A stretch of DNA of 36,021 nt from an uncultured Actinomycetes bacterium (GTDB lineage Bacteria > Actinomycetota > Actinomycetes > S36-B12 > UBA5976), in NCBI GenBank assembly GCA_903892635.1, contig CAITJH010000070.1, positions 1 through 36,021 of the forward strand, written 5' to 3'. This document shows positions 1 to 36,021 of this stretch, piece by piece (within the stretch, counting starts at the first letter, position 1; every line of letters begins with the position of its first letter). The notes under the pieces are model-generated. The model saw only the letters and a program-made list of their open reading frames with translations, searched no databases and had not been told where the DNA came from. Both the position numbers and the translations under genes were made by a program.

Positions 1-1108
<1,108 letters not shown>

Positions 1109-1120
1109 GTTTCCACTTTA
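1109..1120 (-). promoter_or_regulatory. Leaderless -10 element of the FrnE-like gene
   Basis: On the minus strand the hexamer TAAAGT (1120-1115) is followed by six bases (ggaaac) and the ATG at 1108. A -10 element of form TANNNT at this distance places +1 on the A of ATG. The same arrangement occurs at five other gene starts in the window. No Shine-Dalgarno sequence is needed. No good -35 is visible. Confidence 0.55.
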
Positions 1121-1146
1121 TTGGGACACGCCTTAAGTGACCGTCC

Positions 1147-1158
1147 TAGGCTGATCTC
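1147..1158 (+). promoter_or_regulatory. Leaderless -10 element of the cupin gene
   Basis: TAGGCT at 1147-1152, then six bases (gatctc), then the ATG at 1159. The form TANNNT-N6-ATG predicts transcription starting at the start codon. It is divergent from the promoter of the FrnE-like gene; the two share a 50-bp spacer. Confidence 0.55.
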
Positions 1159-1551
1159 ATGGAACCGATTGTGCGCAAGCTGGACGACTACGAATGGGCT
1201 GGTTGGCCCGAGGATCAGGTCGCTGATCGCGGAGAAGTTACGTGGAAAGCCCTTCAGGGCAATCCCGACGAAGGAACCGACATGGTACTTGGAGTCGCCC
1301 GAGTGCTAAAGGGACAATCCCTTGAAGCCCATCGCCATAAAGAAAATGAAACTTATTACGTTCTCAGCGGTACTGGCGTGGTGACGATTGAACATGTTGA
1401 ATATCCAGTTGAGCCAGACACAATGATTTTTATTCCTGGTGATGCGCTGCACCAGATCAATAACTACAACGAAGAACCGCTTCGCATTTTGTATTTATTT
1501 GCCACTGATGATTTCGGCAAGGTCGTGTACCGGTTTCCACCGACGCCTTAG
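1159..1551 (+). CDS. Single-domain cupin protein
   Basis: A 130-residue one-domain cupin. Motif 1 is present as G52-x5-H58-x-H60-x3-E64-x6-G71 (AHRHKENETYYVLSG), and motif 2 as the PGDALHQINN segment with H98, so the four usual metal ligands (two His, one Glu, one His) are all in place. The protein probably binds a divalent metal and could be a small isomerase, dioxygenase or lyase, or only a sensor; the sequence does not decide. The roughly 40-residue N-terminal segment before the barrel (tryptophans at 13, 16 and 29) is unlike the minimal cupins and may form part of the dimer interface. It is monocistronic, with a terminator 8 nt after its stop. Confidence 0.82.
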   Translation: MEPIVRKLDDYEWAGWPEDQVADRGEVTWKALQGNPDEGTDMVLGVARVLKGQSLEAHRHKENETYYVLSGTGVVTIEHVEYPVEPDTMIFIPGDALHQINNYNEEPLRILYLFATDDFGKVVYRFPPTP

Positions 1552-1558
1552 CAAAAAG

Positions 1559-1594
1559 AAAATGTCCCAAACAGATCGCTGTCTGGGACATTTT
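1559..1594. terminator. Bidirectional intrinsic terminator
   Basis: Inverted repeat with 16-nt arms (1559-1574 and 1579-1594), a 4-nt ATCG loop and one mismatch. The outer arms are AAAA and TTTT, so the U-tract works in both directions. It lies between the convergent cupin and hydroxyacid dehydrogenase genes. Confidence 0.9.
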
Positions 1595-1603
1595 CAATCT
1601 GAC

Positions 1604-2566
1604 TTAGCTTGTGACGAGATTTGGCGCGTCATGGCCAGCAAGAATTGCCAACGCATTTGTGGCTGCAATGTCGGCCATTGCTGCACGAGTTTCAACTGTG
1701 GCCGAACCCAAGTGAGGGATCAACACTGCATTGTCGAGTTCAAGCAAGCCTGGATGCACGACTGGCTCATTTTCAAAAACATCGAGGCCCGCGCCGGCGA
1801 TCTCACCGGTCTTCAGAGCGTGAACCAAAGCTTCTTCATTCACGATCGGTCCGCGCGCAGTGTTAATCAAGTATGCAGACGACTTCATACGCGCCAGCTG
1901 ATTCTCACTAATCAAGTGATGAGTTGCCGGTGAGTATGGGCAATGCAGCGACAAGACGTCGCTGGTTTCGATGAGCTCGTCCATTGTCATGAATTTCGCA
2001 TCAAGCTCTTGGATCACGTGGTCTTCAAGTGGCGAGCGTCGCGTGTACGCAATCGTCATACCGAAAGCCTTGGCACGACGAGCAGTAGCGATACCGATTT
2101 GCCCCATACCTACGATGCCAAGTTGGCGACCCTGAAGTCCCATTCCCAACATGTAAAACATGCCCCACTGCCATGGCTGCTGACCCCGAATCACTCGCTC
2201 GCCTTCGCCAAGACGACGGGTTGCCATCAAAATGAGTGACATTGCAATGTCCGCTGTGGCATCAGTCAAAACACCGGGAGTGTTAGTGACTAGTACGCCA
2301 CGCTTCTCGCAGGCAGGTACGTCTATGTTGTTGTAACCGACCGCAACGTTTGAAACGGACTTCAGCTGTGGCCCAGCCGCGTCGAGTAACTCGTCATCAA
2401 TCTTCTCGGTAAGCAACGAAACAATTGCATCAGCACCTGCCACCATCGTGAGTAACTCGTCACGTGAAATAGCAGTTTCGCTATCCCACGCCACGACGTC
2501 ATGTGCAGCCTTGAGTCGCTCTAGTCCTCCAGCCGGAATCTTTCCAGTAACAACAACTTTGGCCAT
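1604..2566 (-). CDS. D-2-hydroxyacid dehydrogenase (glyoxylate/hydroxypyruvate reductase type)
   Basis: A 320-residue NAD(P)-dependent reductase of 2-oxoacids. The Rossmann motif GMGQIG lies at 153-158, followed by TRRS (175-178) at the end of beta-B; basic residues here suggest NADPH may be preferred. The catalytic set is R238 (NTARG), E267 (DVFENEP) and H285 (PHLGSAT). The family includes glyoxylate, hydroxypyruvate and 2-ketogluconate reductases; substrate choice is inference. An in-frame extension of five codons upstream exists, but the ATG at 2566 is preferred because it overlaps the stop of the aminotransferase by one base (TAATG), a translational-coupling arrangement. Pairing with an aminotransferase suggests removal of the 2-oxoacid that enzyme makes, for example glyoxylate or hydroxypyruvate. 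Confidence 0.87.
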   Translation of the reverse strand: MAKVVVTGKIPAGGLERLKAAHDVVAWDSETAISRDELLTMVAGADAIVSLLTEKIDDELLDAAGPQLKSVSNVAVGYNNIDVPACEKRGVLVTNTPGVLTDATADIAMSLILMATRRLGEGERVIRGQQPWQWGMFYMLGMGLQGRQLGIVGMGQIGIATARRAKAFGMTIAYTRRSPLEDHVIQELDAKFMTMDELIETSDVLSLHCPYSPATHHLISENQLARMKSSAYLINTARGPIVNEEALVHALKTGEIAGAGLDVFENEPVVHPGLLELDNAVLIPHLGSATVETRAAMADIAATNALAILAGHDAPNLVTS

Positions 2567-3759
2567 TACGCCTCGATCCACTGCTTGAGTAGACCAAGAC
2601 CATCCACAATGTCGCCCTTATCAATGCCCGAGAACGCCAAGCGAATGTAATCAATGGTTTCGTCTGGCTGAGGTGTTCCGAAGTGGCGACGGGTGCAGAA
2701 CGAAACGCCAGTCTCGTGCAATGCCTGCTGCGCAAAGTCAGCAAGATCCGTGATGCCTTTGTTAGCCATGGCTTGAGTGACATCTGGGAATAGATAGAAA
2801 CCCGCTTCAGGAGTGTGAACCTTGATGCCTTCGGTCGAACGCAGAATTTCAAGCGCAGCATCACGACGGTCGCGCAGAATACTGAGCATTGCAGGCACGC
2901 TGGACTGATCTCCGGTCACGCCCTCAACGCCGCCGTACTGAACGAAGTGAGTCGTGCAAGATTCGTCGTTTGTGTTCAGCTTGGCAATGACGGTAGCCAA
3001 TTCCTTTGGCGCAATTGCTGCGCCAAGACGCCAGCCGGTCATCGCATACTTCTTTGAGAATGTGTAAAGGATGACTGTGCGCTCTGCCATACCTGGAAGC
3101 GAAGCAATTGACTTTGACTTGCCTGCATAACGCATATCGAAATATGCCTCATCTGATAGCACCCAAAGATTGTGCTTGATTGCGATAGCAGCAAGTGCTT
3201 CACGCTCAGCGTCCGTTGATTCGGCACCGTTGGGGTTTTGAAGATCGTTGTAGATGATCGCCTTGGTCTTTGGTGTGATGAGCGATTCGATCTGCTCAAG
3301 GTCAATGCTGAAACCATTTTCTGTCGGGAAATAACGGTAAGGCTTTGCAATGCCACCGAAATAGTCGATCTGTGATTCATAAATTGGGTACCCCGGATTT
3401 GGGTACAGCACTTCATCGCCAGCGTTCATGACTGTCTGGATGAATTTGGTAATGACAGGCTTTCCACCAGGCTGAACCACTACGTTTTCTGCAGTGAAAT
3501 CCAATCCACGGTTAGAACCGATGTCGTGAGCTAGTGCTTCACGAAGCTGAGGAATACCTGCGGCTGGGCAGTAGCCGGTCTTGCCGTCAGCAATTGCCTT
3601 GTTCATTGCCTCAACAATGTTGCTTGGTGTTGGAAGATTTAGGTCACCCAAGTGGAATGGAAAAATGCGGTTACCTTGCGCGCCCCATTCAGCAGCTGCG
3701 AGAGAAACAGCAAATGCAGTTTCGGTACCTAATTTGTCTAGACGTGTTGCGAGTGCCAT
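2566..3759 (-). CDS. Class I/II aminotransferase, PLP-dependent
   Basis: A 397-residue fold-type I aminotransferase. The PLP lysine is K236 in TFSKKYAMTGWRLG, which fits the class I signature; other expected residues are N175/N177 (QNPNG), D203 and Y206 (SDEAYFD) and the carboxylate-binding R244. GYCPAAGIPQLREALA near the N-terminus is typical of aspartate/alanine-type aminotransferases. The exact amino donor cannot be read from sequence; aspartate aminotransferase is the usual database label. The ATG at 3759 has a good ribosome site (GGGGA, 6-7 nt upstream). It is the first gene of a two-gene operon with the hydroxyacid dehydrogenase. Confidence 0.87.
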   Translation of the reverse strand: MALATRLDKLGTETAFAVSLAAAEWGAQGNRIFPFHLGDLNLPTPSNIVEAMNKAIADGKTGYCPAAGIPQLREALAHDIGSNRGLDFTAENVVVQPGGKPVITKFIQTVMNAGDEVLYPNPGYPIYESQIDYFGGIAKPYRYFPTENGFSIDLEQIESLITPKTKAIIYNDLQNPNGAESTDAEREALAAIAIKHNLWVLSDEAYFDMRYAGKSKSIASLPGMAERTVILYTFSKKYAMTGWRLGAAIAPKELATVIAKLNTNDESCTTHFVQYGGVEGVTGDQSSVPAMLSILRDRRDAALEILRSTEGIKVHTPEAGFYLFPDVTQAMANKGITDLADFAQQALHETGVSFCTRRHFGTPQPDETIDYIRLAFSGIDKGDIVDGLGLLKQWIEA

Positions 3760-4031
3760 GGTGAATCCCCTGCCCGATCAAAACCGATTTTTAAGGAGTT
3801 TACTTGCTGATTTCACGGGCTTGAAACACGGTGCTCTGGTTGAGTAATTCGCAACGGACAAGCACATTGTGGAACCCAAAGTTCGATAATTACGACGAAA
3901 ACTGTTCCCAATCAGCAGGCAATCGAGTCTGCGACTATTTTCGGGTTTGTAGAAAATCTTGATGTGCCCATTCCGAAAAATCTTCTAACTCAGGTGACGC
4001 AAACCCGCCAGCCTTGAGCGCATCAGCAATG
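3760..4031 (-). other. 272-nt region upstream of the aminotransferase; possible coding tail of the MFS gene
   Basis: Two things are visible. First, positions 4031-3935 on the minus strand form an open, protein-like stretch in the frame shifted from the MFS gene, reading RLDIADALKAGGF then ASPELEDFSEWAHQDF up to a TAG at 3935. It could be the original C-terminus of the transporter cut off by a frameshift, or chance. Second, TTTCA-N6-TGAAA at 3811-3826 is a short inverted repeat about 50-70 nt before the aminotransferase start and could be an operator. No confident promoter was found. Confidence 0.3.
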
Positions 4032-5264
4032 TCAAGTCTGCAACGAGCCAGCTTTGTAGTTACGGAGAGACGGCAATGCTGCTGCACATCCTCCGACAAC
4101 TGCTGTGCACAGCAAACCACCTGAGATGAATGCCTTATTCAACCCAAAAAGCTGAGCTGAAAAACTCGAACGGACTTGACCCAATTGAGGACCAATCGAA
4201 TAGGACAGCATTTCAATTCCAGCCATTCGTCCTCGAAGATGATCTGGAATCGTTGTATTCCAAATAAGGCTTCTAAATAACCCACTGACCATGTCCGCAG
4301 CACCTGCGATAGCTAATCCGAACAACGCCATTGGCACATTGTGACTAAATCCAACCAATGCAATACCGATTCCCCAAGCCATTGCAGCATAGATGACTGC
4401 CATTCCATGACGATGTACACGAGCGGTCCAACCACTCGTCAAGGTCGCAAGCGAAGCTCCTACTGCACCGGCCGCATAGAGCAATCCCAGTGACTCAGGA
4501 GAATGCAGTGCATCAGCGAGAAACGGAAACAACGCAACTGGATAGGCAAAGATCATGGCAGCTGTGTCGATGACATAAGTGCCAAGAAGGTCTTTTCGCG
4601 ACCACGCATACTTCCCACTCTCGACAATTGCAGCAATTGGCTTGTCGTGAACCTCACGGACTGGAGCCACACAAGGAAGCTTCATCAAAAAGAACAGAGA
4701 CAATCCGTAGGTAGCAACGTCGACTAAGTAGGAATACGTGAATCCGATTTTTGCTACCAGAACGCCACCAAGCATCGTGCCAAAAATAAACCCAATGCTG
4801 CGCGTCAAGCTCATCAGTGCACTTGCAGCACCAAGTTTGTCGACCGGGATTATTCGCGGCACGAGTGCATCAAGCGAAGGGCTTTGTAATCCATCACATG
4901 AAGCCGCCAAAAGTGCAACGACATAAATTACCCACACTCGCGGCGAACCAACGTGACTGTTAATCGCCAATAGCAACACGCTGATCATTAGCCCGAATTC
5001 AGTGGCAAGGACTACGCGCTTGCGGTCAGCTCGATCAGCAAGTGTGCCCCCATAGAGCCCAAAAATCACCAAAGGAATGATCTCAAGAACTCCTACGAGG
5101 CCAACAGCAACATAAGATCCGGTCAATTCTTTGATCTGATATGGCGCTGCAACATAAGTGACCATGGATCCAAAGCGCGTAATGATGGAACTCAACCAAA
5201 GGTGCCGAAATGCAGAAAGTTCGCGCAACGGACTTACGTCCATTCGAAGAGAAGTGCGCGACAT
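4032..5264 (-). CDS. MFS transporter, EntS-like exporter family
   Basis: About 410 residues with 12 hydrophobic segments. The loop between helices 2 and 3 has GGTLADRADRKRVVL, the standard MFS motif, and the N-terminus (SPLRELSAFRHLWLSSIITR) resembles EntS/enterobactin-exporter-like proteins (MFS_3). It is probably an inner-membrane drug or siderophore/metabolite exporter driven by the proton gradient; the substrate is unknown. An in-frame TTG lies three codons upstream, but the ATG at 5264 was chosen as start. The C-terminus ends abruptly after LPSLRNYKAGSLQT, while the neighbouring frame continues with coding-like sequence for 32 more residues, so a small frameshift near 4040 is possible. 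No nearby regulator was seen. Confidence 0.85.
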   Translation of the reverse strand: MSRTSLRMDVSPLRELSAFRHLWLSSIITRFGSMVTYVAAPYQIKELTGSYVAVGLVGVLEIIPLVIFGLYGGTLADRADRKRVVLATEFGLMISVLLLAINSHVGSPRVWVIYVVALLAASCDGLQSPSLDALVPRIIPVDKLGAASALMSLTRSIGFIFGTMLGGVLVAKIGFTYSYLVDVATYGLSLFFLMKLPCVAPVREVHDKPIAAIVESGKYAWSRKDLLGTYVIDTAAMIFAYPVALFPFLADALHSPESLGLLYAAGAVGASLATLTSGWTARVHRHGMAVIYAAMAWGIGIALVGFSHNVPMALFGLAIAGAADMVSGLFRSLIWNTTIPDHLRGRMAGIEMLSYSIGPQLGQVRSSFSAQLFGLNKAFISGGLLCTAVVGGCAAALPSLRNYKAGSLQT

Positions 5265-5321
5265 AGTCCCCAAGCCTACGAGGCGCAGCCTAGGACTGCT
5301 TACTTGAACGTCGAATGCTAG

Positions 5322-5660
5322 TTATCGAAGGGTCTTTTCCATTGGTCGACCTTTAGCAAGTTCATCGACCAATTTGTCCAAGTAACGAATCTTCAGCATA
5401 AGTGGATCGTCAATCTCTTGAATTTTTACTCCACATATCGAGCCAGTGATGAGTGCAGCATTGGCATTAATCTTTGCTTCCGCAAAGAAGTCAGAGAAAT
5501 TAGTTCGCTTTTGAATATGTCGCTTGAGATCCTTCTCAGAAAATCCAGTCAGCCAACGAATAACTTCGTGCAATTCGCTGACACTGCGACCTTTACGTTC
5601 CACTTTGCCGACATAATTCGGGTAAACGTCCGCGAATGGAGTGAGAAAGATTTTGTGCAC
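5322..5660 (-). CDS. DUF2200 family protein
   Basis: A 112-residue protein matching the DUF2200 (COG4898) family along its length. Characteristic strings are FADVYPNYVGKVERKGRS, VIRWLTGFSEKDLKRHI, ALITGSICGVKIQEIDDP and the near-invariant KIRYLDKLVDELAKGRPMEK. The function is not known; the family is small, cytosolic and widely scattered. The GTG at 5660 is taken as start; the frame stays open upstream, and homologues begin about 10-15 residues earlier, so a longer N-terminus cannot be excluded. It lies 28 nt downstream of the YCII gene on the same strand and is likely cotranscribed with it. Confidence 0.85.
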   Translation of the reverse strand: MHKIFLTPFADVYPNYVGKVERKGRSVSELHEVIRWLTGFSEKDLKRHIQKRTNFSDFFAEAKINANAALITGSICGVKIQEIDDPLMLKIRYLDKLVDELAKGRPMEKTLR

Positions 5661-5688
5661 GAATTGAGTCCAGGGTTCGAACTTCGTA

Positions 5689-6021
5689 CTAGCCCTTAAA
5701 TTTTCTTATCTCTTGTGGCCAGCCACATGCCTGACCTACTTTCGCTCCCCACAACTTTGCCTCATCATCAGTAGCTACGTTGATGATCGTGAGCCCGCCA
5801 AGAAATTCGCCAGTTGTAGTGATTGGATCACCGACATTACCGGCGTCATCAGCACCAAAAGCAAGTTCAATCTCTTCCTCGAGCCCTCCACCGAAAACGA
5901 GCACTCCGGCTTCTTTCATTTCTTCAAGGACTGCACGAGAAAGCAGGCCGCGCGGCACGTACCATTCGGCAGGATGATCTCCAACCCATTGTTGATTGAA
6001 ATAAATGATGTAGTTGGCCAT
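5689..6021 (-). CDS. YCII-related (DGPF-type) small protein
   Basis: A 110-residue dimeric alpha-beta barrel of the YCII/DGPF group. The segments WYVPRGLLSRAVLEEMKEAG, VLVFGGGLEE, TGEFLGGLTIINVATDDEA and a C-terminal PQEIRKF match the family pattern (an EFLGG variant of the DGPFxE loop). Members are often fused or linked to sigma factors or act in ring-cleavage-type chemistry, but most have no assigned function. It has a clear ribosome site, AGGGAG, 6 nt before the ATG at 6021. It is probably the first gene of a small operon with DUF2200. Confidence 0.82.
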   Translation of the reverse strand: MANYIIYFNQQWVGDHPAEWYVPRGLLSRAVLEEMKEAGVLVFGGGLEEEIELAFGADDAGNVGDPITTTGEFLGGLTIINVATDDEAKLWGAKVGQACGWPQEIRKFKG

Positions 6022-6154
6022 TGCATCTCCCTACGAGAATTGTGGTGTCGAACCTAGATGACTTGTGAGTACTTTACCGACCTCAATGGAAAGAATGCTC
6101 TCTTACCAGCGAGGTTCATTTTCATTCTTGCAAGTACGATCAAACACGAATTGA

Positions 6155-6165
6155 TAAGTTGTGGC
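6155..6165 (+). promoter_or_regulatory. Probable leaderless -10 of the DUF1905 gene
   Basis: TAAGTT at 6155-6160 followed by five bases and the GTG at 6166. Spacing is one base shorter than at the six exact leaderless starts. It supports the GTG as start over the upstream ATG at 6058. Confidence 0.35.
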
Positions 6166-6450
6166 GTGAGTATTTTTGTGAAGGGCGAAGTCTGGCATTG
6201 GCGAGGACCCTCTCCTTTTCACTTCATTCGCACCAACAAAGTTGAGAGTGAAGAAATACAGTTCATCGCTGGCCATCTCTCGTACGGCTGGGGCTGCATA
6301 CCAACCACAGTTCGAATTGGTGAAACCACATTTACCACCGCACTCATTCCAAAAGACGGTATCTATTTAGTCCCGCTCAAGAATGCGATTCGAACATCTG
6401 AAAACATCGATGTCGGCCAGTTAGTAACAGCTGAATTGAGCTTCCCTTAA
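6166..6450 (+). CDS. DUF1905 domain protein
   Basis: About 94 residues from GTG 6166, reading through VKGEVWHWRGPSPFHFI, LSYGWGCIPTTVRIGET, TALIPKDGIYLVPLKNAIR and a final VGQLVTAELSF. This is the full DUF1905 barrel, which in other proteins is sometimes fused to a YdeI/OmpD-associated tail that is absent here. The reading frame is open from ATG 6058, but the extra 36 residues have no counterpart in the family and the -10 hexamer at 6155 argues for the later GTG. Function unknown. The stop codon is about one base from the mature 3' end of rnpB on the other strand, so this mRNA must end in or read across rnpB antisense. Confidence 0.8.
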   Translation: MSIFVKGEVWHWRGPSPFHFIRTNKVESEEIQFIAGHLSYGWGCIPTTVRIGETTFTTALIPKDGIYLVPLKNAIRTSENIDVGQLVTAELSFP

Positions 6451-6451
6451 A

Positions 6452-6831
6452 TAGACGAGTCGGTCTGTAAGCCGGATTCTGTACTGCTTGCGCAGCGATG
6501 ATCATCCATCTGCGATCGCCGTTGCCGACAACCTGTTGCAACCTACCTGCAGGCCTGTGACGGGCCGTCACCTGCTCTGAGCCGAAGCTCTCTTGGTCTT
6601 GCTCCGAGTGGGGTTTACCTAGCTGACTGTGTCACCACAATCACTGGTGAGCTCTTACCTCACCGTTTCACCCTTACCCAGACTCCAAATACATGGAGCC
6701 GTGGCGGTTTACTTTCTGTTGCACTTTCCCGTGGGTCACCCCAGGTGGACGTTATCCACCACTCTTGCCCTGTGGAGTCCGGACTTTCCTCGCACATTGC
6801 TGCGCGCGATCACCCGACCGACTCGTCTGCC
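6452..6831 (-). ncRNA. rnpB: RNase P RNA (bacterial type A)
   Basis: Catalytic RNA of ribonuclease P, which removes 5' leaders from pre-tRNAs. The reverse complement starts with GCAGACGAGTCGGTCGGGTG and contains the invariant GAGGAAAGTCCGGACTCC, then ACAGGGCAAGAG, ACGGGAAAGTGCAACAGAAA and GGTAAACCCCAC, and ends with ACAGAATCCGGCTTACAGAC. The 5' GACGAGTCGGTC and 3' GACCGACTCGTC ends form the P1 stem, which fixes both boundaries to within a few bases. Length is about 380 nt. It is divergent from the amidohydrolase gene and convergent with DUF1905. Small open frames inside it are artefacts. Confidence 0.97.
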
Positions 6832-6834
6832 CTA

Positions 6835-6840
6835 AGAATA
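6835..6840 (-). promoter_or_regulatory. Candidate -10 of rnpB
   Basis: On the minus strand TATTCT (6840-6835) lies 4-8 nt upstream of the predicted 5' end of rnpB. No clear -35 is visible. It is interleaved with the amidohydrolase promoter on the other strand. Confidence 0.45.
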
Positions 6841-6853
6841 AGCCTCTTTTGGC

Positions 6854-6865
6854 TAAGGTAGAAAA
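6854..6865 (+). promoter_or_regulatory. Leaderless -10 element of the amidohydrolase gene
   Basis: TAAGGT at 6854-6859, six bases (agaaaa), ATG at 6866. The exact TANNNT-N6-ATG form seen at other starts here. AAGG could also be read as a weak ribosome site, so a leadered transcript is not excluded. Confidence 0.5.
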
Positions 6866-8473
6866 ATGCTTGATCTGCTTATCAATGGCGGCGTGATTCA
6901 CCGCGCAGATTCGCCCGTCCCAGCACCTTTTTCAGTGGGTGTCACGGCAGATCGCATCACCTTCATCGGTCCACAAGTCGATGCACCAACTTCTCGACGA
7001 ACCATCGAACTCAATGGCGAACTAATTACGCCCGGCATCATTGACAGTCATAATCACCTTCTACTTGGTTTTGATCCAGACGCCGTGAACCTCCAGGAAT
7101 TCCACACCCTGGAACCAGTACGAGCGATGTTGGCAAAGTTCGCCAGCGAACGCCCGGACCTCACCTGGATCTGCGGAGAAAACGCGAACTATTCCGTAGT
7201 GGAAAATCGCCGACCAAACGCGCGCGATCTTGCAGGCATCACAGACCGGCCGATCTTCATCACCACCTACGATCAACATTCTGTATGGCTAAACGATGTT
7301 GCACTTCGACTACTCGGAGTTGAGCAAGGCGTCCATCTTGCGTGGGGTCAACCCGAGTTTGATGAGCAAGGTCAACCAACTGGATGGGTGACCGACTTCT
7401 ATACAAGCGCGATGACCACGATGGGCTTGAAGTCACTCCAACGAGACATCCCGATGTATTCACCAGATCGTCGTTATCGCAAATTGTTATCGAGTATGGA
7501 TATGGCTACATCGTTTGGCATCACAACGGTTGTGGAGCCGCAGGTACCGATCGCCGAGCTCGACTTATTCGAACGAGCTCTCGCTGAAAGCAAACTCACG
7601 TCGCGCGTTATTGCAGCGCTATTCCATCCAATTGTCGAAGGAAACGATTTTCGAAACCAATTGCGACAAACAATTGACGATCATGATGACTCAGAAATGC
7701 TTTCGCTCGGCCCCATCAAGTTGTACGCAGACGATGTCATTGAACCGCATACGGCATGGATGCTCGATGACTATGCGAACCGAGTTGGAGCCAAAGGTCA
7801 TCCGAGCGCCCTAGTACAGGAATTCAATTTCATCGTTTCCGAGTTGGATCGACTTGGGCTTCAAACCCACACGCACGCGACCGGCGATGGCGGCATCCGC
7901 CTGATCCTGGACGCGCTAGAAAATGCTCAGCAAATCAACAACACTCACGATCGTCGTCACGGAATTGTTCACGTTGAGTGCATCCATCCAGATGACCTCA
8001 GTCGACTCGCGAAGCTTGGCATCACCGCTGCGATGCAACCTCGGCACTGCTCCCCTGACCTCATTGAAGGCGCATGGATGAATAACGTCGGAAAGGATCG
8101 TTGGGATCGTGCTTGGCGAATCAATTCGCTCATGAATGCTGGCACACATGTAGCCCTTTCCAGTGACTGGCAAGTTGGCGAAATGGATCCTCTTGTTGGC
8201 TTTTACAGCGCGCTGACTCGCGCATCGCTTGATGGCGCAAAAACATGGACACCAAGTGAGCGAATTTCTTTGCACCAAGCAATCAATGGGTACACCCTTG
8301 AAGGAGCTTGGGCATGGCATCGCGAAAAAGACTTCGGCACTATCGAGGTAGGGAAAAAGGCCGACGTCGCATTGTGGTCGAGCAACCTCTACAACAATGA
8401 GGCAACCGAACTTTTGAGCCAGCGGGCACTTTTAACCATTGTGAATGGCGAGGTTAAGCACGACTCTCGCTAA
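6866..8473 (+). CDS. Amidohydrolase family 3 protein, YtcJ-like
   Basis: A 535-residue metal-dependent hydrolase. After an N-terminal beta-sandwich segment the enzyme core begins with GELITPGIIDSHNHLLLG, carrying the first metal-binding HxH (HNH); QTHTHATGDGG and GIVHVECIHP supply later ligands and SSDWQVGEMDP the conserved aspartate. The C-terminus closes the sandwich with GKKADVALWSSNLYNNEAT. This is the YtcJ/NfdA-type subgroup of the amidohydrolases, which hydrolyse N-formyl, N-acyl or cyclic amide bonds; the actual substrate cannot be told. It is cytosolic, lacking a signal peptide. The Lrp/AsnC gene follows after 86 nt in the same direction and may report on an amino-acid product. Confidence 0.86.
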   Translation: MLDLLINGGVIHRADSPVPAPFSVGVTADRITFIGPQVDAPTSRRTIELNGELITPGIIDSHNHLLLGFDPDAVNLQEFHTLEPVRAMLAKFASERPDLTWICGENANYSVVENRRPNARDLAGITDRPIFITTYDQHSVWLNDVALRLLGVEQGVHLAWGQPEFDEQGQPTGWVTDFYTSAMTTMGLKSLQRDIPMYSPDRRYRKLLSSMDMATSFGITTVVEPQVPIAELDLFERALAESKLTSRVIAALFHPIVEGNDFRNQLRQTIDDHDDSEMLSLGPIKLYADDVIEPHTAWMLDDYANRVGAKGHPSALVQEFNFIVSELDRLGLQTHTHATGDGGIRLILDALENAQQINNTHDRRHGIVHVECIHPDDLSRLAKLGITAAMQPRHCSPDLIEGAWMNNVGKDRWDRAWRINSLMNAGTHVALSSDWQVGEMDPLVGFYSALTRASLDGAKTWTPSERISLHQAINGYTLEGAWAWHREKDFGTIEVGKKADVALWSSNLYNNEATELLSQRALLTIVNGEVKHDSR

Positions 8474-8559
8474 AGAAAACTCTTCAGATTCAGTTAACAA
8501 ATAAGCCGATCGAATGTACAAATGTGACAGTTTGAAGTGCATTTTGCAATGATTGCCTC

Positions 8560-8982
8560 ATGGATGAACTCGATCGCGCCATTCTTGCAGCTCTTCGGAA
8601 AGATGCTCGCACTTCGATCAGCGCGCTCTCCAAAAGCCTCAACGCAGCTCGACCCACTATCCAAAACCGAATTACCCGAATGGAAAATTCAGGCGTTATC
8701 GGTGGCTACACCATCAAGATCCAAACTGGCACCTCACCAAACCTCGTTCGAGCAGTCATGTTGATTGTCGTGCAAGGAAATAACGCGCAATCACTCGTAC
8801 GTGAACTTCAAGCACGTCCAAGCGTTACTGCTATACATTCCACTAACGGCAAATGGGATCTTGTTGCCGAGATTCAAGCTGAGTCGCTTGAGGATTTTGA
8901 TCGAGAACTCAATGAAATTCGAAGCCTAAAATATATTTCGTCGTCAGAAACAAACATCTTGTTGTCGTCTTACAAAATGTAA
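8560..8982 (+). CDS. Lrp/AsnC-family transcriptional regulator
   Basis: A 140-residue regulator. The N-terminal winged helix-turn-helix is DELDRAILAALRKDARTS followed by ISALSKSLNAARPTIQNRI (about residues 2-42); the ligand-binding RAM/AsnC domain spans about 65-135, with ELQARPSVTAIHSTNGKWDL and a D-rich ESLEDFDREL helix. Such proteins form octamers and sense amino acids. The upstream 86 nt include GTGACA-N18-AATGAT-N6-ATG, a possible leaderless promoter, and the small palindrome TGCATTTTGCA, a possible autoregulatory site. Its stop TAA abuts the convergent yaaA stop with no base between them. Confidence 0.9.
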   Translation: MDELDRAILAALRKDARTSISALSKSLNAARPTIQNRITRMENSGVIGGYTIKIQTGTSPNLVRAVMLIVVQGNNAQSLVRELQARPSVTAIHSTNGKWDLVAEIQAESLEDFDRELNEIRSLKYISSSETNILLSSYKM

Positions 8983-9762
8983 TTACAAAACATCCACGAC
9001 AACGTTAAGAGTTACGGGACTCCCCACTTTCTTTGGGTAAATTACATCAACATCGGCGCCAAGAGATGCGATCACATTTGCCAGTTGATCCACGTTTGAG
9101 ATTCCAGACTTTGCCTCCACTATGGCTCGCAGAATTCGACCCTTTGTGGCTTTATTGTGATGCGAAACTACCTTGGGTGGACCTGATGGCATGCGTTGCA
9201 AGATCTTTGGAACAACCGAATTTATTCCAATTGGCAACGGCCCAAGTTTGACATAAGTCCCTGACCGAAAATCGATGACAAGATCCGAACGTTCAGCGAG
9301 AATCTGTGTGCACATTCTCGACCACACCGAACTCATTGAGCCAACCTTAGGAAGCACACAGTCGCCCGACAGACGATAGGCAGGAATAACATCACCTAAA
9401 GAAATCAGCCCAAACAGAGCAGACTGAATAAATGTCATGTCAGTCAATTTCTTTAGACGCGCAGCAGACATACTTTCCGCAGCCAATGCCTCATAAAGAA
9501 CGCCTGTGTAAATTTGCCATGCCGGCGCGGCTGGAGCCTTTAGCAGTTGTTGATTGCGTTCTATTTCCCAATCTTGTTTAGTGCTGATACCCAACACTGT
9601 GCGAGCTTTCGCCGTAGGGCCAAGACTGAGTGCGGTTAACGAATTGAGGACTCGCTCACGACTGTCATTCTGTTGCGAAAATGCCAACTTGGCGAGATTG
9701 AGTTTTGATTTTCCGGTCGCAGAGGTTTTTCCCTCTGACGGCGGTAACAACACCATTGTCAT
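8983..9762 (-). CDS. yaaA: Peroxide stress protein YaaA (DUF328)
   Basis: A 259-residue member of the YaaA/UPF0246 family, which in E. coli limits intracellular free iron and DNA damage under H2O2 stress. The N-terminal MVLLPPSEGK is diagnostic, as are AWQIYTGVLYEAL, IQSALFGLISLGDVIPAYRL, VIDFRSGTYVKLGPLP and the basic segment VSHHNKATKGRILRAI. It starts at ATG 9762, overlapping the RNase H stop by one base (TAATG); an ATG two codons later is a possible alternative. It is the last gene of a three-gene operon (zinc-ribbon protein, RNase H, YaaA). No terminator is visible after it; the convergent Lrp gene ends at the adjacent base. Confidence 0.88.
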   Translation of the reverse strand: MTMVLLPPSEGKTSATGKSKLNLAKLAFSQQNDSRERVLNSLTALSLGPTAKARTVLGISTKQDWEIERNQQLLKAPAAPAWQIYTGVLYEALAAESMSAARLKKLTDMTFIQSALFGLISLGDVIPAYRLSGDCVLPKVGSMSSVWSRMCTQILAERSDLVIDFRSGTYVKLGPLPIGINSVVPKILQRMPSGPPKVVSHHNKATKGRILRAIVEAKSGISNVDQLANVIASLGADVDVIYPKKVGSPVTLNVVVDVL

Positions 9763-10199
9763 TAGGGACGCTCGATAATTCCTGAACCGCCAGCTAAATG
9801 GGTGTCGAGCGCTTCGTTAGCCAAGGCATCCGCGCGCTTATTGTCTTCACGAGGAATCCACGTGTACGTAACATTTCCAACGGGCAAAATCTGACGAGCT
9901 CGAATCGCCAGTGCTTGCATATCAGGATGCTTGATCTTCCAACGACCACTCATTTGCTCGACGACAAGTTTGCTATCCATGCGCACTTCAACAATTGCAT
10001 CGGAATCAATCGAAGCGATGAACTCTAGGCCGGCAACAAGGCCGTTGTATTCGGCAACGTTGTTTGTGGCATGCCCAAGAACTGCGGCTCGCTCAGCTAC
10101 CACTTCACCAGTTTCGCCATGCAAGATCACCGTTCCGTAAGAAGCGTCTCCTGGATTTCCGCGCGATGCCCCATCCGCTTCCATGACATAACGAGTCAC
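9762..10199 (-). CDS. Type I ribonuclease H-like protein (standalone)
   Basis: A 145-residue RNase HI-fold nuclease that cuts the RNA strand of RNA:DNA hybrids. Catalytic acidic residues are D9 (EADGASRGNPG), E50 (NNVAEYNGL), D75 (VRMDSKLVV) and D124 (NKRADALANEA). The GTG at 10199 is chosen because it overlaps the upstream stop as GTGA and has GGAG 9 nt before it; a 13-residue longer form is possible but would overlap more. In Mycobacterium the orthologue (Rv2228c) is fused to a C-terminal CobC-like phosphatase domain; that domain is missing here and the protein ends soon after the nuclease fold. The neighbour order, zinc-ribbon gene then RNase H, is conserved in actinobacteria. Confidence 0.9.
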   Translation of the reverse strand: MTRYVMEADGASRGNPGDASYGTVILHGETGEVVAERAAVLGHATNNVAEYNGLVAGLEFIASIDSDAIVEVRMDSKLVVEQMSGRWKIKHPDMQALAIRARQILPVGNVTYTWIPREDNKRADALANEALDTHLAGGSGIIERP

Positions 10200-10942
10200 A
10201 GGCCAGACTCCAAAGTGCGAATCAAAATACGTCGACACTGCTCACAACGCACCACAACATCGCTAGCTGCATTTCTGATGTGAGCCAATTCATCGGTGTC
10301 GAGTGCAATGTGGCAACCCTTGCATTCACCATGCTGCAACAAAGCGGCACCAACTCCGCCTTGATCTTCACGAATTTTGTCGTACAGCGATACCAAGTCT
10401 TGAGGCAAAACAGCGACCGCTTGTGATCGCTCGTCCGCAAACATTGCTTCTTGTGCATCAAGTTCGTTGATTGCCTCGTCGCGCCGACCTTGCACTTCGC
10501 GTAACTGCGCCTCAATTTCGACACGCTGCTCAACAAGTTGGGAATGCGCTGCTCGAGCATCCTCAAGTCTTGCCATGATCTCGAGCTCAACATCTTCAAG
10601 TTCAGTCTGTCGTTTAGCTAATGATTCGAGCTCACTTTGCAGACCAGAAAGATCCTTTGCTCCAACTGAACCTGAATCCATGCGCTCCCGATCACGCTGG
10701 GCACGGTTGACGACTTGCTCGACATCCGATTCAGCCTTCATGCGATCGAGATCAAGATCAGAGATTTCAGTAATTGCGGCAACGATCTTCATATCGATGG
10801 ACCCGAGTTGCACCTCAAGGTCATGAGCCTGAGCAACCTCAGCAATTCCCTTGCGGCGATGAGCAACCTGAAGCAACTTAGTATCGATAGCCTGCACATC
10901 CAACAAGGCTTGCTGATGTTCTGCCGACGCCGTTAATGCCAC
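10196..10942 (-). CDS. Coiled-coil zinc-ribbon protein (C4-type, COG1579)
   Basis: A 248-residue protein with a long charged coiled coil (about residues 10-175, rich in E, R, Q and L) followed by a C-terminal zinc ribbon with C207-x2-C210 and C233-x2-C236. The family is conserved in actinobacteria directly upstream of RNase H (Rv2229c in M. tuberculosis); its role is poorly defined, probably nucleic-acid or protein binding. The start is GTG 10942, with GGAG 9 nt upstream. It heads the operon with RNase H and yaaA. The Nif3-like gene that precedes this gene in mycobacteria is not next to it here; a dioxygenase gene lies upstream instead. Confidence 0.87.
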   Translation of the reverse strand: MALTASAEHQQALLDVQAIDTKLLQVAHRRKGIAEVAQAHDLEVQLGSIDMKIVAAITEISDLDLDRMKAESDVEQVVNRAQRDRERMDSGSVGAKDLSGLQSELESLAKRQTELEDVELEIMARLEDARAAHSQLVEQRVEIEAQLREVQGRRDEAINELDAQEAMFADERSQAVAVLPQDLVSLYDKIREDQGGVGAALLQHGECKGCHIALDTDELAHIRNAASDVVVRCEQCRRILIRTLESGL

Positions 10943-11008
10943 GGGTTCACTCCAAATAGTTCACGATCCACGACAGTGGACGTGCTACTACCCTACCGCG
11001 GGCAATGT

Positions 11009-11800
11009 TTAGGCCACTTGAATAGAAGTCTTTGCTAGGCCCATCCAGTAACCATCGATCACAACATCTGGTGCAACATTCGCATCTGACGACGCTCCCA
11101 AGGTGACAAACAGTGGTGACAAGTGCTCGACAGTTGGATGCGCAAATGGCATTCCTGGTGCGAGTTCTTTGTAATTCATTAAGGAATCAAGGTCAGCCTT
11201 CTGCATTGCTTCTTGCGCCCATTGATCGAATTCAACGCTCCATGTTGGTGGCGTGGCTTCGATACGGAAATCTCGCAAGTATGGAAGTCCATGTGTGAGG
11301 AATCCACTGCCAACAATCAACACGCCATGTTCACGAAGTGGTGCGAGGCGTTGACCTAATTTGAATAGCTCGACCGGGTTGTGAGTCGGGATTGACATTT
11401 GAAGCACCGGAATGCTGGCATCTGGGAACATCGTCATCAGCGGCACATAGGCGCCGTGGTCAAGACCGCGATTCTTATTATCTACAGCGTTCTGATTGTC
11501 GCCAAGTACTGAATGCACCAGCGCAGCCAAATTGGCTGCATCCGGTGTCTTGTACTGGATGTTGTAATACTTGGGATCGAATCCGCCAAAGTCATAGATC
11601 AACGGCGCCCCGAAATCAGTCGCACCCAGCATGAGTGGCGCGGCTTCCCAGTGAGCAGAGACAACGAGGATGGCCTTCGGTTTCTGGAATGTCTCGGCGA
11701 GCGCTTTGAGCTGGCCCGACCACACTGGGTCGTCCAAAAGTGGCGGTGCGCCGTGCCCAATGTAGAGGGCTGGCATTGTGGCTTCGAGAATCTCACTCAT
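11009..11800 (-). CDS. LigB-type extradiol dioxygenase (4,5-DOPA dioxygenase / YgiD-like)
   Basis: A 263-residue class III ring-cleaving dioxygenase homologue. Expected metal ligands and active-site histidines are H16 (YIGHGAPP), H50 (VSAHWEA), H115 (LDHGAYVPL) and the C-terminal HPTVEH segment. The closest characterised groups are plant DODA and E. coli YgiD, which cleave L-DOPA; the natural substrate in bacteria is usually a catechol or is unknown. The ribosome site AGGA lies 8 nt before the ATG. A strong promoter and an 18-bp perfect palindrome precede the gene, so it is probably tightly repressed and induced by an aromatic compound. It is separate from the downstream zinc-ribbon operon (67-nt gap). 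Confidence 0.87.
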   Translation of the reverse strand: MSEILEATMPALYIGHGAPPLLDDPVWSGQLKALAETFQKPKAILVVSAHWEAAPLMLGATDFGAPLIYDFGGFDPKYYNIQYKTPDAANLAALVHSVLGDNQNAVDNKNRGLDHGAYVPLMTMFPDASIPVLQMSIPTHNPVELFKLGQRLAPLREHGVLIVGSGFLTHGLPYLRDFRIEATPPTWSVEFDQWAQEAMQKADLDSLMNYKELAPGMPFAHPTVEHLSPLFVTLGASSDANVAPDVVIDGYWMGLAKTSIQVA

Positions 11801-11814
11801 GAGGTCATCCTAAG

Positions 11815-11832
11815 TAGTTGAATGTTCAACTA
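11815..11832. promoter_or_regulatory. Palindromic operator of the dioxygenase gene
   Basis: TAGTTGAATGTTCAACTA: perfect 8-bp arms around TG. It begins directly after the -10 hexamer and covers the expected transcription start, a repressor position. Symmetric TTGAA/TTCAA sites of this size are typical of MarR-family repressors. No MarR gene lies in the window. Confidence 0.75.
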
Positions 11833-11861
11833 AATGTAACTCGTTGAATTCTTGATGTCAA
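11833..11861 (-). promoter_or_regulatory. Sigma-70-type promoter of the dioxygenase gene
   Basis: On the minus strand: TTGACA (11861-11856), a 17-nt spacer, TACATT (11838-11833). The -35 is a perfect consensus and the spacing is ideal. The predicted start near 11826 lies in the middle of the palindrome. Confidence 0.75.
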
Positions 11862-11891
11862 GCCTCTAGATGGGTTGTTTTCGGGCAAAGA

Positions 11892-11917
11892 AAGAGACCG
11901 CATTTCTGCGGTCTCTT
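11892..11917 (-). terminator. Intrinsic terminator of tRNA-Val
   Basis: Ten-bp perfect stem (AAGAGACCGC / GCGGTCTCTT) with a 6-nt loop, followed on the minus strand by TCTTTG. It begins 7 nt after the tRNA 3' end. Confidence 0.88.
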
Positions 11918-11923
11918 CAACGT

Positions 11924-11996
11924 GGGCGCTAAGGGACTCGAACCCCTGACCCTCTCGGTGTAAACGAGATGCTCTAGCCAACTGAGCTAAGCGCCC
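11924..11996 (-). tRNA. tRNA-Val (anticodon UAC)
   Basis: A 73-nt cloverleaf on the minus strand. Acceptor stem GGGCGCT/AGCGCCC, D-arm GCTCAGTTGGCTAGAGC, anticodon stem TCTCG/CGAGA with loop TTTACAC (anticodon TAC), and T-arm with loop TTCGAGT closed by AGGGG/CCCTT (one G-U pair). CCA is not encoded; ACG follows the discriminator region, so CCA is added after transcription. It reads GUA and, by wobble, other GUN valine codons. Confidence 0.96.
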
Positions 11997-12010
11997 TACG
12001 TGCATTCCCA

Positions 12011-12039
12011 AAGATACCTAATCATTCTCAATCTGTGAA
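12011..12039 (-). promoter_or_regulatory. Promoter of tRNA-Val
   Basis: On the minus strand: TTCACA (12039-12034), 17-nt spacer, TATCTT (12016-12011). The -35 differs from TTGACA at one base. The start is predicted a few bases upstream of the mature tRNA. Confidence 0.6.
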
Positions 12040-12059
12040 ATCGACATCACATCAAAGAA

Positions 12060-12106
12060 AAAGTCACGCACCTGGAAGTCTCGGGTCTACCCAGGTACGT
12101 GACTTT
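12060..12106 (-). terminator. Terminator downstream of the peroxiredoxin gene
   Basis: Inverted repeat with 16-nt arms (12060-12075 and 12091-12106), one mismatch and a 15-nt loop; on the minus strand the stem is followed by a T-rich tract (TTTCTTTG). It lies about 60 nt after the peroxiredoxin stop. Confidence 0.8.
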
Positions 12107-12166
12107 CTAATTTCACCGCATGTAGTGAGATCCCGCATCTTGAGCGCGAGCTCTGTGTAATGCGCT

Positions 12167-12628
12167 CTAGGAAAGTTCGGCTAGCGCAGCCTTGTACTCG
12201 TCTGAGTTACGGGCATCGCCAGGGCTATTCACGACTGACCAGCGCAGAATGCCCTGCTTGTCGATGATGAACGTTCCACGAAGCGAGAAGCCACGATCTG
12301 GGAAGAACGAGTCGTATGCCTGGGACACAGCACCATGTGGCCAGAAGTCACTGAGTAATGGGTACTGAAGGCCTTCTTGTTCTGCGAATGTCTTTTGGGT
12401 CGCAGAGGTATCGCACGAAATACCAAGGATCTGGACATCGTCATTAACAAAGTCGACGCTGCGATCGCGAATTTCACACAATTCGCCGGTGCAAATACCT
12501 GTGAAGGCCATTGGGAAGAATACGAGAACAACATTCTTCTTGCCACGGAAATCCGAAAGCGTGACGTCTTCACCGAACTGATTCTTCAAAGTGAAGTCAG
12601 GGGCTTCTTTATCAATTTCTAGTGACAT
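12167..12628 (-). CDS. ahpE: Peroxiredoxin, AhpE-like with a BCP-type second cysteine
   Basis: A 153-residue thioredoxin-fold peroxidase that reduces H2O2 and organic hydroperoxides. The frame closely follows M. tuberculosis AhpE: VVLVFFPMAFTGIC at the active site and PLLSDFWPHGAVSQAYDSFF. The peroxidatic cysteine is C46. Unlike AhpE, which as remembered has Asp at the equivalent position, this protein has a second cysteine at C51, giving the C-x4-C spacing of E. coli BCP, so it may act as an atypical 2-Cys enzyme. A ribosome site (AGAGGA) precedes the ATG at 12628. It lies next to DUF3052 on the same strand, upstream of divergent aceE, as in mycobacteria (Rv2238c/Rv2239c). Confidence 0.92.
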   Translation of the reverse strand: MSLEIDKEAPDFTLKNQFGEDVTLSDFRGKKNVVLVFFPMAFTGICTGELCEIRDRSVDFVNDDVQILGISCDTSATQKTFAEQEGLQYPLLSDFWPHGAVSQAYDSFFPDRGFSLRGTFIIDKQGILRWSVVNSPGDARNSDEYKAALAELS

Positions 12629-12673
12629 TGTTCCTCTTATCTGTGATTGCGAAAAAACTATGAAGTCTTTAAT

Positions 12674-13087
12674 TTAGCGGCGAGCCTTGGGGGCCACCAG
12701 TCGAGTGCCCTGCCAATCTGTGGCTGCGCTTATTGCGCTTGTCACTTGCAAGCCTGCGGTTGGTGCAGCATCTGCAATGTCACTCGGTTCAACGTGGCCA
12801 GGACGTCCTACCTTTGGTGTCATCAGCCAGATCACACCATGATCAGCCAATGGCCCAAGAGCATCAACGAGTGCATCAACTAGATCGCCATCGTCTTCGC
12901 GCCACCACAATAAAACTGCATCAACGACGTCTCCGTAAGATTCGTCGACTAATTCGCCCACTGACTGAATTGCATTTGAAATCGCATCATCAGTGTCACT
13001 GTCGTAACCGATCTCTTGCACGACTTGCCCAGCTGTAAATCCGAGCTTGCCTGCCAACCCGTTTGAGGTTGCAGAATTTTCATCCAC
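12674..13087 (-). CDS. DUF3052 family protein
   Basis: A 137-residue protein matching actinobacterial DUF3052 almost end to end: LGFTAGQVVQEIGYDSDTDD, VDAVLLWWREDDGDLVDALV, GVIWLMTPKVGRPGHVEPSD and the C-terminal DWQGTRLVAPKARR. The function is unknown; the very acidic DEDGD-type core and the dinucleotide-like fold are conserved, and the gene is usually adjacent to aceE and ahpE. A longer in-frame version from 13171 exists, but its extra 28 residues are basic and unlike the family. GTG 13087 gives the usual length and has AGGGG just upstream, though unusually close. It is divergent from aceE across 145 nt. Confidence 0.9.
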   Translation of the reverse strand: MDENSATSNGLAGKLGFTAGQVVQEIGYDSDTDDAISNAIQSVGELVDESYGDVVDAVLLWWREDDGDLVDALVDALGPLADHGVIWLMTPKVGRPGHVEPSDIADAAPTAGLQVTSAISAATDWQGTRLVAPKARR

Positions 13088-13212
13088 GCCCCTAGTCCAC
13101 CTGACTCTGAGACATTTAGCAACTAATACACGCGATCTGGATGGACTTGCGATCAAAACGTGGACTCCCATGGCGCGCCCAACCGCCTATCAGTCACAAT
13201 ATGTATGGTTCC

Positions 13213-13218
13213 TATAGA
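13213..13218 (+). promoter_or_regulatory. Candidate -10 of aceE
   Basis: TATAGA at 13213-13218, 15 nt before the aceE ATG, leaving a leader of about 8 nt that holds the ribosome site AGGA. No convincing -35 is present, so an activator or another start is possible. Confidence 0.4.
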
Positions 13219-13232
13219 AAAGCAGGAAAACG

Positions 13233-15962
13233 ATGAGTTCTGAAAGAGAATCACTTCTCGCTGGTGGCATGCCAACCCAGTATGTAGACGCCAACCCCGA
13301 CGAAACCCGCGAATGGCTCGATTCTCTCGACGCACTCATTGCTAATGGTGGCGAACAACGCGCCCGCCACGTGATGCTGTCTATGTTGCGTCACTCAGCT
13401 GAAAAGAACGTTGGACTTCCAAGTTTGCGCAGTACCGACTACATCAACACCATTCCACCAGAGCGCGAACCTGATTTTCCTGGCGACGAATTTATTGAAC
13501 GTCGCATCCGTGCATACATTCGCTGGAACGCCGCGATGCTCGTTCATCGTGCACAACGTCCCGGCATTGGAGTCGGCGGACATATCTCAACGTACGCATC
13601 AAGTGCGTCACTGTATGAAGTTGGCTTCAACCATTTCTTCCGCGGTCAAGACCACGAAGGTGGCGGTGACCAGATCTTCATGCAAGGTCACGCTTCACCC
13701 GGTGCTTATGCGCGCGCATTCCTCGAGGGTCGTTTAAGTGCAGAACGTCTTGATGGATTCCGTCAAGAGTTATCTGCAGCACCTAACGGTCTGCCAAGCT
13801 ACCCACATCCACGACTAATGCCAGACTTCTGGCAGTTCCCCACCGTTTCTATGGGACTTGGTCCGATGAACGCGATCTATCAAGCGCGCTTTAATCGCTA
13901 CCTGCATCACCGTGGAATCAAAGACACTTCGCAACAGCACGTTTGGGCATTCCTTGGTGATGGCGAAATGGACGAACCCGAGTCACTCGGCGCAATCGGC
14001 ATTGCCGCACGTGAAGAACTCGACAATCTCACTTTCGTCATTAACTGCAACCTGCAACGTCTTGATGGTCCAGTCCGCGGCAACGGCAAGATTATTCAAG
14101 AACTCGAATCACACTTCCGTGGTGCAGGCTGGAATGTCATTAAGGTCATTTGGGGTCGCGAGTGGGATGAACTTCTCGCCGTCGATACCGAAGGCGCTCT
14201 CGTTAACTTAATGAACCGCACACCAGATGGTGACTACCAAACCTACAAAACCGAAAGTGGCGGATTTGTTCGCGACAACTTCTTCGGCCGCGATCCACGC
14301 ACCAAGGCAATGGTCGAAGACTGGAGTGATGACAAGGTCTGGAACCTCAAGCGTGGTGGTCACGACTACCGCAAGTTGTACGCGGCCTACGCAGCTGCAA
14401 TGGCGCACACTGGTCAACCAACAGTAATTCTTGCCAAGACGATCAAGGGCTGGACTCTTGGATCACACTTCGAAGGTCGCAATGCAACGCACCAGATGAA
14501 GAAGCTGACTCACGAGGATCTCAAGGTTTTCCGCGACACTCTTCAAATCGAACTCACCGATTCACAAATCGACGAGAAGTTGCCACCGTATTTCCATCCT
14601 GGCGACAACCACGAACACATTCAGTACCTCAAGGATCGCCGTGCAACTCTCGGCGGTTCGGTTCCTCGTCGTCGCACGGTCTCTCGCCCACTCGAACTTC
14701 CTGGTGACGATGCCTACGCTGCAGTCAAGGCTGGATCGGGAACACAACACGTTGCCACAACGATGGCCTTCGTGCGTTTGCTACGTGACTTGCTGCGTGA
14801 CAAGAACATTGGACATCGCATTGTTCCCATCATTCCTGACGAAGCGCGCACGTTCGGCATGGATAGTTTCTTCCCCACACTGAAGATCTATTCACCACAT
14901 GGTCAGCAATACATGTCGGTGGACCGCGAACTCATGCTCTCGTACAAAGAGTCTGAAATTGGTCAGATCTTGCACGAAGGTATTAATGAGGCAGGCTCCG
15001 TAGCATCGTGGACTGCAGTGGCTACGTCGTACTCAACTCACGACGAACCAATGATTCCGGTCTACATCTTCTATTCAATGTTTGGCTTCCAGCGCACTGG
15101 TGATTCTTTCTGGCTTGCTGGTGACCAAATGGCTCGCGGCTTTGTGCTCGGTGCAACCGCAGGTCGCACCACACTGAATGGTGAAGGCTTGCAGCACGAA
15201 GATGGCCACTCGCCGCTATTAGCTTCAACGAATCCTGCCGTTGTTACCTACGACCCTGCCTTCTCGTACGAAGTTGCACACATTGTCAAAGACGGCCTTC
15301 GTCGTATGTACGGAGAAAATAGCGAGAACATCTACTACTACCTCACGGTGTACAACGAACCAATCATCCAGCCAGTTGAACCCGACCATGTTGATGTCGA
15401 CGGAATTCTCAAGGGCATGTACCTGTACCAAGCATCGGCCGATCGTCAAAAGCCACGTGCACAAATTTTGGCTTCGGGCATTTCGGTGCCATGGGCGCTT
15501 GAGGCACAACGCCTGCTGCGCGAAGACTGGGGAGTCAGCAGCGACGTATGGTCCGTTACTTCATGGAACGAACTGCGTCGTGATGGCCTTGAAGTTGATC
15601 GCTTCAACTTGCTCAATCCAACTGCAGAACAAAAGAAGGCTTACGTCACGCAACGTCTGGAATTTGCTGATGGCCCTGTGATCGCAGTATCGGATTACAT
15701 GCGCGCAGTACAAGATCAGATTCGCGATTGGGTTCCTGGCGATTTTGTTTCGCTTGGTACTGACGGATGGGGCATGTCCGATACCCGCGGTGCACTTCGT
15801 CGTCACTTCTTGGTCGATGCTGAAAGCATCACTGTGCAAACGCTTGCCATGCTGGCCAAGCGCGGCGAGATTGAGTCATCACGCGTTCAAGAAGCTATTG
15901 ACCGCTATCAACTGCACGACCCCAAAGCGGCCGGAAGTGGCAACACTGAAGGCGGCGGCTGA
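13233..15962 (+). CDS. aceE: Pyruvate dehydrogenase E1, homodimeric type
   Basis: A 909-residue thiamine-diphosphate enzyme that decarboxylates pyruvate and passes the acetyl group to the lipoyl E2 subunit of the pyruvate dehydrogenase complex. Near the N-terminus it has the homodimeric-E1 segments [20 protein letters not shown] and [20 protein letters not shown]. The ThDP-binding motif is G242-D-G-E-M-D-E-P-E, followed by [20 protein letters not shown]. GYLxG-type and histidine-rich substrate loops ([20 protein letters not shown]) are present, and the length is normal. The ATG has AGGA 7 nt upstream. The aldo/keto reductase and the FasR-like gene follow in the same direction. Placement directly before the fatty-acid operon links acetyl-CoA supply to its use. 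Confidence 0.97.
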
Positions 15963-15964
15963 TC

Positions 15965-16891
15965 GTGACCTACTCCCCCTTGGGACGAACTGAACTATCC
16001 ATCTTCAATCTTTGTCTCGGTGGAAACGTTTTCGGTTGGAGTGCAGACGAGAAACAGTCTCATGATGTTCTTGACGCCTACGCAGCTGTCGGTGGCAATT
16101 TTGTTGATACGGCCGATATGTATAGTTCGTGGCACGAGAACAACATTGGTGGCGAAAGCGAAACCATCATTGGCAACTGGATGGCATCACGCGGTAATCG
16201 CGATCGCATGATCATCGCAACAAAGGTTGCCAAGCTTGAAACTCGGGCTGGACTTAGTGCCGACAACATCATCGCCGCGTGTGAAGATTCCTTGCGTCGA
16301 CTTCGCACCGATTACATCGATGTTTACTACGCACACCATGACGACGACACCGTCGAACTCGAAGAGACATTAACTGCATTCAACTCGCTGGTTACCAGTG
16401 GCAAGGTGCGTTATCTTGGTGCATCCAATTACACCGCCGCACGTTTGAACGAGGCGCTCAACATTTCACGCGCACATTCCCTTGCAGAATTCGCAGTGAT
16501 GCAACCTCATTACAACGCGGCCTTCCGAGACGAATACGAAGGCGATCTTCAAGACCTCTGTGTGCGCGAAGGTATAGCTGTCCTTCCTTACTTCTCGCTC
16601 GCAGCAGGTTTTCTCACAGGAAAGTACACACCTGGAGCTACTGTTGATAGCGTTCGAGCTGACGACATCGGCGATTATGCAACCGAGCGTGGTTGGGCTG
16701 TTGTTGAGCGCATTCGTTCAATTGCAGATGATCACAACGTATCCATGGCAACCGTGGCCTTGGAATGGCTTCGTTGCCAACCCGGCATCGCTGCACCTAT
16801 TGCCAGCGCACGCACAGTCGAGCAACTCACTTCACTTGTCACAAGCGTTGAACTGAGCGAATCTGACATCGCATCCATTAACGGATTGTAA
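15965..16891 (+). CDS. Aldo/keto reductase
   Basis: A 308-residue (alpha/beta)8-barrel NADPH-dependent carbonyl reductase. The catalytic tetrad is D48 and Y53 (FVDTADMY), K87 (IATKVAK) and H124 (DVYYAHHDD). IGNWMASRGNRDRMIIATK, GKVRYLGASNYTA and ALEWLRCQPGIAAPIASART are typical of the YghZ/AKR13-like groups. The substrate is unknown. The start is GTG 15965, two nucleotides after the aceE stop, so it is surely in the aceE transcript, and fasR starts 8 nt after it. Its place between aceE and the lipid genes is not explained by function; detoxification of an aldehyde is one possibility. Confidence 0.9.
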   Translation: MTYSPLGRTELSIFNLCLGGNVFGWSADEKQSHDVLDAYAAVGGNFVDTADMYSSWHENNIGGESETIIGNWMASRGNRDRMIIATKVAKLETRAGLSADNIIAACEDSLRRLRTDYIDVYYAHHDDDTVELEETLTAFNSLVTSGKVRYLGASNYTAARLNEALNISRAHSLAEFAVMQPHYNAAFRDEYEGDLQDLCVREGIAVLPYFSLAAGFLTGKYTPGATVDSVRADDIGDYATERGWAVVERIRSIADDHNVSMATVALEWLRCQPGIAAPIASARTVEQLTSLVTSVELSESDIASINGL

Positions 16892-16899
16892 AAACCGCG

Positions 16900-18090
16900 A
16901 TGTCCCGCAACACGACACCAGAACGCCTAGCGGCTGAGCGCGCCGTCCTTGCACGAAAACTACAACGGATGAGTAGTGAACTCACATCAAATGCCGTGCG
17001 CCGTATGGATGACACATTGCCGTGGTTCAAGGCGCTCTCGGCAAGAGAACGTGCATCGGTTGGAACACTCGCCCAACTTGGTGTGTCATCTTTTATCGGA
17101 TGGTTCACTGGCACGTTGGCTAGCACTAACTTGACTGAACGCATCTTCTCGAGTGCCCCACGTGAACTTGCTGACGCGCTCACACTCGAGCAAACAGTGG
17201 AACTCGTTCGCACTACCATCGCAGTCGTTGAGGATTCCATTACTGCAATCGCTGGCGATAACAACGTTCGTCAAATTGAGCTACGTGAATCCTTATTGCG
17301 CTATTCCAGTGAAGTGGCATTTGCTGCTGCGAACGTTTACGCGCAACGTGCTGAAAATCGTGGCGCATGGGATGCCCGCCTGCAAGCCTTAGTTCTCGAT
17401 GCCATCTTGACCGGAGAAGGTGACGACACCGTAGAAGCCCGCGCTGCCGCAGCCGGCTGGAAACTTGATGGCGGCATTGTTGTACTGGTTGGACCGGTCC
17501 CAACAACGCGCCTTGCGGCAGAAGTGCACGCTGCTCAGATTCAACGCACTGCTCGCCTGGCTTCGCTCGATGCCCTCGTCGGAATTCAAAGCGATCGACT
17601 TGTTGCCATTATCAGTGGCGTAACCGAAAACATGACAATCGCCGAAGCAGCTCGACCCTTCGTTGCTCACTTCGGTCAAGGCACCGTGGTGGCAGGGCCA
17701 TTAGCAACCTCACTGATCGAAGCGCATACGTCAGCCAGTGAGGCGATGTCTGGATACCGAGCGCTGTCCCTGATCGAATCTCCTTCGCGCCTTTTAATGT
17801 CGCACGAACTTGTAGCGGCTCGAGTATTAAACGGTGACTCTGAAGCAATTGCGCCTATCGTCGCCACGTTGAATTCGTCAGTGCGTGATGATGTACGCGC
17901 AACACTGGCCAACTATCTCGAGAAATCAGGCAGTATCGAATCCTGCGCGCGCGCACTTTTCATCCACGTCAACACCGTTCGCTACCGCCTCAAACGAGTT
18001 CACGAAGTCACGGGCCTGGATCCTTTTGACACCAACGACGCCTTGACGCTGCGAATTGCCCTGATGCAGGCACGTAAACTAGGCAATTAG
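16900..18090 (+). CDS. fasR: FasR-like PucR-type transcriptional regulator of fatty acid synthesis
   Basis: A 396-residue regulator with a long alpha-helical sensing region and a C-terminal PucR/CdaR-type helix-turn-helix (about residues 340-385: SIESCARALFIHVNTVRYRL then KRVHEVTGLDPFD). In Streptomyces coelicolor the protein encoded at this position, FasR, activates the fabD-fabH-acpP-fabF operon; in Mycobacterium the orthologue lies between aceE and fabD (Rv2242). The same order is seen here, so the role is inferred with good confidence. It starts at ATG 16900, 8 nt after the aldo/keto reductase stop, with only a weak ribosome site. Two inverted repeats just after its stop codon are candidate binding sites. 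A GGDEF-like middle region may exist but I see no signature. Confidence 0.85.
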   Translation: MSRNTTPERLAAERAVLARKLQRMSSELTSNAVRRMDDTLPWFKALSARERASVGTLAQLGVSSFIGWFTGTLASTNLTERIFSSAPRELADALTLEQTVELVRTTIAVVEDSITAIAGDNNVRQIELRESLLRYSSEVAFAAANVYAQRAENRGAWDARLQALVLDAILTGEGDDTVEARAAAAGWKLDGGIVVLVGPVPTTRLAAEVHAAQIQRTARLASLDALVGIQSDRLVAIISGVTENMTIAEAARPFVAHFGQGTVVAGPLATSLIEAHTSASEAMSGYRALSLIESPSRLLMSHELVAARVLNGDSEAIAPIVATLNSSVRDDVRATLANYLEKSGSIESCARALFIHVNTVRYRLKRVHEVTGLDPFDTNDALTLRIALMQARKLGN

Positions 18091-18126
18091 TAGGTTTCCT
18101 ACAAATAAATGCCCTAATATTTAGGG
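18090..18126. promoter_or_regulatory. Two inverted repeats upstream of fabD, candidate FasR operators
   Basis: GTAGG-TTT-CCTAC at 18090-18102 and CCCTAA-TAT-TTAGGG at 18112-18126, both perfect with 3-nt centres. Their centres are 23 bp apart, near two helical turns, so bound dimers would face the same side. Downstream are several weak promoter-like hexamers (TAGCCT 18133-18138, TTGACG 18141-18146, TATACG 18153-18158) and a ribosome site, AGAGG, at 18159-18163. A weak promoter with symmetric sites just upstream fits activation. Confidence 0.5.
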
Positions 18127-18172
18127 ATTCGCTAGCCTATTTGACGGTTACCTATACGAGAGGCTTAATCCC

Positions 18173-19357
18173 GTGCTTGCAATCGTCGCTCCTGGTCAAG
18201 GTTCCCAAGTCCCCGGTTTTCTTACCCCATGGTTAGAACTGCCTAATTTCGAAGATCGAATGCGCTGGATGGGTACCGTCGCTGGCATTGATCTGGTCAA
18301 GCACGGCACCACAAGCGACGAAGACACAATTCGTGACACGGCTGTTGCTCAACCACTCATCGTGGCATCGGGCATGGTCTCCCTCTTGAGCCTCTTCCCT
18401 CATCCTGGCGAAGCCTTTGCCAAAGTAGGCGTTGGCGCTGGACATAGCGTTGGCGAAATTACCGCCGCTGCTTCTGCGCATGCTATTTCCGCAGAACAAG
18501 CAATGGTGTTTGTGCGCGAGCGAGGAAATGCGATGGCTGCTGCAGCTGCAGTGACCGCTACGAGCATGAGTGCAGTGCTTGGCGGCGATCGCGATGAGGT
18601 TATCGCCAAACTTGCACAGCACGGACTGACTGCTGCAAATGAAAATGGTGCTGGTCAGATTGTTGCCGCAGGCACTGTTGATCAACTCAATGCTTTGGCC
18701 GAAGATCCACCTGCTGGCGCGCGTATTCGCCCGCTCTCGGTTGCTGGTGCATTCCACACCCAGCACATGGCACCAGCTGTTTCTATCCTTGCCCAACATG
18801 CCAAAGCAATGTCAACCCACGACACTCGCATTCAGCTTCTGAGTAATGCTGATGGAACTGTGATGCATAACGGTCGCGAAGTTCTCAAGCGTCTCGTAAC
18901 CCAAGTCAGCAACCCCGTTCGCTGGGACCTGTGCATGCAAACCATGCTTGACCTTGGAGTTACAGGATTAATTGAACTTCCACCAGCAGGAACTCTCGTT
19001 GGTCTGGCAAAGCGCGCAATGCCTGACGTTGAAGCGTTGTCACTGAAAACTCCAGATGACATTCCAGCAGCTCTAGATCTTATTGCTCGTCACGGAACAA
19101 CAACAGATCACAGCGAGTCTCCTACATGGCGTCTCGTCGTTGCTCCATTCAAGGGAACAATCGAATTCAACGTCAGCGAAGAACCTGGAACAGTTCTTGA
19201 CCACAATGCAAAGGTCGCTACGATTCGTACACTTCGCGACGAGTATCCGGTCATGGCACCTCATGGCGGAACAATTGTTGAGTGGCTCGTCACTGACGGC
19301 GATCCAGTAAATCCTGGCCAGCCACTTCTTCGCCTCCATCCGCAGGCTGGCGCATGA
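18173..19357 (+). CDS. fabD: Malonyl-CoA:ACP transacylase with C-terminal degenerate biotinyl/lipoyl-like domain
   Basis: Transfers malonyl from CoA to acyl carrier protein to supply chain extension. Catalytic residues are S92 (GAGHSVGE), R117 and H195 (GAFHTQHM), and the N-terminal APGQGSQVPG loop is standard. The transacylase fold ends near residue 305, the usual full length. A further 85 residues (about 318-392) look like a biotinyl/lipoyl carrier domain: a strand-rich start (WRLVVAPFKGTIEF), GTVLDHNAKVATIR, then PVMAPHGGTIVEWLV, DGDPVNPGQPLLRLHP. At the position of the biotinylated lysine (usually EAMKM) it reads TLRD, with R355 in place of Lys, so it cannot be biotinylated or lipoylated. 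The start is GTG 18173; the 3' end overlaps fabH by ATGA. Confidence 0.93.
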   Translation: MLAIVAPGQGSQVPGFLTPWLELPNFEDRMRWMGTVAGIDLVKHGTTSDEDTIRDTAVAQPLIVASGMVSLLSLFPHPGEAFAKVGVGAGHSVGEITAAASAHAISAEQAMVFVRERGNAMAAAAAVTATSMSAVLGGDRDEVIAKLAQHGLTAANENGAGQIVAAGTVDQLNALAEDPPAGARIRPLSVAGAFHTQHMAPAVSILAQHAKAMSTHDTRIQLLSNADGTVMHNGREVLKRLVTQVSNPVRWDLCMQTMLDLGVTGLIELPPAGTLVGLAKRAMPDVEALSLKTPDDIPAALDLIARHGTTTDHSESPTWRLVVAPFKGTIEFNVSEEPGTVLDHNAKVATIRTLRDEYPVMAPHGGTIVEWLVTDGDPVNPGQPLLRLHPQAGA

Positions 19358-20349
19358 TCAACCTCAAGACAACTGCCCCAGTAGCTGGTGCTCGCATCAC
19401 TGGTCTTGGTGCATACCGCCCAGCTCGTATCGTTACCAACGATGAATTGGCTCCGCGCATCGAATCATCGGATGAATGGATTCAAGAGCGCACGGGAATT
19501 ATAGAACGCCGCTTCGCTGGTCCAGACGAAACCTGCGCATCGATGGGCGCCGCCGCAGGCTCAGCAGCTCTCGCAGATGCTGGCATTGCCGCAACTGATA
19601 TTGACGTCGTTATCGTCGCAACTTTTACGCATCGTCACGCCACTCCTTCGGCTGCTGCCGAGATAGCCGCAGCAGTTGGCGCAATCAATGCCTCAGCTTT
19701 TGACATTTCGGCCGCGTGTGCGGGATTTTGCTACGGCGTTGGACTCGCAGATAGCTTGATTCGCTCGGGTTCAGCCAAGCATGTACTGCTCATTGGCACC
19801 GAAAAGATCAGTGACGTCACAAACTTTGACGATCGCGGCACCGCTTTCATCTTTGCTGATGGCGCAGGTGCTGTTGTCATTAGTGGGTCTGATACGCCAG
19901 GAATCGCGCCGACTATTTGGGGTGCTGATGGATCATCTATGGACGCAATCATCATGCAGCCAGACACTTTCACCGCAGCTCGCGAAGGTGTTCCCTCTGT
20001 ATTAACAATGGAAGGCCAGCGGGTTTTTCGTTGGGCTGTCGGTTCGATGGGCGAAGTTTGCGAGCGCGCACTCGATGCAGCAGGCATTACAGCAAACGAT
20101 CTCAGTGCGTTCGTTCCTCACCAAGCTAACCTTCGCATCACCAACGCGATCGTTAAGAAGCTGGATCTTCCTGAATCAGTCATTGTTGCCACCGACATTC
20201 AACACACTGGCAATACTTCAGCCGCCTCAATCCCGCTTGCTATGGCTGCTTTGCGCGATCAAGGTCAACTCAAGTCTGGCGAACCAATCTTGATGGTTGG
20301 TTTTGGCGCTGGCCTTGCCTTCGCTGGTCAAGTAGCACTGGCACCCTAA
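19354..20349 (+). CDS. fabH: 3-oxoacyl-ACP synthase III
   Basis: A 331-residue thiolase-fold enzyme that starts fatty-acid synthesis by condensing a primer acyl-CoA with malonyl-ACP. The catalytic triad is C122 (DISAACAGFCYG), H256 (VPHQANLR) and N287 (HTGNTSAASIP). SDEWIQERTGIIERR and MEGQRVFRWAVG are family hallmarks. Length is normal. It begins with ATG 19354, overlapping the fabD stop by 4 nt (ATGA), so translation is coupled. A branched-chain primer would be usual in actinobacteria, but specificity cannot be read from the sequence. The gene is followed by a 76-nt gap before acpP. Confidence 0.96.
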   Translation: MINLKTTAPVAGARITGLGAYRPARIVTNDELAPRIESSDEWIQERTGIIERRFAGPDETCASMGAAAGSAALADAGIAATDIDVVIVATFTHRHATPSAAAEIAAAVGAINASAFDISAACAGFCYGVGLADSLIRSGSAKHVLLIGTEKISDVTNFDDRGTAFIFADGAGAVVISGSDTPGIAPTIWGADGSSMDAIIMQPDTFTAAREGVPSVLTMEGQRVFRWAVGSMGEVCERALDAAGITANDLSAFVPHQANLRITNAIVKKLDLPESVIVATDIQHTGNTSAASIPLAMAALRDQGQLKSGEPILMVGFGAGLAFAGQVALAP

Positions 20350-20425
20350 GTTCCGATTGGGTCACACCAACCGGTAAAACAACCCGCGACCTGCGGGAAG
20401 TCCGACAAGTAATAGGAGAAAGAAA

Positions 20426-20665
20426 ATGTCACAAGAGGACATCCTCGCGGGCCTAGCCGCGATCGTGAATGAAGTTGCTGGTATCCCAGCTGAAAACGTT
20501 CAGATGGACAAGTCATTTGTCGATGACCTAGACGTTGACTCATTGTCAATGGTTGAAGTTGTTATGGCATGCGAAGACAAGTTCGGCGTAACAATCCCTG
20601 ACACCGAGGTCAAGAACCTCAACACTGTTGCGGATGCCGTTAACTTCATCGCTGCAAACAAGTAA
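20426..20665 (+). CDS. acpP: Acyl carrier protein
   Basis: A 79-residue acidic four-helix protein carrying growing acyl chains on 4'-phosphopantetheine. The modified serine is S39 in DLDVDSLSMVEVVMACEDKF; the C-terminal VADAVNFIAANK is typical. A strong ribosome site, GGAGAAAG, precedes the ATG, in keeping with the high expression of ACP. The 76-nt upstream gap contains a short GC-rich hairpin (CCCGC-GACCT-GCGGG, 20383-20397), and a larger hairpin follows the gene, so the acpP message may be processed or stabilised separately from its neighbours. Confidence 0.96.
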   Translation: MSQEDILAGLAAIVNEVAGIPAENVQMDKSFVDDLDVDSLSMVEVVMACEDKFGVTIPDTEVKNLNTVADAVNFIAANK

Positions 20666-20686
20666 TTCCATCTCGCAAGTCTTTGT

Positions 20687-20716
20687 CGTGGCAGGCGACA
20701 CACGTCGTCTGCCACG
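20687..20716 (+). promoter_or_regulatory. Stable RNA hairpin between acpP and fabF
   Basis: Thirteen-bp stem (20687-20699 with 20704-20716, one G-U pair) with a 4-nt ACAC loop, 21 nt after the acpP stop. No U-tract follows, so it is not a normal intrinsic terminator; it may protect the 3' end of an acpP transcript or partly reduce downstream expression. Confidence 0.65.
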
Positions 20717-20762
20717 TAAAGGCAACTAGCCCGCTAAAAACACTAAAGAAAGGACGACAACA

Positions 20763-21995
20763 ATGAGCCGCACGGTTGTCGTGACAGGCCTTGGGGCCAC
20801 TACTCCCCTTGGTGGAGATGTCGCTTCTACATGGGAATCACTGCTTGCTGGTCGATCCGGAATCACGATCTTGGACGATCCACGATTCGCCGAATTGCCA
20901 GTTCGTATTGCAGCCCCCGTCAAGGTCGATCCCAGTGAAATCCTGGAACCACATGAAATTCGTCGCATGGACCGCTCGCAACAGTTGGCATTGATTGCCG
21001 CTCGTGAGGCGTGGGCTGATGCTGGCGTTGATTCCGTTGACCCAACTCGCCTTGGTGTAGCAGTAGCTACTGGCGTGGGTGGCGCAATCTCGCTGATGGA
21101 ACAGTATGACATCCTCAAAGAACGCGGCGCTTCGCGCGTTTCACCAATGACAGTTCCTATGTTGATGCCAAATGGCCCAGCAGCTGTTGTTGGACTTGAA
21201 CTTGGCGCACAAGCCGGTGTTCACACTCCAGTGTCTGCATGTGCCTCGGGCGCGGAAGCAATTGGCTACGGAGCCGAAATGATCCGCACTGGTCGTGCAG
21301 ACGTCGTTGTTTGTGGTGGAACCGAAGGTTGCATCCACCCGCTGACGATTGCGGCATTCGCGGCAATGCGCGCGCTATCAACGCGTCACGATAATGCTGC
21401 AGGTGCATCGCGTCCATTTGATAAGGACCGTGACGGTTTTGTCATGGCCGAAGGCGCTGCAATTGTTGTTCTTGAATCTGAAGAATTCGCCAAGGCTCGT
21501 GGCGCAAAGATTTATGCAACTTATGGTGGTCAGGGTCTGGCGGCGGACGCTCATCACATTGCTCAACCTGAACCAGAAGGTCGCGGCGTCATCCTTGCGA
21601 TGAACCGCGCACTTGCAGATGCAGACTTGTCGACAAAGGACATCTTCCACATCAATGCACATGCCACATCAACGCCAGCGGGTGACGTTGCTGAATCAAA
21701 GGCAATTCGTAAGGTGCTTGGTGCTGATGCAGATCACGCTCCTGTAACTGCAGTTAAGGGTGCAGCTGGTCACCTACTTGGTGGCGCTGGCTCGCTTGCA
21801 GCAATCGCATCGATTTTGGCATTACGCGATCGTCAGGTTCCACCAGTTGCAAATACTGTCAACCTCGATGAAGGTGTCGAAGTTGATGTTGTGCTTGGAT
21901 CACCACGTGCACTTCCATCTGGTGATGCTGCTGCCTTGAGTAACTCATTTGGCTTTGGTGGTCACGACGTCGTTCTTGCTTTCCGGAGTAACTAA
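20763..21995 (+). CDS. fabF: 3-oxoacyl-ACP synthase II
   Basis: A 410-residue condensing enzyme of the elongation cycle, joining acyl-ACP and malonyl-ACP. The active-site triad is C160 (VSACASGAEAIG), H300 (INAHATSTPAGD) and H337 (VKGAAGHLLGGAGS), with K332 also conserved; the C-terminal LSNSFGFGGHD completes the family pattern. The N-terminal VVVTGLGATTPLG is normal. It is preceded by the ribosome site AAAGGA and overlaps the accD start by one base (TAATG). The orthologue in mycobacteria is KasA; only one copy is present here (no KasB-like neighbour). Confidence 0.96.
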   Translation: MSRTVVVTGLGATTPLGGDVASTWESLLAGRSGITILDDPRFAELPVRIAAPVKVDPSEILEPHEIRRMDRSQQLALIAAREAWADAGVDSVDPTRLGVAVATGVGGAISLMEQYDILKERGASRVSPMTVPMLMPNGPAAVVGLELGAQAGVHTPVSACASGAEAIGYGAEMIRTGRADVVVCGGTEGCIHPLTIAAFAAMRALSTRHDNAAGASRPFDKDRDGFVMAEGAAIVVLESEEFAKARGAKIYATYGGQGLAADAHHIAQPEPEGRGVILAMNRALADADLSTKDIFHINAHATSTPAGDVAESKAIRKVLGADADHAPVTAVKGAAGHLLGGAGSLAAIASILALRDRQVPPVANTVNLDEGVEVDVVLGSPRALPSGDAAALSNSFGFGGHDVVLAFRSN

Positions 21996-23410
21996 TGAGT
22001 ACGCCCGCTGTCGAAGACAAGAAGTTAATGGCGCCTCGACGTCTTACTCAACTTCTTGACGAAGGCTCGCTGACATACGTTGCTGCTCAAACTGAAGGCA
22101 TTGGAGCCTTGAGTGCGACCGGAACAATCAACGGCCGTGAGGTTGTGGCTTTTGCCAATGACCCATCGTTCCAAGGCGGCGCACTTGGTGGCGCAGAGGG
22201 CAAAGTGATTACTGATGCCTATGCCATTGCCATGGACAAGCAATGCCCCATCATTGGCATTTGGCATTCTGGTGGCGCTCGCCTCCAAGAAGGCATCCAA
22301 TCACTCAAAGCGTTCGGTGAAATCTTCTCGGCGATGACTCACGCATCCGGCAAGATTCCGCAGGTTTCTGTCGTGCTTGGTCCAGCTGCTGGTGGTGGGG
22401 CGTATGGTCCTGCATTAACTGACATTGTTGTGCTTGGTCCAGAAGGCCGCGTATTTGTTACTGGACCTGAAGTTGTTCGAAGCGTGACCGGTGAAGACGT
22501 AGACATGTTGCGCCTTGGTGGTCCAGAGCCTCATGGTCGTCGCAGTGGCGTTGTGCACGTTGTCAGTGACACCGAAGATCAAGCGCTGCTTGATACCCGC
22601 AACATCGCGGACCTATTGGGTCGTCAAGGAAACTTCGACAAGTCAGCGGTAACTGACTCGGATCTTGGCGCGTTCATGCCAGACTCCCCTGTTCGTGCCT
22701 ACGATGTTCACCCCTTGGTTGATGCCGTGCTCGATGCAGGTTCAGGAATTGAACTTCATCCACGATGGGCGCCAAATCTCATTACAGCTTTAGGTCGATT
22801 TGGTGGTCGCACTGTTGGCCTTGTGGCCAACAATCCACTTCGCTTAGGCGGCTGCCTTGATGCAACATCAGCCGAAAAGGGCGCTCGATTCGTTCGCATG
22901 TGCGATGCGTTTGGCATTCCACTTCTTGTCATGGTCGATGTACCGGGTTACTTGCCAGGTGTAGGTCAAGAATGGGACGGCGTTGTACGTCGCGGAGCAA
23001 AACTTCTGCACGCTTTCGCTGAATGTGTTGTACCTCGTATTACTTGTGTTACCCGCAAGTCATACGGTGGCGCATACATCGCAATGAACTCTCGCTCGCT
23101 TGGTGCAACTCATGTCATGGCATGGGAAGGCGCTGAAGTTGCAGTGATGGGACCTGTTGCTGCGATTCGCATCTTGCATCGTCGCAAGCTCGCTGAAGTT
23201 CCACCTGAGAATCGCGATGCAGTTGAAAAGGAACTTGCTGAAGAGCACAAGATCACTGCTGGTGGTTTGCCAAAGTGCATCGAACTCGGCGCAGTTGACG
23301 AGATTGTTGAACCAAGTAAGACACGTAGTGCACTGGCCAATGCCCTCGCTGCTGCAGCGAATCCGGACGGATCGTTTGCTCGCGGAAATCACGGAAACAT
23401 TCCGTTGTAA
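21995..23410 (+). CDS. accD: Acyl-CoA carboxylase carboxyltransferase (beta) subunit
   Basis: A 471-residue carboxyltransferase of the crotonase-like superfamily that moves CO2 from carboxybiotin to acetyl- or propionyl-CoA. The two acyl-CoA/biotin binding lobes are visible: IIGIWHSGGARLQEGIQS with VLGPAAGGGAYGPALTD, and FGIPLLVMVDVPGYLPGVGQ with TRKSYGGAYIAMNSRSLGAT. It is like AccD6 of mycobacteria, which also ends the fatty-acid operon and makes malonyl-CoA. The biotinylated alpha subunit is not encoded in this window. Translation is coupled to fabF through TAATG. It is followed at once by a strong terminator. Confidence 0.94.
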   Translation: MSTPAVEDKKLMAPRRLTQLLDEGSLTYVAAQTEGIGALSATGTINGREVVAFANDPSFQGGALGGAEGKVITDAYAIAMDKQCPIIGIWHSGGARLQEGIQSLKAFGEIFSAMTHASGKIPQVSVVLGPAAGGGAYGPALTDIVVLGPEGRVFVTGPEVVRSVTGEDVDMLRLGGPEPHGRRSGVVHVVSDTEDQALLDTRNIADLLGRQGNFDKSAVTDSDLGAFMPDSPVRAYDVHPLVDAVLDAGSGIELHPRWAPNLITALGRFGGRTVGLVANNPLRLGGCLDATSAEKGARFVRMCDAFGIPLLVMVDVPGYLPGVGQEWDGVVRRGAKLLHAFAECVVPRITCVTRKSYGGAYIAMNSRSLGATHVMAWEGAEVAVMGPVAAIRILHRRKLAEVPPENRDAVEKELAEEHKITAGGLPKCIELGAVDEIVEPSKTRSALANALAAAANPDGSFARGNHGNIPL

Positions 23411-23415
23411 GGACC

Positions 23416-23456
23416 AAAAGTAAAGCCCTACTCGATTGAGTAGGGCTTTACTTTTT
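23416..23456. terminator. Bidirectional intrinsic terminator after accD
   Basis: Perfect inverted repeat with 18-nt arms (23416-23433 and 23438-23455), a 4-nt GATT loop and A/T outer ends (AAAAGTAAAG / CTTTACTTTTT). It separates the convergent accD and DUF3145 genes and works in both directions. Confidence 0.97.
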
Positions 23457-23462
23457 CTCAAG

Positions 23463-23969
23463 CTATCCGACTTGATGTAACCAGCGAACTGGTACTCCTT
23501 CACCGGCATAGCGGAATGGCTCTAGTTCACGGTCCCACGGACCGCCGAGAACTTCATCCACTACATCCATCAATGAACGTCCATCTGCAACTGCGGCTGC
23601 CATGGCACTACGCAGACGTTCTTCACTAATGAAAGCTTCTCCAAACACGCCCATAGGGCTACGCCACATTCCTAGCGACGGCGTTGAAACGAATCGTTGA
23701 CCGTCAAAACCAGGTGATGGCTCTTCTGTTACTTCAAATCTCAAGTGCGGGTAACTACGAAGCGACGATGCAATCGTTGCCGACAACCCTGAAGCGCCAG
23801 TCCATGACAACTCACTGCGCATTGTTCCTGTTGCAACTGGTTGATCGACCCAATCAAGATTGACTGCAGCACCAAGAAGGCCACCGAGGGCCCATTCGAC
23901 ATGCGTACATAGCGCGCGCGGCGCACTATGAATAAACACAACGCCACGAGCTTGGCTGGAATTAGCCAT
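23463..23969 (-). CDS. DUF3145 family protein
   Basis: A 168-residue actinobacteria-specific protein. Diagnostic segments are ARGVVFIHSAPRALCTHVEW, GTMRSELSWTGASGLSATIA, LRFEVTEEPSPGFDGQRF and LGGPWDRELEPFRYAGEG. The function is unknown, but the gene is a conserved neighbour of the fatty-acid operon (also after fabF in Streptomyces), so a role connected with lipid metabolism is suspected. The ATG at 23969 is preferred because GGAG is 5-6 nt upstream; an in-frame GTG two codons earlier would sit directly on the ribosome site. Its leader can form a large hairpin that covers this site. Confidence 0.9.
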   Translation of the reverse strand: MANSSQARGVVFIHSAPRALCTHVEWALGGLLGAAVNLDWVDQPVATGTMRSELSWTGASGLSATIASSLRSYPHLRFEVTEEPSPGFDGQRFVSTPSLGMWRSPMGVFGEAFISEERLRSAMAAAVADGRSLMDVVDEVLGGPWDRELEPFRYAGEGVPVRWLHQVG

Positions 23970-23974
23970 TCTCA

Positions 23975-24047
23975 CTCCTACAGATTCGAACCACCGGCAA
24001 ATGCTGGCTTCCCCACCACGATTTGCTTGTCGAACCCCTGTAAGGAG
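23975..24047 (-). promoter_or_regulatory. Structured leader hiding the ribosome site of DUF3145
   Basis: In the minus-strand RNA, CTCCTTACAG (24047-24038) pairs with CTGTAGGAG (23983-23975), one bulged base, and the second arm contains the GGAG ribosome site. Inside, TTCGA pairs with TCGAA (24034-24030 with 23989-23985), GCAAAT with ATTTGC (24026-24021 with 24002-23997) and TGG with CCA, closed by a TGGGGAAG loop. The nested stems make a single long hairpin ending just before the start codon. Confidence 0.55.
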
Positions 24048-24129
24048 GTCTTGGTTACGAGGATAAACCCCCGAGGCGCCACAACGCCACTAGATACTGA
24101 AAAATACGGAAAAATTGAGTAATTTCGGG

Positions 24130-24969
24130 CTAAATCTGTGCGCTCGACCAATCCATTAAGGACTGCCACATTGGATGCCAGCCTTTATAACTGCGTGTCT
24201 CTTCGCTCGTGGTCGCCAAAGTTGCACCTAGATTTACCCGAAATTCTGGGTACATTTCGGCTAACTCGTTAAGCGAGTTCACGCGGTTACGAATAGTGAA
24301 TAACACGTCCGAACTTGGCAGAACTCGCATTGTTTGTCGTTCCGTGCGAAAGAACGTCACGTCACCAAATTCGCCTTCTAAAACTGGCGGGCGCGCAATG
24401 TCTCGGAATTCGCCAGTTGGTTGATACAACTCGGGTGAATCAACAATGGTCCAATTCACTCGCCACACTGGTCGATCTGCCGTGAATTTTCCAAACATAG
24501 TATTTGTTGCATCACCAATGCGCTCTGCATAGTGCGGCACGGGTCCATGAATTTCGTGCAAGTTCGCGCCAATTTTTTCTTTTAAGTTCCATCGACTCGG
24601 GAAACACACGCAAGCGGCAGTGAGTACCCATTGGCCATCTCGCGGACTCATGATGACCAGATCCTCTTGAACATGGCGGGCACCAGCTTCTAGAGGATGA
24701 ATGTCCTGATCAAATTCAACAGAATCTCCAAAGATGTCGGGAAAACGCTGTGGCAAATGGTCACTCAGAAGTTCAGCAACTTCCTGCGAACCTTTAAGCC
24801 CTTCCGGCAATGCGCCAAAAACTTGGTCGTGATGGTCTTTCAGTAATTCGTCTTTCTTTCGCAGCTGCGCATCGCGATCGGAATCAATCTCAATCCAGTC
24901 AACAAGATCTAAGGCACGAAGTCCCATAGAGACCGAAAAGGCTCGGCCATCAATAGGCATGTAAGGCAT
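24130..24969 (-). CDS. Haem-dependent oxidative N-demethylase-like protein (DUF3445)
   Basis: A 279-residue member of the DUF3445/HODM family, whose characterised members are haem proteins that oxidatively remove methyl groups from dimethylamine-type substrates. Family strings include HVQEDLVIMSPRDGQWVLTA, ACVCFPSRWNLKEKIGANL, EIHGPVPHYAERIGDATN, RPVWRVNWTIVDSPELYQP and FRTERQTMRVLPSSDVLFTI. In the bacterial enzyme complex the subunit works with flavin/iron-sulfur partners; none is encoded next to it here, so it resembles standalone homologues. The ATG at 24969 follows a leaderless -10. It lies just downstream of the PAP2 gene on the same strand (19-nt gap). Confidence 0.83.
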   Translation of the reverse strand: MPYMPIDGRAFSVSMGLRALDLVDWIEIDSDRDAQLRKKDELLKDHHDQVFGALPEGLKGSQEVAELLSDHLPQRFPDIFGDSVEFDQDIHPLEAGARHVQEDLVIMSPRDGQWVLTAACVCFPSRWNLKEKIGANLHEIHGPVPHYAERIGDATNTMFGKFTADRPVWRVNWTIVDSPELYQPTGEFRDIARPPVLEGEFGDVTFFRTERQTMRVLPSSDVLFTIRNRVNSLNELAEMYPEFRVNLGATLATTSEETRSYKGWHPMWQSLMDWSSAQI

Positions 24970-24981
24970 GGGAAAAGTTTA
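24970..24981 (-). promoter_or_regulatory. Leaderless -10 element of the DUF3445 gene
   Basis: On the minus strand TAAACT (24981-24976), six bases (tttccc), then the ATG at 24969. Exact TANNNT-N6-ATG form. It lies in the 19-nt gap behind the PAP2 gene, so DUF3445 may have its own promoter. Confidence 0.5.
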
Positions 24982-24988
24982 GTAAAAG

Positions 24989-25897
24989 CTAGATCTGCTT
25001 GTTATTGCGTTTCTCATAAACTCGGCATCCCCATTCCACAGCAAGTGCGTAAAGTGCGCCGAGCATTGTGTCGAAGATGTAATGCTCGCCGCCATAGGCC
25101 AACGAGAACACCATTGCAGCACAATACAAAACAAAGAAAGCGCGCAAGTAGCGGTTTGCTCGCGGCCAGAAGAACATCGAAATCGTGAAAGCGGTTCCAG
25201 CATGCAACGATGGAATTGCGGCGAATTGGTTAACGACTCCTTGGCCTAACGAAACGATCTGACCCGCAACCGGGATGCCAATAACGCTCCATCCTCGCGT
25301 TGCAATTCGCACAATAGGATCGCAGAGACCTTGACGCGCGGCGTACCACGGTGGCGCAGCAGGAACGAGAATGTATGTCACTAATGCTGCTGCTGAAATC
25401 GTGATGATTCGTCGAGCAAAGTTCGCCCACTTACGGCGATCACGAACATACAGAACACCGACTATCGTCCACGGAACAATGAAGTGTGAACAGTAAGTAA
25501 TGGCAACGATGCTTTCCCACGACTTAATGTGGTTCGGATCGTATAGATGTTGCTGTAACCACAGCGATGGAATCTCGCCATTGAAGAATCGACCAAATAG
25601 CGATAACTCAATGTTGTAAATCTCTTCTACACGAACTGGGAATCCGAGATTTTCTGCCGCGCCTCGCGAAAAGTCATACCCATAAAGCAAAGCGAAAAAG
25701 GGAATCCAGTCTGCAAAAATTCGCCACTTCGAATTTGCAGTTCCTACTGAGAATGCGACAGCAGCTGTAACAATAAAAAGAAATTGAGATGCCCTATCGA
25801 AAGGCACACCTCGAAGCACAACGAACAATCCTGCAACGACCAGCCAAAGGCTCACTGCAATCCGGCGTCCAATCGGCCAGTGGCTCAAAGTAGGCAT
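24989..25897 (-). CDS. PAP2-superfamily membrane phosphatase/phosphotransferase
   Basis: A 302-residue integral membrane protein with about six hydrophobic helices. The two C-terminal PAP2 motifs are present: AIPSLHAGTAF (His near residue 231) and YGGEHYIFDTMLG (His near 272 plus Asp). The N-terminal part before them resembles the PAP2_3 group, which includes inositol phosphotransferases and related lipid-headgroup enzymes, rather than a simple phosphatidic-acid phosphatase. The physiological lipid is unknown. The first codon is preceded by TAGTCT-N6, so it is likely leaderless. It is divergent from the GNAT gene over 40 nt. Confidence 0.85.
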   Translation of the reverse strand: MPTLSHWPIGRRIAVSLWLVVAGLFVVLRGVPFDRASQFLFIVTAAVAFSVGTANSKWRIFADWIPFFALLYGYDFSRGAAENLGFPVRVEEIYNIELSLFGRFFNGEIPSLWLQQHLYDPNHIKSWESIVAITYCSHFIVPWTIVGVLYVRDRRKWANFARRIITISAAALVTYILVPAAPPWYAARQGLCDPIVRIATRGWSVIGIPVAGQIVSLGQGVVNQFAAIPSLHAGTAFTISMFFWPRANRYLRAFFVLYCAAMVFSLAYGGEHYIFDTMLGALYALAVEWGCRVYEKRNNKQI

Positions 25898-25909
25898 TCC
25901 CTAAGACTA
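25898..25909 (-). promoter_or_regulatory. Leaderless -10 element of the PAP2 gene
   Basis: On the minus strand TAGTCT (25909-25904), six bases (taggga), ATG at 25897. An inverted repeat CTAGA-N7-TCTAG (25907-25923) overlaps this hexamer and lies between it and the GNAT promoter region (TAAGAAT, 25925-25931). Confidence 0.5.
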
Positions 25910-25937
25910 GAGGACGGGTCTAGGTAAGAATGGGGTC

Positions 25938-26696
25938 ATGACTAACGTCGAGATTGTGTCGTGTTCAAACGCCATTGATGCACATGATGCAGCTGACTTT
26001 CTCAATTCTGTGTGGGGCGATGGCCCAGAAGTTGTGCCAATGGACTTGATATTGGCAATGACTCATGTTGGCGGTTACTGCTCACTTGCTCGCCGCGATG
26101 GCACCGTAGTTGGCGCATCAGTGGGGTTTCTCGGAAAGTTTCGAGGACACCACACATTGCATTCGCATGTGACCGCTTCACGGGAGCCAGGCATTGGCTA
26201 TGAATTGAAGCAACATCAACGGACATGGGCACAGCAAAACGACATATCAATGATTACGTGGACCTTTGATCCACTCGTTCGTCGCAATGGTTATTTCAAT
26301 CTGGTCAAGCTTGGAGCGATCGGCGTTGAATACTCCCCTAACTTTTATGGCGAGATGGTTGATGCCATCAACACAGGCGACGAATCGGACCGAGTTATGG
26401 CCATTTGGAATGTAGCCGATAAGCAAAATCACGTGCCGCAAGATGCACAGCGACATACCGCGATCGACAACATCGAAGATTCACCGGTAGTGCACGGACT
26501 GATTTCTGGAATCGACAACGTTATTCATATTCCAGCTGACGTCGAATCAATGCGCGCCGCACACGATCCTCGTGTCGCTCAATGGCGCTCATCTGTTCGC
26601 GACGTGTTGATGCCGGCCGTGAATTCGGGATGGACCCTCACAGGAATGATTAATCGCGAGGCTTATATCCTGACACCACCAAAGGAGACACAGTGA
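25938..26696 (+). CDS. GNAT-superfamily acyltransferase (COG3375-like)
   Basis: A 252-residue protein of the GNAT-related COG3375 group. The fold is suggested by DGTVVGASVGFLGKFRGHHT followed by LHSHVTASREPGIGYELKQH, the acyl-CoA-binding loop region, and ISMITWTFDPLVRRNGYFNL. In Geobacillus and other bacteria such proteins lie next to N-succinylamino-acid racemase and act as amino-acid N-succinyltransferases. The same arrangement is seen here: the next gene overlaps it by 4 nt (GTGA). The substrate amino acid is not known. The ATG at 25938 is preceded by TAAGAAT and six bases, close to the leaderless pattern. Confidence 0.82.
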   Translation: MTNVEIVSCSNAIDAHDAADFLNSVWGDGPEVVPMDLILAMTHVGGYCSLARRDGTVVGASVGFLGKFRGHHTLHSHVTASREPGIGYELKQHQRTWAQQNDISMITWTFDPLVRRNGYFNLVKLGAIGVEYSPNFYGEMVDAINTGDESDRVMAIWNVADKQNHVPQDAQRHTAIDNIEDSPVVHGLISGIDNVIHIPADVESMRAAHDPRVAQWRSSVRDVLMPAVNSGWTLTGMINREAYILTPPKETQ

Positions 26697-27805
26697 AGTT
26701 AGAAGCCGTTGAACTAATACGACTCAACGTTCCATTGAAGTCTGCCTTTAGAACATCTTTTAGTTCCGTTAACGTCCATCAAGTGGTGTGGGCCCATGTC
26801 ATCACAGATGTTGGTGAAGGTTGGGCTGAATGTGGCGCTAACGAACGACCCGACTATTCCAGCGAATATCACAGTGCTGCCATGGACGTTTTACGCGAGT
26901 TTTTTATTCCGGACCTCATGGCGCTCGGAAATGACTTGCAGGCCGAAAAGGTCGCTCCCACATTGTTTTGGGCAAAAGGCCATCGCATGGCTAAGGCAGT
27001 TATTGAAACCGCATTGCTCGATGCCCAACTACGTCATGCAAATACCTCGTTTGCCACCTACTTGGGCGCTACTAAGACTAAAGTACCCGCTGGCGTGTCA
27101 GTTGGAATCATGGATTCACTCGAGGAACTTCATTCGTACGTTACTAATTATCTTGCCGATGGCTACTTGCGCATCAAATTAAAGATTGAACCGGGCTGGG
27201 ATTATGAACCAGTAAAAATGGTCCGCAAAGAATTTGGCGACGACCTACTCCTCCAAGTAGATGCGAATACTGCTTACACTCGAGACGATTTTGATGTGTT
27301 ACGCCGGCTCGATGAATTTAACCTTTTGTTGATCGAGCAGCCCATGTTCGAGGAAGACATTCTTGGTCACGCCAAACTTGCCGACTACATTGAGACACCT
27401 GTTTGCCTTGACGAATCCATAGTCTCTGCAGAAATTGCTCGCGATGCCATCGAACTTGGCGCTGCAGAAATTATCAACATCAAGCCCTCTCGAGTTGGCG
27501 GATACATTGAATCGAAGAAGATTCACGATGTATCCGTTTCTCAGAAAATTCCAGTCTGGTGTGGGGGCATGCTGGAGACTGGGATAGGCCGTGCAGCCAA
27601 TCTGGCTCTCGCGGCGTTACCTGGCTTTACACTTCCCGGCGACACATCAGCTTCGGCGCGTTATTTCGAAGTGGATACAACCGAACCGTTTGTCCTGCAA
27701 GATGGACATCTAACAGTTCCTACTGGCCCAGGAATCGGTATCGACCCAATCATGGAGATTGTGGATCGGTTTGCCGTATCCCGCGAGTGGATCACACGCT
27801 CGTAA
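26693..27805 (+). CDS. N-succinylamino-acid racemase / o-succinylbenzoate synthase-type enolase
   Basis: A 370-residue enolase-superfamily enzyme of the MenC type 2/NSAR group. Catalytic residues are K162 and K164 (RIKLKIEPG), metal ligands D190 (QVDAN), E215 (IEQP) and D240 (CLDES), and the second base K264 (NIKPSRVGG). These enzymes interconvert N-succinyl-D- and L-amino acids and may also make o-succinylbenzoate for menaquinone. No other menaquinone gene is nearby, whereas the GNAT neighbour favours the racemase role. It starts at GTG 26693, overlapping the GNAT stop, with a perfect ribosome site AAAGGAG 5 nt upstream. It is followed by an SDR gene after 17 nt. Confidence 0.9.
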   Translation: MKLEAVELIRLNVPLKSAFRTSFSSVNVHQVVWAHVITDVGEGWAECGANERPDYSSEYHSAAMDVLREFFIPDLMALGNDLQAEKVAPTLFWAKGHRMAKAVIETALLDAQLRHANTSFATYLGATKTKVPAGVSVGIMDSLEELHSYVTNYLADGYLRIKLKIEPGWDYEPVKMVRKEFGDDLLLQVDANTAYTRDDFDVLRRLDEFNLLLIEQPMFEEDILGHAKLADYIETPVCLDESIVSAEIARDAIELGAAEIINIKPSRVGGYIESKKIHDVSVSQKIPVWCGGMLETGIGRAANLALAALPGFTLPGDTSASARYFEVDTTEPFVLQDGHLTVPTGPGIGIDPIMEIVDRFAVSREWITRS

Positions 27806-27822
27806 CAATCAAGGAGTGCACC

Positions 27823-28590
27823 ATGGCAAATCCAACTCATCGTTTCACAGACAAAGTCGTCATCGTTACTGGTTCCGGTGGTGGAATCGGCACCGCGATT
27901 GCGCAACGTTTTGCTGACGAAGGTGCACGGGTCATAGTTACCGATGTCGCAGCTGACAATGCACAAATCACCACCGATCAGATTGTTACTTCGGGAGGAA
28001 ACGCGATCTGCATTCCAGCAGATATTTCACAAAGCGCTCCAGCACGCGCATTGATCCAAGATGTCATCGATACATACGGTCGCATTGATGTACTCGTTAA
28101 TAACGCTGGCATTAATCGTCGCGGACCACTCATGGAACTCACTGAAGATGATTGGCATACGACTTTTGCCGTCAATGTCGATTCGATGTTTTATCTCTGC
28201 CAAGCCGTAATTCCCCACATGATCAATCAAGGTGGCGGCGCAATCGTTAACACCGCATCACAATGGGGACTGCATCCTGCCCCTGGTCACATCGCGTACA
28301 ACGTGAGCAAAGCGGCAGTTGCGTCGTTTACACAGAACCTTGCACGCGATTACGCGCCGAACAAAATTCGCGTGAATGCTGTATGCCCAGGTGAAATCGG
28401 CACGCCAATGCTTCAAAAGGCAGCCGAGCGCAAAGGCTTGACCTTCGCGGACTTCGACAAGATGGTTCCGTTTGGTCGCATCGGTAAACCTGCTGAAGTT
28501 GCATCGCTTGTTGCATTCTTGGCATCAGATGAAGCTGAATTCATGTGTGGTTCGCTGGTTGAAATTACAGGCGCGCAACCAGTCGCTTAA
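27823..28590 (+). CDS. Short-chain dehydrogenase/reductase
   Basis: A 255-residue classical SDR. The cofactor motif T16-G-S-G-G-G-I-G23 is followed by D41 at the end of beta-2, favouring NAD(H); NNAG lies at 93-96, and the catalytic S146, Y159 and K163 are present. The C-terminus ends in FMCGSLVEITGAQPVA, a variant of the common GxxxxVDGG end. The substrate is unknown. The frame is open for 88 codons upstream, but the ATG at 27823 is chosen because AAGGAG lies 6 nt upstream and the protein then begins directly at the fold. It is the third gene of the GNAT-racemase operon. Confidence 0.88.
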   Translation: MANPTHRFTDKVVIVTGSGGGIGTAIAQRFADEGARVIVTDVAADNAQITTDQIVTSGGNAICIPADISQSAPARALIQDVIDTYGRIDVLVNNAGINRRGPLMELTEDDWHTTFAVNVDSMFYLCQAVIPHMINQGGGAIVNTASQWGLHPAPGHIAYNVSKAAVASFTQNLARDYAPNKIRVNAVCPGEIGTPMLQKAAERKGLTFADFDKMVPFGRIGKPAEVASLVAFLASDEAEFMCGSLVEITGAQPVA

Positions 28591-29316
28591 ATGACATACA
28601 TCTTTATTGCAGGTGTCGGCATCGTGGTCGGCATCATCAATGGCATGGCCGGTGGCGCATCGATCATTAGCTACCCCGCGCTTCTGGCTGTCGGACTAAA
28701 TCCATTGAGCGCAGTTGTGACAAACGCACTAGGTGTGATGCCTGCAAATTTCTTTGCCGTAAGGCACCATGAGACAGCATTTCGAGCCTTGATGAAAGCA
28801 AATGCGAATCTCATCATCGCCTCGATTGTCGGAACACTTATTGGAGCCGTGGCATTACTGAACATGCCAGTGACAACACTAGAGAAACTGATTCCATTTT
28901 TATTGCTACTTGCAACGAGCACCCTGCTCGTGCCAATTCCAGATAGGCCAACTGGAATGAATCCCAAAGTAGAAACAGCTGCGATATTTGGAACTGGGCT
29001 GTACTGCGGCTACTTTGGACCCGGACAGGGAGTGATGGTCGCAGCCACGCTTGCGCGAGATGCTCGACGAAGTCCTGCATTGATGAATGCAACAAAGAAT
29101 GTCATCGTTGGGCTCACTGTCGTTGCATCAAACATCCTCTATACATTCAGTGGTCATGTGAATTGGCTTTATGCTGGCGTGCTCGCAATCGGCTCCGCAA
29201 TTGGCGGCAATTTTGGTGGACGTTGGGCAACTCGCATGAGCGTCGCGTTCTATCGTCGGCTTGTTTTTATCGTTGGCATTGGCTCAACAATTGGTTTGTT
29301 TATCAAGTACTACTAG
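28591..29316 (+). CDS. TSUP (TauE/SafE) family permease
   Basis: A 241-residue membrane protein with about seven to eight hydrophobic segments. The duplicated TSUP pattern is visible: GIINGMAGGASIISYPALLA followed by GLNPLSAVVTNALGVMPANF in the first half, and YFGPGQGVMVAATLARDARR with a second GSAIGGNFGGRWATR loop. TSUP proteins usually export or import sulfite, sulfoacetate or other sulfonates, sometimes other organic anions. Its start ATG follows the SDR stop with no gap, so the two are coexpressed. In this operon it may move the substrate or product of the acyltransferase/racemase pair. It is convergent with the dimethylglycine-oxidase gene, with only 16 nt between. Confidence 0.86.
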   Translation: MTYIFIAGVGIVVGIINGMAGGASIISYPALLAVGLNPLSAVVTNALGVMPANFFAVRHHETAFRALMKANANLIIASIVGTLIGAVALLNMPVTTLEKLIPFLLLLATSTLLVPIPDRPTGMNPKVETAAIFGTGLYCGYFGPGQGVMVAATLARDARRSPALMNATKNVIVGLTVVASNILYTFSGHVNWLYAGVLAIGSAIGGNFGGRWATRMSVAFYRRLVFIVGIGSTIGLFIKYY

Positions 29317-29332
29317 TCCTATCGATGACTAA

Positions 29333-31756
29333 CTAACTTCGAACTCGCATTCCATCGGGATCAAACTGCACGTCTGCAACCACATGTGCCGGCACTTGGA
29401 GTCCACCGCAAGAAACAAAAACTTCAGATCCGATATCGCAATTGGTTGGTAGCCACACGTAAGCAAGTGACTTACCCACTGACCAACCATATTCAGAGCT
29501 CGTTACGTTTCCGATTGCGCGACCCTCGTGAAGCACAGGTTGACCAATCGTGGGAACAAGACTTGGGTCACTAATGTGAAGCGTGCGAAGTCTGCGTCGT
29601 AAACCAGCTCGCTCGGCCGCCTTAACTCCGAGGTGATCTTCTCCAGAACGTATGGCGAATTCCAAACCCGCTTCGGCCGGTGTGTCACGACGTGACATGT
29701 CAGTTCCCCATGCACGGTAGCCCTTTTCGATGCGCAGGCTTGTCAAAGCACCTCGACCTGCTACTACACCACCAACGCTTTGAACTTCTCGCACGATTGC
29801 ATTCCACAAACGCGGCGCAACATCTGCGTCGCAACTGAATTCCCAACCTAACTCTCCGACATACGACACCCGAACAGCAGTAGCTTTAACGCCAGCAACT
29901 TCTATATCACGTGCAGTGAAATAGGGAAATTCTTGGTTGGACAGGTCAGTATCTGCGATTTTTGCCATCGCATCTCGTGAGGCAGGTCCCCATACCGCAA
30001 TGCATGCAGTTCCAGCAGTCACATCTTCAACGTGCACATTCATTCCGGCACTGTGGCTCTTGATCCACAATTCATCACGCGCCGAATTACCGCCGACTAA
30101 AAACCGATCTTCTGCAAGACGTGAGATCGTCACATCAGAAACAATTCGGCCGCCTGAATTCAAAAATATTGCATACGTCGCCGAGCCAACAGATCGATCC
30201 ACATTGCGCGATGCAAGTGTGTTCAGCAATCGCGCCGCATCCGGACCTGTGACCAAAATGCGACGAAGCGAGGTCATGTCAAAGACTCCAACACTCTCAC
30301 GTGTGGCCAAATGTTCTGCGCCACAGATTGCTGACCAATGTCGACTGGACCACTCGTCCCGCTTTGGAATTGTTAAACCATCGAGACGATTCGAGTTACT
30401 TGCGTACCACCGTGGACGTTCCCATGCCGAAGTATCAAAGAATTCTGCACCTCGCTTTTCTTGATCCGCATAAAACGGCGAGAGTCGCACTCCTCTAGGA
30501 CTTACCGAGGGCTCTGCAGGATGATGAATCGCATACGTATCTACATATGAATGATCACAGCGTTCTTCGAAATCCAGTCGCGATAATTCAGGACCATCAA
30601 ATCGCGCAATATCGGCTGGAGTGATGTCAACAGTTGGTTCTTCACCAACAATCATTTCAGCAAGGCTACGAGCCGCCCCGATAGCGTGAGTTGCCCACAC
30701 ACACTCGAGCACCCATAAGCCATCGACTCGAGGAGCTGGCCCAATAAGTGGGTAACCATCTGGCGTGTATGGAAAGACTCCATTGTACGTCGTGACAAGT
30801 TTGGCGTCACGAAGTGCAGGCATGACCGCAACGGTTTCATCCCAAGCTTCAGTCCAATCCTCAGGTGTCCAATCAAACATCGAGGGATCGTGTCGGCGTT
30901 CATTGCCATTCACCATCTCGTCATCACTGAGCGGAAGAGCTTTGTGATTAAACGAGCCAATACCTACGCCAGCGCCTTCGTTGCGCATGTAGACACCGCC
31001 ATCAAAGTGACGAATGAATGGTAACGACGCATCGAATTGCGAATGTTCAGCGATCATGTCTATGTCATCAGTAATCGCATATTGATGCTCCATAGCCACC
31101 ATTGGAAGTGTCACACCCGCACTAGCTGCCAAACCTTTGCCCCAACTACCGGCTGCAAGAATCACGATGTCTGCTGGGATTACGCCCAACGCAGTTTTAA
31201 CTCCCGTAGCGCGCTCATTGTCTGTGATGACATTGAGCACCCGAGTGTCTCCGATAAACGTCACTCCATTGCTTTGGGCGCGAAGTCCTTGCACCGTTGC
31301 GCCTCGCAGGGCCTTACCAATTCCCTCGCCTGTTGTGTGATAGCCACCAAGAATTGAATGTGGATCAAGTAATGGATTTAGCGATGCAGCTTCGCTTGCA
31401 TCAATGATCCGGCCATCAAACCCCCATGACAAAGCAAACTCACGCCGCCGCTGAAGATAAGACCACCGTTGCGAAGTGGTAGCAATCTCAATAGCACCTA
31501 CGTTGTGAAAGCAGGGTTCACCATCATGATCGAGACTCAAGAGTTTTTCGATTGTGTAATTTGCTAGACAAAACATCATCTCGGATGGACTCGTTCGCGT
31601 CATTAAACCTGGCGCGTGAGAAGTGGCACCACCAGTTTTGAATAACGGACCTTGATCAATAACCGTTATTTCACCTGCTTTGCGCATAGCCAACTCATCG
31701 GCAAGGCCGGTTCCAGCAATGCCTGCTCCAACAATGACGATTTTGCGCTGACTCAT
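29333..31756 (-). CDS. Dimethylglycine oxidase-like flavoprotein (DAO + GcvT domains)
   Basis: An 807-residue two-part enzyme. The N-terminal half is a DAO-type FAD domain: GAGIAGTGLADELAMR dinucleotide motif at 10-25, and TGGATSHAPG with H47 in the region that carries the covalent flavin in Arthrobacter globiformis dimethylglycine oxidase. The C-terminal half is a GcvT-like tetrahydrofolate domain: GVFDMTSLRRILVTGPDAAR, SGGRIVSDVTISRL, RIEKGYRAWGTDM. The pair removes an N-methyl group and transfers it as methylene-THF. Similarity is close to the Arthrobacter enzyme by memory. The start at ATG 31756 is supported by AAGGAG 9 nt upstream; a longer frame with a signal-like N-terminus was rejected. 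The gene stands alone, divergent from the beta-CASP gene. Confidence 0.92.
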   Translation of the reverse strand: MSQRKIVIVGAGIAGTGLADELAMRKAGEITVIDQGPLFKTGGATSHAPGLMTRTSPSEMMFCLANYTIEKLLSLDHDGEPCFHNVGAIEIATTSQRWSYLQRRREFALSWGFDGRIIDASEAASLNPLLDPHSILGGYHTTGEGIGKALRGATVQGLRAQSNGVTFIGDTRVLNVITDNERATGVKTALGVIPADIVILAAGSWGKGLAASAGVTLPMVAMEHQYAITDDIDMIAEHSQFDASLPFIRHFDGGVYMRNEGAGVGIGSFNHKALPLSDDEMVNGNERRHDPSMFDWTPEDWTEAWDETVAVMPALRDAKLVTTYNGVFPYTPDGYPLIGPAPRVDGLWVLECVWATHAIGAARSLAEMIVGEEPTVDITPADIARFDGPELSRLDFEERCDHSYVDTYAIHHPAEPSVSPRGVRLSPFYADQEKRGAEFFDTSAWERPRWYASNSNRLDGLTIPKRDEWSSRHWSAICGAEHLATRESVGVFDMTSLRRILVTGPDAARLLNTLASRNVDRSVGSATYAIFLNSGGRIVSDVTISRLAEDRFLVGGNSARDELWIKSHSAGMNVHVEDVTAGTACIAVWGPASRDAMAKIADTDLSNQEFPYFTARDIEVAGVKATAVRVSYVGELGWEFSCDADVAPRLWNAIVREVQSVGGVVAGRGALTSLRIEKGYRAWGTDMSRRDTPAEAGLEFAIRSGEDHLGVKAAERAGLRRRLRTLHISDPSLVPTIGQPVLHEGRAIGNVTSSEYGWSVGKSLAYVWLPTNCDIGSEVFVSCGGLQVPAHVVADVQFDPDGMRVRS

Positions 31757-31830
31757 TGAATCAAACTCCTTCGCGACTACAAGCGATCCTATAAACAACC
31801 ACGCCAAAACATGCAGCAAATTCATAGACG

Positions 31831-31842
31831 TAAGATCAAGGT
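31831..31842 (+). promoter_or_regulatory. Leaderless -10 element of the beta-CASP gene
   Basis: TAAGAT at 31831-31836, six bases (caaggt), ATG at 31843. The AAGG within the six bases is too close to the start to serve as a ribosome site, which supports a leaderless reading. Confidence 0.55.
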
Positions 31843-33234
31843 ATGAGCGATGTAACTTTGCAGTTCCTAGGCGCCACCCACACTGTGACTGGTAGCCGTT
31901 TTTTAATCTCTACTGGAACGTCAAAAGTACTCATCGATGCCGGACTTTTCCAAGGAACAAACGAGATTCGGGCACTCAATTGGGAGCCATTCCCAACTAA
32001 AGCTTCAACAATAGACGCGATCATTCTGACTCATGCTCATCTTGATCACTGCGGCTACATTCCTTTACTAGTCAAGCAAGGTTTCACAGGAAAGATTTAC
32101 TGCACAACATTCACCCGCGATTTAGCTGAAGTCGTTCTATTAGATAGTGCACACATTCAAGAAGAAGATGCGAAGTATACGGACCGCAAGGGATACAGCT
32201 CGCATAAGCCGGCGCTTCCGTTGTACACAATCGAAGATGCTCAAAAAGCAATCAAGCAATTTGAACCGATTGATTTTCGCGTGAATCAAAATGTCGCCAC
32301 TGACGTTGCTGTTACTTTTCATCCAAGTGGCCATATTCTTGGCGCATCGTTTGCTGAAATAGCTGCGGCTGGCAAGACATTTCTTTTCACAGGAGATTTA
32401 GGACGACCACTCCATCCAGCACTCGTACCTCCTGATCCGATTCCTGCTGGACCGTTCTCAGCGATTGTTACAGAGTCAACCTATGGCGACCGCATTCATG
32501 AAACGCCAACGTCAGAATTTGCTGATGCAATCAACGCCACCATTAAGCGAGGCGGCATAATTCTGATCCCAGCCTTCGCGGTAGATCGCACTGAAGTAAT
32601 CCTGATGAAACTACGTGAACTCATTGAAAACAACACAATTCCACAAATACCGGTTTATGTTGATTCACCGATGGCGTTGGCGTCCCTCAAGTTTTACCGC
32701 GATGCTATCGATACTCGCTCGCCTGAAATTCGTCCTGACGTAGCAGATCAATGGGCGGGCCAAGATCCATTTGATGCTGGCAATCTTCACGAGATGCGCA
32801 CCGTTGAGGAATCAAAGAGCCTCAATGACATTCACTCACCCGCAATCATCGTGTCCGCTAGCGGAATGGCAAGCGGTGGTCGAGTTGTTCATCATCTTGC
32901 ACAACTGCTTCCCTTCGATAAGAACACCGTAATTCTGGTCGGCTATCAAGCAATCGGCACTCGTGGACGTTCACTAGGTGACGGCGCTGAACACGTCACT
33001 ATTCATGGCGAATCAGTTCCTGTCCGGGCTCAGATCGTCAAAGCCGAAGCATTTTCAGTTCATGCGGATGGTCAAGAACTCGAGGATTGGCTGAAGAAAA
33101 CTGAGAAGCCACACGCAGTTTACGTCGTTCACGGCGAGCCCGAGTCTGCAGATATTTTTGCAAAGCGGTTGCACAACGAATTGCAGTGGAATGCCATAGT
33201 TCCCGAACCAAACCAAACCGTCGCCATTAACTAA
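31843..33234 (+). CDS. Beta-CASP metallo-beta-lactamase-fold nuclease
   Basis: A 463-residue metallo-beta-lactamase-fold protein with a beta-CASP insert. Metal motif 2 is H64-A-H66-L-D68-H69; HPSGHILGASF and FTGDLGR are motifs 3 and 4; GGIILIPAFAVDRTEVIL, the YVDSPMA and IIVSASGMASGGRVVHHL segments belong to beta-CASP; FSVHADGQELEDW and VYVVHGEPESADIFA are the C-terminal histidine motifs. COG1236-type proteins of this kind are predicted RNA endo- or exonucleases related to CPSF73. The exact RNA target is unknown. It is probably leaderless and is followed after 24 nt by the ABC exporter genes. Confidence 0.9.
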   Translation: MSDVTLQFLGATHTVTGSRFLISTGTSKVLIDAGLFQGTNEIRALNWEPFPTKASTIDAIILTHAHLDHCGYIPLLVKQGFTGKIYCTTFTRDLAEVVLLDSAHIQEEDAKYTDRKGYSSHKPALPLYTIEDAQKAIKQFEPIDFRVNQNVATDVAVTFHPSGHILGASFAEIAAAGKTFLFTGDLGRPLHPALVPPDPIPAGPFSAIVTESTYGDRIHETPTSEFADAINATIKRGGIILIPAFAVDRTEVILMKLRELIENNTIPQIPVYVDSPMALASLKFYRDAIDTRSPEIRPDVADQWAGQDPFDAGNLHEMRTVEESKSLNDIHSPAIIVSASGMASGGRVVHHLAQLLPFDKNTVILVGYQAIGTRGRSLGDGAEHVTIHGESVPVRAQIVKAEAFSVHADGQELEDWLKKTEKPHAVYVVHGEPESADIFAKRLHNELQWNAIVPEPNQTVAIN

Positions 33235-33258
33235 CTAGACTCAATATATGGAAACAGT

Positions 33259-34992
33259 ATGCTAATCCGGCTACTCAAGGAGTACTTGCGTCCTTACCGT
33301 CAACAAGTTGCATTCGTAACTGTCTTGCTCTTGGTGCAATCGCTCGTAACGCTATATTTGCCAAGCTTGAATGCAGACCTAATTAATAACGGTGTTGCCA
33401 AAGGAAATGTCAGTTACATCTGGCACATCGGACTAGAGATGTTGGCAGCATCATTACTCGTCATGGCTACCTCAATCGTGATTGCCTACTTCAGCTCGAA
33501 AGCCTCAATGGCATTTGGTCGCGACATGCGTAAGGACGTTTTCGTTGCAGTAGAAAAGTTTTCGGCACGAGAACTTAACCTATTCGGTGCTCCTTCACTG
33601 ATTACTCGAAATACAAATGACGTTCAACAAATTCAAATGGTTCTATTCATGGGGTTAACCATGATGCTCAGTGCACCTATCACTGGCATAGGCGGAATCA
33701 TCATGGCGATTCACACCGACATGAAACTCTCTGGACTTTTGCTAATTAGCGTCCCTCTTATGAGCCTGATCATTTGGCTACTGCTTCGTCGAGTTGTGCC
33801 TTTATTTAGGGTCATGCAGGAGAAAATTGATCGAATCAACTTGATCTTGCGCGAACAAATTTCTGGTATCCGTGTCATCCGAGCCTTTGTGAAAACAAAA
33901 TACGAAGAGAAAAGATTCGATGCGGCTAATGAAGATCTAATGACCAATACCCTAAAGGTCAATAGAACTTTTGCCTTGATGTTTCCATCACTAACGTTGA
34001 TATTGAACTTGTCCAGTGTTGCTGTGATTTGGTTCGGTGGCCATCTAATTGATTCCGGAGCTATGCCGATCGGAAACCTCACCGCATTCTTGCAATACCT
34101 TATGCAAATTTTGATGTCGGTCATGATGGGCGTCATGATGTCGCTCATGATTCCTCGCGCTGCTACCAGTGCAGAACGAGTTGTAGCAGTTCTCGATACT
34201 CAATCGTCTGTTGTTGAATCCTCGGCACCAAAAACACCTTCTAGTCAGGTTGGAACCATTGAATTCAAAAGTGTTGAATTCCGTTATCCAGGAGCGGAAC
34301 AACCTATTCTCAGTGACATCACTTTCACAGCGCATCCAGGCCAGATAACCGCAATTGTAGGTAGTACGGGCAGTGGCAAATCGACACTTCTCAACCTCAT
34401 TGCTCGATTCATTGAAGTAACAAGCGGCGAAGTCATTATCGATGGCATAAATGTACGGGAACAATCGCTAGAAACTTTGTGGTCGCAAATTGCATTAGTC
34501 CCACAGAGATCCTTTCTTTTCGGCGGCACAGTTGCCAGTAACTTGCAATACGGTGATCGTGATGCGAGCGACGAGCAAATGTGGCGAGCACTAGAGATTG
34601 CACAGGCTCGAGATTTTGTAGCGGAAAAACCAGAAGGCTTACTCACCCCAATCGCTCAAGGCGGTACAAATCTTTCTGGTGGGCAACGTCAACGAGTTTC
34701 TATTGCGCGAGCAATAATTAAGAACGCGCCGATAATTTTGCTTGATGATAGTTTCTCAGCACTTGATTTCACCACTGATGCAAAACTCCGCGCATCTCTG
34801 CATGAATATGCAAGTCACGCAACGATGATTGTGGTGGCTCAGAGAATCAGCAGCATTTTGGGATCAGATCAAATCATCGTGCTCGATCAGGGGCACATCG
34901 CTGGGATTGGCACTCATCATGAACTTCTCAATTCATGTGCGGTCTATCGAGAAATCGTTTATTCCCAATTGAGCCCGGAGGAGGCCGCATGA
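33259..34992 (+). CDS. ABC exporter half-transporter with degenerate ATP site
   Basis: A 577-residue half-transporter: six helices (about residues 15-305), then the ATPase. Walker A GSTGSGKST lies at 368-376, the Q-loop Q is 416 and the signature LSGGQRQR starts at 472. The Walker B reads IILLDD, with D497 where active enzymes have the catalytic Glu, and the switch (H-loop) histidine is replaced by Gln (VVAQRIS, Q528). This is the pattern of the degenerate half of a heterodimeric multidrug-type exporter such as TM287/288 or MdlAB. It overlaps the next ABC gene by ATGA, so the two subunits are made together. The substrate is unknown. The ribosome site is weak (GGAAAC). Confidence 0.93.
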   Translation: MLIRLLKEYLRPYRQQVAFVTVLLLVQSLVTLYLPSLNADLINNGVAKGNVSYIWHIGLEMLAASLLVMATSIVIAYFSSKASMAFGRDMRKDVFVAVEKFSARELNLFGAPSLITRNTNDVQQIQMVLFMGLTMMLSAPITGIGGIIMAIHTDMKLSGLLLISVPLMSLIIWLLLRRVVPLFRVMQEKIDRINLILREQISGIRVIRAFVKTKYEEKRFDAANEDLMTNTLKVNRTFALMFPSLTLILNLSSVAVIWFGGHLIDSGAMPIGNLTAFLQYLMQILMSVMMGVMMSLMIPRAATSAERVVAVLDTQSSVVESSAPKTPSSQVGTIEFKSVEFRYPGAEQPILSDITFTAHPGQITAIVGSTGSGKSTLLNLIARFIEVTSGEVIIDGINVREQSLETLWSQIALVPQRSFLFGGTVASNLQYGDRDASDEQMWRALEIAQARDFVAEKPEGLLTPIAQGGTNLSGGQRQRVSIARAIIKNAPIILLDDSFSALDFTTDAKLRASLHEYASHATMIVVAQRISSILGSDQIIVLDQGHIAGIGTHHELLNSCAVYREIVYSQLSPEEAA

Positions 34993-36021
34993 GTTCGCGC
35001 GACAATGCTCCACGTCCAATGGGCGGACCAATGCGAGGCGCGATGGGCGCCATGCCTGTTGCTAAACCAAGAGACTTCAAGGGAACCATACGTCGACTTT
35101 TTAATGAAATTGCCAAAGAACGAAGAACGCTCAGTCTAGTTTTAGTTCTGATCACTACTAGCGTCACGCTCGGGGTGTTTGGTCCGAAGCTCTTGGGTCG
35201 CGCCACTAACTACATTTTCTATGGCTACCTTGGTCGAAACATTCCATCGAACGTCAGCAAAGACCAAGTTGTGCAGATGCTTCGCGCCAAAGGCGAAGAT
35301 CGCATGGCGGACATGCTTGCAAATAGTCCTGTCGTTCCGGGCGAAGGTATCAATTTTGATGCAGTACTTAATGTCATCCTGATAGTCATCGGGCTCTACG
35401 TTGTTTCAGCCTTCTTCATGTGGCTACAGGGCTACTTGATGGCTGGTGTTACCCAAAGAACTGTCTTCCGATTGCGCAGACAAGCTGAAGAAAAACTTGG
35501 CCGTTTACCTCTGTCGTATTTCGACACCCAATCGCGAGGCGATTTGTTGAGTCGCGTCACAAATGACATCGATAACATCGCAAGTTCCATGCAACAAGGG
35601 CTATCGCAAATACTCAACTCAATTCTGACTGTTGTTTCTGTTTTGCTCATGATGCTATGGATCAGTCCTGTACTGGCCCTTGTGTCACTTATTGCAATTC
35701 CGTTAAGCATGTTTGCCTCACTGCGCATTGCCAAACGTTCCCAGCGAGAATTTATCGAACAGTGGTCTTGGACTGGCAAGCTCAACGGGCACGTTGAAGA
35801 AATGCACACGGGTCACGCTTTGGTCAAAGTCTTTGGGCATCGCGAACAGGCTATTGCGGATTTCTCGACACTTAACGACAAGCTTTATGAATCGAGCTTT
35901 AAAGCTCAATTCATGTCAGGCATGATTCAGCCAGTTACTAACTTCATTTCGAATTTGATCTATGTCGCAATCTCGGTAATCGGTGGCTACAGAGTTGCCA
36001 CTGGCTCAATGACGCTTGGTG
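34989..36021 (+). CDS. ABC exporter half-transporter, second subunit (cut by window end)
   Basis: The reading frame starts at ATG 34989, overlapping the previous stop by 4 nt, and stays open to the window end (about 344 residues). The first 25 residues form a Met/Gly/Pro-rich cytosolic tail (DNAPRPMGGPMRGAMGAMPV). After it come the transmembrane helices and the coupling segments YFDTQSRGDLLSRVTNDIDN and GHVEEMHTGHALVKVFGHRE, typical of ABC exporters. An extracytosolic loop of about 45 residues after the first helix (NIPSNVSKDQVVQMLRAKGE) is longer than in the partner and is shared by this subfamily. The ATPase domain lies outside the window; it is expected to carry the functional Glu and His. 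Confidence 0.92.
   Translation, partial: MSSRDNAPRPMGGPMRGAMGAMPVAKPRDFKGTIRRLFNEIAKERRTLSLVLVLITTSVTLGVFGPKLLGRATNYIFYGYLGRNIPSNVSKDQVVQMLRAKGEDRMADMLANSPVVPGEGINFDAVLNVILIVIGLYVVSAFFMWLQGYLMAGVTQRTVFRLRRQAEEKLGRLPLSYFDTQSRGDLLSRVTNDIDNIASSMQQGLSQILNSILTVVSVLLMMLWISPVLALVSLIAIPLSMFASLRIAKRSQREFIEQWSWTGKLNGHVEEMHTGHALVKVFGHREQAIADFSTLNDKLYESSFKAQFMSGMIQPVTNFISNLIYVAISVIGGYRVATGSMTLG

Follow-up and report, generated by a model that had tools for sequence, protein, structure and literature searches.

The DUF3145 gene in the window, a 36,021-nucleotide stretch of DNA from an uncultured Actinomycetes bacterium, is directly preceded by a real RNA hairpin, which sits just before the start codon. 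What is conserved in this hairpin is its apex, where a short stem carries an H-GGGGAA-G cap. The GGGGAA leader hairpin constitutes a new RNA family, with no counterpart in our searches of Rfam 15. Compensatory changes in its two stems, P1 and P2, point to a structured cis-regulatory RNA, and the apical hairpin is probably an ancestral element that is shared by the class. With modest confidence we read it as a hairpin through which a bound protein would control translation, where the protein would be DUF3145 or another conserved one.

An earlier note, made from the sequence of the window, had described a long leader hairpin that takes in the ribosome site of a DUF3145 gene. Much of that description holds up. 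The gene is indeed DUF3145, judging by its PF11343 match. On the minus strand, CTCCTTACAG does pair with CTGTAGGAG in the minimum-energy fold, the nested helices are found within this outer stem, and the ribosome site lies in the 3' arm. The coordinates are given in Table 1. AGGAG is 5 nt upstream of the ATG, and a 2x2 internal loop separates P1 from P2.

Table 1. Parts of the DUF3145 leader and gene, in window positions.
Feature	Position	Strand	Basis
DUF3145 gene	23463..23969	-	ATG start 23969; PF11343 E 4.5e-63; homologues use the same ATG
Complete leader hairpin (outer stem, P1, P2, loop)	23975..24047	-	minimum-energy fold
Outer stem 5' arm CTCCTTACAG	24038..24047	-	sequence and fold
Outer stem 3' arm CTGTAGGAG, with Shine-Dalgarno AGGAG (23979-23975)	23975..23983	-	sequence, fold, Shine-Dalgarno accessibility
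P1 5' arm GCAAAT	24021..24026	-	fold and comparison
P1 3' arm ATTTGC	23997..24002	-	fold and comparison
P2 5' arm TGGT	24015..24018	-	covariation
P2 3' arm GCCA	24005..24008	-	covariation
Conserved hexaloop GGGGAA	24009..24014	-	128/137 class leaders
Predicted -10 element TATCCT	24060..24065	-	TAT[TC][CG]T in 17/17 genus leaders

The next gene upstream on this strand, at 24130-24969, belongs to the PF11927 family. It ends at 24130, and the 154 nt described earlier between this end and DUF3145 are correct provided that DUF3145 starts at the GTG at 23975. On the plus strand, tail to tail with DUF3145, is what we take from the sequences to be a fabH-acpP-fabF-accD cluster. A near-perfect inverted repeat with runs of A and T, AGTAAAGCCCTACTC/GAGTAGGGCTTTACT, was seen by eye at 23416-23458. 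Lying between accD and DUF3145, it probably acts as a terminator in both directions, and was not reported by the terminator scan. That scan found no intrinsic terminator or attenuator on the minus strand.

Taken by itself, the fold of the window is weak evidence, and the comparison of homologues is decisive. The 81-nt fold has an energy of -28 kcal/mol and a z of -2.2, with 9 of 200 shuffles equally stable. For the 190-nt leader, z is 0.03 and 96 of 200 shuffles are equally stable. The outer stem is therefore unimpressive in the window alone.

The gene is found in 18 of the 23 genomes of the window's genus, and in 31/43 of the family. Thirty family leaders were fetched, one of which is cut by a contig end; all 29 that reach far enough have a GGGGAAG hairpin just before the ribosome site. 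This extends to a leader (L031) whose DUF3145 protein has 28% identity. PF11343 is present in 138/148 genomes of the class. In a sample of the phylum it scored above the cut-off in 38/396 genomes, all of them from the window's class. One of the 138 class leaders is cut off, and 128 of the 137 readable ones carry the GGGGAAG hairpin. The earlier note described a long hairpin: the hairpin exists, but the conserved part is the apex with its GGGGAA loop, which had been overlooked, and not the outer stem. The consensus is GAGG-N-CG[CU][U/A/C]-GGGGAA-G[G/A]CG-NN-CCUC. The loop column of alignments A4 and A6 is invariant in part because leaders were chosen by GGGGAAG; the unselected counts are the 128/137 and 29/29 above. 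Some sequences are truncated, L019 and L246 at contig ends and L327 at the end of the locus.

All nine class leaders that lack the loop belong to one Streptomyces-rich genus (g10), of which a tenth sampled member (L044) retains it. Several named Streptomyces among the loci of the pattern scan described below also retain the GGGGAAG hairpin. In most sampled members of this genus the loop is lost and DUF3145 is well conserved (L034-L039, L041-L043, L045). One of these, L034, seems to have kept a GAGG/CCTC stem.

Compensatory variation among homologous leaders had been set beforehand as a test of the hairpin, and it is present in P1 and P2. In alignment A3, P2 (columns 23-32) pairs as CG, UA, UG or GC in 42/42 sequences. 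Over 109 non-redundant leaders, the 11-pair structure has 76.3% of its cells paired versus 64.9% in shuffles, and 169 double-changed cells versus 76. The covariation score is 0.386 against 0.201 in shuffles, with 0/500 shuffles as high, and it falls to 0.19 or less if the partners are displaced by one to three columns. The position of P1 varies by a base between lineages, and for this reason it was also controlled by swapping 3' arms between sequences. P1 has at least 4 base pairs in 94/109 natural pairs, versus 53% of swapped arms. For leaders without the common GAGR arm this is 38/48 versus 33%, and 0/500 swaps did as well. A 38-column model built from 42 leaders recovers all 49 of the loop-bearing leaders among 59 loci.

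Closure of the Shine-Dalgarno sequence by the outer stem is a trait of the window's genus, and is weak in the rest of the class. In the window the Shine-Dalgarno is unpaired with a probability of 0.01, versus a mean of 0.49 in shuffles (1/60 as low). Fifteen of the 17 genus leaders were evaluated, with L010 left out because the Shine-Dalgarno pattern did not match, and L012 because it was absent from the list used. Their mean unpaired probability is 0.14, versus 0.39 with the upstream sequence shuffled, and 14/15 are below their own shuffle mean. The 138 leaders from outside the genus have a median of 0.36. For 37 of these, picked by unseeded hash, the mean is 0.37 versus 0.48 in shuffles, lower in 25/37. 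On these numbers the closure is a feature of the genus and the apical hairpin is what is shared. This also bears on the earlier suggestion of a translational switch. A structured leader that hides the Shine-Dalgarno in the window's genus and shows compensatory changes is supported, and its arrangement fits translational control, but the closure is strong only there.

It is possible, if unlikely, that the outer stem is a mere side effect of complementarity to Shine-Dalgarno-like sequence, and that only the apical hairpin matters. The two z values of the window by itself would agree with this, as would the weak closure beyond the genus and the leaders L015-L017, where the Shine-Dalgarno is roughly as open as in shuffles. 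It fits less well with the reduced accessibility in nearly all evaluated genus leaders, which is achieved through differing outer stems. These vary in sequence and yet pair, for example as CUCCUAG/CUAGGAG, CUCCCA/UGGGAG and CCAUUUG/CGAAUGG.

The 5' arm of the hairpin should be transcribed, since a -10-like TAT[TC][CG]T is found upstream of it in 17/17 genus leaders, at a distance of 33-65 nt from the loop. In the window this predicted element would place the transcript start near 24050-24055, a few bases upstream of the arm, in agreement with the transcript that the earlier note needed. A hairpin near the predicted 5' end, together with weak Shine-Dalgarno closure in most of the class, might also suit an element for mRNA stability or processing, such as a site of nuclease attack or a hairpin that shields the 5' end, that leaves initiation unregulated. 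We hold this to be improbable, given that an invariant loop bound to a single gene is seldom required for such functions, and that the window's genus shows strong closure.

The tie to one gene is close. The pattern GAGRNCGYHGGGGAAGRCGNNYCTC was scanned over 84,980 genomes, where it has at least 119 stretches, with at least 80 loci given. All 80 listed loci bear actinobacterial titles. Among the matches listed, 77/80 loci have the pattern followed 24-92 nt later by the start of a DUF3145 match; of the other three, one ends at the pattern and two are from Corynebacterium. Scanning viral contigs with the pattern gave no match. When the model was run on class genomes, 39 of the 44 listed hits of at least 30 bits were DUF3145 leaders by position, as counted by hand. 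That so strongly conserved an RNA element is nearly always found at DUF3145 says that the dose of this gene is probably controlled.

The earlier note could not match the leader to a known riboswitch class, and the Rfam search agrees. In Rfam 15 the leader has no match at gathering score, and window positions 23850-24250 have none up to an E of 5. Eight class loci gave only tRNAs and weak matches overlapping tRNAs. A small-molecule riboswitch, responding for example to malonyl-CoA, acyl-CoA or another precursor of fatty acids, is less probable again than a stability element. The conserved loop, the position in cis and the frequent proximity of DUF3145 to fabH/acpP/fabF/accD would all suit one. 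By the standard of aptamers, however, a lone hairpin of some 38 nt with a loop of 6-8 nt is small. No Rfam riboswitch matches, and no switching partner structure was seen in the leader.

Less probable still is antisense control, in which a small RNA or rRNA would act in trans by pairing with the loop. An unpaired, G-rich and invariant loop is what this would want, but small-RNA targets are not usually found so constantly at a single gene throughout a class. An RNA thermometer, which the earlier note also offered and which the Shine-Dalgarno within the stem of the window's genus might suggest, is very improbable: it needs stem stability and not an invariant loop kept across very different habitats, and in the class the Shine-Dalgarno is not generally closed. 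All four of these, from stability element to thermometer, rank below control by a bound protein. A conserved leader peptide was considered too. An ATG or GTG frame is open through the loop in 119 of 158 leaders, but these fall into different frames (51, 49 and 84), and the idea was dropped.

Other occurrences of the hairpin do not add up to a regulon. The window's own genome has a second model hit (L063, G000:C81:8018-8055, minus strand), a UGGU-GGGGAA-GCCA hairpin in the leader of another gene, presumably PIN/PhoH-like to go by its sequence. Only 4/19 genus leaders of that gene contain GGGGAAG, and a wider regulon including it was rejected. Ten genomes of the genus have a CCGG-AGGGGAAG-CCGG hairpin about 20 nt before the gene of a 68-residue DNA-binding protein (L127-L136), which we assume to be bldC-like. 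These ten are too closely related to count as regulon evidence. Most other secondary hits in GC-rich genomes are inside open reading frames, as expected of a 28-bit model.

Control by a bound protein is the reading we favour because the hairpin is gene-specific, has an invariant loop and lies beside the ribosome site. Short hairpins with an invariant loop are typical of protein-bound leader sites. The P1/P2 hairpin with its H-GGGGAA-G cap would act in cis, from within the DUF3145 5' leader, on a transcript that should start just before the 5' arm. A protein would recognise the loop and upper stem and so stabilise the hairpin. This would keep ribosomes off and thereby set the output of DUF3145. 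In the window's genus, the additional outer stem also takes in the Shine-Dalgarno. In the most economical version, DUF3145 binds its own leader, a putative autogenous feedback. Alternatively, the binder may be another conserved RNA-binding protein, one that tracks the state of fatty-acid synthesis. Speaking against control by a protein are the weak closure outside the genus, and the Streptomyces-rich genus that has the gene but mostly not the loop.

Similar arrangements are known. Autogenous leader hairpins, for example those of ribosomal proteins, are gene-specific, sit beside the Shine-Dalgarno, have a conserved loop and occur at about one site per genome. The DUF3145 leader is like them in these features, but DUF3145 itself is not a ribosomal protein and as a binder is only putative. 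Comparative genomics has also delivered candidate leader motifs, which are covarying structures upstream of genes without known function. The leader resembles these as well, and differs in not being among the Rfam 15 families that scored.

The ANTAR-target RNAs of Actinobacteria, as far as the available part of PMC8164766 describes them, are likewise short, protein-bound hairpins in mRNA leaders, some of which adjoin or overlap the ribosome site. They are paired stem-loops with six-base loops, with A at position 1 and G at position 4. GGGGAA shares this G4. The DUF3145 leader differs in having G1 instead of A1, a single hairpin and nearly always a single gene. Lacking A1, and with one conserved hairpin and not two tandem stem-loops, it is not an ANTAR target by that partial description.

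The structure of DUF3145 neither shows nor excludes RNA binding, going by a confident AlphaFold2 model (mean pLDDT 89). The N-terminal alpha/beta part aligns best to ferredoxin/ACT-like domains and PII proteins. Against the C-terminal domain of NikR, Z is 7.0 with an rmsd of 2.4 over 77 residues, and such Z values are common. A Foldseek search with the model gave no significant match (best E 0.017), and neither did a sequence search of the PDB with the DUF3145 profile (best E 0.19). No recognisable RNA-binding domain was found in DUF3145. A FabF-like gene is present at 48 of the 80 named loci. In the literature searched, of which parts were available, DUF3145 is named by two papers, one time in each and never in connection with RNA; these searches also returned nothing on a GGGGAA leader element.

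Corynebacterium informs the choice of binder. Neither of its two genomes in the pattern scan has a PF11343 match. In both, the hairpin lies ahead of the gene for a small protein, relatives of which occur in 48/81 genomes of the genus, and among the homologues from these 48, the GGGGAAG hairpin is in 30/30 of the subset of leaders read. This protein has similarity to the first DUF3145 domain (AVLTISGMPRALRP.VE.AM versus VVFIHSAPRALCTHVEWAL). Using hhalign, the match to DUF3145 is no more than suggestive, with a P of 0.0023 and a probability of 13%, and is weaker with one or two sequences. Pfam and NCBIfam searches with the Corynebacterium protein turned up nothing convincing, and its structure model, at pLDDT 37, is useless. 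From its sequence, the protein (L428-L457) may be a shortened and diverged DUF3145. Should it be an orthologue, evolution has preserved the RNA far more faithfully than the protein; otherwise a second gene is under the control of the element. In both cases a binder other than DUF3145 becomes more probable than it had seemed at first. DUF3145 itself is disfavoured as the binder because in Corynebacterium the RNA is nearly unchanged, and the protein hardly recognisable. The Corynebacterium leader also offers a route to diverged DUF3145 orthologues via their hairpin.

Tentatively, and with more doubt than the protein-bound reading as such, a class-wide element better conserved than its protein could mean one of two things. 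DUF3145 may be the founder of a novel type of RNA-binding protein that regulates itself, or a conserved Actinomycetes factor, corynebacteria included, may read the GGGGAA hairpin and tie the gene to fatty-acid synthesis. A factor that binds the loop would reveal the pathway of DUF3145, a near-universal gene of the class without a known role.

The window contains two further structured RNAs, both on the minus strand: a class A RNase P RNA (299.8 bits) at 6452-6825, and a tRNA-Val at 11922-11996.
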